Positions 1 to 64,000 of a stretch of 64,000 bases of DNA are shown piece by piece (the stretch's first letter is position 1; each line of letters starts with the position of its first letter). A program made the translations under genes and the position numbers. The notes below the pieces were generated by a model that was not told the DNA's origin, did no database searches, and was given only the letters and a program-made list of their open reading frames with translations. Source of the DNA: Alphaproteobacteria bacterium (GTDB lineage: Bacteria > Pseudomonadota > Alphaproteobacteria > Caulobacterales > Hyphomonadaceae); the NCBI GenBank assembly GCA_016125405.1, contig WGLW01000008.1, positions 1 to 64,000 on the forward strand, read 5' to 3'.

Positions 1-377
1 GGAACAGCGGCCCGAGCGCGTTGGAGACGCCGGAGGCGCTTGGCCACGCGGCGGTCGATGAAGAGGCAGTCGACATGGATCTGCCGGTAGCGTCGGATGA
101 ACGCGCCCTGACGCTTCGGACAGGCCGGAAGCACGCGCGGACAATACACGGGCCGTCCAGCGAGGCGTCTGACCCTGCGGGCGATGGCCCAGGCCAGTTC
201 GGCCTCCGCCTCGGCGAGGAAAGGCCCAATCAGGTTCAGGTCTCCCTCTGCGAAGCGCCGATTGACCGCCCGTTTGGCGCATAGGTCGAAGACGGTGTGG
301 AGCATCCAGAGCCGCAGCCAGAGACACATCCACACCAGCCAGTCGGCCCGAAGCCAGGAAGGCGGCGCCAGGTTCAT
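1..377 (-). CDS. Unrecognised protein, C-terminus cut by window edge
   Basis: An open minus-strand frame of 125 codons starts at an ATG at 375-377 and runs to the window edge without a stop. The product begins MNLAPPSWLRADW, has a Trp/Leu-rich stretch at about residues 8-30 that could be a membrane segment or amphipathic helix, and then becomes strongly Arg/Ala-rich. Three cysteines occur near residues 98-126. I do not recognise a family. An imperfect palindrome lies just upstream, and the next 220 bases carry REP-like hairpins, so this may be a mobile or REP-linked gene. That is only inference, and the end of the gene is not visible. Confidence 0.5.
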   Translation of the reverse strand, partial: MNLAPPSWLRADWLVWMCLWLRLWMLHTVFDLCAKRAVNRRFAEGDLNLIGPFLAEAEAELAWAIARRVRRLAGRPVYCPRVLPACPKRQGAFIRRYRQIHVDCLFIDRRVAKRLRRLQRARAAV

Positions 378-384
378 GGGGGTC

Positions 385-416
385 AGTGTCCGCCCGGCCG
401 CAGGGGGGGGACAACT
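385..416. repeat. Imperfect inverted repeat upstream of edge gene
   Basis: The arms AGTGTCC (385-391) and GGACAACT (409-416) face each other around a C/G-rich core with a run of eight G residues. It sits directly before the ATG of the edge gene (minus strand). It could be a regulatory hairpin or a transposase-recognised end. No second copy was seen in the window. Confidence 0.35.
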
Positions 417-479
417 TTCTTTTCGAGGCCGGCGGTTGCTGGGGATTTGAGGGTTCGGGTGGAGGATAGAGCCTCCGGA

Positions 480-555
480 CCCCGGCCTTCGCCGGGGCGG
501 GCGGTGAAACGGGAGCCGCCGTCATGGGTTGCCGGATAACGCTTCGCGTTTCCGG
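480..555. repeat. REP-like double hairpin
   Basis: The first hairpin is CCCCGGC (480-486), loop CTTC, GCCGGGG (491-497). The second is CCGGA (532-536) and AACGC (538-542), loop TTC, GCGTT (546-550) and TCCGG (551-555), with one unpaired T. Paired short GC palindromes in an intergenic gap are typical of REP/BIME elements. The pair lies just past the stop of the NIPSNAP gene (minus strand), so it could also act as a transcription end. The remainder of the gap 378-597 shows nothing else. Confidence 0.5.
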
Positions 556-597
556 GATGACAGGTGGGGATGCGGGGCCGAATGAACCCGCGCCACG

Positions 598-1440
598 TTA
601 TTTGAGCGGCGAGTAGGCGGTGGGTTTGAGCAGCACCGAGACGACGCCGTTCTGCGTGAGCAGGGGGCCGTCCTTGTTGCTGTCGGCGGCGACACGGACC
701 CATTCGGAGTCCGATGAGAACGCCTTCCAGTCCTCGTTGCGCGCAGCAACGCTCGGAAAGGCAAGAAGGTAGGTCATCCGGTCTTCCATGCCGGCCTGTC
801 CGGGCTCGGGGCGCCAGTAGAGAACGCTGGTCATGCCGTGCTTGGCGAAGATATCGAGCGTGTGGTCGCGGAAGCGTTCGTGCAGGTACTCAAGCTTGCC
901 GGGGTTGGCGTGGTAGGTGCGCACCTCGAAGATGCGAGGCGATTTCGCGGGCGCCAGATTCAGCTTCGGCGAATAGGCCGTAGGCGTATAGAGCGTCGTG
1001 GCGATGGAGGTGGTGAGCGCGCCGTCGGCCTGCGAGGCGCGATAGGCCTTGGCCCATTCCTGGTCCTTGGCGAAGTCCATCCAGGCGGCGTCGCGCGCGG
1101 CCCGATCCTTATAGCCCATGATGTAGAAGAGGCGGTTGTCCGCCGGCTTGCCGGGCTCGACCACGGGCGTGAAGAACGCGATGGGCGTCATGCCGTGCTT
1201 GCGGAAGAGCGGGATCTCGTGGTCGCGGACGCGGGCGTTGAGCGCGTCCATCTTGCCGTCGGCTGCGGCGTAGATGCGGAGTTCGTAAAGGCCGATGTCC
1301 GGCGCTTTCGGCGCTGCGACCGTCTCGACTGTGTCAGTTGTGGTGCAGGCCGAAAGAAGCACTGCGGCGGCGGCGAGGAGCGTTGTGGCGGCCCGGCGGA
1401 GCGGGGCTCCGGGGCGGGAAAGGGAGGTGGTTGCGGTCAT
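598..1440 (-). CDS. NIPSNAP-family lipoprotein with two domains
   Basis: The 280-residue product starts with a lipoprotein signal whose lipobox LLSAC puts the acylated Cys at residue 32, followed by a short TTTDT linker. Two tandem NIPSNAP-type ferredoxin-like domains follow, at about residues 48-155 (YELRIYAAADGKMDAL, with the downstream KHGM) and 168-275 (FEVRTYHANPGKLEYL, again with KHGM). NIPSNAP proteins are small dimeric alpha-beta barrels of poorly defined function; the exported two-domain form is common in Proteobacteria. The start is the ATG at 1438-1440. The gene stands alone, followed by the REP-like hairpins. The enzymatic role is unknown. Confidence 0.85.
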   Translation of the reverse strand: MTATTSLSRPGAPLRRAATTLLAAAAVLLSACTTTDTVETVAAPKAPDIGLYELRIYAAADGKMDALNARVRDHEIPLFRKHGMTPIAFFTPVVEPGKPADNRLFYIMGYKDRAARDAAWMDFAKDQEWAKAYRASQADGALTTSIATTLYTPTAYSPKLNLAPAKSPRIFEVRTYHANPGKLEYLHERFRDHTLDIFAKHGMTSVLYWRPEPGQAGMEDRMTYLLAFPSVAARNEDWKAFSSDSEWVRVAADSNKDGPLLTQNGVVSVLLKPTAYSPLK

Positions 1441-1581
1441 AACTCAACCCTGGTCTGTCGTTCCGGCGACCGCGCGGGCCTGCCTGTTGAAATAGTTCAG
1501 GGTTTCCCGAAGCAACAAGCGCGCCACGACGGAGGCTGTTTACCTTATGTCTCAGGGATTGTGGCGCGGCGATGGCTTCGG

Positions 1582-2394
1582 TCAGGCGGCGGCGGGCTTT
1601 TGCGCGTCCGGTTGCGATCCGAAGGCGAACGCGTCCATGCGGAGGATGCCGTAGGTCGTACTCGTGTGCAGGCGGCGGGTTTCGCCTGATCCTGCGCCGA
1701 GCGCCACGAAGAGCGGGAGGAGATGCTCCTCGGTCGGATGGTTGTGCTCGGCCTCCGGCGCGAGACGGCGATAGTCCAGCAGGTCCTGCACCCGGTTTTC
1801 CGCCAGCGCGTTGGTCATCCATTCGGCGAAGACATGAACCCAGTCGCGTTCCGGGGCGTCGAGCACGCCGCCTGTCGAGCGGAATGCGGAGAGGTCGTGG
1901 GTAAAGCTGCCCGATCCGACGATCAGGACGCCTTCCTCGCGCAGCGGGGCAAGCAGCTGGCCAAGACGGTAGTGATGATCGGGGCCAAGACGTGTCTGCA
2001 CGGACAACTGGACCACCGGGATGTCGGCGTCCGGCCAGGCGAGGCGCAGAGGAATCCACGCGCCATGGTCTAGGCCTCTCCGGTGATCGATTTGGGCGGA
2101 GAGGCCGCCCGCCGCGAGGAGGGCCGCCGCCCGCTCCGCGAGGTCCGGAGACGCGGGTGCGGGGTAGCGGATAGCGTAGAGCTCCTGCGGGAAGCCGCCG
2201 AAATCGTGGATGGTCTCGTTGACGGGCGGGGCGCTGAGCGTTGGCCGCAGGCGCTCCCAGTGGGCGGACACCATCAGGATGGCCTTTGGCCGCTCTGGAA
2301 GACGGCCGGGCAGGGTCTGGAGACACCGCCGCGCCGCCGCATCCTCGATGGCGAGCATGGGAGAGCCGTGGGAGAGGAACAGGGCCGGAAGCAT
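1582..2394 (-). CDS. DODA-type extradiol dioxygenase (YgiD-like)
   Basis: Class III extradiol ring-cleavage dioxygenase of the 4,5-DOPA dioxygenase (YgiD/LigB) superfamily, which opens catechol-type rings at a non-haem metal. Visible motifs are HGSPM near residue 9, SAHWE near 48, HDFGGFP near 65, YPAP, DHGAWIPL near 113 and SGSFTHDL near 165; the histidines include the expected metal ligands. I chose the ATG at 2392-2394 (270 aa), because the family begins directly before HGSP; an in-frame extension to 2568 has no family support and would run into the divergent promoter gap. The 176-bp gap to the HlyC-like gene must hold both promoters. The physiological substrate cannot be read from sequence. 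Confidence 0.87.
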   Translation of the reverse strand: MLPALFLSHGSPMLAIEDAAARRCLQTLPGRLPERPKAILMVSAHWERLRPTLSAPPVNETIHDFGGFPQELYAIRYPAPASPDLAERAAALLAAGGLSAQIDHRRGLDHGAWIPLRLAWPDADIPVVQLSVQTRLGPDHHYRLGQLLAPLREEGVLIVGSGSFTHDLSAFRSTGGVLDAPERDWVHVFAEWMTNALAENRVQDLLDYRRLAPEAEHNHPTEEHLLPLFVALGAGSGETRRLHTSTTYGILRMDAFAFGSQPDAQKPAAA

Positions 2395-2570
2395 GGCTGG
2401 AAAGCTGGCCGCCGCCCAAGTGGCGATCAAGTAGGCGCCCGGCGGTAACCATCCCGATCCGGCCCGAATCTCAATCCGCCGTTGAACGCCCCGCCCAACT
2501 ATCGCAGAAGGGGACTCCAGCCGGGGGTCCGGCGAAGCGGAGCGCCCGCCATCCTGGCGGCGCGGCATTG

Positions 2571-3872
2571 ATGGATTTCCTGGTTCTTGTCCTGCTGATT
2601 GTCTTCAACGGGGTGCTGTCCCTGTCGGAGATGGCGCTTGTTTCCTCGCGCAAGCCGCGGCTGAAGGCGATGGCGGACCGCGGCTCGGTCGGCGCCAAAA
2701 CCGCGCTGAAGTTGCTGGAAGACCCCTCGAAACTGCTGTCGACCGCCCAGGTGGGCATCACCGCGGTCAGCGTGATTTCGGGCGCCTATGGCGCGACCTC
2801 GCTGATGGACGAGGTGGAGCCGCTGGTCGCCGCGCTGATGACCGGCCCCGCAGCCCCCTACGCCCCCGCCGTGACCTTCGGCCTGCTGATCGTGATGGTG
2901 ACCTTCCTGTCGCTGATGTTCGGGGAGCTGATCCCGAAGCGGATCGCGCTGGCTGCGCCGGAGGCGCTGGCTGCGGTCACCTCGCCGGTGGTGGTGCTGA
3001 TCGAGACGGTGGCTTCGCCGCTGATCTGGCTGCTGCGGACGCTGACCGAAGGGTTCGTTCATCTCCTGGGCCTCGACAAGTCGCGGCAGGATGTGACCGA
3101 GGAGGAACTCCAGTCGCTGATCGACGAGGGCGCCGAGGCGGGCGTTCTGGAGGAAGGCGAGCGGGAGATGATCGAGAGCGTGATGCGCCTCGGCGACCGT
3201 TCGGTGAAGGCGCTGATGACGCCGCGCACGGAAATGGTGTGGCTGGACCCGGAGCGGCCGCAGGACGAGATCCTGCAGGAAATCATCGAGAGCCGGCATT
3301 CGCGGTTTCCGGTCGGCGAGCGTGACGCGGACCACATCGTCGGTTTCGTGCAGACCAAGGAGCTGCTGGCCCATCTCGCCAAGACGGGGAAGATCGATCT
3401 GGTGGCGGTGATGCATCCGCCTCAGTTCGTGCCGGAGACGATGCCGGTGCTGAACCTGCTGGAATCGATGCGTGGCAATCCGGTGCGCATGGTGATGGTG
3501 GCGGACGAGTACGGCGCCGTGCTGGGCCTGGTGACGGCGGCCGACCTGCTGGAGGCCATCGCGGGCGATGCGGCGCTGAGCGAGGACGAGGCGATCGCCC
3601 AGCCGGTGGAGCGGGCCGACGGATCGTGGCTGATCGACGGGATGATGCCGATCGACGAGTTCCAGGAAGACCTGAACGTACGCGGGCTGGACGAGGACGA
3701 AGGCTATTCGACTGTCGGCGGCTATGTGATGCACCTGCTGCGTGCCGTGCCGAAGGAAGGCGACCGCGTGGAGCACTGGCCGCTGACCTTCGAGGTGATC
3801 GACATGGACGGCAGGCGGATCGACAAGCTGATCGTGCGCCGCATGCCGGAGCTGGAGGACGATACCGGCTAG
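2571..3872 (+). CDS. HlyC/CorC-family membrane protein (DUF21-CBS-CorC_HlyC)
   Basis: A 433-residue product. Residues 1-180 form a DUF21/CNNM-type membrane domain with about four hydrophobic segments, residues 190-310 hold a CBS pair (beginning around VKALMTPRTEMVWL), and residues 330-433 form the acidic CorC_HlyC transporter-associated domain. Such proteins are linked to Mg2+/Co2+ efflux or ion homeostasis; the haemolysin name is historical. The ATG at 2571 matches the usual start in front of the first membrane helix; a TTG codon lies immediately before it. The last codon overlaps the stop of the convergent IDO-like gene in a shared CTAG (3869-3872). Confidence 0.88.
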   Translation: MDFLVLVLLIVFNGVLSLSEMALVSSRKPRLKAMADRGSVGAKTALKLLEDPSKLLSTAQVGITAVSVISGAYGATSLMDEVEPLVAALMTGPAAPYAPAVTFGLLIVMVTFLSLMFGELIPKRIALAAPEALAAVTSPVVVLIETVASPLIWLLRTLTEGFVHLLGLDKSRQDVTEEELQSLIDEGAEAGVLEEGEREMIESVMRLGDRSVKALMTPRTEMVWLDPERPQDEILQEIIESRHSRFPVGERDADHIVGFVQTKELLAHLAKTGKIDLVAVMHPPQFVPETMPVLNLLESMRGNPVRMVMVADEYGAVLGLVTAADLLEAIAGDAALSEDEAIAQPVERADGSWLIDGMMPIDEFQEDLNVRGLDEDEGYSTVGGYVMHLLRAVPKEGDRVEHWPLTFEVIDMDGRRIDKLIVRRMPELEDDTG

Positions 3873-5047
3873 CCGCGCAGCAGGTGGGCCTCCGCCTCGT
3901 CGCGGTGCTTTTTCAGGTATTTCATGAAGGGCGTGCCGCCGGTGCCGACATCGGTGTCGTTGCCCGCCGTATCCTTCGCCTGCTTGTGGATGTAGCTCGC
4001 CGCGTATTCGAGATGGCGGGTGCGGAAGCGCGTAAGGCGCATCACGCAGTCGTTGTAGAGCTCGCGCAGGACGGGCGAACCCGCCGCCTCGACATAGGAG
4101 CGCAGGCCGCTGCGGGCGCGCACGGCGTCGATGAAAGCGCGATGCGCGGGCGGGCGATAGATGTGCAGCTCGTCGAGGAAGGTGCGCAGCGGATCGCCGG
4201 CGTGGCCGATGCCGAACAACGCATCCATGGCGGGAACGATGGAGCTTTGCGATCCGGTCTGGCCGCGGAAGGCCTGCGGCTTGCCGCCGGTTTCGGCGAC
4301 GCCCTCATAGACCAGTCCCGGTCCGAGCGCGGGGTTGTCTTTCCAGCCGTGGATGTAGGGCCGCACGCGCTGGAAATAGATGTAGGGGTCGCATCGTTCC
4401 GGCATGCGGTCGAAGATGGCGTTCACATCGTCCCAGACGCCGCGGATTCTTGCGAGGCTGGTTTCGACAGCAGATGCATCCTGCCGGTCGGCCGCTTCGA
4501 TCAGCGCGGGTATCTCGGCCAGCATCTCTCCGGCGCGCGCCTCGATGGCGACGTGCACCAGCACAAACCAGGCTTCATCCTGCCCGGCGAGGAAATTCTG
4601 GATCATCCAGATGTTGTCGAGCGCGATGGGCCCCTTGCGGTCGATCCGGTCCCAGTTGTCGAGCACATAGGCGGAATAGGGGAGCAGCGGCTGCTGGCCG
4701 AGACGTTTCGCCAGCGCCCAGATCGGTACGGCGAGCGGCGCGGGCAGGGATGTAGGCGCTTCGGCTTCGCCCCAGACATAGGCCTGCACCATGAAGGAGT
4801 AGCGCACCATCGCCGAGCGGAGTTCGGGGTCGCTGGCCTCGGCGCAGAAGCCGGCGAGATCGGGAACGGGGAGCGCCGAGAGGAAGCGGCGCACCCGCCC
4901 GGTGAGCAGCGTGCGGGGCAGGGCCTGTGCGGCTTCGACCGCCGGCGCGAGCAGCGAGGGGAGCGTCACACTCGCGGCATCGTAGGCGCAAAGATATCCC
5001 CGTTCCTTGCTGATATCGTAGTCGGATAGGTTCAGGTTTGCCGGCAT
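3869..5047 (-). CDS. Indoleamine 2,3-dioxygenase family protein
   Basis: Haem dioxygenase family that opens the indole ring of tryptophan to N-formylkynurenine. The 392-residue product keeps the family landmarks: WFVLVHVAIEA in the distal pocket, GWKDNPALGPGLVYEG with the substrate-pocket Arg in RVRPYI just before it, GQTGSQSSIVPAMDALFGI, and RHLEYAASYI, whose His (residue 345) is the expected proximal haem ligand. I chose the ATG at 5045-5047 before LNLSDYDIS; another in-frame ATG lies at 5123-5125. Bacterial tryptophan breakdown usually uses TDO (KynA), so an IDO-type enzyme is less common. No kynureninase or formamidase is nearby, so a complete pathway is not shown. Confidence 0.88.
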   Translation of the reverse strand: MPANLNLSDYDISKERGYLCAYDAASVTLPSLLAPAVEAAQALPRTLLTGRVRRFLSALPVPDLAGFCAEASDPELRSAMVRYSFMVQAYVWGEAEAPTSLPAPLAVPIWALAKRLGQQPLLPYSAYVLDNWDRIDRKGPIALDNIWMIQNFLAGQDEAWFVLVHVAIEARAGEMLAEIPALIEAADRQDASAVETSLARIRGVWDDVNAIFDRMPERCDPYIYFQRVRPYIHGWKDNPALGPGLVYEGVAETGGKPQAFRGQTGSQSSIVPAMDALFGIGHAGDPLRTFLDELHIYRPPAHRAFIDAVRARSGLRSYVEAAGSPVLRELYNDCVMRLTRFRTRHLEYAASYIHKQAKDTAGNDTDVGTGGTPFMKYLKKHRDEAEAHLLRG

Positions 5048-5160
5048 GGCGGGATGTTCTTCTGCAAATCCGGATGGATCGGCAGAAAACACCCCGCCAA
5101 GACGGGTGTAAATCGGCTTTTGCAACTACTCACAGCTGGCTTGGCCAGCCCGGAGGGCCG

Positions 5161-6078
5161 CTAGACCGGGTCGTAGGGGAAGACGCTGGCCGAGGCCCCG
5201 ACGTCAAAGAAGTTGTTGGCCATGGCCGGCAGGCAGGTGGACAGGATCTTGTCCGGCGTCCAGCCGCTCAAGTCGGCCATCGAGCGCACCGGGCGCGGCT
5301 GGTCGAACAGGACGATCTCGTTGCCGCGCACGCCGAAGATCTGGCTCGATACGGACTTCGCCCGGTCCGAGCAGAGGGCGACGGCGAGCTGCGCGACCTG
5401 GTCGGCGCGCATCGAGTCCTTCATGCGCTGGACGCGCTTGGCGCTCTCTTCGTCCTTCACCGGGATCGACTCGATCATCCGCGTCCAGGCGAACGGCGCG
5501 ATGACGTTGGAGCGGATGTTCTTGCGCGCGCCTTCCATGGCGATGATGCGGGAGAGGCCGACAATGCCCATCTTGGCCGCCGCATAGTTGGCCTGGCCGA
5601 TATTGCCGATGAGGCCCGAGGTGGAGGTGAAGAGGACGTAGGCGCCGTCTTCCTGCTCGCGGAAGAGTTCGATCGAGGCGCGCGTGACGTTGAACGAGCC
5701 GCGCAGGTGGACGGCGATGACGCCATCCCAATCGGCCTCGCTCATCTTGTGGAACATGCCGTCGCGCAGGATGCCGGCCGGGTTCACGATGGCGTGGAGG
5801 CCGCCGAAGGTGTCCTTCGCCTGTTCGATCATGCGCTGGACGGCTGGGTAGTCTGTGACGCTGTCGGAGTTGGAGACGGCTTCGCCGCCGGCCGCCTTGA
5901 TTTCCTGCGCGACCTTTTCGGCGGGCCCGGCCGAGCCCTCGTCGCCGCCGGTGAGGGAGCCGCCGAGGTCGTTGACGACGACCTTTGCGCCCTCGCGCGC
6001 GAGGAGAAGGGCGGTCTCCCGTCCGATGCCGTTGCCGCCGCCGGTGATGAGAACGACCTTGCCGTCGAGAACGCCCAT
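5161..6078 (-). CDS. Short-chain dehydrogenase, (3R)-hydroxyacyl-CoA dehydrogenase-like
   Basis: NAD(P)-dependent SDR of 305 residues. The cofactor motif TGGGNGIG is at 12-19, and the catalytic set is seen in SxS (152-154), Tyr165 and Lys169 (NYAAAK). The acidic insert after the second strand (NDLGGSLTGGDEGSAGPAE) resembles the dehydrogenase part of peroxisomal multifunctional enzyme type 2 and its bacterial single-domain relatives, which act on hydroxyacyl-CoA. The canonical NNAG is NPAG here (99-102), a visible departure. The start at 6076-6078 is preceded by AGGAGG, a strong ribosome site. The IDO-like gene follows 113 bp downstream on the same strand; co-transcription is possible but unproven. 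Confidence 0.85.
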   Translation of the reverse strand: MGVLDGKVVLITGGGNGIGRETALLLAREGAKVVVNDLGGSLTGGDEGSAGPAEKVAQEIKAAGGEAVSNSDSVTDYPAVQRMIEQAKDTFGGLHAIVNPAGILRDGMFHKMSEADWDGVIAVHLRGSFNVTRASIELFREQEDGAYVLFTSTSGLIGNIGQANYAAAKMGIVGLSRIIAMEGARKNIRSNVIAPFAWTRMIESIPVKDEESAKRVQRMKDSMRADQVAQLAVALCSDRAKSVSSQIFGVRGNEIVLFDQPRPVRSMADLSGWTPDKILSTCLPAMANNFFDVGASASVFPYDPV

Positions 6079-6352
6079 GGATGCCTCCTGCAGTTCCGTG
6101 ATTGTTGTTTGAATCCTTAACAGCACAGCCGTGTGCGGGAGGCTAGCTCGCCCGGGCGTTCCGCCAGCATTTCCGCTTTACACCCCGGCCAAACAACCCT
6201 ATCTGCACGCCCCAATAACCGGCTGCGCGAAGGGCCCCCGGACGACGATCCGGGTGGAAGACGGCGACCAGCGGTGATGCGCTGACCTGGGCTGATCCTG
6301 AGGGAGAGGCTGCGGTCGTTGGTTCGTCACTCTTGTCTCGGGACCTTCGCCC

Positions 6353-6874
6353 ATGAACGCCGCCGTTCCCTACGAACTCATTCCCGATTCCGCCGACCAT
6401 GAAGCCGCCGTCGAGGCGCTCTATGACGACGTGTTCGGTCCGGGCCGCTTCGCCAAGGCGGCCGAACGCCTGCGCGAGGGCAACACCAAGATCGCCTCCG
6501 CCAGCCTGGTCGCGCTCGACGCCGAGGGGCTGTGCGGCGTGGTGCGGTTGTGGCCGGTGATCGATGCGAACGGCGGCCGGGCGGCCTTCCTTGGCCCGAT
6601 CGCGGTGGCGGCGCGGCGCCGGCGGAACGGCGTCGCCTTCCACCTCATGGAGCGCTCGGTCGGCACGTGCCGCGAGCTTGGCTATCCCGCCGTGATCCTG
6701 GTGGGAGACGAGGCCTATTATTCCAAGTTCGGGTTCCGCAAGGCGGGCCGCGGCCGGTTCGCCCTGCCGGGTCCGGTGGACCAGGAGCGCATCCTGATCC
6801 GCGATCTCAATCCCGATGCGGATACGCTGGGCGGATTGCTCAGCGTCCCTCCCGCCGCCATGCGAGCATCATGA
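6353..6874 (+). CDS. GNAT N-acetyltransferase, YhbS-like
   Basis: A 173-residue GNAT-fold acetyltransferase of the predicted YhbS type. The acetyl-CoA-binding segment is RRRRNGVAFHLMERS near residues 88-102, preceded by the strand FLGPIAV and followed by the AVILVGDEAYYSKFGF pattern characteristic of this subgroup. The substrate is unknown. Its last 35 bases overlap the tail of the convergent VWA membrane-protein gene. The 274-bp gap before it (6079-6352) holds the divergent promoters of this gene and the SDR; I saw no RNA gene or repeat in that gap. Confidence 0.82.
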   Translation: MNAAVPYELIPDSADHEAAVEALYDDVFGPGRFAKAAERLREGNTKIASASLVALDAEGLCGVVRLWPVIDANGGRAAFLGPIAVAARRRRNGVAFHLMERSVGTCRELGYPAVILVGDEAYYSKFGFRKAGRGRFALPGPVDQERILIRDLNPDADTLGGLLSVPPAAMRAS

Positions 6875-8891
6875 ACAGCACGGCCAGCGCCATGCCGAGC
6901 ACGCCCGGCAGCAGGTTGATGGATTCGGTTGCGCGCACGGCGTAGGCGTTGCGCTTGCGGATGCCGATCCAGTTCGATCCGGCAGCGTTGCCGCGTTCGG
7001 CGACGCGGCGGATGTCCGGCATGTTGGGCGTGCTGTCCGAACCGATCCGCATGACGCCGCCAAGCGTGGCGGTGGCGAGCGGCTTCAGGATGTCGGTGGT
7101 GGCGCGCAGGTCCTGGTATTCGCGCGGATGCGAGGGCCCGCGCAGCGCCACGGCCGTCAGGTCTCCGCTCTTGGCGGAATAGAGCCCGAGTTCGCCGGCA
7201 GGCAGGTCGGCGCGGTACTGGCCGGGGCTGACCAGCGTCCAGGGCGTCTCGGTGGATTTGCCGTCCGGGCCGGTAAGGTCGAGTGGCGGTGGATTGTCGG
7301 ACAGCGTTCGCAGGTCGGCCTCGATGGACTGGCTGCCGGCCTTGAGCTTGAGGAATTCCTCCTCGAGTTCCGGCTCCTTCATCAGCCAGTGCGCGACGCG
7401 GCGGATCAGCTCCGCATAGGGGCCGCCGCCTTCATAGCCGCGCGCCCAGAGCCAGATCTGGTCTGAGAGCACAGTGGCGACGCGGCCCTTGGAAACCCGT
7501 TTCAGGAGCAGCAGCGGCGAACCGTCCGGCGCCTGCATCAACGAGGCGTCGCCACCCTTCTCGACCTTCATGTAGCGCATCCACGGACCCCAGGGCGGAT
7601 CGGTGGGCAGCGTGGCGGTGACGGAATGGCGTTTGCCCAGCGCGGTGAGCTGCGGCACGAATTTCTTCTCGACCACCTGTCCGGTCCAGATGCCCGGCAG
7701 GACAGCCGCCAGCGGCGAGTTGTAGAGCGGCACCGCGTCCGGATCCTTGTAGGGCGGGCCGACGGCGACCAGCAGCGCGCCGCCGTTTTCGACATAGCGC
7801 GAGATGCGGTCGAGATATTGCGGCTCCAGCACCAGCGGGCGCAGTTCGTGGTCGAAGATCACGAGGTCGAACTGGTCGAGCTTGTCCTTGAAGAGTTCGG
7901 CTTTCGGGAAGCTGATCAGGGCGATCTCGTCGGTCGGGGTCGTGTCGGTCTTCTGCGGCGGGCGCAGGATCGTGAAGTGGACCAGATCGACCTGCGGATC
8001 GGACTTGAGAAGGTCGCGCCAGACCCGCGCGCCGGCATGCGGTTCGCCGGTGACGAGCAGCACGCGCAGCCGGTCCTTCACGCCGGAAATGTTGGCGGAG
8101 GCGAGGTTGTTGGCCAGCGTCAGTTCGCCGGGGATGCCGGGCACCTGAAGCACGACGAGATTATCGCCGCGCCGCTTCATGGTGAGCTTGATGGTCGAGG
8201 GCTCACCGACATTCACTCTTTGGGGCCGCTGCGGGACGCCATTGATCGATATGCTGACATCGACCGTCTTTTCCTTCGGGTCGTCGACCTCGATGCGCAT
8301 CTCGACGGGCTGGTCGACAATGCCGAAGGACGGCGCCGACTGGATTTCGATGCGGCGGTCGACTTCGTTTTCGCCGCCGACGATGAGGCCGTGGATCGGG
8401 CCGAGCTGGGCGGCTTCCTTGGGATCGGCGGGCAGGTCGTGAATCTGGCCGTCGGTGATCATGATGGCGCCGCCGATGCGCTCGCGCGGCGCGTCGGAGA
8501 GCGCGGCCTGCAGGGCGGCGTACATGTCGGTGCCGTCGGCCTCGGGGTCGGTTTCGGCGACCCTCAGTTCCATCGTATCGTCGGCCTCGATCTTCTGCTT
8601 GATCTGGTCGAACGCCGCCTTGGCCGCCTCGGTGCGGCCCTTGAACTGCATGCTCTCCGAACGGTCTAGGACGACCGCCACGATGTCCTTCAGGGGCTCG
8701 CGCTGTTCCTTGACCCAGAGCGGGTTGGCGAGCGCAAGCGTGAGGATGGAGAGCGCCAGCGCGCGCAGCAGCCAGGCTCGGCCGCGCAGGGCGACGTAGA
8801 CGATCCACAGCACGGCGGCGCCGCCCACGAGGCTCCAGAGCAGGACCCATGGGATGAGGGGATCGAATGCAAGACGGGCGGCCTGGATCAT
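6840..8891 (-). CDS. Membrane-anchored VWA / glutamine-amidotransferase-like protein
   Basis: A 683-residue envelope protein. Two hydrophobic helices (about 12-35 and 38-60) are followed by a VWA-like domain whose MIDAS start VVLDRSESM keeps DxSxS (Asp76, Ser78, Ser80), a middle beta-rich part, a class-I glutamine-amidotransferase-like fold around residues 270-400 without an obvious catalytic triad, and a C-terminal helix near 660-678. It is the last gene of the moxR operon and starts 2 bp past the stop of the DUF4159 gene. MoxR/VWA systems act as chaperone-like assembly or stress complexes. The product of this operon position is uncharacterised as far as I know. It overlaps the GNAT gene tail-to-tail by 35 bp. 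Confidence 0.83.
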   Translation of the reverse strand: MIQAARLAFDPLIPWVLLWSLVGGAAVLWIVYVALRGRAWLLRALALSILTLALANPLWVKEQREPLKDIVAVVLDRSESMQFKGRTEAAKAAFDQIKQKIEADDTMELRVAETDPEADGTDMYAALQAALSDAPRERIGGAIMITDGQIHDLPADPKEAAQLGPIHGLIVGGENEVDRRIEIQSAPSFGIVDQPVEMRIEVDDPKEKTVDVSISINGVPQRPQRVNVGEPSTIKLTMKRRGDNLVVLQVPGIPGELTLANNLASANISGVKDRLRVLLVTGEPHAGARVWRDLLKSDPQVDLVHFTILRPPQKTDTTPTDEIALISFPKAELFKDKLDQFDLVIFDHELRPLVLEPQYLDRISRYVENGGALLVAVGPPYKDPDAVPLYNSPLAAVLPGIWTGQVVEKKFVPQLTALGKRHSVTATLPTDPPWGPWMRYMKVEKGGDASLMQAPDGSPLLLLKRVSKGRVATVLSDQIWLWARGYEGGGPYAELIRRVAHWLMKEPELEEEFLKLKAGSQSIEADLRTLSDNPPPLDLTGPDGKSTETPWTLVSPGQYRADLPAGELGLYSAKSGDLTAVALRGPSHPREYQDLRATTDILKPLATATLGGVMRIGSDSTPNMPDIRRVAERGNAAGSNWIGIRKRNAYAVRATESINLLPGVLGMALAVLFMMLAWRREGR

Positions 8892-8893
8892 GT

Positions 8894-11623
8894 CTAGTCC
8901 GGCCGCTCTGTCGGCGTTTCGGCGTCACGGTCGCGGCCGAGGCGTTCGAGCAGGTCGGGGATATGCACCTGGTCGTTCTTGTAGTTGCCGGTGAGGATGT
9001 ACATCACGAGGTTGACGCCGAAGCGGTAGGACATCTCTCGCGCCTGCTCGCCGCCGGGCATCGGGAAGAGCGGCTTGCCGTTCTTGTCGATGGCCCACGC
9101 GCCGGCCCAGTCCGACCCGCCGATGAAGAGACCCGAGACCCCGTCGCCGCGCCGCGTGTCGCGGTCAGCGGCGGACGCCTCGATCCAGAGCCGGCCATTC
9201 AAGCGTCCGGGGAAGCTCTTGATCAGGTAATAGCTCTTGGTGAGCACGTGGTCGGGCGGAACCGGCTCAAGGGGCGGCGCGTCGATGCCCGCGAGCAGCT
9301 TTTCGAGATCCGCTGAAACGTCGTGCCCTGGCGTGGCGTCGCGGGTGTCGACGACGAAGGCGCCGCCATTGCGAAGGTAGGTGTTGATCTTTGCGACCGC
9401 CGCGGCGGAGAACGGCTTCGCGTCGCGCGGCACCGCGTAATAGATCATCGGGTAGAATTCGAGATGGTCGCGAACCAGATCGACGCCATGCGGCTGGTCC
9501 GGTTCGACCGAGGTCCGCTGGCCCAGCACGTAGCTGAGACCGAACAGGCCGGCGCGGGTGATCTCGTCCAGACTGGAATCGCCGGTCTTCACGTAGGCGA
9601 GGCGCAGCGAGTGCGCGGCCTCCACAGCGAGCTGGTCCGGCGTCTGTGCGCTCGCGTGCGGCGTCATCAGGCCGAACGCGAAGATGGCGGCGGCGACGGC
9701 GCCGGTCGCGCGCCCGAAACGGGTGAAGCGTCCGGCGAAGGCGAGCGCGATCAGGAGGTCGAGGGCGACGATCGCCAGCGCGGCGCCGATGAGCCAGCCG
9801 CCGAGGCTGCGGCGCTCGAGGACCTGGGCCTGTTCGCTGACCTGAACGTTGGGCGGCCAGTTAAGGAAGGCCGTGGGCGCGGGCGCGCCTGCGTTGAGGG
9901 CGCGTTCGCCGCCGGGGCCCGAGTAAAGTCCTGGCGGTGTCGTCGGGCTGGGGCGCGTGGTGAGGAAATTCGAGGCGTCGATCGGGCTCGCGCTTCCGGG
10001 CGGCGTGCCGAGAACGCCAAAGCCGTCCAGCGTGCGCAGCGGCGCGAGCGAGCCCTTGCCGTTGACGCTCGGCCGCGCGCGTTCACCGCCGGAGACAGCG
10101 GAGCGCCGCAGCATTTCCACGAACGCGCCTGTGTACGGCAGGTCGGACCAGTCGGGATCGGCGGTAACGTGGAAGAGGATCAGTTCGCCCTTGCCCTTGC
10201 GCGCGGCGGTGACAAGCGGCGTGCCGTCCTCCAGCCGCGCCCAGGTGAGGCTTTCCAGATCGGCGGACGGCTGGGCGAGAACCTGCTGGCGCACGACGGC
10301 GTCGGTTGGTTTGGGAATTCCGTAGAAGGGAGAGTCCGGCGTGAAGTCGGCAATTCTCTGCGGCGATTCCCAGGCCATGGCGCCGCCGAGCGCGCGCGAG
10401 GTCGGCCGCAGCGGCGTAGGCAGGAGCGCGTCGGCTTTGGCCGCGAGGTGCGGACCGGCGAAGCGGATCAAGACGCCGCCATTCTCGACCCACTTGTCGA
10501 CCGCCTCGACATCGCCTTCAGCGATGGCGCCGCGATCGCCGAGCACGATGGCGTCGACCGTCGGCGTGATCAGGTCGCTGAGAGGCTTTTCGGTGATCTG
10601 GGCGTAGGGCTGAAGGGCCTTGCGCACATAGTAGTACTCGGAGAGCAGGGGTTGCGCCTCGTCGCGCGCATCGGCGAGGCCGACATGTGGACGGCGCGCG
10701 GCGTCGTCCCATAGCCAAACGGCGCCGGCCGAGGGCGAGCCGCCAATACGGAAACGCGCGACGCGATTGAGCGCCGCCGCTGGAATGTCGAACAGGGCCT
10801 CTGCGGTTGTTGCGCCGTCCTTGAACGTCAGGCGCGTTGAGGCGATGGAGGCGCCGTCTGCGGTTTCCGCGATGACGTCGGCGGTTGTGCCGGGCAAGGC
10901 GAGCGGACGAACGACCGTCACCCGCGCGCCTTCAGCCGAGGAGTCCGCGGCGGTGATGGCGAAGGCGTTGCGCGGGCGGCTGATCCTGACTTCGGTCGGC
11001 GCCTTGGCCGCGAGCGCGCGTGCGAACGGCGCCGCGCTGTCGTGATCGAAGCCGTCCGATATCCAGATGATGTGGCCCGGCTTGAGGGCCGTCTTGTTCA
11101 GGCGATCAAGCGCCGCCATGCGGTCCGGCGACCAGGGCGCCGGGCGGATCGACCGCAATGTCTGTCTGGCGGTTTCCGCGTCCAGCGCTTCGCCGGCGTC
11201 CCGCGCGACATCGCGGGGGGCGGTGAAAAGGAGGTTCACTTCCTTGCCCGCCTGGGTCGATTCATCGATCGCTGAGGTGGCGGAGCGCACGATGTCGCGC
11301 CAGCGCTCGGCGCTGGTCCAGCCATCATCGACCACGACGAGCGTGGCGCCCTGGGATTCAAGCGTGTGGTGCGGCGCCCATGTGGGGCGTGCGAAACCGA
11401 TGATCGCAGCGGCGAGCGCCAGCAGGCGAAGGAGCAGCAGCCACCATGGCGTGCGCGCCGGCGTTTCCTCGTTTGGCTTGAGATCGTCCATCAGCGCCAG
11501 CGAGGGCAGCGCCATGCGCTTGGGCTCAGGCGGCGTCGCGCGGAGCAGAAGCCAGAGGATGGGCAGCGTCAGCAGGCCCAGGAGCGCCCAGGGCTGGAGA
11601 AAGAGAAATGGCCCCAGGGTCAC
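8894..11623 (-). CDS. BatA-like N-terminus plus DUF4159 C-terminus, membrane protein
   Basis: A large 909-residue envelope protein. The N-terminus (PWALLGLLTLPILWLLLRA, then PWWLLLLRLLALAAAIIGFA) matches the aerotolerance-regulator/BatA N-terminal helix pair. The middle is a degenerate VWA-like segment (LVVVDDGWTSAERW) and a GATase-like segment (VEAVDKWVENGGVLIRFAG). Further hydrophobic helices lie near 610-660. Residues about 670-909 form DUF4159, recognisable from NTYLRNGGAFVVDTRD and SYYLIKSFPGRLNG. The start is GTG at 11621-11623, overlapping the TGA of the DUF58 gene by 4 bp (GTGA), which indicates translational coupling. It probably acts as the membrane partner of MoxR and the DUF58 protein; the client is unknown. 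Confidence 0.85.
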   Translation of the reverse strand: MTLGPFLFLQPWALLGLLTLPILWLLLRATPPEPKRMALPSLALMDDLKPNEETPARTPWWLLLLRLLALAAAIIGFARPTWAPHHTLESQGATLVVVDDGWTSAERWRDIVRSATSAIDESTQAGKEVNLLFTAPRDVARDAGEALDAETARQTLRSIRPAPWSPDRMAALDRLNKTALKPGHIIWISDGFDHDSAAPFARALAAKAPTEVRISRPRNAFAITAADSSAEGARVTVVRPLALPGTTADVIAETADGASIASTRLTFKDGATTAEALFDIPAAALNRVARFRIGGSPSAGAVWLWDDAARRPHVGLADARDEAQPLLSEYYYVRKALQPYAQITEKPLSDLITPTVDAIVLGDRGAIAEGDVEAVDKWVENGGVLIRFAGPHLAAKADALLPTPLRPTSRALGGAMAWESPQRIADFTPDSPFYGIPKPTDAVVRQQVLAQPSADLESLTWARLEDGTPLVTAARKGKGELILFHVTADPDWSDLPYTGAFVEMLRRSAVSGGERARPSVNGKGSLAPLRTLDGFGVLGTPPGSASPIDASNFLTTRPSPTTPPGLYSGPGGERALNAGAPAPTAFLNWPPNVQVSEQAQVLERRSLGGWLIGAALAIVALDLLIALAFAGRFTRFGRATGAVAAAIFAFGLMTPHASAQTPDQLAVEAAHSLRLAYVKTGDSSLDEITRAGLFGLSYVLGQRTSVEPDQPHGVDLVRDHLEFYPMIYYAVPRDAKPFSAAAVAKINTYLRNGGAFVVDTRDATPGHDVSADLEKLLAGIDAPPLEPVPPDHVLTKSYYLIKSFPGRLNGRLWIEASAADRDTRRGDGVSGLFIGGSDWAGAWAIDKNGKPLFPMPGGEQAREMSYRFGVNLVMYILTGNYKNDQVHIPDLLERLGRDRDAETPTERPD

Positions 11624-12495
11624 GCCGCGGCTCCGCTCGCTGTAAACCCGTAGGCCAGCGTCCCCAGAGGCGTGCGTGGTTCTTCCGATGTGACATGGCT
11701 GACGAACCGCCAGCCGAGTTCGGCGGCAAGCTCGGTCAGGTCGTGGCGCCTGCGCGCGAACCGTTCGAGATAGCCGTCGCGAATGGATTCGGCGCGGCCG
11801 ACCAGGCGCTCGCGGGCTTCGCCGGGCCGGAAGAAGCGCACGCGTCCGTCAAAGGGATAGCCCGCCTCGACCGGATCGCAGACCTGGAACAGCACGCCAT
11901 CGCGGCACTTGGCGGCGACCGGCATGAGCCTTTCGCGCCATTCGGGCAGGGGCGAATAGAAATCGCTGGCGATGATCACGGCGGCGATGTCGCGCGGAGC
12001 GGCGGGGAAGGGCATCCCTTCCGGCATGTTGCGAAGATCTTCGCCGACACGCGACACGGCGCGCGCGCCGGTGACTGCGCCCCTTCCGCCGCCGAGCGCG
12101 CCGCAGCGTTCGCCCGAACGCGAAAGCGCGCCTGAAAGCGCCATCGCGATGACCAGCGCCCGGTCGCCCTTGGTCACCAGCTTCTCGTCGCTCGACCAGT
12201 TGAAGCCGGCGCTGGGATCGACCCAGAACAGGAAGGTCCGCGCGGTTTCCAGCTCCGTCTCGCGGACATAGAGGTTTTCCTCGCGGGCTGAGCGTCGCCA
12301 GTCGATCCGGTGCGCGCCGTCCTCGGACATGTGCCGGCGGTACTGCCAGAAGTTTTCGCCTGTTCCCGACCGGCGGCGCCCGGCCGAGCCGACATGGGCG
12401 GCGCTGGCTGCGCGCGCCCGTGTGGACAAGGACCCGAGCTGGCCGGCGAGTGCGGTGGCTTCTGCCTTCAACTGGTTGAGCGGCGCCTGGGCCAA
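11620..12495 (-). CDS. DUF58 domain protein of moxR operon
   Basis: A 291-residue DUF58 protein, the usual partner of MoxR ATPases, with a VWA-like fold in its second half (SDFYSPLPEWRERLMP and neighbours). The DUF58 signature RIDWRRSAREENLYVRE lies near residues 62-80. The start is TTG at 12493-12495, supported by a TAAGGAA ribosome site that overlaps the stop codon of moxR, and no ATG fits better. The spacing of 10 bp to moxR and the 4-bp overlap with the next gene show one operon. It presumably links the ATPase to the membrane components; this is known only by family association. Confidence 0.87.
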   Translation of the reverse strand: MAQAPLNQLKAEATALAGQLGSLSTRARAASAAHVGSAGRRRSGTGENFWQYRRHMSEDGAHRIDWRRSAREENLYVRETELETARTFLFWVDPSAGFNWSSDEKLVTKGDRALVIAMALSGALSRSGERCGALGGGRGAVTGARAVSRVGEDLRNMPEGMPFPAAPRDIAAVIIASDFYSPLPEWRERLMPVAAKCRDGVLFQVCDPVEAGYPFDGRVRFFRPGEARERLVGRAESIRDGYLERFARRRHDLTELAAELGWRFVSHVTSEEPRTPLGTLAYGFTASGAAA

Positions 12496-12505
12496 TCGGG
12501 ATTCC

Positions 12506-13507
12506 TTAGGCGGCGTTTGCAGCGAGTTCAGCGATCAGCTTCGAAAGCGATCCACCCGTCCCCGTCGGATCGTAGGCCAGCGCCATGCGGTGGCCCAGCG
12601 CGGGATCGGCCAGCGCCTCGACATCATCCAGCGATGGCGCAAGACGGCCGCGCAACAGTGCGCGCGAGCGGGCGGCCAGCATCAGCGCCTGGCCGGCCCG
12701 CGGCGAGGGACCCCAGTGTACGCGTTTCTGCACCTGCGTGTTTTCGGACTGCTCCGGGCGCGCCGAGCGAACGAGCCGGATGATCGCTTCGAGAACCTTC
12801 TCCGGCACCGGCATGCGGCGAACGAGATTCTGGAGCGCGATGAGCTTTTCCGAGTCGAGCTGGGCGCGGACGACGACATCCTGCAGGCCGGTCGTCTCGA
12901 CGAGAATGCGCCGCTCGGTCTCCATGTCGGGATATTCGACGTCGATCTTGAGCAGGAAGCGGTCGAGCTGCGCTTCGGGTAGCGGATAGGTACCTTCCTG
13001 TTCGATCGGGTTCTGCGTCGCCAGAACGTGGAAGGGCTTGGGCAGGTCGTAGCTGGCGCCGGCGACAGTGACGTGGCGCTCCTGCATCGCCTGGAGGAGA
13101 GCCGACTGTGTGCGCGGGCTGGCGCGGTTGATCTCGTCGGCCATCAGCAGGCTGGTGAAGATCGGGCCTTTCACGAAGCGGAACGACCGGCCCGATGCGC
13201 TCTCGTCGAGAATCTCGGAGCCGAGAATGTCGCCGGGCATGAGGTCTGGCGTGAACTGCACGCGGCCCCAGTCGAGACCGAGCGCGCGGGCGGTGGTTTC
13301 AACCAGCTTGGTCTTGGCGAGGCCGGGGGCGCCGATCAGCAGCACGTGCCCGCCCGCTAGAATGCCGGCGAGCGTCAGCTCGACCACGCGGTCCTGGCCG
13401 AAAACGACCTTGCCGATTTCAGACCGCACGCGGGCGAGAACTTCGACGGCGGCGTCCGCCTCGGCGACAATGTCCTTGTCGGTGGTGGCGGTGGCGGCTT
13501 CACTCAT
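12506..13507 (-). CDS. MoxR-family AAA+ ATPase
   Basis: A 333-residue AAA+ ATPase with Walker A GAPGLAKT (59-66), Walker B LLMADEIN (Asp124-Glu125), the MoxR sequence GRVQFTPDLMPGDILGSE and sensor-1 region ATQNPIEQEGTYPLPEAQLDRF. MoxR proteins act as chaperone-like ATPases together with VWA-domain proteins in envelope stress or cofactor insertion. It is first in a four-gene minus-strand operon (moxR, DUF58, BatA-like/DUF4159, VWA/GATase-like). The start ATG 13505-13507 is divergent from the DUF1285 gene with only 48 bp between starts, so their promoters overlap. Confidence 0.94.
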   Translation of the reverse strand: MSEAATATTDKDIVAEADAAVEVLARVRSEIGKVVFGQDRVVELTLAGILAGGHVLLIGAPGLAKTKLVETTARALGLDWGRVQFTPDLMPGDILGSEILDESASGRSFRFVKGPIFTSLLMADEINRASPRTQSALLQAMQERHVTVAGASYDLPKPFHVLATQNPIEQEGTYPLPEAQLDRFLLKIDVEYPDMETERRILVETTGLQDVVVRAQLDSEKLIALQNLVRRMPVPEKVLEAIIRLVRSARPEQSENTQVQKRVHWGPSPRAGQALMLAARSRALLRGRLAPSLDDVEALADPALGHRMALAYDPTGTGGSLSKLIAELAANAA

Positions 13508-13555
13508 CTCGGCGCTTTACCTATGTCTGGGGCGAAGTCCGATTCCGGAGCCGCC

Positions 13556-14143
13556 ATGTCGAACGCGAAGACCCCGAAAGCGACGACGCTTCTGGACCTT
13601 GTCGCCACCTTGCAGTCGGAAGCGGGTTTGGAAAAGCCCCGTTCCCTGCCTCCCGTGCATTTATGGAACCCCGAGCATTGCGGCGATATCGGCCTGGAAA
13701 TCCGCAAGGACGGTTCCTGGTGGCAGGACGGGGTGCGATTCAGCCGGGAAAAGCTGGTCCGCCTGTTTTCAACGATACTGCGCAAGGATTCCGACGGCTA
13801 CTATCTGGTTACCCCTCACGAAAAAGTGGTGGTGAAGGTCGCCGACGCCCCCTTCCTGGGGATCCGTGCGGATCGGCACGAAGGCGGCGGGGCGCCCGTG
13901 ATACTGGTCACAACCAATGTGGGCGATGTCGTGGCGGTTGGCGCGGATCACCCGTTGCGTGTGCAGGTCGACCCGGAGACGGGAGAGCCGTCGACCTATG
14001 TCCATGTCCGGGCGGGGCTGGAAGCGCGGCTTGCGCGGCCGCCATGGTATGAAATTGTCGGCTGGGCCGAGCCGGACCAGGGGGGAAAGACCATGTCCGT
14101 GGCCTCTTCCGGGGTTTCGTTCCCGATCGGCGCCGTGGTCTAA
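13556..14143 (+). CDS. DUF1285 domain protein
   Basis: A 195-residue protein of the DUF1285 family, common in alphaproteobacteria and of unknown molecular role. Family landmarks are LWNPEHCGDIGLEIRKDGSW, the tract GVRFSREKLVRLFSTILRKD and EIVGWAE near the C-terminus. The ATG at 13556 has GGAG about 6 bp upstream; an alternative in-frame ATG at 13523 lacks a good ribosome site and would leave only 15 bp to the divergent moxR start. It heads a plus-strand run with the Nudix hydrolase 6 bp downstream, then the DUF6111 and CCA enzyme genes. Confidence 0.85.
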   Translation: MSNAKTPKATTLLDLVATLQSEAGLEKPRSLPPVHLWNPEHCGDIGLEIRKDGSWWQDGVRFSREKLVRLFSTILRKDSDGYYLVTPHEKVVVKVADAPFLGIRADRHEGGGAPVILVTTNVGDVVAVGADHPLRVQVDPETGEPSTYVHVRAGLEARLARPPWYEIVGWAEPDQGGKTMSVASSGVSFPIGAVV

Positions 14144-14149
14144 CCCGGC

Positions 14150-14815
14150 ATGCCGTTTACCACACGCGACGATTTTCTGGAGAGGGCGCAGACGCGGCTT
14201 GCGCCGGCGGACGCCGTGCTGACTGGTTATGAGCGCACGGATTTCGACCTGACTCCCGACTTCCCGTTTCCGGGCAAACCGCCCTACCGGCGGGCCGCCG
14301 TGCTGGTCGGCCTGATCGACCGGGCGGACGATTTCGGGGTTCTGTTGACCTTGCGGCCAGACACCATGTCGCAGCACGCCGGGCAGGTCGCTTTCCCCGG
14401 CGGGCGCATCGACCCGGGGGACGCCTCGCCGATCGCAGCCGCGCTTCGCGAGGCGAACGAGGAGGTCGGCGTCGATCCGTTCAGCGCGCGGGTTCTGGGC
14501 CAGGGCGACCCATATCTCACCTCCACCGGGTATGTGGTCTCGCCATTCGTGGCTCGCCTGCCGGACGATTTCGTTGCGACGCCGCACGACGCAGAGGTGG
14601 CCGCGGTGTTTGAAACGCCGCTATCCTTCCTCATGAACCCGTTGAATCACCAGCGCCACGAGCGATCCTATCAGGGGCACTTGCGCGCCTACTACGCGAT
14701 GCCCCACAACGGACGCTACATCTGGGGCGCGACGGCTGGCATGATCCGGTCGCTGTATGACCGTATCTATGGCGAGGGCGATCAGCCAGCGCCGGCGAGG
14801 GGCGAGATCACATGA
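14150..14815 (+). CDS. CoA pyrophosphatase, Nudix family
   Basis: A 221-residue Nudix hydrolase of the NudL/YeaB type, which cleaves coenzyme A to 4'-phosphopantetheine and 3',5'-ADP. The CoA-specific element LLTLRPDTMSQHAGQVAFPG lies at about 65-84 and runs straight into the Nudix box, GG at 84-85 to REANEEVG at 100-107. The Nudix G-x5-E position holds Asp, as is common in this subfamily. It sits 6 bp after DUF1285 and overlaps the next gene by 4 bp (ATGA at 14812-14815), so it is part of a coupled operon. Confidence 0.9.
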   Translation: MPFTTRDDFLERAQTRLAPADAVLTGYERTDFDLTPDFPFPGKPPYRRAAVLVGLIDRADDFGVLLTLRPDTMSQHAGQVAFPGGRIDPGDASPIAAALREANEEVGVDPFSARVLGQGDPYLTSTGYVVSPFVARLPDDFVATPHDAEVAAVFETPLSFLMNPLNHQRHERSYQGHLRAYYAMPHNGRYIWGATAGMIRSLYDRIYGEGDQPAPARGEIT

Positions 14816-15306
14816 CCCGGCGCATTCTCGTCGAACTCGTATTGTTCCTGCTGCCGTTCGCGGTGTTCTACGTTTATCGGGCGGCCTCGCGGGATCTCAG
14901 CGTGCGGGACCGCTGGCCGCTGACCGCACTGATCATCGCGGGCGCTGTGTTCGCGATCGCAGCGCTTGTCGCGGGGCCGTTGCTCGCGCCTTCGCAAAAG
15001 GGAAAGTGCTATCTCGCGGCGCGCTACGAGAACGGCGTGACCATTCCGGCCAAGGAAGTCGATTGCAAGGCGCCGGACGCCACGGCTGCTCCGGACAAGC
15101 CCGCGCCGCCGCCAACGCCTCCGCCTGTGGCTCCGCGAGACCTGCCGTCTGCCGCGAGCCAGCCGCCGCCGCCCGTGCAGAAGCTGCCGTCGAAAACGCC
15201 CGACAAGCCGCCGGAAGGCTTGCCGGAAATTCCTGCGCCGGCCCAGCCTGACCAGCCTCAGCCCGACGCGCCGCAACCGCTGTTTCAGCAGTCACCGCCC
15301 GGTTAG
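14812..15306 (+). CDS. DUF6111 membrane protein with proline-rich tail
   Basis: A 164-residue protein. Two membrane helices (about 4-24 and 37-60) carry the DUF6111 pattern, followed by a short conserved part (GKCYLAARYENGVTIPAKEV) and then a tail of about 80 residues made largely of Pro, Ala, Gln and Lys. The tail is low-complexity and probably disordered. The gene overlaps the CoA pyrophosphatase by 4 bp and lies 4 bp before the CCA-adding enzyme. Function is unknown. Confidence 0.8.
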   Translation: MTRRILVELVLFLLPFAVFYVYRAASRDLSVRDRWPLTALIIAGAVFAIAALVAGPLLAPSQKGKCYLAARYENGVTIPAKEVDCKAPDATAAPDKPAPPPTPPPVAPRDLPSAASQPPPPVQKLPSKTPDKPPEGLPEIPAPAQPDQPQPDAPQPLFQQSPPG

Positions 15307-15310
15307 GCGC

Positions 15311-16537
15311 ATGAGCGACCGTCTGCCTGTGCAGCCCTGGATGACGTCTGGCCCAGCCCGGCGCGTGATGCAGGCGCTGGAAGGCGAACGGCCGGGATCG
15401 GCGCGGTTTGTCGGCGGATGTGTTCGAAACGCGCTGCTCGACATGCCGATCGCTGACGTCGACATCGCCACGCAACTGACGCCGGATGTGGTGGAGCGGG
15501 TGATGCGCGCCGCGGGAATTGCGGTGCATCCCACGGGCGTCGAACACGGCACGCTGACGGTGGTGGCGGACAATCATCCATTCGAGGTGACGACGCTGCG
15601 CCGCGATGTCGAGACGGATGGACGGCGTGCGGTCGTTGCGTTCACCGAGGACTGGGCCGAGGACGCCCAGCGCCGGGATTTCCGGCTCAACGCGCTTTAC
15701 GCCGATCCCGATGGCGCGCTGCACGATCCGACCGGAGGCGGACTGGAAGACGCCCGCGAGCGCCGGATCGTTTTCGTCGGCCATGCCGAGACGCGCATAC
15801 GCGAGGATTATCTGCGTATCCTGCGCTTTTTCCGGTTCAACGCCTGGTACGGGCGCGGCGCGCCTGATCCGGAAGGTCTTGCCGCCTGCGGAGCCTTGCG
15901 CGCCGGGCTGGAGTCGATCTCGGTCGAGCGCATCTGGTCGGAGCTCAAGAAGCTCCTGGGCGCGCCTGATCCCGTGCCCGCGCTCCGCGCGATGGCGGCG
16001 GCCGGCGTGCTGGAGCAGGCCACGCCCGAGGCGGGTGATCTCGATGGACTGGAACGGCTGGTCAGCCTCGAACGCAACGAAGGGTTTGTGCCGGACGCCC
16101 TGCTGCGCATCGCGGCTCTGATCGGGCGCGATGCAGGTGCAACCAAATCGCTCACCCGAAGGCTGAAGGCCTCAAACGAGGAACGCGACCGGCTGGTTTC
16201 AGCGGCGCGCGATGACACGCCGGTTTCAGTGGCAATGGCCGACCGGGACATTCGGCGGACACTCTATTTGTCCGGCGCCGCCGTGTTTCGCGACCGGGTG
16301 ATGCTCGACTGGGCTGCGCAGGGGGGAGATGCGAAGGGCTGGCGGCGCTTGCTGTCGATGACGGACGGATGGGTGCGGCCAGTCATGCCCGTCGGCGGAG
16401 ACGACGTGCTGGCTGCGGGCGTTCCGGCCGGTCCGGCGGTTGGCGAAGCGATGCGCCGGATCGAGTCTGCATGGGTGGACAGCGATTTCACCTCGACGCG
16501 CGAAACGCTTCTCAAGCTTGCCAGGCCCGGCGCCTAG
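15311..16537 (+). CDS. cca: CCA tRNA nucleotidyltransferase
   Basis: Adds or repairs the 3' CCA end of tRNAs; a class II nucleotidyltransferase of the alphaproteobacterial short type (408 residues). The nucleotidyltransferase motif FVGGCVRNALLDMPIADVDI gives the metal-binding DxD at 49/51, followed by RRDFRLNALY near 117-126 and the head/neck RIREDYLRILRFFRFNAWY near 155-175. The C-terminal third is less conserved. It follows DUF6111 by 4 bp. Its TAG shares a CTAG with the stop of the convergent TspO gene (16534-16537). Confidence 0.93.
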   Translation: MSDRLPVQPWMTSGPARRVMQALEGERPGSARFVGGCVRNALLDMPIADVDIATQLTPDVVERVMRAAGIAVHPTGVEHGTLTVVADNHPFEVTTLRRDVETDGRRAVVAFTEDWAEDAQRRDFRLNALYADPDGALHDPTGGGLEDARERRIVFVGHAETRIREDYLRILRFFRFNAWYGRGAPDPEGLAACGALRAGLESISVERIWSELKKLLGAPDPVPALRAMAAAGVLEQATPEAGDLDGLERLVSLERNEGFVPDALLRIAALIGRDAGATKSLTRRLKASNEERDRLVSAARDDTPVSVAMADRDIRRTLYLSGAAVFRDRVMLDWAAQGGDAKGWRRLLSMTDGWVRPVMPVGGDDVLAAGVPAGPAVGEAMRRIESAWVDSDFTSTRETLLKLARPGA

Positions 16538-17055
16538 TTGGCGAATACGATCCAGCCATTGAGGTAGGCGGCGAACGTCAGCCACGCGAGGTAGGGGTAT
16601 TGCAGTTGTGAGGCGACCGGGCTGATGCGGTTGAACTCGATGATCATCCTCAGTGTCAGGAACCAGAGCACGACGATGTCGACGAGCGCGACCGCGGCCA
16701 GGTGGAAGCGGAAGAACAGCACGCTCCAGGCGAGGTTCACGATCAGCTGCAGGAAGTAGATGCCGAGGGGTGAATCGGCCTTGCGCCAGTCGCCGGCTTT
16801 CAGCCAGACGCGGCACGCGCCGATCGCCATCAGCGTGTAGAGCAGGGGCCAGACCGCGCCGAAGACATAGCCCGGCGGATTCCCGGGCGCCTTGTTCAGC
16901 GTCTGATACCAGGGATCCATGGCGCCGGGAGAGACCAGCGCGCCGAGCGCCGCCGTCAGGCACGCAGCGGCAATGATCCCGATAAAGGCCAGAACGGTGA
17001 ACTCGACGGGCGCGCCTTCCTGACGGGCCGTGGTCTCGGACAAACCAGGTCGCAT
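16534..17055 (-). CDS. tspO: TspO/MBR family membrane protein
   Basis: A 173-residue five-helix TspO/peripheral benzodiazepine-receptor homologue. Visible family residues include WYQTLNKAPGNPPGYVFG, AVWPLLYTLM, the Trp-rich LAWSVLFFRFH, and LTFAAYLNGWIVFAN at the end. Bacterial TspO binds or degrades porphyrins and influences tetrapyrrole responses. The ATG at 17053-17055 has GAGAGG upstream; the first 15 residues are longer than usual, so a start nearer residue 17 is possible. It is a single gene, convergent with cca. A haem-synthesis gene (hemF) lies 2 kb away but in another transcription unit. Confidence 0.91.
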   Translation of the reverse strand: MRPGLSETTARQEGAPVEFTVLAFIGIIAAACLTAALGALVSPGAMDPWYQTLNKAPGNPPGYVFGAVWPLLYTLMAIGACRVWLKAGDWRKADSPLGIYFLQLIVNLAWSVLFFRFHLAAVALVDIVVLWFLTLRMIIEFNRISPVASQLQYPYLAWLTFAAYLNGWIVFAN

Positions 17056-17215
17056 GGGAACCTCTCGTCACCCAGAAGACAGGAGGTAGGCCGCCGGCCC
17101 GTCCTGTCCAAGGCTCATATTACCCTTTTGTTAGAAATTGGCGACGCCGTTTCACAGCCCGTTAAGCAGACAAGTGTTAGTAGCATACATATTAGGGCGC
17201 TAGGAGTTTGAAAGC

Positions 17216-17638
17216 ATGCGTCTGCTTGCCAACGACGACCGTGGCGCATCGGCGGTCGAATTTGCACTGATCGCGCCATTTTTGTTGCTGCTGGTCGCGG
17301 CGATCCTAGCTTACGGGTCGATTTTCGCTACGTCACTGAGCCTTCAGCAACTGGCGGCGGAGACGGCCCGGGCCACCATCGGCGGCCTGGACGACACCGA
17401 ACGGGAGCAACTCGCGGAGGCCTATCTCGACGCCAACGAGACCGGCTATCCGATGTTGAGAGCCGATCACATCGCGTTCGAATTCGATCCTGGGTCCGAC
17501 GGCAAGCTCAGCCGGGTCAAGCTCAAATACGACATGTCTGCTCACCCGGCCTATGCGCTGAGCAACCTGATCCCGCTTCCCAGTTCGCCGATCAGCTACA
17601 CGATGATCGTTACGGATGGAGACGGAGCCACGTCATGA
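17216..17638 (+). CDS. TadE-like pilus assembly protein
   Basis: A 140-residue pseudopilin-like protein. The short charged N-terminus RLLANDDRGASAVEFALIAP, with the TadE Glu in the helix, leads into one long hydrophobic segment (about 15-37). The C-terminal part is soluble and beta-rich. The ATG at 17216 is preceded by AGGAG. It overlaps the TadG-like gene by 4 bp (ATGA, 17635-17638). No other tad/cpa genes (secretin, ATPase, pilin) are in the window. The 160-bp gap upstream (17056-17215) carries the divergent tspO and tadE promoters. Confidence 0.84.
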   Translation: MRLLANDDRGASAVEFALIAPFLLLLVAAILAYGSIFATSLSLQQLAAETARATIGGLDDTEREQLAEAYLDANETGYPMLRADHIAFEFDPGSDGKLSRVKLKYDMSAHPAYALSNLIPLPSSPISYTMIVTDGDGATS

Positions 17639-19080
17639 TCCGTCTTCTCGCTCACAAGCGCGGCACCGTGGTGACCGTCTTCGCGCTCAGCGCCATGGTG
17701 ATGGCGGTGATGACTGCGGTGGTGGTGAACCAGGTCACATTCTACATGGGCAAGCGCAAGCTTCAGGCGGCCGTGGACCTGACGGCGCTGATGATGATGC
17801 AGTCCGGCAATCTCGAGACGAGCCACGCCAAGGCGCTCATCGCCAGCCAGATTGGCAGTCAGCCGAACCTTGAGCTGACGGTGACGCGCGGGAGCTACAC
17901 GCCCGATGCCGGCGTTGCGGCCGCAGACCGCTTCGAGGCCAATGCCACGCCGTTCAACGCGATCCAGGTCGATGCAAAGATTCCCACGGAAGCGGCGATG
18001 TTTGGCGGGATGTTGCCGTCCAATCTTCATTTGAAGGCCTCAGCGCGCGCAGCCCGGCGCGAGACAACGACCATCGCGGTCGGTTCGCGCCTCGTGCGTG
18101 TCGAAGGCGGGCTGAGCGCCGCGCTGCTGGACGCGACGTTGGGGTATGACGGGAAACTCACCGTCATGGACTATAATTCGCTGGCCAGCGCGAATGTTGA
18201 TGCGGTGCAGTTCCTGAACGCACTCAACGTGAAGGCCAACATCAACGCGGTGACATTCAACGACGTTCTGGATGCGCCTGTTAAGATCGGCGACGTGGTG
18301 AAGGTTCTCGCCGAGACCACTGACGACGGCGCCGCGGCGACGCTGCTGGCCGACGCATCGCCCGCCTCGGGCGGCGACACATTCAAGCTGAAGGAAGTGG
18401 TTCATCTCGGATCGATCGCAGGCGTGCCGCTGGATGGACTGACGTCTGGCGAGACCGTTCCCATCAGTGTTGGCGAACTTCTGGCGGCGTCCGCGGCGTT
18501 GTCGGACGGCGACCACCAGATTGCCCTCAACCTGTCGAAGGTCCTCGGCACGAGCGGCATCGCCAATGCGAAGCTCGATGTCGGCGAGAAGCCGCAGATA
18601 TTGCAGTATGACGCCTACGCCGAAAAAGGCTCCAGCGTTTCGACCTCGCAATTCAAGCTGTCGGTGGGCGCCCTGGGGGCCATCCCCGCGAGTGCGCTCG
18701 CGGTCACCGCGACGCTTGCCTCGGCGACGGTCAAGGTCGATGCGATCAACTGCCATGCCGACGGAACGGCCGATGTGACGCTGAAGGCCACGACGTCCGC
18801 CGGACTGGTTGGCGTGAAGGCGCCAGTCCTTCCGCCGATTTCGGTCAAGGCCGGATCGGACGAGGAGCTGAGCGTGAACTTCACGCCGGCGGACATTGCC
18901 GCGCAGACCTACAAGCCGGTTCATTCCAGTCTGGCGTTGCAGACCAGCCTGCTTGGCCTGACGACCAAGATCCTGCTGAAGCCGGTCGATGACCTGCTGG
19001 AAGAGCTTGGCCTGCATGTCGCGGAAGCGGATGTGAAAGTCATGGAGGCGAGCTGCGGCTCGCCGGGGCTGGTCTACTGA
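17635..19080 (+). CDS. TadG-like membrane protein
   Basis: A 481-residue protein with a short cytoplasmic N-terminus and one hydrophobic helix (about 10-32), then the TadG-typical KRKLQAAVDLTALMMMQSGN. The rest is a long exported domain rich in Ala, Val, Asp and Thr, with almost no cysteines (two, near residues 373 and 475). It lacks a visible VWA MIDAS motif, unlike many TadG proteins. Translation is coupled to the TadE gene by the 4-bp overlap, and both probably act in a Flp/Tad-type surface structure encoded elsewhere. Confidence 0.78.
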   Translation: MIRLLAHKRGTVVTVFALSAMVMAVMTAVVVNQVTFYMGKRKLQAAVDLTALMMMQSGNLETSHAKALIASQIGSQPNLELTVTRGSYTPDAGVAAADRFEANATPFNAIQVDAKIPTEAAMFGGMLPSNLHLKASARAARRETTTIAVGSRLVRVEGGLSAALLDATLGYDGKLTVMDYNSLASANVDAVQFLNALNVKANINAVTFNDVLDAPVKIGDVVKVLAETTDDGAAATLLADASPASGGDTFKLKEVVHLGSIAGVPLDGLTSGETVPISVGELLAASAALSDGDHQIALNLSKVLGTSGIANAKLDVGEKPQILQYDAYAEKGSSVSTSQFKLSVGALGAIPASALAVTATLASATVKVDAINCHADGTADVTLKATTSAGLVGVKAPVLPPISVKAGSDEELSVNFTPADIAAQTYKPVHSSLALQTSLLGLTTKILLKPVDDLLEELGLHVAEADVKVMEASCGSPGLVY

Positions 19081-19099
19081 GGGCTTTATTCTCTGCCGG

Positions 19100-20005
19100 T
19101 CAGGGCCATTTCACCACGGGCGGCATCGAGGAGAGGATGCTTGCGACATTGCCGTTGGTTTTCAGGCCAAACGTCGTGCCCCGGTCATAAAGCAGATTGA
19201 ATTCGACATAGCGGCCGCGGCGCACAAGCTGCTCTTCGCGTTCGGCCGATGTCCACGACTGGGCCATGCGGCGTTCGACAATCCGCGGGTAGATGTCGAG
19301 AAAGGCGAGGCCGACGTCGCGGGTGAAGGCGAAGTCCGTCATCCAGTCGCCGGTGTTGTAGCGATCATAGAAAATCCCGCCGACGCCGCGCGCTTCCTGG
19401 CGGTGGGGCAGATAGAAGTATTCGTCGCATTGCTTGCGCATGGCCTCATAGTCGGGGCCGGCATGGGCTTCGCACGCCCGGCGCATGGCGGCGTGAAAAT
19501 CCTGCGCGTCGGGATTGTCCTGATTGCGCTGGGTGTCCAGAAGCGGGGTCAGGTCGCCGCCGCCGCCGAACCAGGATTCCGAGGTCACCAGCATGCGCGT
19601 GTTCATGTGAACCGCCGGAACGCGCGGTGAGACCATGTGCGCGATGACGGAAATTCCGCTGGCCCAGAAACGACCGTCCGATTTGTCGGCGCCGGGAATG
19701 GTGCGGGCGAATTCCGGGGCGAAGGCGCCGTGAACGCATGAAAAGTGAACGCCGACCTTCTCGAAAAGCCTGCCGCGCATGACGGCCATGGTTCCTCCGC
19801 CGAGGTCTTCCGATCCATCGCCTCGGCGCCACTCGGTGCGCTCGAAACGGCCTGCGGGACCGGAGTAGAGGGGAGGGCCGGCCTTGTCCTCGAGCGCCTC
19901 GAAGGCGGCGATGATACGGCCCTGAAGCTCTTCAAACCATGCTCGCGCGAGCGCCTGCCGTTCGGCAAGCGAGGGTTCGGCGGCGGCGGATCGGGTTGCG
20001 CTCAT
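19100..20005 (-). CDS. hemF: Oxygen-dependent coproporphyrinogen III oxidase
   Basis: Aerobic haem-pathway enzyme (EC 1.3.3.3) converting coproporphyrinogen III to protoporphyrinogen IX. The 301-residue length is normal. Family signatures are all present: [39 protein letters not shown], and the C-terminal [20 protein letters not shown]. The ATG at 20003-20005 is the usual start; a longer in-frame frame reaches 20449 but would cover the divergent lipoprotein gene. A 19-bp convergent gap separates it from the TadG-like gene. The 151-bp divergent gap upstream (20006-20156) should hold the promoters. Confidence 0.95.
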
Positions 20006-20156
20006 GCGTCCTGCTACCCCGTCGCCGGGCGGTCCGTCCAGCGCGGGCCTCGCCGCAGCACGAGTTGCTGGCGAAATCAGTTCCCGAATTCGGCGTCGCG
20101 GCCTAGTCTGGATGCGGACGGCTTGCACCCCGAAAGGGGGTATCTGGGGAGTGGAC

Positions 20157-20453
20157 ATGAAACGGGTCATTCTGGCTGCCGCGGCGGCCTCGCTTGCCGC
20201 CGCCTGCAGCGGCGGCGGCGAAACGGCGATGGTGAAGCAATGCCAGCAGGGGGGTGAAAGCGCGAAAGTGTGCGGTTGCATGGTTTCGCATATGAAGAAG
20301 GGCATGGACGCCGATGTCTTCCGTGTCCTGACGTTGCAGGCTGAAGGAAAGAGCGAAGAAGCCGGAAAGCAGGCCGACAAGTTGCCGGTGAAGAAGCAGA
20401 TGCAGCTGGCCACCGCCGCCGTGTCGGCGATGCAGGCGTGCATCGGCAAGTGA
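20157..20453 (+). CDS. Small lipoprotein with CxC motif, paralogue 1
   Basis: A 98-residue exported lipoprotein; [20 protein letters not shown] has a lipobox AAAC at residues 15-18. The mature part holds the pattern C-x9-C-x-C in [20 protein letters not shown] and a last cysteine six residues from the end, so four cysteines could form two disulfides or bind metal. The body is predicted helical and Lys/Ala-rich. I do not know the family. The next gene encodes a similarly built protein, suggesting a tandem duplication. The ATG at 20157 is chosen because it heads the signal peptide; a longer frame from 20004 has no support. Confidence 0.72.
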
Positions 20454-20544
20454 TCCAGCGTCAGGCTTCGTTGATCCGTTTCGCCGGCGACGATAGAGGT
20501 TCCTTGCGCGGTGCACTCTGCCGGGGTTCGAAAAAGGGAAGATC

Positions 20545-20862
20545 GTGCGCTGGGCGCCAGTTGCTGCTTTGTTGCTCGTGGCGTCGGCCTGCAGTCGTGA
20601 TGATGCGGGACGCAGGACCATCATCGATGCGTGCCTGAAGGGCGGGCAGCAAGAGCAGGTCTGCACGTGCCTGGCGAACGAATCCGAGAAACGCCTGGAC
20701 AAGACAATGTTCGGTCTCGTGGTCCTCGGCGCCGCCGGAAACGAAACCGAGACCGACAGAATAATGAATACCCTGTCGCCGGCGGCCGTGCAGCGGTTCG
20801 CCAACGCGACCCAGGCCATCGCCCGTACCTGCGGCGCCGCTCCGCCGGCGCCGGTCAGGTAA
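20545..20862 (+). CDS. Small lipoprotein with CxC motif, paralogue 2
   Basis: A 105-residue exported lipoprotein starting with GTG at 20545, preceded by AAGGGAAGA as ribosome site. The signal ends in lipobox VASAC (Cys16). The mature part repeats the layout of the previous gene: C-x9-C-x-C in [20 protein letters not shown], then a helical body and a final Cys near residue 97. Overall identity to paralogue 1 is low outside this motif. The last 8 bases overlap the convergent trmL gene. The function is unknown. The two genes are 91 bp apart and could share a transcript. Confidence 0.7.
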
Positions 20863-21334
20863 TCGGCTGGCCCACGCGTTGCGGTAGCCGCGATGTCTGG
20901 CGCAGGGCTTCCCAGAGCGCGATTCCGGCCGATGTGACCACGTTCAGCGACCGGGCCTCCGGCGCCAGGGGGATCGCCAGCCGGGCGGCGGCGGCCGAAT
21001 GGACCTCTTCGGGCGCCCCAGCGGACTCCCGGCCGAAGAGCAGGGTGTCGCCGGGGGCGAACCGGAAGTCCTGGAGAAAAGCCGTCGCGCGCGTGGTGAA
21101 GAGAATCAGTCTTCCCGTGTCCCGTTCCGGATCGGCGCGAAAGGCGGACCAGCTGTCGTGCCGGACCACATCGGCCTGCCGGCCATAGTCCATGGACGCC
21201 CTTTTGAGGTCCCGATGTGTCAAAGGGAAGCCGCAGGGCTCGATGACATCCACCGAAACGCCAAAACATGCCGCCAGACGGATAGCCGCCCCCAGATTCT
21301 GGGGAATGTCGGGTTGTAGAAATGCGAGACGCAA
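20855..21334 (-). CDS. trmL: tRNA (cytidine(34)-2'-O)-methyltransferase
   Basis: SPOUT-class methyltransferase of 159 residues that modifies the wobble base of leucine tRNAs. Landmarks are [20 protein letters not shown] at the N-terminus, [11 protein letters not shown] near 100 and the knot segment [19 protein letters not shown] near 128-147, which binds S-adenosylmethionine. It is divergent from petA with a 120-bp gap and ends 8 bp inside the convergent small lipoprotein gene. No in-operon partner is evident. Confidence 0.92.
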
Positions 21335-21454
21335 TCTAGAGCCTTCCGCTGCAGGGTCCTCCGGGGGGTTCTTGCGACATCGCGCCGCGCGCGGGCTTCT
21401 GCGCAGGTGCTATGTAGGCGTCACCTAATAGCCCGAATATCATGGGAGAGGCGT

Positions 21455-22036
21455 GTGGCGGAACACGGTTCGAGCAGCCCGACAGCTGATGGCGAACACG
21501 CCGGGGAAACCCGCCGGGATTTCATTCATATCGCAGCCGCGACGGTGGCTGCGGGAGGGGTGGCGGCTGTCGCCTGGCCCTTCGTCCAGCAACTGGCTCC
21601 GGCCGCAGACACGCGGGCGCTCTCAGCCGCTGAGGTCGATGTCTCCAAGGTTCCCCTTGGCAGCGAGATTCGCGTGCTGATCGGCGGCGTGCCGTTCTTC
21701 GTGCGTCACCGGACCGACGCGGAGATCCAGGAAGCCCGGAACGTCAATATTTCCACCCTGCGGGATCCGGCGACCGACGACTCGCGTCTGCGCCCCTTGC
21801 CCGACGGGAAGCTGAACCCGTCGATCCTCGTGACCTCGGCGGTCTGCACCCACCTCGGCTGCGTGCCGCTCGGGCCGGACAACGGCAAGGTCGGCGAGTT
21901 CGGCGGCTGGTACTGCCCGTGCCACGGGTCGCAGTACGATACCTCGGGGCGCATTCGTAAGGGGCCGGCGCCGAAGAACCTGGCGATCCCGAAATACGTC
22001 TACGAGACGCCCACCATGATCAAGATTTCGCTGTAG
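21455..22036 (+). CDS. petA: Ubiquinol-cytochrome c reductase Rieske subunit
   Basis: Iron-sulfur subunit of the bc1 complex (193 residues), carrying electrons from ubiquinol to cytochrome c1. A twin-arginine signal/anchor lies at about 20-45 ([16 protein letters not shown]). The 2Fe-2S ligands are in CTHLGC (Cys131, His133) and CPCHGS (Cys154, His157), with Cys136 and Cys156 placed for the usual disulfide. The GTG at 21455 is preceded by GGGAGAGG; an ATG 48 bp upstream would add a non-conserved N-terminus. First gene of petABC, 12 bp before petB. Confidence 0.95.
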
Positions 22037-22048
22037 GGGGCAGGCGCC

Positions 22049-23509
22049 ATGAGCGGACCATCAACCTACGAGCCGAAGACCGGCTTCACGAAATGGCTGG
22101 ATGCCCGGCTGCCGATCGTGCGTCTCGGCTACGACAGCATGATCGACTTTCCGACGCCGAAGAACCTGAACTACTGGTGGACGTTCGGCGGCATCCTCGC
22201 GCTGTGCCTCGTGATCCAGATCGTCACCGGTATCGTTCTGGCGATGCACTACGTCGCCAATACCAGCATGGCGTTCGCCAGCGTCCAGCACATCATGCGC
22301 GACGTCGATTTCGGCTGGCTGGTCCGTTACATCCACGCAAACGGCGCGGGGATGTTCTTCCTCGCCGTCTACATCCACATGTTCCGCGGCCTTTACTACG
22401 GATCGTACAAGGCGCCGCGCGAGGTGCTGTGGATCCTCGGCGTGGTCATCTATCTCCTGATGATGGCGACGGCTTTCATGGGCTACGTGCTTCCCTGGGG
22501 CCAGATGTCGTTCCACGGTTCGTCGGTGATCACCAACCTGATCGGCGCCCTGCCGATCGTAGGGCCGGCGGTGAAAACCTATCTTCTGGGCGGCGCCGCG
22601 GTGGGCGATCCCACGCTGAACCGCTTCTTCTCGCTGCACTACCTGCTGCCGTTCGTGATCGCGGGCGTCGTGATCCTGCACATCTGGGCGCTGCACGTGG
22701 TCGGCAACGGTAACCCGACGGGCGTGTCCGTGCAGGATATCAAGAAGGACACCGTTCCTTTCCACCCGTACTACACGGTGAAAGACGGCTTCGCGATCAT
22801 CCTGTTCCTGACCATGTTCGCGGTCTTCGTGTTCTTCTTCCCCGAAGCCATGGGCAAGACGGACAACTCGATCGAGGCGAACCCGCTGCAGACGCCGGCC
22901 CACATCGTGCCTGAATGGTACCTGCTGCCGTTCTACGCGATCCTGAAGTCGGTGACCTTCGACATTGGGCCGATCCCCGCGAAGCTCCTCGGCGTGCTGG
23001 CGATGTTCGGGTCGATCCTGATCCTGTTCGCGCTGCCCTGGCTCGATACGTCCAAGGTGCGCTCGATGCGCTACCGGCCGCTCGCCCGTCAGCTGTTCGT
23101 GCTGTTTGTCCTGGCCTGCGTGGGCCTCGGCTTCTGCGGTGCGAACGAACCCGACGCGTTCGTGTTCAAGACGGGCAAAGACCGTCTGCAGGTCGAATAC
23201 TCGGACGCCAACGGCAGGGCGCAGACCAAGTTCTTCGACCAGTTCAGCGAAGCGAACGCCTACAAGGAATCCCTGCCGACAGCCGCCGGCGCCTCGTTGC
23301 AGGTCGCTGAATCCGGCTTCAAGTGGAAATGGCTCTCGCAGATCCTGGCCGCATATTACTTCATATATTTCCTCGTGCTGATGCCGCTGCTGGGTGTGAT
23401 CGAGAAGCCCAAGCCGCGTCCGGCCTCCATCGCTGACAGCGTGCACAAGCGCTCGGGATCCGGCCGATCCTCAAGCGCGCCTGTCGCCGCGCCCCAGCAC
23501 GCCGAGTAG
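22049..23509 (+). CDS. petB: Cytochrome b subunit of bc1 complex
   Basis: Membrane subunit binding haems bL and bH and the two quinone sites. The 486-residue chain shows the haem-ligand histidines in RYIHANGAG and YIHMFRG with partner histidines in SLHYLLPF and [11 protein letters not shown], and the Qo-site PEWY ([13 protein letters not shown]). It is longer than the usual 400-445 residues because of an insert of about 50 residues between the seventh and eighth helices (around 370-425) and a short Ser/Pro-rich tail. It lies 12 bp after petA and 11 bp before petC. Confidence 0.95.
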
Positions 23510-23520
23510 GGAGCAGAAAG

Positions 23521-24402
23521 ATGCGCTTCATCACACTCGCCGCCGCTGGTCTCGCAACGCTGGCGCTCGCTTCAGCGGGTCTTGCCTTCGCGCAGGAACA
23601 ACGCCCCGCCCACGAGTTCGGCCCGGAACATCTCGACGAGCCTGAAGGCGGCTGGTCGTTCGAAGGCCCTCTCGGCAATTTCGACCAGAACGCGCTGCAG
23701 CGCGGCTACAAGGTCTACCGCGAGGTCTGCGCCTCATGCCACAGCATGAAGAGCATGTCGTTCCGCAACCTCGGTCAGAAGGGCGGACCGTTCTACGATC
23801 CTGAGTTCCCGAACCCGAACGACAATCCGCGGGTCAAGGCGCTGGCGGCGGATCTGACGATTCCGGCCATTGACGAGGAAACGGGCGACGAGGAGCAGGT
23901 TCCGGCAAAGACCTCGGATACCTTCCCCAATCCGTTCAAGAACCCGGCAGCGGCGCGCGCCAGCAATGGCGGGATTGCCCCGCCGGACCTGTCCGTGATC
24001 ACCAGCGCGCGCGAAGGCGGCGCCAGCTACATCTATTCGCTTCTGACCGGTTTCCGCGATCCGCCAGCCGGGCTGACCGTGAACGGGGGGCAGCACTACA
24101 ACGTGTTCTACCCTGGCGACACCGGTTCGCAGTGGGCTGGCGATCCGCGCCTCAAACCCCCAGGCGGCTTCCTCGCCATGCCGCCGCCCCTGAAAGCCGA
24201 CGGCCAGGTGACGTTCGACGACGGCACGCCGTCCACCGTGAAGCAGATGTCCAAGGACGTTGCGACATTCCTCGCCTGGGCGGCTGATCCCAAGCAGGAA
24301 ACCCGCAAGCAAATGGGCGTCGGCGTGGTGATCTACCTCCTGATCTTCGCCGTGGTGGTGTATCTTTCCTACCGTCGCATCTGGGCGAAGGTGGAGCACT
24401 AG
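23521..24402 (+). CDS. petC: Cytochrome c1 subunit of bc1 complex
   Basis: A 293-residue c-type haem protein anchored in the membrane. It has a Sec signal ending near LAFAQEQ (residue 25), the haem-binding CASCH (70-74), the axial Met in FLAMPPPL near residue 220, and a C-terminal anchor helix (VVIYLLIFAVVVYLSYRRIW). Preceded by AGGGAGCAGAAAG, a clear ribosome site. It ends the petABC operon. The 118-bp gap that follows (24403-24520) contains no gene or clear terminator hairpin. Confidence 0.95.
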   Translation: MRFITLAAAGLATLALASAGLAFAQEQRPAHEFGPEHLDEPEGGWSFEGPLGNFDQNALQRGYKVYREVCASCHSMKSMSFRNLGQKGGPFYDPEFPNPNDNPRVKALAADLTIPAIDEETGDEEQVPAKTSDTFPNPFKNPAAARASNGGIAPPDLSVITSAREGGASYIYSLLTGFRDPPAGLTVNGGQHYNVFYPGDTGSQWAGDPRLKPPGGFLAMPPPLKADGQVTFDDGTPSTVKQMSKDVATFLAWAADPKQETRKQMGVGVVIYLLIFAVVVYLSYRRIWAKVEH

Positions 24403-24520
24403 GCTCACCCAAACTCCCTGATAGGCTTGAGCTGCGCCGCATGGTGCAGGCCGGGGTCTGCGTCACCGTCGGGGCTGTCGGTGTGGCGGATCCCGGCTTC
24501 CGCGTTTAGGGAGCGGCGGG

Positions 24521-25030
24521 ATGCCGGTTCAGGAAGGGCTTCCGGCGGGTATTCATATCCGGGCCGCGACGCCGGATGATGCCGCCATGTTGCTCGACCT
24601 GATGCTGCGCAGCTGGACCGGAACGGTCGCCGGCAATTCCTCCGCCTATCGCGAAACCGAGGCGACGATTTCGGCCCAGCTCGCACGCGGCGGCGGAGCG
24701 GTGATCTGTCATGAAGACGAGCCGGTCGGCGCCGGGCGGTTCCATCCCGTACCCGGCCCCGAAGGCGACGCCCGGCAATGGGTCGAGATAAAGCGCGTCG
24801 GCTTGCTGCGACCTTGGCGCAACAAGGGCCTTGCAGCTCCGCTGGTGGCTTTCCTGGAGGCTGCGGCGGCGCGTCAGGGCTATGCGGGCGCGCAGTTGGG
24901 CGTCAGGGTCGACCAGCCCCGTTTGGTCGCCTTCTGGGCGGGCCTTGGCTATTCGCTGGCGGATGACGTGACCATGCACACCGTCAATCCGCTGACTGAC
25001 CCGCCCATCACCATGCGCAAGCGACTCTGA
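24521..25030 (+). CDS. GNAT N-acetyltransferase
   Basis: A 169-residue acetyltransferase. The fold begins at IHIRAATPDDAAMLLDLMLR, and the CoA-binding segment is VGLLRPWRNKGLAAPLVAFL near residues 93-112 (R-x-x-G/N-x-G/A type), followed by LGVRVDQPRLVAFWAGLGY, the typical C-terminal half. The substrate is unknown. It stands between petC and mtnP, 72 bp before the latter; a shared transcript is possible. Confidence 0.8.
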   Translation: MPVQEGLPAGIHIRAATPDDAAMLLDLMLRSWTGTVAGNSSAYRETEATISAQLARGGGAVICHEDEPVGAGRFHPVPGPEGDARQWVEIKRVGLLRPWRNKGLAAPLVAFLEAAAARQGYAGAQLGVRVDQPRLVAFWAGLGYSLADDVTMHTVNPLTDPPITMRKRL

Positions 25031-25102
25031 GCGGCCGGGGCTTCCCGGGTTGCGTTCGTTGCGGCGGACCGGTTCAGTCGGGAGCGCACAAGGGAGAGGG
25101 AT

Positions 25103-25981
25103 GTGGCCGGCTGGGTTCTGGGCGTCATCGGCGGGTCTGGCCTCTACCGCATCGACGGGCTCGAGGGCGGGCGATGGGAGCGTATCGACTCGCCCTGGGG
25201 TGCGCCGTCCGACGAGGTTTACCGGAGCGCCGTCGGGCCGGTGGAGCTGGTTTTCCTGCCGCGCCATGGGCGCAGCCACCAGCTCGGACCAACGCAGCTC
25301 AACTATCGCGCCAACATCGACGTGCTGAAGCGGGCGGGCTGTACCGACCTGCTGTCGCTGTCTGCGTGCGGCTCGCTCAAGGAGGCCTATGCGCCGGGCG
25401 ACTTCGTGATCGTTGACCAGTTCATCGACCGCACATTTGCGCGCGAGAAGAGCTTCTTTGGCGAGGGCGTGGTTGCGCATGTCTCGATGGCGCATCCGGT
25501 TTCGCAACGGCTTGCTGACCTTGCGGCCGGGGAGGCGGATGGGCTGGGCGTAAGGGTGCACCGGGGTGGGACATACCTCGCCATGGAGGGACCGCAATTT
25601 TCCTCGCTGGCCGAGTCGAACCTCTACAGGTCGTGGGGATGTGACGTGATCGGCATGACGAACATGCCCGAGGCGAAACTCGCACGGGAAGCAGAGCTGC
25701 CATACGCCTGCGTTGCGATGGTGACGGATTACGATTGCTGGCATGAGGAAGTCGAAGCCGTATCCGTAACCGAGGTGCAGAAGGTGTTGCACGTGAATGC
25801 GGGCAATGCGGCGCAACTGGTGCTGCGCCTCGCGCAGCGGCTGGGCGGTATGGATCGCACGCCCGATCCGCAGGGCATCGATACGTGTCTGGATTTTGCG
25901 ATCATCACGCCGGAGGAGGCGCGCGACCCCGCGCTGGTTGCGAAGCTGGACGCGGTGGCGGGAAGGGTGCTGCGCGGTTGA
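25103..25981 (+). CDS. mtnP: S-methyl-5'-thioadenosine phosphorylase
   Basis: Phosphorolysis of methylthioadenosine to adenine and methylthioribose-1-phosphate. The 292-residue chain has the nucleoside-phosphorylase type 2 features VIGGSGLYRIDG, LPRHGRSHQLGP, LAMEGPQFSSLAESNLYRSW and VIGMTNMPEAKLARE. The start is GTG at 25103 after AGGGAGAGGG; the overlapping ATG at 25101 is out of frame. The adenine produced could be recycled by apt 1.5 kb downstream. The 103-bp gap that follows shows no gene. Confidence 0.93.
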   Translation: MAGWVLGVIGGSGLYRIDGLEGGRWERIDSPWGAPSDEVYRSAVGPVELVFLPRHGRSHQLGPTQLNYRANIDVLKRAGCTDLLSLSACGSLKEAYAPGDFVIVDQFIDRTFAREKSFFGEGVVAHVSMAHPVSQRLADLAAGEADGLGVRVHRGGTYLAMEGPQFSSLAESNLYRSWGCDVIGMTNMPEAKLAREAELPYACVAMVTDYDCWHEEVEAVSVTEVQKVLHVNAGNAAQLVLRLAQRLGGMDRTPDPQGIDTCLDFAIITPEEARDPALVAKLDAVAGRVLRG

Positions 25982-26084
25982 GGCGGAGGCGGCGCCGGAG
26001 AAAACCTCGGCCGGGGGATAGCCATTTCTCCATGGCGCTTGAGACTTGGCCGGGCATAGCTGTGGCGGTTCTGGAGACCGACCG

Positions 26085-26711
26085 ATGAGCCCCGAAAAGC
26101 TGACGGCCTTCCTGATGCTGACAACGCTGGTGAGCATCGTTCCCGGCCCTGCGGTGATTTTCGTGATGTCGCAGGCGGCGTGGCGCGGACCGCGTGCGGG
26201 AATCGCAGCGGGCCTTGGCATCCAGACCGCCAACGTCGCGTATTTCACGCTTTCAGGGTTTGGCCTGGCCGGACTGATCGCGGCGTCTGGTGCGGCCTTT
26301 ACGGTCATCAAGCTGTTCGGCGCAGCCTATCTGGCATGGCTGGGCGTAACCGCTTTCATCCAGTCCTTCCGGAAGGACGCCTCCTTCGCGCCGCCAGCCA
26401 TGCGCCGGAGCCTGCACGGCTACAGGGACGCGCTGTTCGTCGGCCTCGGCAATCCGAAATCGATCCTCTACTTTGTCGCCCTGCTGCCCCAGTTCCTCGA
26501 TCCCTCCAGTCCGTTGCCGCAGCAGATTCTCGTGCTCGGCGTTATCGCCACGGGTATCGATTTCGCGACCGACGTGGTCTATGCGTTCGCCGGCGGGGCC
26601 CTGTCGCGAGCGCTGAATCAACCGGCTGTCAGGCGTTGGACGGAACGGGGGATTGGCAGCCTCTTTATGGGTCTGTCCGCTGTGACCGCGCTTTACCGGC
26701 GTGTTGCCTGA
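26085..26711 (+). CDS. LysE-family translocator 1
   Basis: A 208-residue six-helix exporter of the LysE/RhtB family, which extrudes amino acids or their derivatives. The family signature TTLVSIVPGPAVIFVMSQAA is at the N-terminus, then RGPRAGIAAGLGIQTANVAY, and GLGNPKSILYFVALLPQF near 125-143. The ATG at 26085 follows CTGGAGACC. A GST gene follows 18 bp downstream. The substrate cannot be assigned. Confidence 0.88.
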   Translation: MSPEKLTAFLMLTTLVSIVPGPAVIFVMSQAAWRGPRAGIAAGLGIQTANVAYFTLSGFGLAGLIAASGAAFTVIKLFGAAYLAWLGVTAFIQSFRKDASFAPPAMRRSLHGYRDALFVGLGNPKSILYFVALLPQFLDPSSPLPQQILVLGVIATGIDFATDVVYAFAGGALSRALNQPAVRRWTERGIGSLFMGLSAVTALYRRVA

Positions 26712-26729
26712 CCAACGGGAGCAGAACGC

Positions 26730-27389
26730 GTGACCAAGCCTCGTCTCCACATTGGCGACAAGAACTATTCGTCCTGGTCGATGCGTCCCTGGCTGGCGCT
26801 GAAGCATGGCGGCATCGATTTCGAGGAAGTGCTGCACGCCTTGCCTGAGCAGCATTCCGGCGCGCCAGCCTTTGGCGCGATATCTCCAAATGGACGTGTT
26901 CCGGCTCTGGATCTGGCGCCGGGCGTCACGATCGCGGAAAGCCTGGCGATCTGCGAATGGGCCGGCGAAGTGGCGCCGACGCTTTGGCCGGATGGGCCGC
27001 CGGGTTCCAATGCGCGCGCGCTCGCCCGATCGGCGTCGGCGATGATGCATTCCGGATTTTCCGCGCTGCGGACGGATTGCCCCGTGAACATCCGTCGCCG
27101 CACGGACGCTTCCCGTATGACGGAGGCCGGAAAGGCGGATGCAGCTTCCGTCGACGCCATGTGGACAGCGTGCCTCGACCACTTGGGCGGCCCGTTCCTG
27201 TTTGGCCGCTTCGGAATCGTCGACGCCATGTACGCGCCCGTGGTGACGCGCTTCGTCACCTATGCGATCCCGCGCTCGAAGACGGCGGAGGCGTATATCG
27301 ATGCGATCACCCGCGATCCGCATGTGGCGGCCTGGATCGCGGCGGCGATGGCTGAAACCCGTCAATTGCCCCGTTCGGACGTTGCCTAA
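26730..27389 (+). CDS. Glutathione S-transferase family protein 1
   Basis: A 219-residue GST with an N-terminal thioredoxin-fold domain (LHIGDKNYSSWSMRPWLALK, where the Ser/Tyr region would contact glutathione), the cis-Pro loop GRVPALDL and the following ESLAICEW, and a helical C-terminal domain. Such NYSSWSMRPW proteins form a distinct bacterial GST group of unknown substrate. The start is GTG at 26730 with GGGAG upstream. It is probably in one unit with the LysE exporter before it. Confidence 0.87.
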   Translation: MTKPRLHIGDKNYSSWSMRPWLALKHGGIDFEEVLHALPEQHSGAPAFGAISPNGRVPALDLAPGVTIAESLAICEWAGEVAPTLWPDGPPGSNARALARSASAMMHSGFSALRTDCPVNIRRRTDASRMTEAGKADAASVDAMWTACLDHLGGPFLFGRFGIVDAMYAPVVTRFVTYAIPRSKTAEAYIDAITRDPHVAAWIAAAMAETRQLPRSDVA

Positions 27390-27450
27390 TCGCGTCGTCT
27401 GGTGAACCTTGGCCCCGATCAATTCGCCGGGCCAGATTCAGGCGGGGACC

Positions 27451-27978
27451 ATGGACCTCAAGGACACAATCCGCAGCATTCCGGATTATCCCAAACCCGG
27501 AATCATGTTCCGGGATGTCACCACCCTGTTGGGAAATCCGCGCGCCTTTCGTCAGGCGGTGGACGAGCTGGTGCAGCCGTTCGCTGGATCGAAGATCGAC
27601 AAGGTGGCGGGCATAGAGGCGCGGGGCTTCATTCTTGGCGGCGCCGTGGCCCACCAGCTCTCCGCGGGGTTCGTGCCCCTCCGTAAGAAGGGCAAGCTGC
27701 CGCATGCCGTGATCACGGAAAGCTACGAGCTGGAATATGGCGCGGATTCCATGGAGATACACACCGACGCCATTCTGCCGGACGAGCGCGTGCTGCTTGT
27801 GGATGACCTGATTGCGACCGGGGGAACGGCTGTGGCGGCGGTGAAATTGCTCCGGAAGGCGGGCGCAAAGGTGATCGGCGCGGCGTTCCTTGTGGGGCTC
27901 CCGGAACTCAAGGGAGATACGCGCCTCGCGGGATTTGGCGTCGAGGTGTCGTATCTGACCTGGTTTGGCGGTCATTAA
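27451..27978 (+). CDS. apt: Adenine phosphoribosyltransferase
   Basis: Salvage of adenine to AMP using PRPP. The 175-residue product shows [20 protein letters not shown] at the N-terminus, [21 protein letters not shown], and the PRPP-binding [14 protein letters not shown] near 118-131. The ATG at 27451 is the family start; an upstream in-frame ATG at 27409 adds 14 unconserved residues. It complements mtnP, which releases adenine. Confidence 0.95.
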
Positions 27979-28065
27979 CCTCCCGTTTGGGCGAAACCGG
28001 GCAGGCATTGACCCGACGCCCCCGGGCAGCCACCTATGGCCCCAAGGCACATATCTGGAGCGGAC

Positions 28066-28674
28066 ATGAAGATTCGGCTGGACGATGAAGACGACGACGA
28101 CACCTCGTCCTCGAAGGACAAGGAATCCCCGTCGTCGCAGCTGGAGAAGGCCCTGTTCGAGGCCCGCACGGTCCTGCTGACGGGCGAGATCAACGACAAG
28201 CAGGCCAAGATGGTCTGCGCCCAGCTGCTGGGCTACGCCGCGGTCAGCGACAAGCCGATCCTTCTGGTTCTGTCCTCGCCGGGCGGGCACGTCGAAAGCG
28301 GCGACATGATCCACGACATGATCAAGTTCGTCCGGGCGCCTGTGAAGATTCTTGGCACAGGCTGGGTGGCCTCGGCTGGCGCGCTGATCTATGCGGCCGG
28401 CAAGAAGGAAAACCGGTTTGCCCTGCCCAACACACGGTTCCTGCTACACGAACCGCGCGGCGGCGTGGGCGGCCAGGCCTCCGACGTGGAAATCCAGGCG
28501 CGTGAGATCATTCGCATGCGCGAGCGGCTGAACAATATCTTCGCCGAGGCGACTGGCCAGCCGCTTGAGCGGATCAAGAAGGACACCGACCGCGACTACT
28601 GGATGGCGGCGAAGGAAGCTCTTGAGTACGGGCTTGTGGGCAAGATTGTGACCTCCCACAAGGAAATCGGCTAG
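28066..28674 (+). CDS. ClpP-like serine protease (ATP-dependent Clp family)
   Basis: A 202-residue Clp-protease-fold protein. The triad is readable: Ser103 in GWVASAGALI, His128 in FLLHEPRGG and Asp173 in KKDTDRDYWM, aligned with the ClpP catalytic set. The N-terminus is unusual: a highly acidic, Ser-rich leader (LDDEDDDDTSSSKDKESPSS) instead of a processed propeptide. ClpP barrels need ClpA/ClpX-type ATPases, and none is adjacent. This is probably a second ClpP-type protein, common in alphaproteobacteria, rather than the main clpP beside clpX. The ATG at 28066 follows CTGGAGCGGAC. Confidence 0.88.
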   Translation: MKIRLDDEDDDDTSSSKDKESPSSQLEKALFEARTVLLTGEINDKQAKMVCAQLLGYAAVSDKPILLVLSSPGGHVESGDMIHDMIKFVRAPVKILGTGWVASAGALIYAAGKKENRFALPNTRFLLHEPRGGVGGQASDVEIQAREIIRMRERLNNIFAEATGQPLERIKKDTDRDYWMAAKEALEYGLVGKIVTSHKEIG

Positions 28675-28731
28675 CCACCCGGGAATTCCGGCTCTTCGCC
28701 TTTGTGCGTTCACGCGGCATAGTTCGTCGCC

Positions 28732-29487
28732 ATGAGGCTGCGACAAAGGATCGTGGACTGGACGGGCTGGGACTGGGCGGGTTGGCGCAAGCTCGCTCTG
28801 GCGGGCGGCTCTGCGCTGATCAACGGGATTGCGCTCGCCCTCCTTGCGGGAAGCCTGACCGCTGGTGGCGCAGAGATCGGCCGGGCGCGGATGTCTCCAT
28901 CGGTGGTTGTCTCGGTCACTCTGGTTTCTGAAACACCCCCGTCTCAACCGCGGCAGGCTGCTCCAGCCGAACCGACGCCGGCGCGCCCGTCAGCCGCGAC
29001 CCCGACGCCGCAGCGCGCGGATTTTGTCCCCGACAAACGCAGGCCGCGTTCGCCATCAGTCGCCAGCGGCGGCGCGAAGGCTGACGGCGAGGATGGCGTT
29101 TATCTGGGCCCGCCGGGCGTGGCTCAGGCTGGGCCGCCGCTGGGGCTTCGCGGGTTGCTCAAGAAGGATCCCTGCAACAACGTCGTTGAGAGACTGCGCG
29201 GCGACTGTGACCTCAAATGGGGCAAGCTTCTGGCCGAGGGCGAGATCGTCCAGGAACCGAGCATCGAACAACTGAAACGGATGTATCCTGGATTTGTCGA
29301 GGAGCCGTCCTGCGGGTCGTCGCACATGGGATGTCTCCAGGCGGACTGGCGCTCATCAATCGGCACGCGCCCGATCATGCGCGGGCCCGCTTCCGGCGGG
29401 CCGGCAAGCCTTGGGGGCCCCGCAGCGGGCGTTGGACGCTTGCCCCCGGCGAATGAGTATCAACGCGATCCCGGATTTGGGGACTGA
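28732..29487 (+). CDS. Unrecognised membrane-anchored proline-rich protein
   Basis: A 251-residue protein that I cannot assign. It has a Trp-rich amphipathic start (RIVDWTGWDWAGWRKL), one hydrophobic segment (about 20-45), a Pro/Ala-rich linker with four APAEPTPARPSA-type stretches (about 65-105), and a C-terminal domain with four cysteines in a KKDPCNNVVERLRGDC and EEPSCGSSHMGC arrangement. The tail is Gly/Pro-rich. The layout resembles TonB-like or cell-envelope linkers, but there is no TonB C-terminal signature. It follows the ClpP-like gene by 57 bp. Confidence 0.68.
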   Translation: MRLRQRIVDWTGWDWAGWRKLALAGGSALINGIALALLAGSLTAGGAEIGRARMSPSVVVSVTLVSETPPSQPRQAAPAEPTPARPSAATPTPQRADFVPDKRRPRSPSVASGGAKADGEDGVYLGPPGVAQAGPPLGLRGLLKKDPCNNVVERLRGDCDLKWGKLLAEGEIVQEPSIEQLKRMYPGFVEEPSCGSSHMGCLQADWRSSIGTRPIMRGPASGGPASLGGPAAGVGRLPPANEYQRDPGFGD

Positions 29488-29558
29488 CCCGGTTCGAAGT
29501 TGGACAGGGTGTCAGGTTCAACGCATAAGACCATCCGGTTCCGGGAAGCGGCACGCCA

Positions 29559-30476
29559 TTGAATTATCGCCACGCCTTTCACGCGGGGAACTTCGCGGAC
29601 GTCGTCAAGCACGTTGTCCTTTCGCTTTGCCTTGATCGGCTGAATGCGAAGGACAAGCCCTATCGCTTCATCGACACGCATGCCGGCGTTGGCGCCTATG
29701 ACCTGACAGGCGACGAGGCGCGGCGCAGCCCGGAATGGCGCGATGGCGTGGCGCGGCTTTGGATGACCGAACATGGCGCGCCCGATGCCGTGCGAGCGGC
29801 GCTCGCGCCCTACATGACCGTTTTGCGCGGCATGAATCCGGATGGAAACCTGGTCGCGTATCCGGGCTCGCCTGCGATCGCGACCCGACTGATGCGCGAG
29901 GGCGATGCAATCCGGCTGTGCGAACTGCACCCGGAGAGCGCTGAGAAACTCAGAGAAGCCGTGGGCGGGGACCGGCGCGTCAAGATCGAGGAGAGGGACG
30001 GATATGAGGCGCTGGGCGCCTATGTGCCGCCGCCCGAGCGGCGCGGCCTCGTTCTGATTGATCCGCCGTTCGAGGAAGGCTCGGCCGAACGGCGTCTCGA
30101 TTTCGAGCGGATGCTGCGCGTTGTGCGCAAGGCCGTGAAGCGGTGGCCGGGGGGCGTCTATCTGCTTTGGCGGCCCATAAAGAACATCGATGCCGTCGCT
30201 GCATTCGACGGCGAACTCGCGAGCGTGCTGATCGAGGAGCTGGGCATGGCGCCGGACAAGCTTCTGGCGGCGGATCTTTGGGTGCGCGATCCGGGCAGGC
30301 CCGGTCCGCTGGCCGGCGCCGGCCTTGTCGTTCTCAATCCTCCCTTTGGCCTGACGGAACACCTCAAGGCGGCGCTGCCATGGCTGGCCAACCTGATGGA
30401 CCAGTCTTCGGACGACGAAGAGATTGAATCAGGTTGGCGGCTGGTTTCGCCAGAAGCCGAACCCGACGCCGGCTAG
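29559..30476 (+). CDS. rlmJ: 23S rRNA (adenine(2030)-N6)-methyltransferase
   Basis: A 305-residue rRNA methyltransferase. The signature NYRHAFHAGNFADVVKH is at the extreme N-terminus, and the catalytic LVLIDPPFEEGSAE (DPPF) is near residue 165-178. The start is TTG at 29559: it places the conserved NYRHAFHAGN directly after the initiator, and no ATG or GTG fits. It is separated by 18 bp from the convergent LysE-type exporter. Confidence 0.91.
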   Translation: MNYRHAFHAGNFADVVKHVVLSLCLDRLNAKDKPYRFIDTHAGVGAYDLTGDEARRSPEWRDGVARLWMTEHGAPDAVRAALAPYMTVLRGMNPDGNLVAYPGSPAIATRLMREGDAIRLCELHPESAEKLREAVGGDRRVKIEERDGYEALGAYVPPPERRGLVLIDPPFEEGSAERRLDFERMLRVVRKAVKRWPGGVYLLWRPIKNIDAVAAFDGELASVLIEELGMAPDKLLAADLWVRDPGRPGPLAGAGLVVLNPPFGLTEHLKAALPWLANLMDQSSDDEEIESGWRLVSPEAEPDAG

Positions 30477-30494
30477 GTGGCGCGGGGCGCGCCG

Positions 30495-31100
30495 TTATCC
30501 CTTCGCGCTGGTGATCGCGAACCATATCGCCACGACGAGCAGGGAGATTGCAAAGAGCCGCCGCACCAGTCGTTCCCGTTTCGGGCTGGCCAGCGCTTTC
30601 TGGAAGTTGCCGGCAAACGCGACAATCGACAGGTGAACGCCTGTCGCGATGGCGACGTAGATCAGGCCCAATGCAAGTGTGGCTGACAACGTGGCCGAGG
30701 GCAGAAATCCCGGAACGAGCACAGCGAACACGCTGACCGCTTTGGGGTTGAGAATGTTTATGATCAGCCCGCGGCGGAAATAGCGGGACCCATCGGGTCG
30801 GTCGAGGCTTGGCTCCGAATCGCCGCCAATCCAGGCCTCAAACGCCAGATACAACAGGAACAGCACGCCGCCCCAGCGAAGGACCTCGAACGCTGCGGGA
30901 TAGCTGGCAAGAAGGGCCGCCAGCCCCGCGGTTACGGCTACCGCCAGCAGCGCAAGGCCAAGCGCAATTCCAGCGACGGCGCGCAACCCAGCGCCGCGCC
31001 CCTCGCGCGCCGCCACGATCGCCAGCCACATCATGTTGGGTCCAGGCGTCAGCTCCATAAGGAACGCGGCCGTCAGAAACTCCAGCATGATTGATGTCAT
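30495..31100 (-). CDS. LysE-family translocator 2
   Basis: A 201-residue six-helix LysE/RhtB-type exporter with the N-terminal AAFLMELTPGPNMMWLAIVA and RRGLIINILNPKAVSVFAVLV near residue 115-135. It is only distantly similar to the first LysE-type exporter of this window. It lies 26 bp after the GST-like gene on the same strand, an arrangement mirrored by the LysE-GST pair at 26.1-27.4 kb. Substrate unknown. Confidence 0.87.
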   Translation of the reverse strand: MTSIMLEFLTAAFLMELTPGPNMMWLAIVAAREGRGAGLRAVAGIALGLALLAVAVTAGLAALLASYPAAFEVLRWGGVLFLLYLAFEAWIGGDSEPSLDRPDGSRYFRRGLIINILNPKAVSVFAVLVPGFLPSATLSATLALGLIYVAIATGVHLSIVAFAGNFQKALASPKRERLVRRLFAISLLVVAIWFAITSAKG

Positions 31101-31126
31101 CGGGGCGGTGTCGGCCGGATCAGGAG

Positions 31127-31792
31127 CTAGCTCGCGTAATCATACGGTCCGCCAGTCTTGAGCGCAGCCTGATACGCCGGACGCGCGTGGATGCGATCCA
31201 GGAATGATTTGACCATCGGGCGGGATTTTGCATCAGCGCGCGCCGCGGCCGCCTCCAGTGGGAAACTCATCATGATGTCGGCTGCGGTGAATTCCCGGCC
31301 GGCGAACCATTCGGACTTCGCCAGTTCCGAGTCCCAGTAATCGATGTGCGTGCGGAGCTGTGGATCCGCCAGACGCGCATTGGCCTGCTTCATCACGCTT
31401 CCGATCAGGCCGCGCAGCAGTGGCGGAGCGTTCTGCGGGATGCGGGTGAAGACGAGTTTCAGAAGGAGAGGCGTCATCGCAGATCCCTCGGCGTAGTGCA
31501 GCCAGTAAACGAAGCGGTAATGCTCTGGCGTATACGGCCTTGGGACGAGCCGACCCTGACCGTAGTGCTCCAGGATGTACTCGATGATCGCTCCCGTCTC
31601 GGCGATCGTCTGGCCGTTTTCTGAAATTATCGGCGATTTCCCAAGCGGATGGATGGCCTTGAGTTCGGTTGGCGCCAGCATGGTCGCCTTGTCCCGTTCG
31701 TAGCGCTTGACCTCGTAGCGCACGCCAAGCTCCTCGAGCATCCAGAGCACGCGTTGCGAGCGAGAATTGTTCAGATGGTGTACGGTGATCAT
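31127..31792 (-). CDS. Glutathione S-transferase family protein 2
   Basis: A 221-residue GST with the N-terminal domain ITVHHLNNSRSQRVLWMLEE (Ser-type active site), the GKSPII loop and TIAETGAIIEYIL, then a helical C-terminal domain ending near RPAYQAALKTGG. This is the bacterial GST group active on small electrophiles. The ATG at 31790-31792 is the family start; an ATG 36 bp upstream adds a non-conserved head. It is co-oriented with the LysE-type exporter downstream (26 bp). The 107-bp gap to the MFS gene shows nothing. Confidence 0.88.
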   Translation of the reverse strand: MITVHHLNNSRSQRVLWMLEELGVRYEVKRYERDKATMLAPTELKAIHPLGKSPIISENGQTIAETGAIIEYILEHYGQGRLVPRPYTPEHYRFVYWLHYAEGSAMTPLLLKLVFTRIPQNAPPLLRGLIGSVMKQANARLADPQLRTHIDYWDSELAKSEWFAGREFTAADIMMSFPLEAAAARADAKSRPMVKSFLDRIHARPAYQAALKTGGPYDYAS

Positions 31793-31899
31793 CAACGGCC
31801 CCTCGACTGGCCGGGATGATGACAGCACCGCGCAGGCGGGCGCAATCAGAGATTGTCGCTCGGTCGCGGTGGTTGTGGGCGCCGACGGGGCGCGACGCC

Positions 31900-33150
31900 T
31901 CAGGGCGGCGGCAGGTGATGGGGCTGCATCAGCTTTCCGCGCTCGGTTATGAGAATCACCACAAGCGCGAGGGCGGACACAACGAAGTGCCCGATCAGGA
32001 TCGGCGTAATCGTGCCGTTGAACTGGCGGGCGATAAAGCCGCCGATCATGGCGGCCGCAAAGGATGAGGCGAAGCCGATGACGGCGGCGCCGGATCCGGC
32101 AAGCGCGCCGAGGGGCTCCATCGCGATGGCGCTGTAGTTCGGTCCCTGGAACCCGATCATGAAGAACGCCACCAGCATCAGGCCGTAGAAAATTCCGAAC
32201 GGAACCGGGCCCTGCGAGGCGAGCACCGCGTGGATCGCGCTGACCAGGACAAAGCCGAGCAGCGCGCCGTGCGACATCTTCCGCATGCCGAAACGTTCGA
32301 CCAGGCGCGAGTTGATCAGGTTCGAAACCGACATGGCGCCGGCGGCGCCGGCGAACCAGATCGGGAACATCGCGCCGGTGTGGTAGACCTCATGATAAAT
32401 CTGCTCCGACGACGACACATAGCTCATCAGTCCGCCGAAGAGCAGGCCGGAGGCGACCGTGTAGCCAAGTGTTTCGCGCGTTGCGAAGACGCGGCTGTAG
32501 TTGCGGAGAATCGTCGGCACGTTGAACGGCACGCGCCGTTCTTTCGGCAAGGTCTCCCTCAAGCGAAACAGCACCCAGAGAAACATCACAGCGCCAAAGC
32601 CGCTTAGGAACCAGAAGATGCCGCGCCAGTCGACGACCGCAAGAAGCGCCTGTCCGATGGATGGGGCGAGGATCGGTGCGGCCATGAAGACAATCATCAC
32701 CAGCGACATCACCTTCGCCATGGTCCGCCCGGCGTAGAGATCGCGCGCAGCTGAAACCGCGATGACCCGGCTTCCGCCTGCGCTCGTGCCCTGAAACACG
32801 CGAGCGGCGATGAGGGTCGAGAAATTGGGAGCGAAGATGCAGCAGACGCCTGCAACAGCGTAGGCCGCCAGCGAAATGAACAGCACGTTCCGTCTGCCGA
32901 AGCGATCGGTCAGCGGTCCGTAGACCAGTTGCGAGATGCCGAAGCCAATCATGTAGGAGATCACGATCAGCTGCCGGTCGTTTTCCTGGGCGACGCCGAA
33001 ACGCTCTCCCATTGCAGGCAGGGCCGGCAGCATGATGTCGATGGCGATGGCGTTGGTCGCCATCAGCATGGCGGTCATGGCGACGAACTCCGCCAGCGGA
33101 AGCTGGCGGACGGGCGCGGTTGCCGTCGGCTGGCTGGACGTGTCGGCCAC
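31900..33150 (-). CDS. Bcr/CflA-type multidrug MFS exporter
   Basis: A 416-residue, twelve-helix drug:H+ antiporter of the Bcr/CflA subgroup. The N-terminal LPLAEFVAMTAMLMATNAIA leads into helix 1, the motif-A loop is YGPLTDRFGRRNVLF, and RVFQGTSAGGSRVIAVSAAR is the motif-B/C region. I start it at GTG 33148-33150, since AAAGAG lies upstream and the family begins shortly before this residue; the frame stays open to 33312 into the ychF end. Likely substrates are drugs of the bicyclomycin or chloramphenicol type, but this cannot be read from sequence. Confidence 0.87.
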   Translation of the reverse strand: MADTSSQPTATAPVRQLPLAEFVAMTAMLMATNAIAIDIMLPALPAMGERFGVAQENDRQLIVISYMIGFGISQLVYGPLTDRFGRRNVLFISLAAYAVAGVCCIFAPNFSTLIAARVFQGTSAGGSRVIAVSAARDLYAGRTMAKVMSLVMIVFMAAPILAPSIGQALLAVVDWRGIFWFLSGFGAVMFLWVLFRLRETLPKERRVPFNVPTILRNYSRVFATRETLGYTVASGLLFGGLMSYVSSSEQIYHEVYHTGAMFPIWFAGAAGAMSVSNLINSRLVERFGMRKMSHGALLGFVLVSAIHAVLASQGPVPFGIFYGLMLVAFFMIGFQGPNYSAIAMEPLGALAGSGAAVIGFASSFAAAMIGGFIARQFNGTITPILIGHFVVSALALVVILITERGKLMQPHHLPPP

Positions 33151-33220
33151 GAAATCGTGCTCTTTGCTGGCGTCAGCCGGCCGGTCTAGCGAGGATTGGC
33201 GCCTGAGGGTAGGGCCAACT

Positions 33221-34318
33221 TCAAACGTTGAACCGGAAGTGCATGACGTCGCCGTCCTGGACCACGTAGTCCTTGCCTTCCTGGCGCGCCCGGCCGGCTT
33301 CCCTTGCGCCACTTTCGCCGTTGAATTTTACGTAATCCTCGTAGGCGATGGTTTCGGCCTTGATGAAGCCCTTCTCGAAATCCCCATGGATGACGCCCGC
33401 GGCCTGCGGAGCAGTCGTGCCCTGGCGGATCGTCCAGGCGCGCGCCTCCTTGGGGCCGACCGTGAAATAGGTCATCAGGCCAAGCAGGTCGTAGCCCGCG
33501 CGGATGACGCGGTTGAGCCCGGGTTCCTGCAGGCCGAGAGAGTCGAGGAACTCCTTCTCCTCCTCGTCCGTCAGCACCGCGATTTCGCTTTCGATCTTCG
33601 CCGAGATCACCACGGCCTGCGAGCCTTCGGCCTTGGCGTGCGCCAGAACCGCGTCAGAGAACGCGTTGCCCGTCGCGGCCGAGCCCTCATCGACGTTGCA
33701 GATGTAGAACACGGGCTTCGCGGTCAGCAGTTGCAACATACGCCATGCCTTGGCGTCTTCCGTAGGGATCTTGGCCAGGCGCGCGGGCTTGCCGGCGTTG
33801 AGTTGCTCCAGCGCCAGACCGATGAGAGACAAGGTCTGGATCGCTTCCTTGTCGCCGCCCTTGGCTTTTTTCTCGACACCGGCGCGCCGCTTTTCCAGGC
33901 TTTCCATGTCCGCCAGCATCAATTCCGTTTCGACCACTTCGTAGTCGGCGAGCGGATCGATCTTGCCGGAGACGTGGGTGATGTCGTCATCCTCGAAACA
34001 GCGCAGCACATAGGCGACGGCGTCCACTTCGCGAATGGTGGCGAGGAACTGGTTGCCCAGGCCTTCTCCCTTGGAGGCGCCTTTCACGAGACCGGCGATA
34101 TCGACGAAGTTCATTCGCGTCGGGATGATCTCTTTCGAACCCGCGATCTTCGCCAGCACGTCGAGACGCGGTTCGGGCATTGCGACGTCGCCGACGTTCG
34201 GTTCGATCGTGCAGAACGGATAGTTCGCCGCTTGGGCAGCCGCCGTTCGGGTGAGGGCGTTGAACAGCGTCGACTTGCCGACATTCGGCAATCCCACGAT
34301 CCCGGCCTTGAAGCCCAT
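33221..34318 (-). CDS. ychF: Redox-regulated ATPase YchF
   Basis: A 365-residue Obg-like P-loop ATPase that binds ribosomes and prefers ATP over GTP. Visible: G1 [49 protein letters not shown], and the NKxD position replaced by NVDE (CNVDEG), which explains the nucleotide preference. A C-terminal TGS domain is indicated by [20 protein letters not shown]. It overlaps pth by 1 bp (TGATG), so they are translated together. Confidence 0.96.
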
Positions 34319-34947
34319 CAGCTATTCTCCTTCGGCGGGTTACGCGGATCGCTTTTCGGCGCCGGCGCAAGGCGCATGACTTCGCCCTGGTAGCGGTCGT
34401 CCATTCCAGCCACGAGGAAGGGCAGGGCCTCAAGGCAGGCGGCGATCAGTTTGTCGACCGCCGGCCGCTCCGCCGGGTGGAAGTCGCCCAGCACCGACGC
34501 TTTCACGGCGCTCTTGTCGCCCGGGTGGCCGACCCCCATGCGAGCGCGGCGCACGTCCGTCGACGCCAGCGCGTAGATGGAACGGATGCCATTGTGGCCG
34601 GCGGCGCTGCGGCCCGTCGCCATGCGGAAGCGGCCCAGCGCCATGTCGATCTCGTCGTGGAAAACCACAACCTGCTCGGGCTTGAGATAGTATTTGCGCA
34701 TGATCGCCGCCACGCTGCGGCCGCTTTCGTTCATGTAGGTCTGCGGCTTGGCGAGGATCGTCTTGACACCGCCGCCGTCCGGCGTCGTCAGCTGGCCTTC
34801 GCAGACTTGGGCATCGAACTTCGATTGCGTTTGCCACGGCGAGAACCGGTGCGAGGCCGCGATCTCGTCGACCATGCGAAAGCCGATATTGTGCCGGTTG
34901 CCGGCGTACTGGACGCCAGGGTTTCCGAGTCCCGCGATCAGCAGCAT
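34318..34947 (-). CDS. pth: Peptidyl-tRNA hydrolase
   Basis: Releases tRNA from stalled peptidyl-tRNA. The 209-residue product has [18 protein letters not shown] with the catalytic His, [26 protein letters not shown] with the partner Asp, and [16 protein letters not shown]. The ATG at 34945-34947 is the family start before [10 protein letters not shown]; an upstream in-frame ATG at 35002-35004 is not supported. It sits 93 bp after rplY, with a hairpin in the gap, and overlaps ychF by 1 bp. The rplY-pth-ychF order is common in Proteobacteria. Confidence 0.95.
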
Positions 34948-35001
34948 GTGCGCCGTCCCGGCAGGGGCCAAAATTCGCGTCGGCCCGGTGCCTTGCCTGA
35001 C

Positions 35002-35029
35002 CACGGACGCGCCGTCTGGCGCATCCGTG
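35002..35029 (-). terminator. Hairpin between rplY and pth
   Basis: The stem ACGGACGCGCC (35003-35013), loop GTCT, GGCGCATCCGT (35018-35028) pairs over 11 positions with one mismatch, extended by one C-G pair outside. It lies 12 bases past the rplY stop. No U-run follows in the minus direction, so it may attenuate or protect the rplY message rather than terminate fully. Confidence 0.45.
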
Positions 35030-35040
35030 TCTTGCTTCGA

Positions 35041-35742
35041 TTACTTCTTCGCCGCGCCAGCTTTCGCGCCGGCGGCGGGCGCCGCTCCAGCAGCGGGGGC
35101 CGCGCCGGCTGCAGGAGCAGCACCGGCTGCCGCTTCCGCCGTGGCTTCCACTTTCTCTTCGACGTCGTCCTTCGCCTTGCGGCCAGCGATGGTCGCAATG
35201 GTGAAATCGCGGTCGGTGATCGTGGGGTGGGTGTTCGGGGGCAGGGCGATCGCAGAGATTTTGATCGAGTCGCCGATCTCAAGCGCCGAAACGTCGAAGA
35301 CGAGTTCTTCGGGAATGGCGTCGGCGGGGCAGAGCAGCTCGATTTCGTGGCGAACGATGTTGAGAGTGCCGCCGCGCTTGATGCCCGGCGAAACGCCCTC
35401 GCCAACGAAGTGCGCCGGCACGTTCACGCGGATCTGCTGACCCTTCTCGACGCGGAACAGGTCAAGATGCTCGGGCTCGTCCGTGACCGGGTGGAACTGG
35501 ATGTCCTGGGTAAAGACCAGCTGCTTCTCGCCCTTGTGTTCGAGGGTGACCGTATGGGCCAGGAACTTGCCCGATTTCAGGGCCATCAGAACCTGCTTCC
35601 GGTCCATGGCGATGGGCACCGGGCCACGGTCGCCGCCGTAAAGGATGCCGGGGACTTTCCCCTGACGCCGAATTTCACGGGATCCGCCCTTGCCGGTGCG
35701 CTCGCGCACGTCGACATTCAGGGTAATTTCGACCTTGGCCAT
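35041..35742 (-). CDS. rplY: 50S ribosomal protein L25 (Ctc/TL5 type)
   Basis: Binds 5S rRNA. The 233-residue long form has an N-terminal L25 domain (EITLNVDVRERTGKGGSREIRR) with the variant strand KVPGILYGGDRGPVPIAMDR, and a C-terminal beta-domain (LDLFRVEKGQQIRVNVPAHF, then DVSALEIGDSIKISAIALPP), as in the Ctc/TL5 group. The last 30 residues are a low-complexity Ala/Pro/Gly tail with three GAAPAA repeats. A hairpin lies downstream before pth. The 171-bp gap upstream to amt presumably carries its promoter. Confidence 0.94.
   Translation of the reverse strand: MAKVEITLNVDVRERTGKGGSREIRRQGKVPGILYGGDRGPVPIAMDRKQVLMALKSGKFLAHTVTLEHKGEKQLVFTQDIQFHPVTDEPEHLDLFRVEKGQQIRVNVPAHFVGEGVSPGIKRGGTLNIVRHEIELLCPADAIPEELVFDVSALEIGDSIKISAIALPPNTHPTITDRDFTIATIAGRKAKDDVEEKVEATAEAAAGAAPAAGAAPAAGAAPAAGAKAGAAKK
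35044..35133 (-). repeat. 18-bp tandem repeats encoding Ala/Pro tail of L25
   Basis: The last 30 codons of rplY encode AAAGAAPAAGAAPAAG-type repeats, three copies of GAAPAA followed by GAKAGAAKK. The DNA period is 18 bp. Such tails vary in length between strains of many alphaproteobacteria; slippage could alter copy number without a frameshift. Confidence 0.6.
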
Positions 35743-35808
35743 TGTTTTTGCTCCGTTTCGCCCTGAAGTCCGTTCCGGAAACTGGCCGGAATGACAGCCT
35801 GACTACAC

Positions 35809-35829
35809 AGGCGGCGCCGATCGCCGCCT
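35809..35829. terminator. Perfect hairpin between amt and rplY
   Basis: AGGCGGCG (35809-35816), loop CCGA with the following T unpaired, CGCCGCCT (35822-35829): eight perfect base pairs. It lies 85 bp past the amt stop in the minus direction and 67 bp before the rplY start. It may end the amt message or belong to the rplY leader; a U-run (TTTC) exists only on the plus-strand side, so strength as a minus-strand terminator is doubtful. Confidence 0.4.
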
Positions 35830-35913
35830 TTCGGGAAGCGCGGCTTATACGGGAGGCCTATTCACACGGCAAGCGCCCAGTCGCGACGGGGGTCTGCCGG
35901 GGCCCGGCCGGTG

Positions 35914-37224
35914 TCAGCCGGTGTGGTAGGCGCGCTCGCCGTGCGAGGCCATGTCGAGGCCCTCCACTTCGGCTTCCGGTCTGACGCGGATGCGGACAAC
36001 CTGCCTGAGGCCGTAAAAGAGCGCGGCGGATACGCCGACCGACCAGAGGATTGTGACGACCACCCCTTCAAGCTGGACCCAGGCCTGCGCGCCGATCCCG
36101 GTCCCCCCGAGGCCGGGCGATAGCGGCCCCAGGCTGGCCAGGAACGGGATCAGAAGAGTTCCCAGGATGCCGCCCACGCCGTGGACGGCGAATACGTCGA
36201 GGCTGTCGTCGATCTTCAGCCTGAGCCGGATCAGCTGAACGACTGAAAAGCAGACGACGGATGCAAGAATGCCGAGGATCACGGCCCCGGCTGGTCCCAC
36301 GGAGCCGGCCGCAGGAGTGATCGTGGCGAGGCCGGCGACAAGTCCCGTCACAGTGCCGACGAGGCCCGGACGGCCAAACTTCACCCACTCGATCGCCATC
36401 CAGACAATCGCGGCGGTCGACGCCGAAAGGTGCGTCACCAGCATGGCGCGGCCGGCGACGGCATTTGCGCCAAGCGCCGAGCCCGCGTTGAAGCCATACC
36501 AGCCAACCCACAGCAGGCCGGCGCCGATCATGACCAGCACAGGACTGTGCGGTGGAGAAATCTGGCCAGGAAAGCCTTGGCGCTTGCCCAGCAGCATGGC
36601 GAACACCAGCGCGGACGAGCCGGCTGTCGCGTGGACGACCAGACCGCCGGCGAAATCGCGGACGCCCGCCTGGTTCAACCATCCACCGCCCCAAACCCAG
36701 TGGCAGACGGGGGCGTAAACCAGCAGCATCCAGACCGAGCTGAAGATCAGCACCGAAAGGAAGTTTGTTCGTTCGGGATATGCTCCGACGATCAGAGCGG
36801 GCGTGATGATCGCAAAGGTCATCTGGAACATGAAAAACACGCTCTCGGGGATCGAGCCGACCGTGCTGTCAGCCGAGACGCCATTGAGAAACGCCTTGCC
36901 GAGCCCGCCCCAGAGGGCGTTTGCCGATCCGCCATCGCCGAACGCGATCGAATAGCCCACAGCGTACCAAAGCAGCGACATCAGACAGGCGATGACGACG
37001 CACTGGCTCAACACGGACAGCACATTCTTGGTGTGCACCAGGCCGCCATAGAACAGCGCCAGTGCGGGCAGGGTCATGAGCAGGACGAGAGCGGTGGACG
37101 CGAGCACCCACGCGGTGTCTCCGGCGCTTGTTTCCGCGAATGCGGCGGGCGCAGCCAGCGCGGCGACGACCGTCGCCATGAACGCGCGGCGGCCAAGCCT
37201 GAAGCCACGCAAGAGACTGTTCAT
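35914..37224 (-). CDS. amt: Ammonium transporter, Amt/MEP family
   Basis: A 436-residue channel-like ammonium transporter with a signal sequence (GRRAFMATVVAALAAPAAFA) and eleven membrane helices. Visible: the Amt signature VHTKNVLSVLSQCVVIACLM, the conserved PVCHWVWGGGWL, DFAGGLVVHATAG (first pore His) and FAVHGVGGILGTLLIPFLA (second pore His). The usual glnK partner is not next to it, so PII control would act from elsewhere. The gene is followed by a hairpin and then rplY. The 276-bp region upstream (37225-37500) is shared with the divergent BlaI-type gene. Confidence 0.95.
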   Translation of the reverse strand: MNSLLRGFRLGRRAFMATVVAALAAPAAFAETSAGDTAWVLASTALVLLMTLPALALFYGGLVHTKNVLSVLSQCVVIACLMSLLWYAVGYSIAFGDGGSANALWGGLGKAFLNGVSADSTVGSIPESVFFMFQMTFAIITPALIVGAYPERTNFLSVLIFSSVWMLLVYAPVCHWVWGGGWLNQAGVRDFAGGLVVHATAGSSALVFAMLLGKRQGFPGQISPPHSPVLVMIGAGLLWVGWYGFNAGSALGANAVAGRAMLVTHLSASTAAIVWMAIEWVKFGRPGLVGTVTGLVAGLATITPAAGSVGPAGAVILGILASVVCFSVVQLIRLRLKIDDSLDVFAVHGVGGILGTLLIPFLASLGPLSPGLGGTGIGAQAWVQLEGVVVTILWSVGVSAALFYGLRQVVRIRVRPEAEVEGLDMASHGERAYHTG

Positions 37225-37272
37225 TGTTACGCCCTTCCGCCCCAGTAATCCGATTATGCCCCCAAGTGCCCG

Positions 37273-37289
37273 CCAATTAGGCGAATTGG
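37273..37289. promoter_or_regulatory. Inverted repeat upstream of amt
   Basis: CCAATT (37273-37278), spacer AGGCG, AATTGG (37284-37289) is a perfect 6-bp inverted repeat about 50 bp upstream of the amt start, nested with CGCC/GGCG. It is AT-rich in a GC-rich genome and is followed by an A-tract. It could be a regulator site for amt. I did not find a convincing sigma-54 -24/-12 promoter here. Confidence 0.35.
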
Positions 37290-37445
37290 AAAAAAACTGC
37301 CTGCAATTCGGGCGTGATGCTGGCTCGTATGGGTGCGGCGCCTCAAATGCGGGCGGAATATCGGTAGGTTGCTCAAAAAACAGGCTGTTTTGCTACGCGG
37401 TCGCCTTGCGTTCGTGAATCACTGATGTCCCTAGTCCATGCTGTG

Positions 37446-37473
37446 TTGACAGCCGTAGATATGATGCTACAAC
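37446..37473 (+). promoter_or_regulatory. Predicted promoter of the BlaI-type gene
   Basis: A perfect -35 hexamer TTGACA at 37446-37451 is followed after 16 bp by TACAAC (37468-37473), a weak match to the -10 consensus. The operator palindrome at 37466-37479 covers the -10 region, as expected for an autoregulated repressor. The distance to the ATG at 37501 fits a short leader. Confidence 0.5.
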
Positions 37474-37479
37474 TGTAGC
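37466..37479. promoter_or_regulatory. BlaI/MecI-type operator palindrome
   Basis: GCTACA-AC-TGTAGC: 6-bp perfect arms around a two-base centre. The core TACAnnTGTA is the classic operator half-site arrangement of BlaI/MecI repressors. It lies 21 bp upstream of the start codon of the BlaI-type gene, over the predicted -10 element, implying that the repressor controls its own operon. Confidence 0.7.
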
Positions 37480-37500
37480 GTATCGATTCGTGAGAAGCAC

Positions 37501-37896
37501 ATGGCGGGCAGTTACAACAGCACCGACCTTCAGATCCTCAAGGCCCTGTGGAGCGGCGAGCGCATGAGCGCACGCGAAGTCCACGATGCGCTGAGCGCGG
37601 AAACCGGGTGGAGCTATTCCACCACCCGCACGCTGCTTACCCGCATGGCGGAGAAGGGCTTTGTCGCCCGCAACGATTTTCACGGCGTCGCGATTTATTC
37701 CGCTTCGGCTAGCCGTGTTCAGGTGCTCGGCAGCATCGCGCGGGAGCTGACGCGCGGGGTGTTCGATATCCGGGGTGCTTTGCCCGCTTCGATGTTTGCC
37801 GACAGCCCGCACATTACGCCCGAGGACCTCGCCGAACTCGACGCGATCCTCAACGCCGGTGACAGCGCAGACCCAACCCCGCCGGAAAAGGAATGA
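37501..37896 (+). CDS. BlaI/MecI/CopY-family repressor
   Basis: A 131-residue winged-helix repressor. The N-terminal DNA-binding domain includes DLQILKALWSGERMSAREVHD and the wing TRTLLTRMAEKGFVARNDF; the C-terminal part is helical and carries the dimerisation and cleavage region in this family. BlaI-type repressors leave DNA after proteolysis triggered by a BlaR1-type membrane metalloprotease, which here is encoded immediately downstream with a 4-bp overlap (ATGA, 37893-37896). A TACAnnTGTA operator lies upstream. The regulon beyond this operon is not visible. Confidence 0.9.
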   Translation: MAGSYNSTDLQILKALWSGERMSAREVHDALSAETGWSYSTTRTLLTRMAEKGFVARNDFHGVAIYSASASRVQVLGSIARELTRGVFDIRGALPASMFADSPHITPEDLAELDAILNAGDSADPTPPEKE

Positions 37897-39839
37897 CGGT
37901 CATGACGATTGTTTGGCTCCTTCTGTCGTCGATCCTCTGGGGCGCTCTGGTCGTTGGCGCCAGCGCCGCCATTCAATCCGGCTTGAAGATGTCTGGCTCG
38001 ACACAGCAATGGCTCTGGCGCGCCGCGTCATTGCTGCTGATCCTGCCGTGGCTCGCAGCGCCGTTCGCCACGCTGCTTCCGCGGATCCCCGTCGGCCTTC
38101 CGGAAATGACGCCGGATTTTCCCGGGCGCGGACTGGACGTCACCGTGACCGCCGCGCCCATCGTTGAGGCAAGTTTTTCCACGCCTCATCTGGATTTGCC
38201 ATGGGCCGACATCGTGGCGGTCGTCCTGGTCGCGGGCTGGATCTGGCGTTTGGTGGCGGCGCATCGCGCGCGCACCGAGCTGCGCCGGGTAATCGCCCCT
38301 TCGGTTGCGGTCGCGCAAGGGCCCGCCGCCGCCGCCGTGCGCGTCTGGTCGCAGAGACTATCACTGAAGCGCCATCCGGAATTGCGACTGACCGATGCGT
38401 CGGTTTCTCCCTTCTCCTTCGGCGTGATGCGACCCGTGATTTGCCTGCCGAAGGACATCGAGGCCAGGCTGTCGCATTCAGCGCTGAACCTGATCGTGGC
38501 CCACGAATGCTTGCACGTGGCGCGGGGCGATGGCTGGTTGCGTCCTCTGGAGCGGATGACTGCCGACGTTCTTTGGTTCAATCCGTTCGCATGGCGTATC
38601 CGGCGAGAACTGGATCTCGCCCGCGAACTCGCGTGCGACGAGGCGGTGCTGGAACAGTCCGTCGAACCGGCAACCTATGCCCGTGTTCTGCGTGACGTGG
38701 CGGGGTTGGTCGCGGGCCTGGGCTCGGCCGCGCCCGCGACGTCGATGTCGCTTTCGGGCGGGGGGCGGGTTCTGTCCTTTCGAATGAAGCGAACGCTGGG
38801 ATATGCATCGCGCATCCCTGGCCGTCTTGCGTTTGGCGCCGTGGCGCTGCTGCTGGTTGTTGGCGCACCCATGGCCGTGGCGCAGGCCATTCTGTCAGGA
38901 CCGCCGTCTCCGCCACCGCCCGTAACCGCGCCGGTCGCGCCGCCGCCAGCACCTCCCGCGCCTCCTGCGGCGCCAGCGCCCCCCGCACCGCCGGCTCCGG
39001 CTGGATCATCTGTAGATGGTGTCGCACCGCCCGCGCCACCTGCGCCGGTGAAGCCCTCCGTCGATGCAATCGCCCCGCTGGCGCCTGTGTCGCTGATCGA
39101 TGACAAGGTCCGCGCGCCCTTCAATGCTCACGTGACGAAAGTGGCGAAGGACAACAAGCGCGGCCTCTATGTCGTCATCGACCAAGTCGACGACGGGAAA
39201 GGGTTCGGCGCCAGCGACGCACGAGGGTGCACGCTCGAAACGCCTCATCTCGCCCGCGCCCGGGTGAAGGAAGGCCAGACGATTGCTGCTGGAGACGTTA
39301 TCGGAGACTCGACGTCCGACTGGAACGGCAAGACCACCGTCTTCTGCAAGACGTTCGACGCGGACCGTCTGCCTGGCCCTGTCGCCACGCCGGCTAAGTA
39401 CGTTGCGCCGCCGCCAGTTGGATTGCCGGGCGCCAGCGCGCCAGTCCTGCTGCCGCCCGCGCACGTATCGAGCCCTTTTGGATACCGTAATGACCCGTTC
39501 ACTCACTTGGCTGCCTGGCACGAGGGCGTGGATATTGCGGCCTCACTGGGCTCTTCAGTGCAGACGCCTGCTGCCGGCAAGGTCACTTATGCAGGCCCGA
39601 GACCCGGACTGGGCAACGTCGTCGAGATCTCAGCAGGCAACAACTACACCCTGCGCTTTGCCCATCTCGGAGCGCTTGCCGTGAAAGAGGGCGAGCGAAC
39701 CAATGCCGGAGACAGTGTCGGGGCGATCGGCATGGATGACAAATCGACTGGGCCGCATGTCCATTTCGAGGTCTTCTGGAAAGGACATTCCTACGACCCG
39801 CAGACCATCAGTGGCCTGGTTCTGATCGGCGCCGGCTGA
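37893..39839 (+). CDS. BlaR1-like M56 metallopeptidase fused to M23 domains
   Basis: A 648-residue fusion. Residues 1-345 form an M56/BlaR1-like membrane module with helices near 5-25, 40-60, 103-122 and 313-335, and the zinc-protease motif AHECLHVARGD (HExxH) with ELACDEAVLE nearby. A Pro/Ala linker (about 340-400) follows. Residues about 405-495 resemble an M23 fold but lack the zinc ligands. Residues about 520-645 form an intact M23/LytM domain: HEGVD (HxxxD) and GPHVHFEV. Classical BlaR1 has a penicillin-binding sensor in this place. The M23 part should face the periplasm and may sense or cut peptidoglycan. It is coupled to the BlaI-type gene by ATGA. Database pipelines know M23/M56 proteins as a type; I know of no functional study. 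Confidence 0.87.
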   Translation: MTVMTIVWLLLSSILWGALVVGASAAIQSGLKMSGSTQQWLWRAASLLLILPWLAAPFATLLPRIPVGLPEMTPDFPGRGLDVTVTAAPIVEASFSTPHLDLPWADIVAVVLVAGWIWRLVAAHRARTELRRVIAPSVAVAQGPAAAAVRVWSQRLSLKRHPELRLTDASVSPFSFGVMRPVICLPKDIEARLSHSALNLIVAHECLHVARGDGWLRPLERMTADVLWFNPFAWRIRRELDLARELACDEAVLEQSVEPATYARVLRDVAGLVAGLGSAAPATSMSLSGGGRVLSFRMKRTLGYASRIPGRLAFGAVALLLVVGAPMAVAQAILSGPPSPPPPVTAPVAPPPAPPAPPAAPAPPAPPAPAGSSVDGVAPPAPPAPVKPSVDAIAPLAPVSLIDDKVRAPFNAHVTKVAKDNKRGLYVVIDQVDDGKGFGASDARGCTLETPHLARARVKEGQTIAAGDVIGDSTSDWNGKTTVFCKTFDADRLPGPVATPAKYVAPPPVGLPGASAPVLLPPAHVSSPFGYRNDPFTHLAAWHEGVDIAASLGSSVQTPAAGKVTYAGPRPGLGNVVEISAGNNYTLRFAHLGALAVKEGERTNAGDSVGAIGMDDKSTGPHVHFEVFWKGHSYDPQTISGLVLIGAG

Positions 39840-39855
39840 CGAAACCCGCCAGCGA

Positions 39856-40788
39856 TCAGTCGAACATCTTGGAGATGCTCTCGTCGTTGGCGATGCGGCG
39901 AATGGCTTCGCCGATCAGCGGCGCCAGCGAGATGGTGCGGATTTTCTTCGCGGCCTTGAGCTGTTCGGTCGCCTGGATGGTGTCGGTGATCACCAGCTCT
40001 TTCAGCTTCGACTTGTCGATGTTGCTGGGGGCGCCGTTCGACAGCACGCCATGAGTCACATAGGCGGCGACTTCTTTCGCGCCCTTTTCGAGCAGGGCGG
40101 TCGCGGCATTGATCAGCGTGCCGCCGCTGTCGGTCATGTCGTCGATCAGGATGCACTTGCGTCCCTCGACCTCGCCGATGATGTTCATCACCTCGGACTC
40201 GCCTGCCTTGGCGCGCCGCTTGTCCACGATGGCGAGATCGACGCCGAGCCGCTTGGCGAGCGCCCTGGCGCGAACCACTCCGCCCACGTCGGGAGAAATG
40301 ATGATGAGATCCTTGACGCCGTAGTTCTCGCGGATGTCCTCCTCGATTGCCGGGCCGGCGAAGAGGTTGTCCGTGGGGCGATCGAAGAAGCCCTGGATCT
40401 GCGCGGCGTGCAGGTCGACCGTCACGACCCGGTCGCAGCCGGCGGTGGTGATCAGGTTCGCGACGAGCTTGGCCGAAATCGGCGTCCGGCCGTCCGTCTT
40501 CCTGTCCTGACGTGCGTAGCCGAAGTAGGGGATGATCGCCGTTACGCGACGGGCGCTCGCGCGCACCAGCGCGTCGATCGTGATCAGCAATTCCATGAGA
40601 TGGTCGTTGGCCGGCGCCGATGTCGACTGGATGACGTACACATCCTTGCCGCGGACGTTCTCGTTCACCTTCACGAAGACTTCGCGATCCTTGAATGTCT
40701 TCACCTCGGCATCGGCGAGGTGCATGTCGAGATACGCGGCGATATTGGCGGCCAGCGGCCGGTTGGAATTGCACGAGATCAATTTCAT
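39856..40788 (-). CDS. prs: Ribose-phosphate pyrophosphokinase
   Basis: Makes PRPP from ribose-5-phosphate and ATP, feeding purine, pyrimidine, His and Trp synthesis. The 310-residue length is typical. Features: [19 protein letters not shown] at the start, [58 protein letters not shown], and the PRPP loop [18 protein letters not shown]. The ATG at 40786-40788 is the family start. It is convergent with the M56/M23 gene (16 bp). The 163-bp gap upstream to pgeF should hold its promoter. Confidence 0.96.
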
Positions 40789-40951
40789 CGGTCTCGTTCT
40801 CCCGTTGGCCAGTCCGAGGAGGACGTGTTCGCTTTGCGTCACGCTTCTGTCGCAAAACCCGCGTCCGGGCAATCGCGTTTCGCAACGAAATCTGCGGAAG
40901 AACGCCCGCCGGCTCCAAAGTTGCCGATATGTCGCAGGAGTCCGGGCCGGC

Positions 40952-41755
40952 TCAGGCCAGAAGCATGATGGCCGACAGGTTGCGGCCGTAGTCTGGATCG
41001 CCGTTTTTCGAGGCGCGACGGCTGCTGAAATAGCCGGCGTCGTCGGAAAGCGTATCGTCGGCCAGCGCGTCTGCATGGGCGACGCCCAGACGGGACAATT
41101 TACCCAGCGCGTAGCGTTTCAGGTCAAAATGCTGGCGGTCTCCGGCGCCAGGCTCGAACAGCGGTTCCGCCCAGGACGAAGCGTCAAGAACCCTGTCAGC
41201 CATGTCGGGCCCCACCTCGAACGACTCTTGCGTGAGACATGGCCCCACTGCCGCGGCCATTCTGCCTGGATCAGCGCCGAGTGCGACCATTGCCTCCACG
41301 GCGCTCTCAATGATCCCGGCCACAGCACCTTTCCATCCCGCATGGGCGGCGGCGATGACCCCGGCATGAGGGTCGCACAAAAGAACTGGTGCGCAATCGG
41401 CGGCGAGCGCGCCCAGGATGAGGCCCGGCGTCTTGGAGACCAAAGCGTCCGCCTCCGGAATCTGGCCGATCGGAAACGGTTCCGAGACGGTTACGGCGCG
41501 CGCTGAGTGAATTTGATGAACTGTCACAAGACGATCGGGTGAACCGCCGAGTGCGAGGGCGGCGCGCCGGCGGTTTTCGCGCACATATTCGTTCCGGTCG
41601 CTCGAGCCGTAGCCGCAATTCAGGCTGCGGTAGATGCCTTCCGAGGCTCCGCCCGCGCGCCCGAAGAAGCCGTGCCGCACGTGCATGCTGAACCGCTTCA
41701 GAGCCGGCGCTTCGACGAAGGGTGGCGGCTCGGGATTTGGCGTGCCTTGCGTCAT
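40952..41755 (-). CDS. pgeF: Peptidoglycan editing factor PgeF (YfiH family)
   Basis: A 267-residue DUF152 copper/zinc protein, earlier called laccase-like polyphenol oxidase; the Escherichia coli homologue prevents wrong residues in peptidoglycan stem peptides. Metal ligands are in [22 protein letters not shown] and [12 protein letters not shown]. The ATG at 41753-41755 overlaps the midA-like stop by 4 bp (ATGA), and no upstream start is needed. It ends the lgt-midA-pgeF operon on the minus strand. Confidence 0.91.
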
Positions 41756-42810
41756 GGGGCGCTCCCCTGAAATCCGGCCGGGGCCGGAGCGCCCTGCGGC
41801 GCGAAGCAGATGGCCTTGAAGCGGGCGCCCATCTCTTCGGGTGCGGTAAGCGTCGAAACGCCTGCCGTAATCTCGGAAGCGCGCGCGGGGTTGGCGGCGC
41901 CAAGACGTTTCGCACGCTCCCAAACGCCAAGGCGCGACAGAAAATGCCCTTGCCGCAGAGCCCCGTGCACCGCGAGCCCCTCCCGGAGACCGATCTGGCG
42001 CAGGCGCGGAAAATCCACGTCCGCCGTCAGATCGCACGCCCCCGGGTCTGTCAGCGGATCAACCTGTGCGCCTTGTCTGAAGGCCCTGAGGGTGTCGCCT
42101 GGCGAACCATCGTCAGGCCCATAGTCGAGAAAAAGGGCGCGTCCCGGATCCTTTCGAAATCGCCGGGCGATTATCTCGACAATGGCGTCCAGGCCGGGAG
42201 CGACTTCCACCTGGTCGCCAACGGGGATGATCCGCTCAGGCAGTTCCGCGGCCGGGCCCAGGCCAAACACCAGCTCGTCGCCGGCGGCCAGACCGACGGC
42301 GCGTTCCCGCCAGCCATTGCCATCCCGGACGTATTGGCGGATGGCGAGGCAGTCGAGGAATTCGTTGCCGACAATGATGGCGGGGCCTGGCGGCACGGCC
42401 TCCAGATCCGGGAAGTATTCCAGCGTCCGCCCCACCAGTCGCTCCTGCTGAGCCCGGCGCAGCGCAGGGCTTGCTTCGATCATGGTGACACGAACGGCGT
42501 CCGCGAAGCCGGGCGCTGCGCGTGCGGCGCGTAGCATGTCGTACATCATCACGCCGCGACCCGGCCCCAGTTCGACAAGCCGTACAGACTCCGGAGATCC
42601 CATGGCCAGCCATTCGTGAGCCGCCCAAAGGCCGATCAGCTCTCCGAACACCTGGCTGGTTTCCGGCGCTGTCGTGAAGTCGCGATTGAATGAGGGGCGC
42701 GTTGCGTAATAGCCGTGCTCAGGATCGTGCAGGCACATCAGCATGTACAGCGAGACGGGCATCGGGCCGTTGACCCTGATGCTGTCGCGAATTCGCTGTG
42801 CGAGCGGCAT
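41752..42810 (-). CDS. Class I SAM-dependent methyltransferase, MidA/NDUFAF7 family
   Basis: A 352-residue methyltransferase of the family that includes the mitochondrial complex I assembly factor NDUFAF7. Landmarks: CLHDPEHGYYATRPSFNRDF, DFTTAPETSQVFGELIGLW, the SAM-binding LVELGPGRGVMMYDMLRA, and IIVGNEFLDCLAIRQYV. The bacterial role is not settled; it could methylate an arginine of a complex I subunit. It starts at 42808-42810, overlapping the lgt stop by 1 bp (TGATG), and overlaps pgeF by 4 bp. The lgt-midA-pgeF order is common in alphaproteobacteria. Confidence 0.9.
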   Translation of the reverse strand: MPLAQRIRDSIRVNGPMPVSLYMLMCLHDPEHGYYATRPSFNRDFTTAPETSQVFGELIGLWAAHEWLAMGSPESVRLVELGPGRGVMMYDMLRAARAAPGFADAVRVTMIEASPALRRAQQERLVGRTLEYFPDLEAVPPGPAIIVGNEFLDCLAIRQYVRDGNGWRERAVGLAAGDELVFGLGPAAELPERIIPVGDQVEVAPGLDAIVEIIARRFRKDPGRALFLDYGPDDGSPGDTLRAFRQGAQVDPLTDPGACDLTADVDFPRLRQIGLREGLAVHGALRQGHFLSRLGVWERAKRLGAANPARASEITAGVSTLTAPEEMGARFKAICFAPQGAPAPAGFQGSAP

Positions 42811-43712
42811 CACGCCAGCACGGGCGTCCGGTTGGCCCGGACCACCAGCCACACGCCGAGGACAAACATCGGGATCGACAGCAGCATCCCCATCGTCAGG
42901 AAGCTCGGCAATCCGGACACGAAATCGTCCGGCTGACGGAAATTCTCGAGGAAAGAGCGGAACAGGGAATAGCCGATCAGGAAGATGCCCGCTGTAAGGC
43001 CCGGGCGCTTCAGACTGTGAAAGCGCCAGACGGCCACAGCAAGGATGACGAAAAGCGTCAGGCCTTCAAGGCCGGCTTCGTAGAGCTGGCTTGGATGGAC
43101 CAGTTTTTCGTCGGGTGAATCGACCCATTGGTGCTTCGACCAGTCGAAGGTCGGAAATTTCATCGCCCACGGCACGTTCGTTTCACGGCCGTAGAGTTCG
43201 CCGTTGATGAAGTTGGCGCAGCGCACGAGGAAGATGCCGATCGGCGCCGCCGAGCAGGCGACATCGCCTAGGCTCAGCAGCGATATCTTCCGCGACCAGC
43301 AGGTATAGAGAACCGCCAGCGTCGCCCCGATCAATCCGCCGTGGAAAGACATGCCGCCTTCCCACATCCGGAAGATGAATGTCGGATCATGGACGAGTTT
43401 CTGGGGTTCGAAAGGCAGCGTGTAAAAGAGGATGTATCCAATCCGGCCGCCGAGCAGGATGCCGATCATGACCCAGAAGGCGAAATCGTCGATGTCGAGC
43501 CGGCTGACGGGCGGCTTTTCTACGCCCCATAGCTTCGGTTTGCTCACGATCCTGATCGCGTACCACCAGCCAAGCAGCAACCCGGCGATGTAACCCAGCG
43601 CGTACCAGCGGATGGGAAACGGCCCGAAATGCAGCGGCCCCAGCGAAAAATGCGGGATCGGGATCGTGAAAGCGGCCGGATTTATCCTGGGAAAAGGGAT
43701 TTCAACAAGCAT
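42810..43712 (-). CDS. lgt: Prolipoprotein diacylglyceryl transferase
   Basis: Transfers diacylglycerol from phosphatidylglycerol to the lipobox cysteine of prolipoproteins, the first step of lipoprotein maturation in the inner membrane. The 300-residue, seven-helix protein keeps GGMSFHGGLIGATLAVLY, the Lgt signature RCANFINGELYGRETNVPWA and HPSQLYEAGLEGL. I choose the ATG at 43710-43712; an upstream in-frame ATG at 43809-43811 would extend into the divergent ubiK promoter. It heads a coupled three-gene operon. At least five lipoproteins of the window would be its substrates. Confidence 0.94.
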   Translation of the reverse strand: MLVEIPFPRINPAAFTIPIPHFSLGPLHFGPFPIRWYALGYIAGLLLGWWYAIRIVSKPKLWGVEKPPVSRLDIDDFAFWVMIGILLGGRIGYILFYTLPFEPQKLVHDPTFIFRMWEGGMSFHGGLIGATLAVLYTCWSRKISLLSLGDVACSAAPIGIFLVRCANFINGELYGRETNVPWAMKFPTFDWSKHQWVDSPDEKLVHPSQLYEAGLEGLTLFVILAVAVWRFHSLKRPGLTAGIFLIGYSLFRSFLENFRQPDDFVSGLPSFLTMGMLLSIPMFVLGVWLVVRANRTPVLA

Positions 43713-43811
43713 GCCCGACTCATACCCCACTTTGAACTTGGGCCGCCAGCGGTCCATATAGCGGAGGATAGATACCGGGCTCCTCGACGCGGGGCCACCT
43801 TGGAGGCGCAT

Positions 43812-44093
43812 ATGCAGACCCGAAATCCGTTCATCGATGACTTTTCCAAGATGATGGGCGGGGCCGCCGGGGCGGCGCAGGCCGCTGGCGAGGAGTTTCG
43901 GGCGCTGATCCGCTCGCAGATGGAACGATTTGTCGCCGACATGGACCTTGCCAAGCGCGACGAGGTTGAAGCACTGAAAAGTCTTGCCCGTTCCGCTCTT
44001 GAGAAGGTGGAACAGCTCGAAAAGCGCGTCGCTGAGCTGGAGGGCGGCGCGTCAACCCAATCCTCGCCCGCCGAATCGGCAAAGAACGCGTGA
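43812..44093 (+). CDS. ubiK: Accessory factor UbiK family protein
   Basis: A 93-residue BMFP-domain protein that helps aerobic ubiquinone synthesis by binding the Ubi complex and lipids. The N-terminal NPFIDDFSKMMGGAAGAA amphipathic part is followed by a C-terminal coiled coil EALKSLARSALEKVEQLEKR. The ATG at 43812 is the family start; a longer in-frame reading to 43629 runs across the lgt gene. It is divergent from lgt (99-bp gap) and lies 102 bp before the YbjN-like gene. Confidence 0.87.
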   Translation: MQTRNPFIDDFSKMMGGAAGAAQAAGEEFRALIRSQMERFVADMDLAKRDEVEALKSLARSALEKVEQLEKRVAELEGGASTQSSPAESAKNA

Positions 44094-44195
44094 GCTCTTA
44101 ACCATCCGCCCATTGTAGCCGCTGGCCGCCCCCGCTAGCCTTTTCCCTGCCGGTCCCGGCCGCCCTGATTCTGGGGCGCATATCTCGGAGCACCC

Positions 44196-44699
44196 ATGAC
44201 GATGCTCGATACCCTCACCGCCGAACTGCCCGAACGGGCGCTGGACGTTGTCGAGCAGACGCTGCTTGCCGCCGACTGGGCCTGTGAGCGGTCGGAGGAG
44301 GGCGCGATCCACTGCGCGGCAATGACCCGCTGGGGCGAATGCGGCGGCCTGTTCGCCTGGCGCGCCGAGCCCGCATCGCTGCATTTTTCGCTGACTGTTG
44401 ATGTGCGGTCGCAACGCGCGCGCAAGGCGGCGATCCATGATCTCGTCTGCAGGATCAACGAACGGCTGTGGCTTGGGCACTTCGATTTCTGGGCCGATGA
44501 GGGCGTTGCCGTCTTCCGGCATACCATCCCGATGCTCGACCGGATCGCGCCTGAACCCGGAGAGATTGCGGCGGTGATCGCGGCCGCGCTCGACGCTGCG
44601 GATCAGTTCCTGCCTGCGTTCAACTTCGTGATCTGGGCCGGCAAGTCTCCTGCTGAAGCAATTGACGCTGCACTGTTCGAGACCGCTGGCGAGGCCTGA
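44196..44699 (+). CDS. YbjN domain-containing protein
   Basis: A 167-residue YbjN-type protein with a type III secretion chaperone-like fold; the family pattern is seen in LHFSLTVDVRSQRARKAAIH, INERLWLGHFDFWADEG and FRHTIPMLDRIAPEPGEIA. YbjN proteins modulate stress and motility in enterobacteria by an unknown mechanism. The ATG at 44196 follows CGGAGCACCC. It lies 4 bp before proC and is probably co-transcribed with it. A TTAACCAT box at 44098-44105, similar to a CtrA half-site, lies 90 bp upstream, without a second half. Confidence 0.86.
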   Translation: MTMLDTLTAELPERALDVVEQTLLAADWACERSEEGAIHCAAMTRWGECGGLFAWRAEPASLHFSLTVDVRSQRARKAAIHDLVCRINERLWLGHFDFWADEGVAVFRHTIPMLDRIAPEPGEIAAVIAAALDAADQFLPAFNFVIWAGKSPAEAIDAALFETAGEA

Positions 44700-44703
44700 C
44701 GGC

Positions 44704-45528
44704 ATGCCGCGCAGCAAGGCGGTCGGAAAGCACGTCGTCTTGATCGGCGCCGGCCGCATGGGTTCGGCTATGGCTGCCGGCTGGTTGAGAGATCCGGCGA
44801 GCGCCGGAATTGCGTCCCTCGATCTGGTTGAGCCCAACCCTGCGGAAAGCGTTGCGAGGCTTGCTGCGCGAAAGTCGGTTCGACTTAACCCCAAGCCATC
44901 CATCGCCGACGTCGTCGTGCTCGCCGTGAAACCTCAGCAGATTGCGGCCACGGCACCTGCAATTGCGCCCTGGACAGGACCGGAAACGCTGATTGTATCG
45001 ATCCTGGCGGGCGTCACCATCTCGCGGTTGTCGGAGCTGCTCGGCGTATCCCGGATTGTTCGCGCCATGCCGAACACGCCGGGATCGATCGGGGCCGGCG
45101 TCACCGCGTTTTCATTGTCTTCCGCTTGCAGCGACGCCGAGAGCGCCATCGCCGTTCAATTCCTTCAGCCGCTGGGGCGCGTTATTGGCCCGCTGGACGA
45201 ACGGAAAATGGACGCCGTCACGGCAGTCTCCGGGTCCGGGCCGGCTTATGTATTTCTGTTGACCGAGGCGCTCGCGGCGGCCGGGCGCTCGATGGGTCTG
45301 GACAGCGAGACGGCTGAGGCTCTCGCGGTCGAAACAGTCGTAGGCGGCGGCAAGTTGTTGGCGGAGGGGGGGGCGCCATCCGATCTGCGCAAGGCGGTCA
45401 CCTCACCAGGGGGAACGACGGCAGCGGCCCTTGATGTCCTCATGGGACAGGGCGGTTTGCCTGAGCTTATGCGCCGCGCGGTCGAAGCTGCGACGAAACG
45501 AGGCGCGGAATTGTCCAGAGACTCGTAG
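44704..45528 (+). CDS. proC: Pyrroline-5-carboxylate reductase
   Basis: Last step of proline synthesis, NAD(P)H-dependent. The 274-residue product has the Rossmann VLIGAGRMGSAMAAGWLRD, SRIVRAMPNTPGSIGAGVTA, and the ProC signature TVVGGGKLLAEGGAPSDLRK followed by AVTSPGGTTAAALDVL. The ATG at 44704 is preferred; a longer reading starts inside the YbjN-like gene. The gene lies 4 bp after the YbjN-like gene, an association common in alphaproteobacteria. It converges with the histidine kinase gene (10 bp gap). Confidence 0.94.
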   Translation: MPRSKAVGKHVVLIGAGRMGSAMAAGWLRDPASAGIASLDLVEPNPAESVARLAARKSVRLNPKPSIADVVVLAVKPQQIAATAPAIAPWTGPETLIVSILAGVTISRLSELLGVSRIVRAMPNTPGSIGAGVTAFSLSSACSDAESAIAVQFLQPLGRVIGPLDERKMDAVTAVSGSGPAYVFLLTEALAAAGRSMGLDSETAEALAVETVVGGGKLLAEGGAPSDLRKAVTSPGGTTAAALDVLMGQGGLPELMRRAVEAATKRGAELSRDS

Positions 45529-45538
45529 CTGCGAAACA

Positions 45539-46858
45539 CTAGTCGCTTTCGCGGGCTGGTGCGGCCCCGAACGGCAGGCGGATCGTGGCGCGCAGCCCTC
45601 CGAGATCCGATCGCCCAAGGGTTACATCACCCCCATGCGCGCGCGCGGCGTCACGTGCGATCGTCAGGCCCAGGCCGACGCCGGAGACGTTCTGGTTGCG
45701 GGCAGCGTCAAGCCGGCTGAATGGCCGGAACGCATCTTCGTGCTGGTTCTCCGGAATACCAGGACCGTCATCCTCGATAAGGATTGAACCGGAGACGGCG
45801 TCTCTCGTAACCCGAATGCGGACGCGACCGCCATAGTCAGCGGCATTGTTCGCAAGATTGGATACGGCGCGCTTCAATGCCAACGGACGGACTCTCATGA
45901 CGATGGTCGATGGCGCATCGATCTCCAACTGGACGCGCTCGCCCAGGTGACCCACGGCCTCGCGCGCCAGTTCCGAAAGGTCGGTGTCGACAGCGGGCTC
46001 AGCCTCTTCGCCCCTTGCGAAGGCAAGGTAGCCGTCTAGCATCCGCTCCATTTCAGCGATGTCGTCCTTCGCCGCCTTCATGTCGCTTCCAGGAGGCAGG
46101 AGGGCCAGCTCCAGCTTCAGGCGGGTAAGCGGCGTTCGAAGATCGTGGCTTACGCCCGCCAGCATTGCCGTCCGTTGATCGATGAAACGGCGAATGCGAT
46201 TGCGCATGCGGATCACGGAATGCGCGGCCTGCCGGACTTCGCGGGCGCCGGAAGGTTTGTAGTTTGGCAAGTCTTCGCCACGGCCAAATGCGTCGGCCGC
46301 ATTCGCCAGTTGGATCATCGAACGAACCTGATTGCGCAGGAAGGCGTACGAGGTGGCCAGCAGGAGAAGGCTGAAACCGATCGACCAGACAATGAACTGT
46401 GGCGCCGTCACGATCACGACTCGCTTCCGATCAATCCGCGCGACAAGGGTGCCCTTGGGATCCGAAACGCGGACTTCAACGGCGTCGGTCGCAGGCTGAA
46501 AGGCGTAAGAAAAGGGCCGTCGAAGCGCGCCGGCCAACTCGTCATGAAGCTGCTTGCAGCATGGCCGGCCCGGTGGCGGCGCGCGCAGAGCCTCGTCGGT
46601 GGAAAAACGGACGTCCATCAGGCCGTGTTTGCGAACATCGTCCGAATAGGCTTCCCACCCTGCGGGGTCTGCAAGGCGCCGACTATCGGCCAGCGCAAGT
46701 TCGCTCGCAAAGCTGCGGGATAGCCTGGTATTCACCTGTTCGACATGTGTATTGAAAAAGAAGAGCGTCATCGCAATTACGAAGACGATCATTGGTACAA
46801 TCAGGATCAGGATATGCCGGGCGTTATAGCCTCGCGGCGTGTAGTCGCGCAGGCGCAT
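45539..46858 (-). CDS. EnvZ/PfeS-type sensor histidine kinase
   Basis: A 439-residue inner-membrane kinase: helix 1 at about 16-36, a periplasmic domain of about 115 residues, helix 2 near 155-178, HAMP near 180-232, the HisKA phosphoacceptor in GVSHDLRTPLTRLKLELALL, and an ATPase domain with N-box KRAVSNLANNAADYG, DDGPGIPE and GVGLGLTIARD. The ligand is unknown. It starts 2 bp after the stop of the response regulator, and the three genes MarR-type, regulator and kinase form one minus-strand operon. EnvZ-like kinases of this context often control membrane or osmotic genes. Confidence 0.93.
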   Translation of the reverse strand: MRLRDYTPRGYNARHILILIVPMIVFVIAMTLFFFNTHVEQVNTRLSRSFASELALADSRRLADPAGWEAYSDDVRKHGLMDVRFSTDEALRAPPPGRPCCKQLHDELAGALRRPFSYAFQPATDAVEVRVSDPKGTLVARIDRKRVVIVTAPQFIVWSIGFSLLLLATSYAFLRNQVRSMIQLANAADAFGRGEDLPNYKPSGAREVRQAAHSVIRMRNRIRRFIDQRTAMLAGVSHDLRTPLTRLKLELALLPPGSDMKAAKDDIAEMERMLDGYLAFARGEEAEPAVDTDLSELAREAVGHLGERVQLEIDAPSTIVMRVRPLALKRAVSNLANNAADYGGRVRIRVTRDAVSGSILIEDDGPGIPENQHEDAFRPFSRLDAARNQNVSGVGLGLTIARDAARAHGGDVTLGRSDLGGLRATIRLPFGAAPARESD

Positions 46859-46860
46859 GC

Positions 46861-47538
46861 CTAGTCTCCGGCCAGCCTGTATCCCACGCCGCGAACGGTT
46901 TGCAGATGCACGGGTTCACGCGGATCTCGCTCAATCTTTCGCCGGAGCCGCGTTACCTGAACATCGACGGACCTTTCGACGCCTGCCGCGGTGAGTGACG
47001 CAAGTTCGTGTCGGGACACCGGAGATCCTCCGCGCGAAGCGAGAATCTTGAGAAGCTGTGTTTCGCTTTCCGTGAGGCGCACCATTCGACCGTCGCGCCG
47101 AAGCTCTCCCTTCGACACATGGAAGATCATTCCGGAGAGGCGCACTTCTTCGGCCGGTTGTTCGGGCGCGGCGCGACGCAGGATGGCGCCTATCCGCAGG
47201 ACCAGCTCCTCGGGCTCGAAGGGTTTGGCCAGGTAGTCGTCTGCGCCGAGTTTCAGGCCCTCGATCCGCTCATTCGGCTGCCCGCGGGCCGTGAGCAGGA
47301 TGACGGGGGCGGTACTGGTCTCGCGGATGCTCGTCAGTAGCGAAAGGCCGTCCTCGCCTGGCATCATGACATCGAGAATGATGAGGTCGAACGACATGCT
47401 CTGCAGGAAGCGCCGGGCCGCCGCCGCATCCCGCGCGGCCGTGACATCGTATCCCTCACGCACGAGATAGCGTTTCAGCAGGTCGCGCAGCCGGTCATCG
47501 TCATCCACGGCCAGAATGTGCGCTGAATGGTTGGTCAT
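46861..47538 (-). CDS. petR: OmpR-family response regulator, PetR-like
   Basis: A 225-residue regulator. The receiver domain has acidic pocket DDDDRL, phosphoacceptor Asp in LIILDVMMPGEDG, switch residues in LTARGQ and Lys in YLAKPFEPEEL; the C-terminal winged helix carries VRLTESETQLLKILASRGGS. In Rhodobacter capsulatus petP-petR encode a MarR-like and an OmpR-like regulator; here the same pair overlaps by 4 bp (47535-47538) and lies beside ilvE, as in other alphaproteobacteria. The symbol rests on this context. petABC is 23 kb away, so direct control is not implied. Confidence 0.88.
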   Translation of the reverse strand: MTNHSAHILAVDDDDRLRDLLKRYLVREGYDVTAARDAAAARRFLQSMSFDLIILDVMMPGEDGLSLLTSIRETSTAPVILLTARGQPNERIEGLKLGADDYLAKPFEPEELVLRIGAILRRAAPEQPAEEVRLSGMIFHVSKGELRRDGRMVRLTESETQLLKILASRGGSPVSRHELASLTAAGVERSVDVQVTRLRRKIERDPREPVHLQTVRGVGYRLAGD

Positions 47539-48026
47539 CGCTCATCCCCACGCGTCAACCCGGACAGTACCCGCCTTGCCCCGGTTACCGCATCGGGGCC
47601 AGCCGTAAGAAACGCCTCGCGCATGGCCATACGCCGTTTTTCCGTCGCCTGCCGCGCAAAGCTCATGCCCTCGGGCGTCAACGTCACGAGGCGGCGACGG
47701 CGATCCTGATGACCCGTCTGGCGCACAACCAGATTCCTGCCTTCGAGGGTGTTGAGGTTGCGGGCCATCGATTGTTTGGGCGCGTCGAGCCTGCTGCGCA
47801 ACTCGGTCACGTCCATCGGCCCCCGATCATGAATTTCAAGAAGGATATCGAGCTCCGGCGTCGAAAGCCCGTCCGGAGCCGATGTCCCACCGGCAAGATG
47901 GGCAAGCTGCCGCGCCGCCGCCCGGATAAGGGCGGCTCCCTGGTCGAGATCCTGGTCGCGCAGGTACAGGCGGCCGTCGGCGGCAGCCGCGGGCTGGGTC
48001 ACAGGTTGAGGTCGGTTGACAGGCAT
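47535..48026 (-). CDS. petP: MarR-family regulator, PetP-like
   Basis: A 163-residue MarR-type winged-helix regulator. The recognition region is LRSRLDAPKQSMARNLNTLE with wing QTGHQDRRRRLVTLTPEG. The ATG at 48024-48026 gives a PetP-like N-terminus; an earlier in-frame ATG at 48072-48074 would reach into the ilvE promoter. It heads the operon with the response regulator and kinase and is divergent from ilvE (83 bp). It lacks the cysteines common in redox-sensing MarR proteins. Confidence 0.84.
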   Translation of the reverse strand: MPVNRPQPVTQPAAAADGRLYLRDQDLDQGAALIRAAARQLAHLAGGTSAPDGLSTPELDILLEIHDRGPMDVTELRSRLDAPKQSMARNLNTLEGRNLVVRQTGHQDRRRRLVTLTPEGMSFARQATEKRRMAMREAFLTAGPDAVTGARRVLSGLTRGDER

Positions 48027-48109
48027 GGCCACGATCCGACAATGGAAGAGCAAGACGCGAAACTCAAGCCGCAACCCATCGGCGCAAGACGTCTTTCAAG
48101 GACGAACCA

Positions 48110-49003
48110 ATGGCTGACTTCATTCCCTACGACGACCGCGACGGATGGATCTGGCTGGACGGCAAGTTCGTGCCGTGGCGTGACGCCAAAATTCACGTAC
48201 TGACGCACGGCCTGCACTATGGCGCCTGCGTGTTCGAAGGCGAGCGCGCGTATGAGGGAGAAGTCTTCCGGGGAACGGAGCACTCCAAGCGTTTGCACAA
48301 GTCTGCAGAATTGGTCGGGTACAAGATTCCTGTGCCGGTGGCTGATCTGGACCGGATCAAGCTTGAGTTGATGCAGAAGAATGGTTTTCCAGATTGCTAT
48401 GTGCGGGCGTTCGCCTGGCGAGGATCCGAGATGATGGGCGTGTCGGCCCAGCAGGCGACGATCCGTACCTGTGTCGCCGTCTGGCAGTGGGGCAACTACT
48501 TTGCCGACAAGATGAAGGGAATTCGGGTGACGATGTCGGACTGGAAACGTCCGTCGCCGGAAACCATCCCGTGTCACGCCAAGGCTGCGGGCCTTTACAT
48601 GATCTGTACGATGTCCAAGCACAAGGCCGAGGCGGAAGGCTATGCCGACGCCCTGATGCTGGATTATCGCGGATATGTGGCTGAGCTGACCGGCGCCAAC
48701 GTGTTTCTGGTAAGGGATGGTGCAATCCACACGCCGACGCCGGACTGCTTCCTCAATGGAATTACGCGTCAGACGGTGATCCAGCTGGCGAAGGCGCGTG
48801 GTTATGAAGTCATCGAGCGGCACATCACGCCGGATGAACTTCCGAGCTTTTCGGAATGCTTCATCACGGGCACGGCGGCGGAAGTAACGCCCGTCGCCGA
48901 GATGGCGGGCCACACTTACAAGCCGGGCGAAATCAGCGCCAATCTCATGGGCGACTATGAGAAGCTGGTTCGGCGCAAACTCGTGCTCGACAAGGTAGCC
49001 TGA
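48110..49003 (+). CDS. ilvE: Branched-chain amino acid aminotransferase
   Basis: PLP enzyme (297 residues, class IV fold) that makes or degrades Val, Leu and Ile. Features: IPYDDRDGWIWLDGKFVPWR, HGLHYGACVFEGERAYEG, the PLP lysine in IPCHAKAAGLYMICTMSKHK, and GYVAELTGANVFLVRDG. The ATG at 48110 follows AAGGA. It is divergent from the petP-petR-kinase operon, an arrangement seen widely in alphaproteobacteria. It converges with the HIT gene with a 4-bp gap. Confidence 0.94.
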   Translation: MADFIPYDDRDGWIWLDGKFVPWRDAKIHVLTHGLHYGACVFEGERAYEGEVFRGTEHSKRLHKSAELVGYKIPVPVADLDRIKLELMQKNGFPDCYVRAFAWRGSEMMGVSAQQATIRTCVAVWQWGNYFADKMKGIRVTMSDWKRPSPETIPCHAKAAGLYMICTMSKHKAEAEGYADALMLDYRGYVAELTGANVFLVRDGAIHTPTPDCFLNGITRQTVIQLAKARGYEVIERHITPDELPSFSECFITGTAAEVTPVAEMAGHTYKPGEISANLMGDYEKLVRRKLVLDKVA

Positions 49004-49007
49004 GCCG

Positions 49008-49448
49008 TCAGGGCTCCAGCGCCGCGGCAATCCGCGTGGCTTGCGATTTCAGCGCCTCCATGTCGGCAGGCTTTCCCTGGTTATGCGCTTGCAGGGGAAG
49101 ATTTGCGTAGCGCGGGATCACATGTACGTGCAGATGAAAGATCGTTTGCCCCGCGGGCGCGCCGTTGAATTGCGTGACGATGACGCCGTCCGGGCTCAGC
49201 GCCGCGATGACGGCGCGCGTCAATCGCTGCACCCGCTGAAATAGCGGGCCGAGGCGCTCAGCCGGAAAATCCGTAAGATTGCGCGCCTCGACATTCTTCG
49301 GAACGACAAGGCAGTGACCCTGGCTCTGGGGAAAAATGTCCATGAAGGCGAGAACTTCGTCATCCTCGAAAATCTTCACGCACGGGGCCTCCCCGCGCAG
49401 GATTTTTGCGAAGATATTGTTGCCGTCGTATGCGCCCGTCAGGCTCAT
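49008..49448 (-). CDS. HIT family nucleotide-binding protein
   Basis: A 146-residue HIT-superfamily hydrolase or transferase. The catalytic triad HxHxH is in FHLHVHVIPRY, and the N-terminal NIFAKILRGEAPCVKIFEDD, the PQSQGHCLVVPK segment and NLTDFPAERLG are typical of bacterial HinT/HIT proteins. It overlaps the upstream GNAT gene by 1 bp (TGATG), being the last gene of a minus-strand cluster. Substrates are likely purine nucleoside phosphoramidates or similar. Confidence 0.92.
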   Translation of the reverse strand: MSLTGAYDGNNIFAKILRGEAPCVKIFEDDEVLAFMDIFPQSQGHCLVVPKNVEARNLTDFPAERLGPLFQRVQRLTRAVIAALSPDGVIVTQFNGAPAGQTIFHLHVHVIPRYANLPLQAHNQGKPADMEALKSQATRIAAALEP

Positions 49449-50659
49449 CAGAAGCCCTCCTCGTCCTGGTCAGTTGTGGCGACGTCACCCTTCAGGAAGG
49501 GTGAAAACGCCGCAAGATGGTCAATGCCTTCCTCGACCGCTTCGCGCTCATTGTCGAGATAACGCGCGACAGCATCCCGCAGCCCGGCGTGGCGAATCCA
49601 GTGAGCTGAGCGCGTCAACTGCGGCTCGTATCCGCGGGCGAGCTTGTGTTCGCCCTGCGCGCCTGCCTCGACGCGCGAAAGGCCGTGCTCAATCGCAAAG
49701 TCGATCGCCTGATAATAGCACACTTCGAAATGCAGGAACGGACGGTCGACAATCCGCCCCCAATAGCGGCCGTAAAGCGTGTCGTCTCCGATCATGTTCA
49801 GGGCGCCGGCGATCGGCCGTTCGCCATCGCGCACGAGTACGAGCATGACCTTGTCCGCCATGCGCTGGTGCAGCAGCGAAAAGAACGGACGATTCAGATA
49901 TGGCGAGCCCCACTTTCGACCGCCCGTGTCCATGTAGAATTTGAAGAATGCGTCCCAATGCTCGGGCTTCAGATCGGCGCCGGTGAGACGATCGATCTTC
50001 AGGCCCTCCTGCGCGGCGAGACGCTCCTTGCGCAACATCTTCCTTTTGCGCGAGGCGAGGGCGCCAAGAAAATCGTCGAACGATTTGTAGTCACGATTGA
50101 TCCAGTGGAACTGCTGATCCTCGCGAAGCAGCAAGCCGTCGGCGCCAAGCCTTGCCCACGTATCCTGTTCCAGGAAATTGAAATGAACCGAGGAGACCTT
50201 GGCGCTCGCGGCGGTGTCGACGATCGCAGCAGCCAGCGTCCGCTGAATCTCCGCAGCCTGAGGTCCTGGGCGTGCGAGCAGGCGCCGACCCGTCACCGGC
50301 GTGAATGGCACGGCGCACAGGAGTTTGGGATAATACCGGCCGCCGGCCCGCTCCAGCGCATCCGCCCAGCCATGATCGAATATGAACTCGCCGCGCGAAT
50401 GGGCCTTGAGATAGAGCGGCGCGGCTCCGGTCAGCGTCCCTTCCGCGTCGCGCGCCAGTACATGTCGAGGGCTCCATCCCGTTCGGGGAGTTGCGCAGCC
50501 GGAGGACTCAAGAGCCTCCAGAAAGTCCCAATCGAGGAACGGATCGTAGGGAAGCCCGTTCGGATTGGCGACGCGGTTCCAGTCGTTCCGGTCAATATCC
50601 CTCATGCCCTCGACGATCGAGAGCGAAAGTTCGATCTGTTCTCTGCCGTCGTCGGCCAA
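49448..50659 (-). CDS. GNAT-fold protein of COG3146 (peptidogalycan-type)
   Basis: A 403-residue protein with two GNAT-like halves, matching the FemAB-related family once called peptidogalycan biosynthesis/recognition. Visible: DWNRVANPNGLPYDPFLDWD, YPKLLCAVPFTPVTGRRLLA, RKRKMLRKERLAAQEGLKID and RWIHFN-type motifs (SSVHFNFLEQDTW), then VEAGAQGEHKLARGYEPQ near 345. The biochemical role is unproven, possibly aminoacyl or acyl transfer. It starts 36 bp after the GDPD gene and overlaps the HIT gene by 1 bp. Confidence 0.85.
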   Translation of the reverse strand: MADDGREQIELSLSIVEGMRDIDRNDWNRVANPNGLPYDPFLDWDFLEALESSGCATPRTGWSPRHVLARDAEGTLTGAAPLYLKAHSRGEFIFDHGWADALERAGGRYYPKLLCAVPFTPVTGRRLLARPGPQAAEIQRTLAAAIVDTAASAKVSSVHFNFLEQDTWARLGADGLLLREDQQFHWINRDYKSFDDFLGALASRKRKMLRKERLAAQEGLKIDRLTGADLKPEHWDAFFKFYMDTGGRKWGSPYLNRPFFSLLHQRMADKVMLVLVRDGERPIAGALNMIGDDTLYGRYWGRIVDRPFLHFEVCYYQAIDFAIEHGLSRVEAGAQGEHKLARGYEPQLTRSAHWIRHAGLRDAVARYLDNEREAVEEGIDHLAAFSPFLKGDVATTDQDEEGF

Positions 50660-50695
50660 AACAAAGCTCCAGATACCGGCGCCTGTATACCTCCA

Positions 50696-51430
50696 CTATA
50701 TCGGGTTCTTCGCTGGCATTGCGAGGTCGACCGAAATCTTCTCGAAGATGACGGCTGCGCCAAGCTTTTGGGCAGCCGCCAGATCAGAGCTCTCCCGGAC
50801 CGTCCATGTCACGCGAGGAAGATCAGGTTCAACGGCAGCAACCTGTTCGAGCGAGGACACGTGCGGCGCCAGATAGTTCACGCCCAATGCCACAGCCCGC
50901 CGGGCTTTCGCCACAACCTGCTCACCGCCTAATGACGACATCGGTTCAATGAGCTGGCCCACAAAATGCTTCGGCAGGCGTCGCCGCAGTCGGCCTACGG
51001 AGCGTTCGTCGAAGCTCATGACCGCCACGGGGCCGTCGTGATTTTCAAGAAAATCGGCCACCCGATCCGCGACCCGGGCAAAGGCATCCTCGATCTTCAC
51101 TTCGATCAGCACGGGCTTCCCGCCCATCGCCGCTAATGCTTCCGCGAGCGTGGGGATTGTGGAGCCGTCTGGCAGCGCTGACTTTTTAAGTGCGGCATAT
51201 TCGATCTCGCCGACGAAGCCCTCAACGCCGCACATGCGCCCCAACGTCGGGTCGTGGAACACGACCAGTTCCTCGTCACGCGTGAGGCGAACGTCCAACT
51301 CGCAACCAACACTGGCCTCTGCCGCGGAGCGAAACGCCGCCAGAGAATTTTCCGGAACGTCTCCGCCCCATAGGCCGCGATGCGCGTAGGCGCTGGAGAG
51401 AAGGTCGAGGCGAGAGACCCCGCCCGACAT
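50696..51430 (-). CDS. Glycerophosphodiester phosphodiesterase
   Basis: A 244-residue TIM-barrel phosphodiesterase that splits glycerophosphodiesters into glycerol-3-phosphate and alcohol. Motifs: AHRGLWGGDVPENSLAAFRS (HR...ENS), CELDVRLTRDEELVVFHDP (ExD...HD), and LIEVKIEDAFARVADRV with the third metal ligand. No signal peptide, so a cytosolic enzyme. The ATG at 51428-51430 lies one base past the RidA stop, indicating coupling. The longer frame to 51529 overlaps the RidA coding region and is rejected. Confidence 0.91.
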   Translation of the reverse strand: MSGGVSRLDLLSSAYAHRGLWGGDVPENSLAAFRSAAEASVGCELDVRLTRDEELVVFHDPTLGRMCGVEGFVGEIEYAALKKSALPDGSTIPTLAEALAAMGGKPVLIEVKIEDAFARVADRVADFLENHDGPVAVMSFDERSVGRLRRRLPKHFVGQLIEPMSSLGGEQVVAKARRAVALGVNYLAPHVSSLEQVAAVEPDLPRVTWTVRESSDLAAAQKLGAAVIFEKISVDLAMPAKNPI

Positions 51431-51431
51431 G

Positions 51432-51890
51432 TCAGCCAAACTCGACGACTGCGTCCACCTCGACCGCCGCGCCCATTGGCAACACGGGGCAGGCGACTGC
51501 AGAACGCGCATGCCGTCCCTTGTCGCCAAAGGCGGCGACCATCAAGTCCGAGCAGCCATTGATCACTTTTGGAATTTCGACGAACTCGGGCGCCGCATTC
51601 ACGAAACCGCCCAGTTTCACGATCCGTCGCACACGCTCGAGGTCGCCCAGCGCAGCATTCATCTGCGCGATCAGGTTCACCGCGCAGAGCCGTGCAGCCG
51701 CCTGACCTTGTTCCAGCGTCATGTTTTCGCCAAGACGGCCTTTGACCAGGCCGTCAGGGCCGTTCGACACCTGTCCCGAAATGAACAGCAACGAGCCCGA
51801 GATCACGAAGGGCACATAATTCGCCACGGGCGCGTTTGGCGCCGGCAAGGCGATGCCTTGCTCCTTCAGCCGTTCAACGACGGTGGTCAT
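51432..51890 (-). CDS. RidA family protein
   Basis: A 152-residue YjgF/YER057c/UK114-fold protein of the RidA superfamily, which hydrolyses reactive enamine/imine intermediates of amino acid metabolism. The family core is LLFISGQVSNGPDGLVKGRL, then RRIVKLGGFVNAAPEFVEIP and GRHARSAVACPVLPMGAAVE, the latter holding the catalytic Arg. The subgroup has an N-terminal EQGIALPAPNAPVANYVPFV. It overlaps the small DUF4177-like gene by 4 bp (51887-51890). Confidence 0.91.
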   Translation of the reverse strand: MTTVVERLKEQGIALPAPNAPVANYVPFVISGSLLFISGQVSNGPDGLVKGRLGENMTLEQGQAAARLCAVNLIAQMNAALGDLERVRRIVKLGGFVNAAPEFVEIPKVINGCSDLMVAAFGDKGRHARSAVACPVLPMGAAVEVDAVVEFG

Positions 51891-52144
51891 ACTTGCTCAC
51901 CGGCATCGATCGGGCGCTTGAAGACCCAGATTTCCTGTGTCGTCAGCCCGGCGACCGACTGGGATTGATGGGCGAGGCCGGACCGGGGCGTAACCGTAAC
52001 CAGCTCCCAGCCTTCCTGGCCGAGTTTCGGCAGTTGCTCCAGAAAGTCGGCGGGGTCCCAGTCGGTGCCGGAGCGCCAGCCGGTTGCGCCGGGTTCTCCG
52101 ACGGCGCGAGCGCGCATCAAAACTTTGTATTCCCAACGTGTCAT
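51887..52144 (-). CDS. Small DUF4177-like protein
   Basis: An 85-residue protein beginning MTRWEYKVLMRARAV and containing LEQLPKLGQEGWELVTVTPR, the WEYKV...LGQEGWELV layout of DUF4177. Function unknown. It starts at the ATG at 52142-52144; an upstream in-frame ATG at 52220-52222 has no support. It is first in a run with RidA (4-bp overlap), GDPD, GNAT and HIT genes. It lies 80 bp after the stop of dinB on the same strand. Confidence 0.72.
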   Translation of the reverse strand: MTRWEYKVLMRARAVGEPGATGWRSGTDWDPADFLEQLPKLGQEGWELVTVTPRSGLAHQSQSVAGLTTQEIWVFKRPIDAGEQV

Positions 52145-52224
52145 GGCGGATCCAGTCGCGCTCAGGTGCGGATTTCTGGCGATGTTGATAGCGCTCCGGC
52201 TGGCAATCGCAATGCCGTGCACGC

Positions 52225-53514
52225 TTAATGGCGATCCTTCTCGATACGTGCGCCACGACCGGTCGTGACTGCATCCGAGCCGAAGCGGTTGCGCGCCTTG
52301 TCGGCCGCGCGTTCGGCAGCCGCGCGTTTTCGCGCGTTTGGATCTGCGAGGTCGGCAGCGTCAGGACGGGCGTCCGTAAGGTCCGAAAGGCCCACGCCAA
52401 TAAGGCGGTAACGCGGTCCTGCGGGTTCGCGCGCCAGGAGTGCACGGGATGTCCGAAACAGGACCTGGGCCAGTTGTGTCGCGTCGGTTAGAGATGTTCG
52501 CCGCGTAAAAATCCGGAAGTCGGACGTTTTCAGCTTCAGCGTCACCACCCGCCCTTCCACCCCGGCCTTCTTGGCCCGGTCGGCGGTTCGCTGACAAAGG
52601 CGCCAGATGATATCTTCGATAGCCGAATGGTCGGAGACGTCCTCGTTGAGCGTGGTTTCGCTGGAGACGCTTTTGCGCTCGCCCTCCGGGTCCACCGGGC
52701 GGTTGTGTCGCCCGAAGGCGCAGTCGTGCAGCCAGACGCCTGTTTCGCCGTAGCGTTTCGCCAGTGTCCTCACGTCGATCTTCTGCAGATCGGCCACGGT
52801 GAGGATGCCGTCTGACGCAAGTTTTTTTGCAAACTGGGCGCCCACGCCGCCAATGACACGTACGGATCGAGGGGCCAGGTACGCTGGCGCTTCCTCGGGT
52901 GACAGAACGAAAAAGCCTCTTGGCTTGTCCGCCTCGGATGCGGTCTTGGCGAGGAACTTGTTGGCGGAAAGGCCGACCGAGATCGTGAGGCCAAGCTCCT
53001 TTTCGACCCGCTTCTGCAGGCGGGCCAGAATGGCAGCCGGCGCGGCGCCGTGAAGCGCGGCGGTTCCGGAGAGGTCCAGATAGGCCTCATCGATCGACAC
53101 GGGTTCAACCAGTGGCGTGAGGTCCAGCATCATCTCGCGGATCTTGCGGCCCTCGGCCGCATAAACGTCCATGCGGGGCCTGATGACGACCGCGTCCGGA
53201 CACACCTTGAGGGCCTTGAACATCGGCATGGCGGACCGGACGCCGAATGTCCGCGCAATGTAGCAACAGGTGGACACAACGCCGCGCTTGCCGCCGCCCA
53301 CGATGACGGGAAGCGGCATCAGCTCCGGGTTGTCTCGTTTTTCGATCGAGGCGTAGAACGCATCGCAATCCACGTGCGCCACGGACAGGTCCAGGAGGCG
53401 TTCATGGGTGACCAGGCGGATCGACCCGCAGACCGGGCACCTGCCCGAAATCGGGGCGACCAGCGAGAAACAATCGCGGCACAGGGTGGGGCGGGAGGGC
53501 GATCTGTCCGGCAT
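52225..53514 (-). CDS. dinB: DNA polymerase IV with N-terminal zinc ribbon
   Basis: Y-family translesion polymerase of 429 residues. Catalytic acids are in LSVAHVDCDAFYASIEKR and VSIDEAYLDLSG; KPRGFFVLSPEE and GGVGAQFAKKLASDGI (HhH thumb) follow, and the little-finger domain is at about 290-410. An N-terminal extension TLCRDCFSLVAPISGRCPVC holds two CxxC pairs, a zinc-ribbon-like feature of alphaproteobacterial Pol IV. The ATG at 53512-53514 is used; a longer in-frame reading to 54138 runs antisense through divK and is a GC artefact. I saw no LexA-type GTTC-N7-GTTC box upstream. Confidence 0.92.
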   Translation of the reverse strand: MPDRSPSRPTLCRDCFSLVAPISGRCPVCGSIRLVTHERLLDLSVAHVDCDAFYASIEKRDNPELMPLPVIVGGGKRGVVSTCCYIARTFGVRSAMPMFKALKVCPDAVVIRPRMDVYAAEGRKIREMMLDLTPLVEPVSIDEAYLDLSGTAALHGAAPAAILARLQKRVEKELGLTISVGLSANKFLAKTASEADKPRGFFVLSPEEAPAYLAPRSVRVIGGVGAQFAKKLASDGILTVADLQKIDVRTLAKRYGETGVWLHDCAFGRHNRPVDPEGERKSVSSETTLNEDVSDHSAIEDIIWRLCQRTADRAKKAGVEGRVVTLKLKTSDFRIFTRRTSLTDATQLAQVLFRTSRALLAREPAGPRYRLIGVGLSDLTDARPDAADLADPNARKRAAAERAADKARNRFGSDAVTTGRGARIEKDRH

Positions 53515-53657
53515 GGGTGCGGCGCAGGGGCCTCTTGAGCCAAAAAAACCCGTGAATATCGTAGTCTGCCTTATTTCCGGTCCGGATGCAGCCGCGCTGC
53601 GGTCGCGGGTTGTCAAAACCGGGTTAATACTCTGAGGTCTAACAAGGGGCGTTGCGA

Positions 53658-53671
53658 CGGGAATCATCCCG
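53658..53671. promoter_or_regulatory. Hairpin before the divK start
   Basis: CGGGA (53658-53662), loop ATCA, TCCCG (53667-53671) lies 8 bp upstream of the ATG at 53680. No clear Shine-Dalgarno sequence is visible between the hairpin and the start codon. It may influence translation initiation of divK. Confidence 0.4.
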
Positions 53672-53679
53672 CTTCCGAC

Positions 53680-54132
53680 ATGAGTCTTGATGCACTGATG
53701 GCCACGGCGCCAGCCAAGAAAGTCCTCGTCGTAGAAGACAACGAGCTTAACATGAAGCTCTTCTGCGACCTTCTGGACGCCTTCGGTTTTGAAACGGTTC
53801 AGAGCCGCGATGGCCTGAAAGCCGTCGATCTGACGCGCCAGCATCAGCCTGATCTGATCATCATGGACATCCAGTTGCCGGAGGTCTCCGGTCTGGATCT
53901 GACGCGCTGGATCAAGGACGACGCCTCGATCAGCAAGATACCGATCATGGCGGTCACGGCCTTCGCGATGCGCCAGGACGAACAGCATGTGCGGGAAGCC
54001 GGCTGTGAAGCCTACATGTCCAAGCCGATCCAGATGATGCCCTTCATCGAGACGGTGAAGCGGCTGACATCGCGCGGAGCCACGCCGCCGCCGCGGGCGG
54101 CGCCTCCGACACCGAGGAGGGCGGCCAGATGA
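53680..54132 (+). CDS. divK: DivK-type single-domain response regulator
   Basis: A 150-residue receiver protein that reports polarity and cell-cycle state to DivL/CckA and to PleC/DivJ kinases. The receiver is standard: [20 protein letters not shown], Asp in [14 protein letters not shown], and [20 protein letters not shown] Pro/Arg-rich tail of about 20 residues ([17 protein letters not shown]) follows the fold and is not typical. Two in-frame ATGs (53680 and 53698) are possible; neither has a strong ribosome site. It overlaps pleD by 4 bp (54129-54132), the classic divK-pleD arrangement. Confidence 0.92.
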
Positions 54133-55496
54133 GCGCACGCGTCCTCGTTGTGGATGACATCGAAGCGAACCGGAAGCTCCTGCAGGCGAAGCTGAGCAAC
54201 GAGTACTTTCACGTCATCACGGCGGTAGACGGCGTTGATGCGATCGACAAGGCGGTGGCCGAAGAGCCAGACGTCATCCTGATGGATGTGATGATGCCGC
54301 GGATGGATGGCGTCGAAGCTTGCCGGCAGCTCAAGTTCGACCCGAGAACCGAACACATTCCCATCGTGCTGGTGACGGCGCTGAACGAGAGGGAAGACCG
54401 GCTTCGGGGGCTTGGAGCAGGCGCAGATGATTTCCTGACCAAGCCGGTAAACGATCTTCAGCTGCTGTCGCGTGTGCGCGCGCTGACCAAGTACAAGATG
54501 GTCGCCGACGAACTGCGCAAGCGCGAAGCGGGCGGCAAGCGCCTTGGCGCCATAGACGTCGTCGTGTCAGGGCGCGCCCAGGAGCCCGCGCGGATACTTG
54601 TGGTCGATGAACACGAACGTCAGGCCAAGCGGATTTGCCGATACCTTGAGGGCCTGCACCGCCCCATGTCCCTTGAGGAAGCGACCCAGTTCGGCATCGC
54701 CACGTCGATGGTGGATATGCTGATCGTTTCGTTGTCGAATGAAAAGCTGGATGGCTTGCGTTTGTGCGCCTATCTGCGATCTGTTGAATCGACCCGCGAC
54801 CTTCCCATCCTGGTTGTCTCCGAACCCGACGATGAAAAAAAGGCGGTCCGCGCGCTCGACCTCGGGGCCTCGGACGTCATTTTCAAGCCGATCGATTCCG
54901 AGGAACTGAACGCGCGGGTTAAAACTCAGGTGCGCAAGAAGCGATATCTGGACGCGCTGCGATCACGGCTCGATCAGTCGATGGAGCTTGCCGTCACCGA
55001 CCAGCTGACGGGTCTGCACAACCGTCGCTACATGCGCGCCCAGCTGGAACAGTTCGTCAAACGCGCCAACATGGGCGGTGGGCCGGTTTCCGTCCTGCTG
55101 GCCGATATCGACCACTTCAAGAAGGTCAACGACGTTCACGGCCATCACGCGGGGGACGACATCCTCCGCGAGTTCGGTCGGCGGCTTCGTGAAAACATCC
55201 GCCCGATGGATCTCGCCTGCCGGTATGGCGGCGAGGAATTCGTGGTCATCATGCCGGAAACCAGCCAGGCGACGGCTCAGCAGGCTGGAGAGCGGCTGCG
55301 CGCCATTATCGACGAATCTTCATTCTCCATCGGTCGCGGCGAGCAACTGCAGGTCACCATGAGCGGCGGCGTTGCGACCACCTTTCCGCCGGATGACCAC
55401 ATGGACGACCTGCTCAAACGGGCGGATGAGGCCCTCTACAGGGCGAAATCGAACGGTCGCAATTGCATCGAACTGGAACACGCCGGGGTCGAATAG
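54129..55496 (+). CDS. pleD: PleD-type diguanylate cyclase
   Basis: A 455-residue REC-REC-GGDEF protein making cyclic di-GMP. The first receiver (residues 1-125) keeps the Asp in [13 protein letters not shown] and Lys in [10 protein letters not shown]; the second (about 155-275) is degenerate and serves dimerisation. The GGDEF domain (about 295-455) has [15 protein letters not shown] and the active site GGEEF; RPMD five residues before it fits the RxxD product-inhibition site. It controls polar development in stalked relatives and is coupled to divK. Confidence 0.95.
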
Positions 55497-55552
55497 GGCG
55501 ACCCAACGGCGCTGGCCTTAACTTCGCCCTGAAACCGGGTCATATAGCAGTC

Positions 55553-55774
55553 ATGGACACGTTGACCCCCGGGGCGGCCCCAGGCGAAGCCCAGATCAGA
55601 TACCTGGACGCGGATTTCGAGATCATGCGTCCGGGCCGGTTCGTGGTGTGCGCGGTCACGGGGCGCAAGATTGCGCTGGAGGACCTGCGCTACTGGAACG
55701 TCGAAGCGCAGGAAGCGTATTTCGACGCCGAAGCAGCGCTCAAACGGTGGAAGCAGCTTAGCGGGAGAAGCTGA
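55553..55774 (+). CDS. DUF2093 domain protein
   Basis: A 73-residue protein of the DUF2093 family: EAQIRYLDADFEIMRPGRFV, VCAVTGRKIALEDLRYWNVE and a C-terminal AEAALKRWKQL. Such genes often sit near lipid A genes in alphaproteobacteria; function unknown. The ATG at 55553 is the family start. It overlaps the M23 lipoprotein gene by 1 bp (TGATG). Confidence 0.85.
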   Translation: MDTLTPGAAPGEAQIRYLDADFEIMRPGRFVVCAVTGRKIALEDLRYWNVEAQEAYFDAEAALKRWKQLSGRS

Positions 55775-56709
55775 TGCGGATCTGGTATGTCGCGGCGCTG
55801 GCGCTGATCGCCGCGTGCGCCACGCCTGCCTCCACGCCGGTCAGCGCCCAGACGCCTGCGGCCCCGCAGTCGGAGGATCTCGTCGGAGGCCCCGGCCTTC
55901 TCTGCACGAGCGCAGCAGCGCAGGGTGGCGCTATCCTTTGCCGTGCGGCGCCGGGCGCCCACGTAAGTCTTGATGGCAAGCCGATCGCGATCTCGGATGC
56001 CAATGGGCTGGCGGTCATCGGATTGAAGCTGGACGAGAAGTCTCCGGCCCGCATCTCGGTCCCTTCGAACTCTGGAGCTCCGCCCAAGTCGCTCAGTATC
56101 GAGGTGGCGCCCCGGCATGACTCCGTCAGCAAGATCTCGCTCGATTGCAACAAGATCCTCGCCCAGACGCCTGAAGAGAAGGAAAAAGCGTCGCGTAGCT
56201 GGCTCAAGAAGGACAAGGCGCTGAAGACGTTCAGTCCGCCCCTGGCGCCCGTCGAATTCGCGCAGCCGGTGGCCGGCGTATATTCATCGTCTTTCGGCGC
56301 AACGCGGACATATGTCCCCAAGACGGACGATTGCAAACCAACCGTCAACGTTCACCACGGCACCGACATAGCCGTACCAACGGGGACGGAAATTCATGCA
56401 CCGATGGCGGGCACGGTGATCCTCGCGGATCCGGATCTCTACTATGAAGGCGGCTGTGTGTTTCTCGACCTTGGCCGCGGTCTCGTCTCGGTAACGATGC
56501 ACATGAGCCGTCTGGATGTGAAACCCGGCGATGTCGTGAAGCAGGGTGAGTTGCTGGGCCTTTCCGGCGCCACTGGCCGCGTGACCGGGCCGCATCTGCA
56601 CTGGGCCATCAAGTATCGAAACGTATTCGACAAGGATCGCGGCTCGGATCTCTGGCTCGATCCAATGCTGTTGATGAAGCTGAATTCAGCGGAGCTACAG
56701 GCGGAATAG
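55774..56709 (+). CDS. M23-family peptidoglycan metallopeptidase, lipoprotein
   Basis: A 311-residue envelope peptidase. The lipoprotein signal ends ALALIAACATP (lipobox IAAC, Cys at about 15). A beta-rich domain precedes a LytM/M23 domain near residues 180-300 with HHGTDIAVPTGTEIHAPMAG (HxxxD) and GRVTGPHLHWAIKY (HxH), so zinc ligands are complete and it may cut peptidoglycan crosslinks. It starts one base within the DUF2093 stop. The same M23 fold occurs in the fusion protein at 39 kb, but they share no long identity. Confidence 0.88.
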   Translation: MRIWYVAALALIAACATPASTPVSAQTPAAPQSEDLVGGPGLLCTSAAAQGGAILCRAAPGAHVSLDGKPIAISDANGLAVIGLKLDEKSPARISVPSNSGAPPKSLSIEVAPRHDSVSKISLDCNKILAQTPEEKEKASRSWLKKDKALKTFSPPLAPVEFAQPVAGVYSSSFGATRTYVPKTDDCKPTVNVHHGTDIAVPTGTEIHAPMAGTVILADPDLYYEGGCVFLDLGRGLVSVTMHMSRLDVKPGDVVKQGELLGLSGATGRVTGPHLHWAIKYRNVFDKDRGSDLWLDPMLLMKLNSAELQAE

Positions 56710-56731
56710 CCGTCATCGGCAAGGGGGACGG

Positions 56732-57181
56732 ATGGCTGAGGCGAAGACCAGACCGACGGCGGTCAGTGTCAGGGACTTTGTCGCGCAAGTGCCAAACGAA
56801 ACCCGGCGCAGGGACGCTGAGGTTCTTCTAAAACTATTTCGAAAAGTCACTGGCTGGAAGCCAGTGATGTGGGGGCCGACGATCATCGGGTTCGGATCGT
56901 ACAATTACGCCTACGCAAGCGGAGCAAAGGGGTCGAGTTGTGCCGTCGGCTTTTCGCCCCGCGGATCAGCCCTGGTCTTGTACAGCGGCCTGATGGCCGG
57001 CGATCTCGAACATGCGCCGCTGTTGGCCAAACTCGGCAAGCACAGGACAGGCAAGGGATGTCTTTACATCAACAAGCTGGCGGATGTTGATATGGCGCAG
57101 CTGGAAAGGCTTCTCAGCGTCGGCGTCTCCAACCAGAAAAAGAGAATTGCGGAAAACGGCTGGGTCTTGAAGGCGAGTTGA
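56732..57181 (+). CDS. DUF1801 domain protein
   Basis: A 149-residue protein of DUF1801/YdhG-like fold: VRDFVAQVPNETRRRDAEVL, LFRKVTGWKPVMWGPTIIGF and LGKHRTGKGCLYINKLADVD. The family has an iron-binding frataxin-like fold in distant relatives; here the function is unknown. The ATG at 56732 follows AAGGGGGACGG. The gene converges with the lpxL-like gene with a 21-bp gap. Confidence 0.82.
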   Translation: MAEAKTRPTAVSVRDFVAQVPNETRRRDAEVLLKLFRKVTGWKPVMWGPTIIGFGSYNYAYASGAKGSSCAVGFSPRGSALVLYSGLMAGDLEHAPLLAKLGKHRTGKGCLYINKLADVDMAQLERLLSVGVSNQKKRIAENGWVLKAS

Positions 57182-57202
57182 CTCGGAAGACCGCTCCGCC
57201 GC

Positions 57203-58180
57203 CTACATAACGCCCGCTTTGACCCACGCGTCCTTGGGCCAGCGATTGTGCATCCAGAACCACTGGTCCGGCGCCTCGCGGATGCGGTCTTCCATGAAGC
57301 GGTTGATCTTCAGAACGGTGTTGTAGACCGCTGTCGCCTCATCGGGATCGTCGTCCGGCATGAAAGGATCATAGACCGTCGCCCGATATCGCGCAGGCCC
57401 CATGCGAAGGATGGACATTGGCATCAAAGGCACGCCGAAACGCATGGCCAGGCGCGTCGGCCCGGGCGCTGTCATGGCGTCGTATCCGAAGAACGGCACA
57501 GCGATTCCCTGGTTGAATTTCTGATCATTCATCAGGGCCACCGATACGCCGTTGTCGAGGGATCGCATCAGTTCGCGCGTGCCGATGCCCTTGGGCGCTA
57601 GAGCCTCGACTCCACTGGCGAAGCGGGCGTCGCTGATGCACTTGTCGATGTGTGGGTTGTTGGCGGCCCGATATGTGATGAGGCAGTCCAGCGGGCGCAG
57701 GGTGATTGTCGGCGCCAGGTATTCCCAGTTGGCCATGTGGCCGCCAAAGAAAACCACCGGTTTGCCGCTCGCCTTCACCGCATCCAGCTTTTCCGCGCCC
57801 ACCACTTCGATGCGGCCGCTGTCATAAGGATGCATGTCGGCCAGATGGGGCATCTCGCCGGCAATATGGCCGAGCGTTTCCCATGCGCCTCGGGCCGTCT
57901 TGTCGATCTCCGCCTCGCTCCAATCCGGAAACGCCATCCGCAGGTTCCGGATCATCGTGCGGTGCGGGCCGTTGGCCAGCGGGCCAAGGCGACGAAGAAG
58001 CGAAGCGCCGAACGCCGACGCCTTCTCCACCGACATCGCTTTCATGATCTTCCAGTAGGCCCAGTCCCATCCGAACGCCTCGAGACGCCAAAGCGCCCGC
58101 TGACTCAAAGTCGCGCGCTGGTCGATATCCTTGGGTCGTACGTAGCGATGCACGTCGATGCGCTTGCCGGGGTCCGTCAT
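57203..58180 (-). CDS. Lipid A acyltransferase, LpxL/HtrB family
   Basis: A 325-residue inner-membrane acyltransferase that adds a secondary acyl chain to Kdo-lipid A. It shows NLRMAFPDWSEAEIDKTARG, the HX4E catalytic pair in GGHMANWEYLAP, and the C-terminal VYNTVLKINRFMEDRIREAP and QWFWMHNRWPKD. No N-terminal helix is strong. It overlaps lpxK by 4 bp (58177-58180) and is last in the lipid A operon. LpxL or LpxM identity cannot be separated by eye. Confidence 0.89.
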   Translation of the reverse strand: MTDPGKRIDVHRYVRPKDIDQRATLSQRALWRLEAFGWDWAYWKIMKAMSVEKASAFGASLLRRLGPLANGPHRTMIRNLRMAFPDWSEAEIDKTARGAWETLGHIAGEMPHLADMHPYDSGRIEVVGAEKLDAVKASGKPVVFFGGHMANWEYLAPTITLRPLDCLITYRAANNPHIDKCISDARFASGVEALAPKGIGTRELMRSLDNGVSVALMNDQKFNQGIAVPFFGYDAMTAPGPTRLAMRFGVPLMPMSILRMGPARYRATVYDPFMPDDDPDEATAVYNTVLKINRFMEDRIREAPDQWFWMHNRWPKDAWVKAGVM

Positions 58181-59169
58181 GACGCAGCATCCGCCGCGCG
58201 CGACAACAAGGCGTCCAGACCAGCGCCGTCTTCGAAGCGTGCTTCAACGGATGCACGCTGCGTTATGCGTCGTGTTTCGACTGGCAAGCGGACATAGTCC
58301 TTGTCTGTCGTAAGCAACCTGGCGTCGCGTTCACGGGAGAGTTGCATCAGGTAATGGATGTCCGAGGGGGTAAAATTGTGATGGTCGGGATAGGGCACGG
58401 CTTCGGACAGCGTGACGCCTTCATATCGTTCCAGTGAATCAAAAAATCGTTCCGGACGTCCTATGCCGGCAAAGGCAATGTAGCGGCCCGGCGGCGGAGG
58501 CGAAACCGCTGTAAGCCGTGCGCGAAACACAGGTCGGTCAAACGTATCCAGTTCGTGCGGCGCATCACCTTCGCCCATCAGCACCACGGCGTCGGCCCGC
58601 GTGAGGCCACGCCTCACGGGTTCACGCAACGGGCCCTTGGGAAACACAAACCCGTTGCCGAACGGATCCGTCGTATCGATCACAATGATCGACAGCGCCT
58701 TTTTGAGTGACGGATTTTGGTGGCCGTCGTCCATGATGACGACCTGAACACCGTCCTTCTTCATGGCGCGCGCGCCTGCAGGCCTGTCCTTCGAGACCCA
58801 GGCTTCGCCAGAAGAGGCCAACATCAGCGGTTCGTCGCCCACCTGTTTCGCCGTGTGGAGCGTGGGGTCCACTCTTGTCGGGCCTTCCAGCTCGCCCTTG
58901 TAGCCGCGAGACAATGTGGCGCCTCGCACGCCGCGAGCGGCCAGCCGCCGTCGGATATCCGCGGCTACCGGTGTCTTGCCCGCGCCGCCCAATGTCAGGT
59001 TGCCAACACAGATCACCGGAACGCCGGGGTCTTCCGGTGTGGCGCGGTCCAGGCGCCGCTGTCCCGCCATGGCGTAGGCGGCCGCAACAGGGCTCAGAAG
59101 CAACCGCGTCATCGGCGCCGAGGCGCGCGCCTTGCGGTCGCGGACGCGCCAGAAATAGGGTTCGTTCAT
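58177..59169 (-). CDS. lpxK: Tetraacyldisaccharide 4'-kinase
   Basis: A 330-residue kinase that phosphorylates the lipid A disaccharide at 4'. The P-loop is in VGNLTLGGAGKTPVAADI, with GATLSRGYKGELEGPTRV and a second conserved VQVVIMDDGHQNPSLKK. The N-terminal hydrophobic patch TRLLLSPVAAAYAMAGQ anchors it in the membrane. It overlaps waaA (59166-59169) and lpxL (58177-58180) by 4 bp each. Confidence 0.94.
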   Translation of the reverse strand: MNEPYFWRVRDRKARASAPMTRLLLSPVAAAYAMAGQRRLDRATPEDPGVPVICVGNLTLGGAGKTPVAADIRRRLAARGVRGATLSRGYKGELEGPTRVDPTLHTAKQVGDEPLMLASSGEAWVSKDRPAGARAMKKDGVQVVIMDDGHQNPSLKKALSIIVIDTTDPFGNGFVFPKGPLREPVRRGLTRADAVVLMGEGDAPHELDTFDRPVFRARLTAVSPPPPGRYIAFAGIGRPERFFDSLERYEGVTLSEAVPYPDHHNFTPSDIHYLMQLSRERDARLLTTDKDYVRLPVETRRITQRASVEARFEDGAGLDALLSRAADAAS

Positions 59170-60449
59170 CCGGGCGCACCGGTTGTCTGGTCTGCAAGCA
59201 GTTGGCTTATCGCATTGATGCTCGCGTCTAACGGCGCTCGCGCCTGGGCGAAGAATGCGGTGAGGTCGGGACGTACGCTTTCGCCTTTCAGTTCGGCAAT
59301 CCAGTACCGTGCCAGAGCCGGGGCGTCGCGGCCGAGCACGAGCGCCCCCGCTTTTTCCAGGGCGAGGAATGTCTCGCGGAAGTTATAGCCATGCGGGCCG
59401 GTAAACACTCGTTTCCCCAGCTGGGCAGGTTCAATTGCATTGTGTCCGCCGACGGTCTCTGAGGTCGCCCCGCCGAGAAAAACGGCGTCGCTGGCGGCGT
59501 ACCAGAATACAAGTTCGCCGATCGTGTCGGCGACAAGTGCCCTCACATGCGGGGCGGGAGCTGAAGGATTGGAGGAGCGCAGTTGCGCACTCAACCCGCG
59601 GGCGCTGCAGAGGTCGATAATTTCACCGCCTCGCTCAGGATGGCGCGGCACGATGACCAGCAGTGCGTCTGGAAAGTCTCTCAGCACTTCGGCGAACGCC
59701 TCCAGCGCCATGTCTTCTTCGCCGCGATGGGTCGAAGCGGCCAGCAGCGTTTTCCTGGCGCCGATCTGGAGACGCCATGCATCAAGCGACTTGGCGGATG
59801 GCGGTTCTACCGGGGACGCCCGCTTTAGGTTTCCGACGATCTCGATCGGGCGCCCCAGCACGCTTTCCAGGCCCTCGGCCGTGGACCTGTCCGCCGCGCC
59901 GATAAAGCGGAACACAGCAAAGAGCTGGCGCGCCGAAGCCTTGCGCGCCTGCCAACCACGCAGGGAGCGCTCCGTCATCCTGGCGTTGACCAGCGCAGCC
60001 GGAATGGACCGCTGGCGAAGCGTGATGAGCATGTTCGGCCAGATCTCACCTTCGGCGAATACAGCCGCGTCCGGACGCCAATGGTCCAGAAAGCGCTTCA
60101 CGGCGCCGGGTCCGTCCACGGGCGCCATCTGATGCACAATCCCGTCAGGCTCCCACGCGGCGATCATGTCTGCCGAAGTCAGCGTCTGCGTAGTGATCAC
60201 CGCCGACACGTCAGGCCTGCGCTGGCGCAACGTCGCGAACAGATCCACCAGCAGACGCGATTCACCGACGCTCGCGCCGTGCATCCATAGAAGCTGTCCC
60301 GGTGGGCGGATGGCGGACGTCTGTCCGGTCCGTTCTCCGATCCTGTCGCTGCGCTCCTTGCCGCGCTTGAGCCGTTGGCCCAGCACGAACCGGGCGGCCG
60401 GCTCGGCAAGCCGCGTTCCCAGCGTGTAGAGCGCCAGCGAGGCTGTCAC
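59166..60449 (-). CDS. waaA: Kdo transferase (3-deoxy-D-manno-octulosonic acid transferase)
   Basis: A 427-residue GT-B glycosyltransferase that adds Kdo to lipid IVA. The acceptor-side signature WMHGASVGESRLLVDLFAT carries the catalytic Glu, and NARMTERSLRGWQARKASAR, AASTHRGEEDMALEAFAEV and GGATSETVGGHNAIEPAQLG form the CMP-Kdo pocket. Number of Kdo residues added is unknown. It overlaps the DUF374 gene (60446-60449) and lpxK by 4 bp each. Confidence 0.94.
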   Translation of the reverse strand: MTASLALYTLGTRLAEPAARFVLGQRLKRGKERSDRIGERTGQTSAIRPPGQLLWMHGASVGESRLLVDLFATLRQRRPDVSAVITTQTLTSADMIAAWEPDGIVHQMAPVDGPGAVKRFLDHWRPDAAVFAEGEIWPNMLITLRQRSIPAALVNARMTERSLRGWQARKASARQLFAVFRFIGAADRSTAEGLESVLGRPIEIVGNLKRASPVEPPSAKSLDAWRLQIGARKTLLAASTHRGEEDMALEAFAEVLRDFPDALLVIVPRHPERGGEIIDLCSARGLSAQLRSSNPSAPAPHVRALVADTIGELVFWYAASDAVFLGGATSETVGGHNAIEPAQLGKRVFTGPHGYNFRETFLALEKAGALVLGRDAPALARYWIAELKGESVRPDLTAFFAQARAPLDASINAISQLLADQTTGAPG

Positions 60450-61249
60450 GAGATGCGGCGCTCCAGGGACCTGTCGGAGGAAAGGTCTTCAGACTCTTCT
60501 TCGTCGGCCTGCACGGGCGCCTTACTTGCGTTTGATGTCGAGGCCAGCGGTTGAAGCCCCGCCAACTCATCCGCGCGCGCTGTCACCCTCTTGAGAGCCA
60601 GTTCCACGTCTAGCCGCAGCGCCTCGCTATCCATGTCCTTTGCGGTTGGCACGATATCGAGAACGCAGGCTGCGCGGGCGAACAGGCCGGGAAACAACAG
60701 GCGATCCCAGCTATTGAGACGCCGGCAATTGGCGGAGAGCCCGTAGACGATGATGGGCGCGCCCATCTGCTGGGCCAGCTTCACCGCTCCGATCCCGACA
60801 ACCTCCGGCGGCCCTTTGGGCCCATCGATGGTGACGACGATGCCGCCGCCCTTGTTCATCACCTGCATGGCTTCTTTGGCTCCCATGAAGCCGCGCTTGT
60901 CCTTGGACTTGCCCTTGTTGGCGGCCGATCCGCGAATGATGAACAATCCGAGGAGCGTGCCGGCCCGCTTGGTGAACTCGCCGTCGCGCGAGTTGGAGAC
61001 CATGAGCGCAGGCGGGTGAGGGGATTTCGGCCATTTCGGCCTGAACAAGATCTGGGCGACCGGCATCAGCAGGATGCGCGAATGCCATGTCGCCGCGACC
61101 CAGCCCTTCGGGCCTGTCCAGACCTTGCGGAGATGATCCATGCCCTCGAAGCGCCAGCGCAAGGTATGCGCGAGCAGCGACATGTACATCCAGATAACTG
61201 TGCCGCCGATCCACGGAATCACCGGCGAGCGGGCAAGGCGTTTAAACAT
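60446..61249 (-). CDS. DUF374 lysophospholipid acyltransferase-like protein
   Basis: A 267-residue member of the DUF374 family, a relative of lysophospholipid/LpxL acyltransferases. Visible: WVAATWHSRILLMPVAQILF (the catalytic HS/HxD-like region), ALMVSNSRDGEFTKRAGTLL, TIDGPKGPPEVVGIGAVKLA and IVYGLSANCRRLNSWDRLLF. An N-terminal hydrophobic segment anchors it. First gene of the coupled lipid A operon. The acidic Ser-rich tail (about 240-267) is not part of the fold. Substrate unknown; it may act on lipid A or phospholipid precursors. The 187-bp gap upstream has a TATATA stretch near the start. Confidence 0.86.
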   Translation of the reverse strand: MFKRLARSPVIPWIGGTVIWMYMSLLAHTLRWRFEGMDHLRKVWTGPKGWVAATWHSRILLMPVAQILFRPKWPKSPHPPALMVSNSRDGEFTKRAGTLLGLFIIRGSAANKGKSKDKRGFMGAKEAMQVMNKGGGIVVTIDGPKGPPEVVGIGAVKLAQQMGAPIIVYGLSANCRRLNSWDRLLFPGLFARAACVLDIVPTAKDMDSEALRLDVELALKRVTARADELAGLQPLASTSNASKAPVQADEEESEDLSSDRSLERRIS

Positions 61250-61436
61250 GACGCGCTATATACTCCCTGCGCCGCGCGCCGCCATATGCGATACGCCGCG
61301 CAGGACAGCATGCCGCCCAAGACCCCAGCCGCCGCTGCGTCCTGTACCGTCCGCGGCGCCCCGCAGCCTTGCAATCCTCCGCCGAACCGGCATCTAACGC
61401 CGGCGTGCCGCATTCCGGCATGGCTGATGGACCCAC

Positions 61437-62105
61437 ATGGCCGAACCGATCGACCTTTCGACCACAGCCGGACGCCGCAGGGCGCGATTCGACCTGCACT
61501 GGGGCGATCATGGCTTTCTGAGATTGCGGTTTCGCAATCTTCACCGGATCTCGGACGAGATGTATCGGGCCAACCAGCCATCGCCCGAGCACATTGGCCG
61601 CTATGCCCGTGAGCTGGGCCTCAAGACAATAATCAACCTGCGGGGGAAAAGTCCGAAAGGGTATTACCTTCTCGAAAAAGAAGCCTGTCATCGCCACGGC
61701 GTCGATCTTGTCGATTTCCAGGTGTTTTCCCGCGACGCGCCGGCAAGAGACAGCGTTCTGGCCGCGCGCGATCTGTTTCAGTCGATCGCTTACCCGGCCC
61801 TGATGCACTGCAAATCCGGGGCGGACCGGGCGGGCCTGATGGCGGTGCTTTACATGCATTTCCGGCAGGGCCTGCCCATCGAGGAAGCCAGAAAGCAGCT
61901 GTCTTTCAAATACCTGCATATCCGGGAAGGAAAGACCGGCGTCCTCGACTTCTTCTTCGAAACCTATCTGAAAGAGGGCAAGCCGGCGAACCAGACCTTC
62001 GCCGAATGGGTCGCGAGCTCCTACGACCGGGCCACGGTGAAGGCCGAATTCCTGCGGACCTGGAAGCAGAAACTCAATCTGGACCAGCTCCTTCAGCGGG
62101 AATAG
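61437..62105 (+). CDS. Dual-specificity/tyrosine phosphatase-like protein
   Basis: A 222-residue cysteine phosphatase of the bacterial DSP/PTP type. The signature CKSGADRAG (C-x5-R, preceded by LMHC) lies near residue 123-130, and the general-acid loop is likely in FQVFSRDAPARDSV. LHRISDEMYRANQPSPEHIG and GLKTIINLRGKSPKGYYLLE match the family. Substrate is unknown; members act on phosphotyrosine, phosphosugars or phosphoinositides. It is divergent from the lipid A operon. Confidence 0.87.
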   Translation: MAEPIDLSTTAGRRRARFDLHWGDHGFLRLRFRNLHRISDEMYRANQPSPEHIGRYARELGLKTIINLRGKSPKGYYLLEKEACHRHGVDLVDFQVFSRDAPARDSVLAARDLFQSIAYPALMHCKSGADRAGLMAVLYMHFRQGLPIEEARKQLSFKYLHIREGKTGVLDFFFETYLKEGKPANQTFAEWVASSYDRATVKAEFLRTWKQKLNLDQLLQRE

Positions 62106-62199
62106 GCGGGCTATCCGCCCGGCGGCGCCGCCGAAAAATCCGGTCGCGCTGTGTTCCGCCTGACGCTACAAAGTCTGGGTCGCTGCGGAGGGGTGCTCC

Positions 62200-62487
62200 A
62201 TGAAGTTCTTCATTATCAACAGTTTCCGGATGATCGTGTACATCGCGTACTTCGCGATCATCGCGATCCAGGCGTTCGGCTTTTACCTCAAGCGGGTCGA
62301 GGTCAACGATGTCTTCGCCCAGCTGGTCGGAAGCCGGCTCAACCCATCGGGAGAGGCGGCCGTCGCGATCATTTCCGGACTGATCTCTGGCTGGTTCCTC
62401 GCCACGATCGTCTGCGGATTGCTGGTGACGCTGCTGGACATCCGGGACGACATCAACGATCGCCTGCCCAACGCGCGCGGCAAGTAG
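62200..62487 (+). CDS. Small two-helix membrane protein, unrecognised
   Basis: A 95-residue protein with hydrophobic segments at about 7-27 (RMIVYIAYFAIIAIQAFGFY) and 54-78 (AIISGLISGWFLATIVCGLL), a polar loop between them and a charged C-terminus (DIRDDINDRLPNARGK). The ATG at 62200 follows GGAGGGG, a strong ribosome site. It lies between the phosphatase and pmbA genes. No family is apparent. Confidence 0.75.
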   Translation: MKFFIINSFRMIVYIAYFAIIAIQAFGFYLKRVEVNDVFAQLVGSRLNPSGEAAVAIISGLISGWFLATIVCGLLVTLLDIRDDINDRLPNARGK

Positions 62488-62581
62488 ACCTTCTCGCGTA
62501 ACTGCCCGACCAGGCGGACGGCGCGTCGGCAGAGCCGATGCGCCCTTCGTATTCCCGTTTGCCTGCCCTAGATAGGATCGC

Positions 62582-63919
62582 ATGACCTCACCGAACGCCG
62601 ACCTCCTGCAGACGCTGATCGAGAAAACCCTTCGATCCGGCGCCGATGCGGTGGACGCCCGACTGTCCGAAAGCGCCAGTCTGTCGGTCGAGGTCCGCAA
62701 TGGCGATCTGGAGCAGGTCGAACGGGAGGAGTCCCGCGGCCTCGCACTGCGCGCGCTGGTCGGGCGGCGACAGGCGCATGTCTCGGCGACGGATCTTTCG
62801 CCTGCTGCGCTGGACGCCTTGAGCGAGCGGGTTGTCGCCATGGCGAGGATGGCGCCGGAAGACAAGTATTGCGGCATACCGGACGCCTCTGAAATTTCTT
62901 CCAAACGGCCCGATCTGGATCTCGACTGCGACGACACGCCCGCCGCTGAAATTCTCGAAGAGCGCGCACGCGAAGGCGAGGCGGCCGCGCTGGCTGTTTC
63001 GGGCGTCAAGCAGACGGGCCATTCCGGCGCGTCGTGGCAGACGTCGCGAACCTGGGTCGCAGCATCCAACGGATTCGTTGCCGAGCGCAGCGGCGGTATG
63101 TCTTCGCTGGCGGTCATGGCGATCGCCGAGCGCGATGGAGCGATGGAGCGGGACTACGACAGCCGGTCGGAACGGCGGAAGGCGCGTATGCCTGCGGCTG
63201 CAGAAATTGGCCAGACGGCCGGCGAACGCGCCGTCGCCCGCCTGGGACCAAGGAAGCTGGATAGCCGGGTCGCTGCGGTGATCTTCGAGAACAGGCTGGC
63301 CAACCGGCTGCTCTCCGCCTTTGTCGGCGCCATATCCGGTCCAGCGATCGCCCGTGGAGTCTCGTTCCTCAAGGATCGGCTGAACAAGCCGGTTTTCGGT
63401 CCCACGGTCAGGGTGATTGACGACCCGCTCAAACCCGGCGGCTTTGGCTCGCGGGGCTATGACGGTGAAGGCCGCGAGGTTTCGCGCAAGGCGCTGGTGG
63501 ACAATGGCGTGCTGACGCAGTGGTTGCTCAACGGACCGTCCGCGCGGCAGCTGGGTCTGACGCCAAATGGGTTCGCCAGCATGGGGTTCGGCGACCCGCC
63601 CGGCATCACCACGTCCAATCTGGATCTCCAGCCCGGGGCCGACGACCTCGACGGCCTGATGAAGCAGGCTGGGGAAGGGTTGCTGATCACCGACATGTTC
63701 GGCCCGTCGCTTAATCCCAATACGGGCGATTACTCGGTTGGCGTTTCCGGCTTCTGGTTCGAAAATGGCGAGCGGGCATTTCCCGTCTCGGAAGTGACGG
63801 TCGCCGGCGACCTGCCGTCGATGCTGCTCCGCGCCGTGCCCGGTTCCGATCTTGAAATTCGAGGTTCCATGAACTCACCCAGCCTTCTGATCGATGGGCT
63901 GTCCCTTGCCGGACGCTGA
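62582..63919 (+). CDS. pmbA: TldD/PmbA family protease
   Basis: A 445-residue zinc-metalloprotease-fold protein of the TldD/PmbA family, which in other bacteria processes peptide microcins and antitoxins as a heterodimer with TldD. The N-terminal domain (DAVDARLSESASLSVEVRNG, ELEQ-type core ALRALVGRRQAHVSATDLSP) and the C-terminal domain (GTGDYSVGVSGFWFENGERA-type segment, EVTVAGDLPSMLLRAV) are standard for PmbA. PmbA itself lacks the HExxxH motif of TldD, and TldD is not in the window. It is followed after an overlap by a CysQ-like start. Confidence 0.92.
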   Translation: MTSPNADLLQTLIEKTLRSGADAVDARLSESASLSVEVRNGDLEQVEREESRGLALRALVGRRQAHVSATDLSPAALDALSERVVAMARMAPEDKYCGIPDASEISSKRPDLDLDCDDTPAAEILEERAREGEAAALAVSGVKQTGHSGASWQTSRTWVAASNGFVAERSGGMSSLAVMAIAERDGAMERDYDSRSERRKARMPAAAEIGQTAGERAVARLGPRKLDSRVAAVIFENRLANRLLSAFVGAISGPAIARGVSFLKDRLNKPVFGPTVRVIDDPLKPGGFGSRGYDGEGREVSRKALVDNGVLTQWLLNGPSARQLGLTPNGFASMGFGDPPGITTSNLDLQPGADDLDGLMKQAGEGLLITDMFGPSLNPNTGDYSVGVSGFWFENGERAFPVSEVTVAGDLPSMLLRAVPGSDLEIRGSMNSPSLLIDGLSLAGR

Positions 63920-64000
63920 CAAGCGCGATCTGGAAGACGACCTGGCCCTCGTGACCGAAGTGGCGCTTGAAGCCGGTCGCCTGTCCCTTCAATGGCTGGC
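63906..64000 (+). CDS. CysQ/inositol monophosphatase-like protein, N-terminus only
   Basis: A TTG at 63906 opens a frame that begins PDADKRDLEDDLALVTEVAL and continues EAGRLSLQWL to the window edge without a stop. This looks like the N-terminus of 3'(2'),5'-bisphosphate nucleotidase (CysQ) or an inositol-monophosphatase relative, which follow pmbA in many alphaproteobacteria. It overlaps the pmbA end by 14 bp. The call rests on 31 residues and context, so it is tentative. Confidence 0.55.
   Translation, partial: MPDADKRDLEDDLALVTEVALEAGRLSLQWL

Follow-up and report, generated by a model that had tools for sequence, protein, structure and literature searches.

We identified, in a 64,000-nucleotide stretch of an alphaproteobacterial genome (hereafter, the window), a gene for a BlaI-type repressor that overlaps by 4 bp (37893-37896) the gene for an M56 protease whose C-terminal part is an M23 (LytM-type) domain (Table 1). 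We tentatively favor the reading that the pair is a regulated-proteolysis receptor of the BlaR1 type, with a periplasmic, peptidoglycan-binding M23 domain in place of the penicillin sensor. A preliminary description of this DNA had proposed the repressor, the fusion and their overlap, and coordinates and Pfam scores confirm all three. It had also held that no mechanism was described for such proteins; we found none in the open-licence literature. One review of M23 enzymes names M23 with ‘M56 peptidase’ among the architectures that account for less than 1% of hits, and its passages on this combination say that M56 has yet to be shown to take part in peptidoglycan cleavage, and give no operon, residues or mechanism (PMC9662197). 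That the M23 tail is an annotation artefact or frame error was rejected, as a whole-genome search finds a 658-codon frame without a stop, and M56 and M23 occur together in 80 loci.

Table 1. Features of the BlaI/M56-M23 locus (positions in the window; residues in the encoded protein)
Feature	Position	Strand	Basis
TTGACA, -35-like hexamer	37446..37451	+	sequence; TTGAC-type hexamer also 5' of blaI in many relatives
BlaI operator GCTACA-AC-TGTAGC, GCTACAACTGTAGC	37466..37479	+	motif search and conservation among relatives
blaI, winged-helix repressor, 131 aa	37501..37896	+	ORF list and Pfam
M56-M23 fusion protein, 648 aa	37893..39839	+	ORF and Pfam
Peptidase_M56 match, residues 53-266; HECLH at 204-208	38049..38690	+	Pfam, alignment
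Helix 4, signal-peptide-like, residues 310-331, AVAQ end	38820..38885	+	helix prediction, comparison
Pro/Ala-rich linker, residues 332-404 (73 residues), 62% P+A	38886..39104	+	composition
Ligand-less M23-like module, residues ~405-487, with C446 and C485	39105..39353	+	alignment
Peptidase_M23 domain, residues 543-636; H543, D547, H591, H622, H624	39519..39800	+	Pfam, structure comparison

The repressor belongs to the BlaI/MecI/CopY family by its Penicillinase_R match (PF03965; 74.7 bits against a cut-off of 22.6), and the NCBIfam models for BlaI, MecI and CopY that match it all score below their own cut-offs. Its F99, kept in 69 of 71 BlaI sequences, falls in the region that holds the P1' residue, Phe102, in S. 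aureus BlaI. As in the BlaR1/BlaI and MecR1/MecI systems of staphylococci and Bacillus, the repressor gene stands beside that of an M56 protein with four helices. In those systems, however, a beta-lactamase or PBP gene adjoins, whereas the window locus has amtB, an L25 gene and prs. No RNA element reached the gathering score between positions 36800 and 40200.

The protease part is a member of the M56 family (Peptidase_M56, PF05569; 106.4 bits against a cut-off of 31) with an HExxH...E zinc site. H204, E205, H208, D213, E245, D249, Y262 and R297 are invariant among 13 aligned proteins, and this HExxH/ExxxD pattern, together with the correspondingly placed D, Y and R, is also that of S. aureus BlaR1, for which the counterparts H201, E202, H205, D210, E242, D246, Y261 and R294 have been discussed (PMC9834060). 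The fusion nevertheless falls outside the BlaR1/MecR1 equivalogs: it scores 65.5 bits with NCBIfam blaR1_generic, against a cut-off of 400, and its matches to the blaR1 and MecR1 models are limited to residues 102-255 and 159-254, respectively. A Pfam scan up to E = 1 finds no penicillin-binding sensor domain, and M23 occupies its place. By sequence, the M56 part is only weakly related to BlaR1 (phmmer, E 0.98). A structure search with the 648-residue protein, suggested in the preliminary description, returned M23-type folds, except for one cyanophage assembly, among the best 50 of 351 Foldseek matches to the full model; it adds nothing about M56. The weak sequence match, and the lack of a BlaR1 chain among these best 50, count against the receptor reading.

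A class-wide search for M56 proteins covered 67 genomes, four of which had a match over the cut-off, and searches at the order and phylum levels were used instead. Of the 80 M56 loci examined in this way, 79 carry a same-strand BlaI-like ORF. M56 proteins elsewhere have the M56 part and the BlaI-like ORF in common with the fusion but differ in their C-terminal part, which is TonB_C in 14/64 and ankyrin in 5/64. An M56-TonB_C pair of this kind also occurs in the window's own genome, where it has its own two operator-like sites.

The operator reported in the preliminary description is present upstream of blaI. It contains TACA-N2-TGTA, which we take to be the BlaI-type operator of the BlaR1/BlaI and MecR1/MecI systems, and it lies 14 nt downstream of the TTGACA hexamer, covering the expected -10; a generic sigma-70 scan called no promoter at these elements. 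Allowing up to two mismatches, the operator pattern matches twice in the window, on the two strands of a single site. As shuffled windows give a mean of 0.34 matches, and at least two in 6 of 100 shuffles, the case for the operator is made by its conservation rather than by the window itself: 54 of 71 regions upstream of blaI match it at no fewer than 9 of 10 positions. The window's genome has one exact site, at blaI, and exact sites occur at blaI in 21 of 22 relatives' genomes, with only three elsewhere. This nearly sole placement at its own operon sets the system apart from BlaR1 and MecR1. Together, the M56 active site and the conserved operator support the proposal of a BlaR1-type protease under BlaI control, and the confinement of exact sites almost entirely to blaI is a further argument for the receptor reading. 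Counting against that reading, hardly any other exact operator exists in the genome for a response beyond making the receptor. TACA-N2-TGTA occurs five times in the whole genome: three sites are at two BlaI operons, and the others lie between TetR-like and SDR-like ORFs and inside an EAL-type ORF (names by eye). These numbers speak against a wide BlaI regulon; a degenerate one may extend beyond these sites. An additional operator site with one mismatch, on contig C39, abuts a rarA-like ORF (also named by eye).

Helices are predicted at residues 2-30, 35-61, 104-134 and 310-334, and the 125-309 loop has 26 lysines and arginines compared to 2 in the 62-103 loop. Helices and charge bias together predict that M56 lies inside and M23 outside, in agreement with the periplasmic location proposed previously; the whole-protein structure model is weak (pLDDT 71, pTM 0.46). 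This N-out/C-out arrangement is that of BlaR1 and, with the complete BlaR1-like active site and the conserved F99, it favors the receptor reading. However, the end of helix 4 resembles a signal peptide, so M23 might be cut free. At this end, 71 of 80 fused proteins have an AxA-type triplet with Q, E or D as the next residue, against 5 of 80 at helix 2, which should cross the membrane in the same direction; Q331 is invariant (13/13 aligned proteins) and a basic stretch precedes the helix. If the protein were such a polyprotein, signal peptidase would cut after helix 4 at AxA-Q, M23 would be released as a soluble periplasmic protein, M56 alone would act on BlaI, and no signal could pass between them. 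We consider this unlikely, as the cut site is predicted by motif and the helix end may instead be conserved for M56 packing, the Q form also occurs in 18 of 70 M56 proteins that lack a full M23, and the long Pro/Ala tether of the window protein fits an anchored protein.

The C-terminal part had been described as M23-type modules with intact HxxxD and HxH ligands in the last. This holds for the last module (Peptidase_M23, PF01551; 110.7 bits against a cut-off of 28.7, in two stretches of which this is the best), while the earlier one is without any ligands; its two cysteines are kept in 5/5 aligned sequences (the window and four relatives). Like the DD-endopeptidases MepM, ShyA and NMB0315, the window protein has an M23 fold and the full HxxxD...H...HxH set, but it differs from them in being fused to an M56 protease and placed under BlaI. 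Every one of 80 fused M23 domains retains the three zinc ligands as well as the first HxH histidine. Loss of these ligands in homologues, which would have spoken against the preliminary description, was therefore not seen, although in four relatives (L037, L039, L051 and L087) the whole M23 part is missing or has been exchanged for another. By contrast, the histidine about 30 residues before HxH, at the H591 position, is lost in 60 of the 80 fused proteins and in none of 25 separate M23 proteins, so that all five catalytic and ligand residues are present in 20/80. Most relatives in the window's family have Q at this position. H591 is retained in the window protein; outside the window's family, the full set is likewise present in 18 of 20 fused domains.

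Ligands kept while this histidine is lost argue for the receptor reading, and in most of the window's family tilt the earlier choice between sensor and endopeptidase toward sensor. Not all fused domains fit a non-cutting sensor, since the window protein and those 18 domains have the complete set, and the enzyme reading stays alive. The main rival, which we regard as possible but doubtful, is a self-regulated, membrane-tethered endopeptidase: M23 would be the output, cutting D-Ala-mDAP cross-links, and M56/BlaI would only set its dose in response to a signal that the membrane part detects. Consistent with this, the closest solved relatives of the window's M23 among the structure matches listed are NMB0315 and ShyA, grouped in the M23 review with enzymes that cut after D-Ala and before D-Ala or Dpm (PMC9662197), and its operator is found mainly at the operon itself. 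Against it, the lost histidine is called essential in LytM by a study of LytU (PMC5519744), yet ligands, gene pair and operator stayed when it was lost, and the short linkers of Q-type proteins, those with Q at the middle histidine (11-26 aa in 52/55), would keep the domain near the inner membrane. Linker length was rejected as a cause of the histidine loss, as linkers of H-type proteins span 7 to 403 aa and follow no rule. Alternatively, M23 could be only a docking part for envelope proteins, as EnvC and NlpD are for amidases, the signal being a protein partner and not peptidoglycan. Most M23 members that lack zinc, the full catalytic set or both act in protein-protein contacts (PMC9662197), and both the histidine loss and the four lost or replaced tails would suit such a role; with zinc ligands and the first HxH histidine retained throughout, we find it very unlikely.

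Mapping the architecture next to BlaI genes, as had been proposed, places an M56 protein with M23 at 64 of the 71 BlaI loci examined; three of the remaining seven are truncated where a contig ends. Four genomes have, after the fusion gene, one for a small, secreted-looking M23 protein with the full set. It nests among the fused domains in the M23 tree, which from these sequences looks as though a duplication had split sensor from enzyme. These downstream proteins, and the other tails that M56 carries elsewhere, are consistent with the receptor reading. Genes downstream of the fusion are lineage-specific, with a secreted M23 or an RND efflux pump in some lineages. We also considered a recent swap of the M23 part from a MepM-like protein. 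The window's M23 does score higher with a separate M23 protein encoded on contig C30 of its own genome (115.7 bits) than with the M23 of the fused relatives listed (at most 100.5 bits). Identities to fused and separate domains overlap, however (46% to fused L098, 43% to separate L015), and a tree built from 107 M23 domains, the C30 protein among them, groups the window with the fused domains of its family in a supported set (96) of 58 rows, so the swap is not supported. Its nearest domain in this tree, which has few columns and puts the window on a long branch, is L036.

For the favored receptor, we infer the ligand, signal passage, BlaI cleavage and physiological output as follows. In the resting state, BlaI would sit on the operator over the -10 and keep its own operon shut, and the M23 domain would bind stem peptides or cross-links of peptidoglycan. 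The trigger would be a change in the contents of the M23 groove (free, loosened or abnormally cross-linked peptidoglycan), passed via the helices to the cytoplasmic zinc site of M56, which would cut BlaI next to F99. The derepressed operon would then yield more BlaI and receptor, and the loop would reset. In the window's family, M23 would mostly be a zinc-holding binder minus one catalytic histidine, a parallel to BlaR1, whose sensor is acylated by its ligand. As it keeps the full catalytic set, the window's own protein may bind and also cut.

More broadly, it is conceivable, if rather unlikely as a whole, that these proteins form a receptor class that reads peptidoglycan state directly, having arisen when a BlaR1-type protease captured an M23 endopeptidase domain. 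Several lineages would have lost one catalytic histidine and kept zinc, leaving a binding sensor. The receptor's own operon would be nearly its only target; in some lineages this operon would have gained a full-set secreted M23 that stems from the fused domain, or else an RND efflux pump. New here are the histidine loss with ligands kept, the near-exclusive operator and the signal-peptide-like end of helix 4; the preliminary description mentions none of these, nor the lineage-specific downstream genes. The means by which Gram-negative bacteria detect wall damage or the cross-linking of their wall are only partly known, and this conserved design joins an intracellular protease and a repressor to an apparent peptidoglycan-binding domain. 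Because exact operators are almost confined to its own operon, a single promoter suffices to read the response, which makes sensing by a non-penicillin M56 receptor testable, and the repeated loss of one catalytic histidine offers a natural contrast between enzyme and sensor. The arrangement of repressor, M56 and M23 is widespread and little studied, and through it the cell may monitor or modify its own wall.

The repressor and protease genes lie where the preliminary description had placed them and have four bases, 37893-37896, in common. In the encoded M56-M23 protein, hereafter the fusion, Pfam recognizes Peptidase_M56 at 106.4 bits and Peptidase_M23 at 110.7 bits, against cut-offs of 31 and 28.7. 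The flanks of the operon are ordinary: genes for an ammonium transporter and a ribosomal protein of the L25 type stand on one side, and that for ribose-phosphate pyrophosphokinase (prs), transcribed toward the operon, on the other. The window's own genome (3.86 Mb in 56 contigs) also holds a second BlaI beside an M56-TonB_C protein on contig C18 (loci L054, L243 and L244) and a third BlaI-M56 pair on contig C50.

Coordinates of the gene pair and of helix 4 in the window
Feature	Position	Strand	Remarks
blaI	37501-37896	+	Penicillinase_R repressor, 74.7 bits vs cut-off 22.6 (Pfam)
M56-M23 fusion gene	37893-39839	+	648 aa
Helix 4, ending like a signal peptide (AxA-Q)	38820-38885		such an end in most of the 80 fused proteins compared

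The best-supported model, to which we give somewhat less than even weight, is that the fusion would be a BlaR1-type receptor with M23 instead of the penicillin sensor, chiefly controlling itself. Its M56 site is complete as judged from alignment: the residues invariant in 13 aligned proteins include H204, E205, H208, D213, E245, D249, Y262 and R297, and the BlaR1 structure paper discusses H201, E202, H205, D210, E242, D246, Y261 and R294 (PMC9834060). The same paper places the cleavage of S. aureus BlaI between N101 and F102 (PMC9834060). F99 of the window's BlaI sits in the corresponding region, matched by region without formal alignment, and F is found at this position in 69 of 71 BlaI proteins.

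In a structure model of the whole fusion (pLDDT 71, pTM 0.46; 71 to 94 in blocks of ten residues from 521 onward), helices are predicted at 2-30, 35-61, 104-134 and 310-334, followed by a Pro/Ala linker, a beta-rich module at about 400-484 and an M23 fold at 517-645. As positive charge is concentrated in the 125-309 loop bearing the M56 site (26 K and R residues) and sparse in the 62-103 loop (2), M56 is predicted to lie inside and M23 outside, in line with the periplasmic position first proposed for the M23 part. BlaR1, described as N-out and C-out, has the same orientation, protease inside and C-terminal part outside (PMC9834060). The earlier M23-like module of the fusion scores weakly (15.8 bits) and is without any ligand; its two cysteines, kept in 5/5 aligned sequences (the window and four relatives), would suit a disulfide formed outside the cytoplasm.

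The preliminary description had also proposed mapping this architecture beside BlaI genes. Our set of 71 BlaI loci comprised the window, 17 loci from a protein search of 40 relatives (18 were picked; L052, without BlaI, was dropped) and 53 chosen by BlaI match alone, taking each new genome row that scored 78 bits or more and leaving out 18 rows of 61 bits or less. An M56 ORF adjoins BlaI in all 71 (in L079 as a fragment at the contig end), and an M23 domain above 60 bits is present in 64, of which 49 belong to the 53 loci picked on BlaI only. Among the seven others, L079, L092 and L123 are truncated at contig ends, the tails of L037 and L087 are of other kinds, L039 no longer has its last M23, and L051 carries ankyrin repeats. 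The pair is patchy in the window's genus, with a BlaI match (E <=1e-12) in 7 of 15 genomes including the window's own; the genomes without a match include incomplete ones. Four genomes (G021:C10, G045:C179, G067:C1 and G089:C1) have matches to BlaI-like paralogues that contain a single in-frame TGA.

A wider survey covered 40 M56 places outside the order, all those that a search of 199 genomes across the phylum listed, and 40 inside it, which were taken among the matches listed, partly for lower M56 scores, and are not a random sample. A same-strand BlaI-like ORF accompanies 79 of these 80, at distances that are unreliable in several because of the first-start rule. Full M23 tails occur in 2/40 places outside the order and 14/40 inside; among the 64 proteins without one, Pfam finds TonB_C in 14 and ankyrin repeats in 5. 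Since the surveyed M56 proteins pair with BlaI and carry differing tails, M56 beside BlaI is a chassis with exchangeable tails. In one locus (L206:590-2731) the M56 protein has a degenerate M23 module, then a Metal_resist-like stretch (23.5 bits, under cut-off).

M23 enzymes carry HxxxD and HxH motifs and a histidine about 30 residues ahead of HxH (His260 in LytM). A LytU study states that LytM needs H260 and H291 for catalysis and that the first takes a proton from water (PMC5519744); a review is more cautious, saying that the histidine might help activate water (PMC9662197). In the window the middle histidine is H591, 31 residues ahead of H622. Loss of the zinc ligands in homologues, which had been named as speaking against the original proposal, was not seen: ligands and first HxH histidine are kept in all 80 fused domains examined. 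The middle histidine is lost in 60 (HDQHH 55, HDHHH 20, HDSHH 4, HDRHH 1). Within the window's family, f1, it is lost in 58/60 and kept by just two proteins, that of the window and L038, which has an M56 part from another clade; outside f1 it is lost in 2/20. A tethered endopeptidase that doses itself would match the intact M23 of the window and of most relatives outside its family, and we consider this a possible but rather unlikely account. Separate M23 proteins in the loci examined are HDHHH in 25/25, a contrast to the fused domains (Fisher p 3e-12) between samples that are not independent, as many of the separate proteins are MepM-like, of about 400 aa, from different genomes, and four lie beside the operon. 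A quick M56 tree, with long-branch warnings, implies at least 5 changes at the middle histidine and groups the window with three relatives that have Q there, in a clade of four that has support; the window's histidine may have been regained or kept.

In pairwise comparison the window's M23 scores highest (115.7 bits) with an unfused M23 from its own genome. A quick tree built on few columns from 107 domains (80 fused, 27 separate) places it among the fused domains of its family, in a set of 58 rows (starred value 96), nearest L036. Four small M23 proteins found beside the operon nest among fused domains in this tree, and thus look like copies of the fused domain with a full histidine set. The L038 domain falls together with the domains from L036, L040 and L041. 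As L038 has M23 while the operon copy of the same genome (L037, genome G010) lost it, an M23 domain may have moved there between M56 proteins. The L038 protein itself (L038:5394-7892) has an LptA/LptD_N-like stretch, then a full M23 domain.

Ahead of blaI, CTACA-N2-TGTAG is matched at 10/10 positions in 29 of the 71 loci, at 9 in 25, at 8 in 13 and at fewer in 4. Among the sites that match at 8 positions, several keep their symmetry in altered form (GCGACA-N2-TGTCGC, for example), a pattern that would fit joint change of operator and repressor. The window's genome has a single copy of the motif, at blaI; as base composition alone predicts about 1.3 copies, its significance rests on place, not number. 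The shorter TACA-N2-TGTA has five sites there: one at blaI, two, 23 bp apart, at the second BlaI gene on C18, one between TetR-like and SDR-like ORFs and one inside an EAL-type ORF. GCTACA-N2-TGTAG stands at blaI in 21 of 22 relatives, with only three sites elsewhere. Judged by exact matches, the main target of the M56-M23 operon is the operon itself, since such sites lie at blaI and rarely elsewhere. In three further genomes from the family, an exact CTACAA-N-TGTAG site is placed elsewhere instead: at a second BlaI-M56 gene pair (G022), before an ORF that is TetR-like by eye (G019) and, as one of a pair of sites, before a TonB-dependent-receptor-like ORF (G021); the exact site was not found in genome G017. 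L071 (about 2500-2570) has two BlaI-type operators ahead of an ORF resembling a TonB-dependent receptor, at a distance from that genome's BlaI-M56-M23 operon.

Two kinds of downstream gene, for a short M23 protein and for an RND pump, are candidate co-regulated outputs. Four genomes belonging to one genus (L119, L124, L125 and L126) have a short, secreted-looking M23 protein with the full set (Pfam was run on two of them), which starts 70-115 bp past the fusion; the M23 of that fusion carries Q or S at the middle position. Family f5 has 14 loci with an M23 tail, if L206 is counted, and in 11 of them the fusion gene is followed on the same strand by a gene for an AcrB-type RND pump (L047, L048, L049, L206, L208, L216, L218, L233, L235, L236 and L238); the L047 pump scores 634.7 bits for ACR_tran and the others were assigned by BLAST to it. 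No such pump was found in the stretch examined of L213, L214 and L239. In L082, L087, L091, L098 and L101, the last 4 bp of the M56 gene overlap a small ORF that encodes about 100 aa and looks like a lipoprotein gene; Pfam gave no match for that of L091.

Proteins of this kind go by a combined M23/M56 name in annotation pipelines. The domain combination is likewise named in a line of a review (PMC9662197), and a paper on BlaI with M56-M23 was not found in full-text searches of open-licence PMC papers, which agrees with the earlier remark that no mechanism is known to have been described. In B. licheniformis a peptidoglycan dipeptide binds BlaI itself, a precedent, in another form, for peptidoglycan in BlaI control (PMC3305447).

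Helix 4 of the fusion, preceded by a basic stretch, looks like a signal peptide: an AxA-type triplet and then Q, E or D stand at its end in 71/80 fused proteins, and at helix 2, expected to cross in the same direction, in 5/80. Similar helix 4 ends occur in some M56 proteins bearing other tails. The pattern would fit release of the M23 part by signal peptidase, which we think improbable; docking on proteins seems more improbable still, and both are less likely than the receptor and endopeptidase readings. If signal peptidase cuts at helix 4, the M23 part is freed and the receptor reading falls; if helix 4 stays uncut, the AxA-Q motif would be an unexplained feature of M56.
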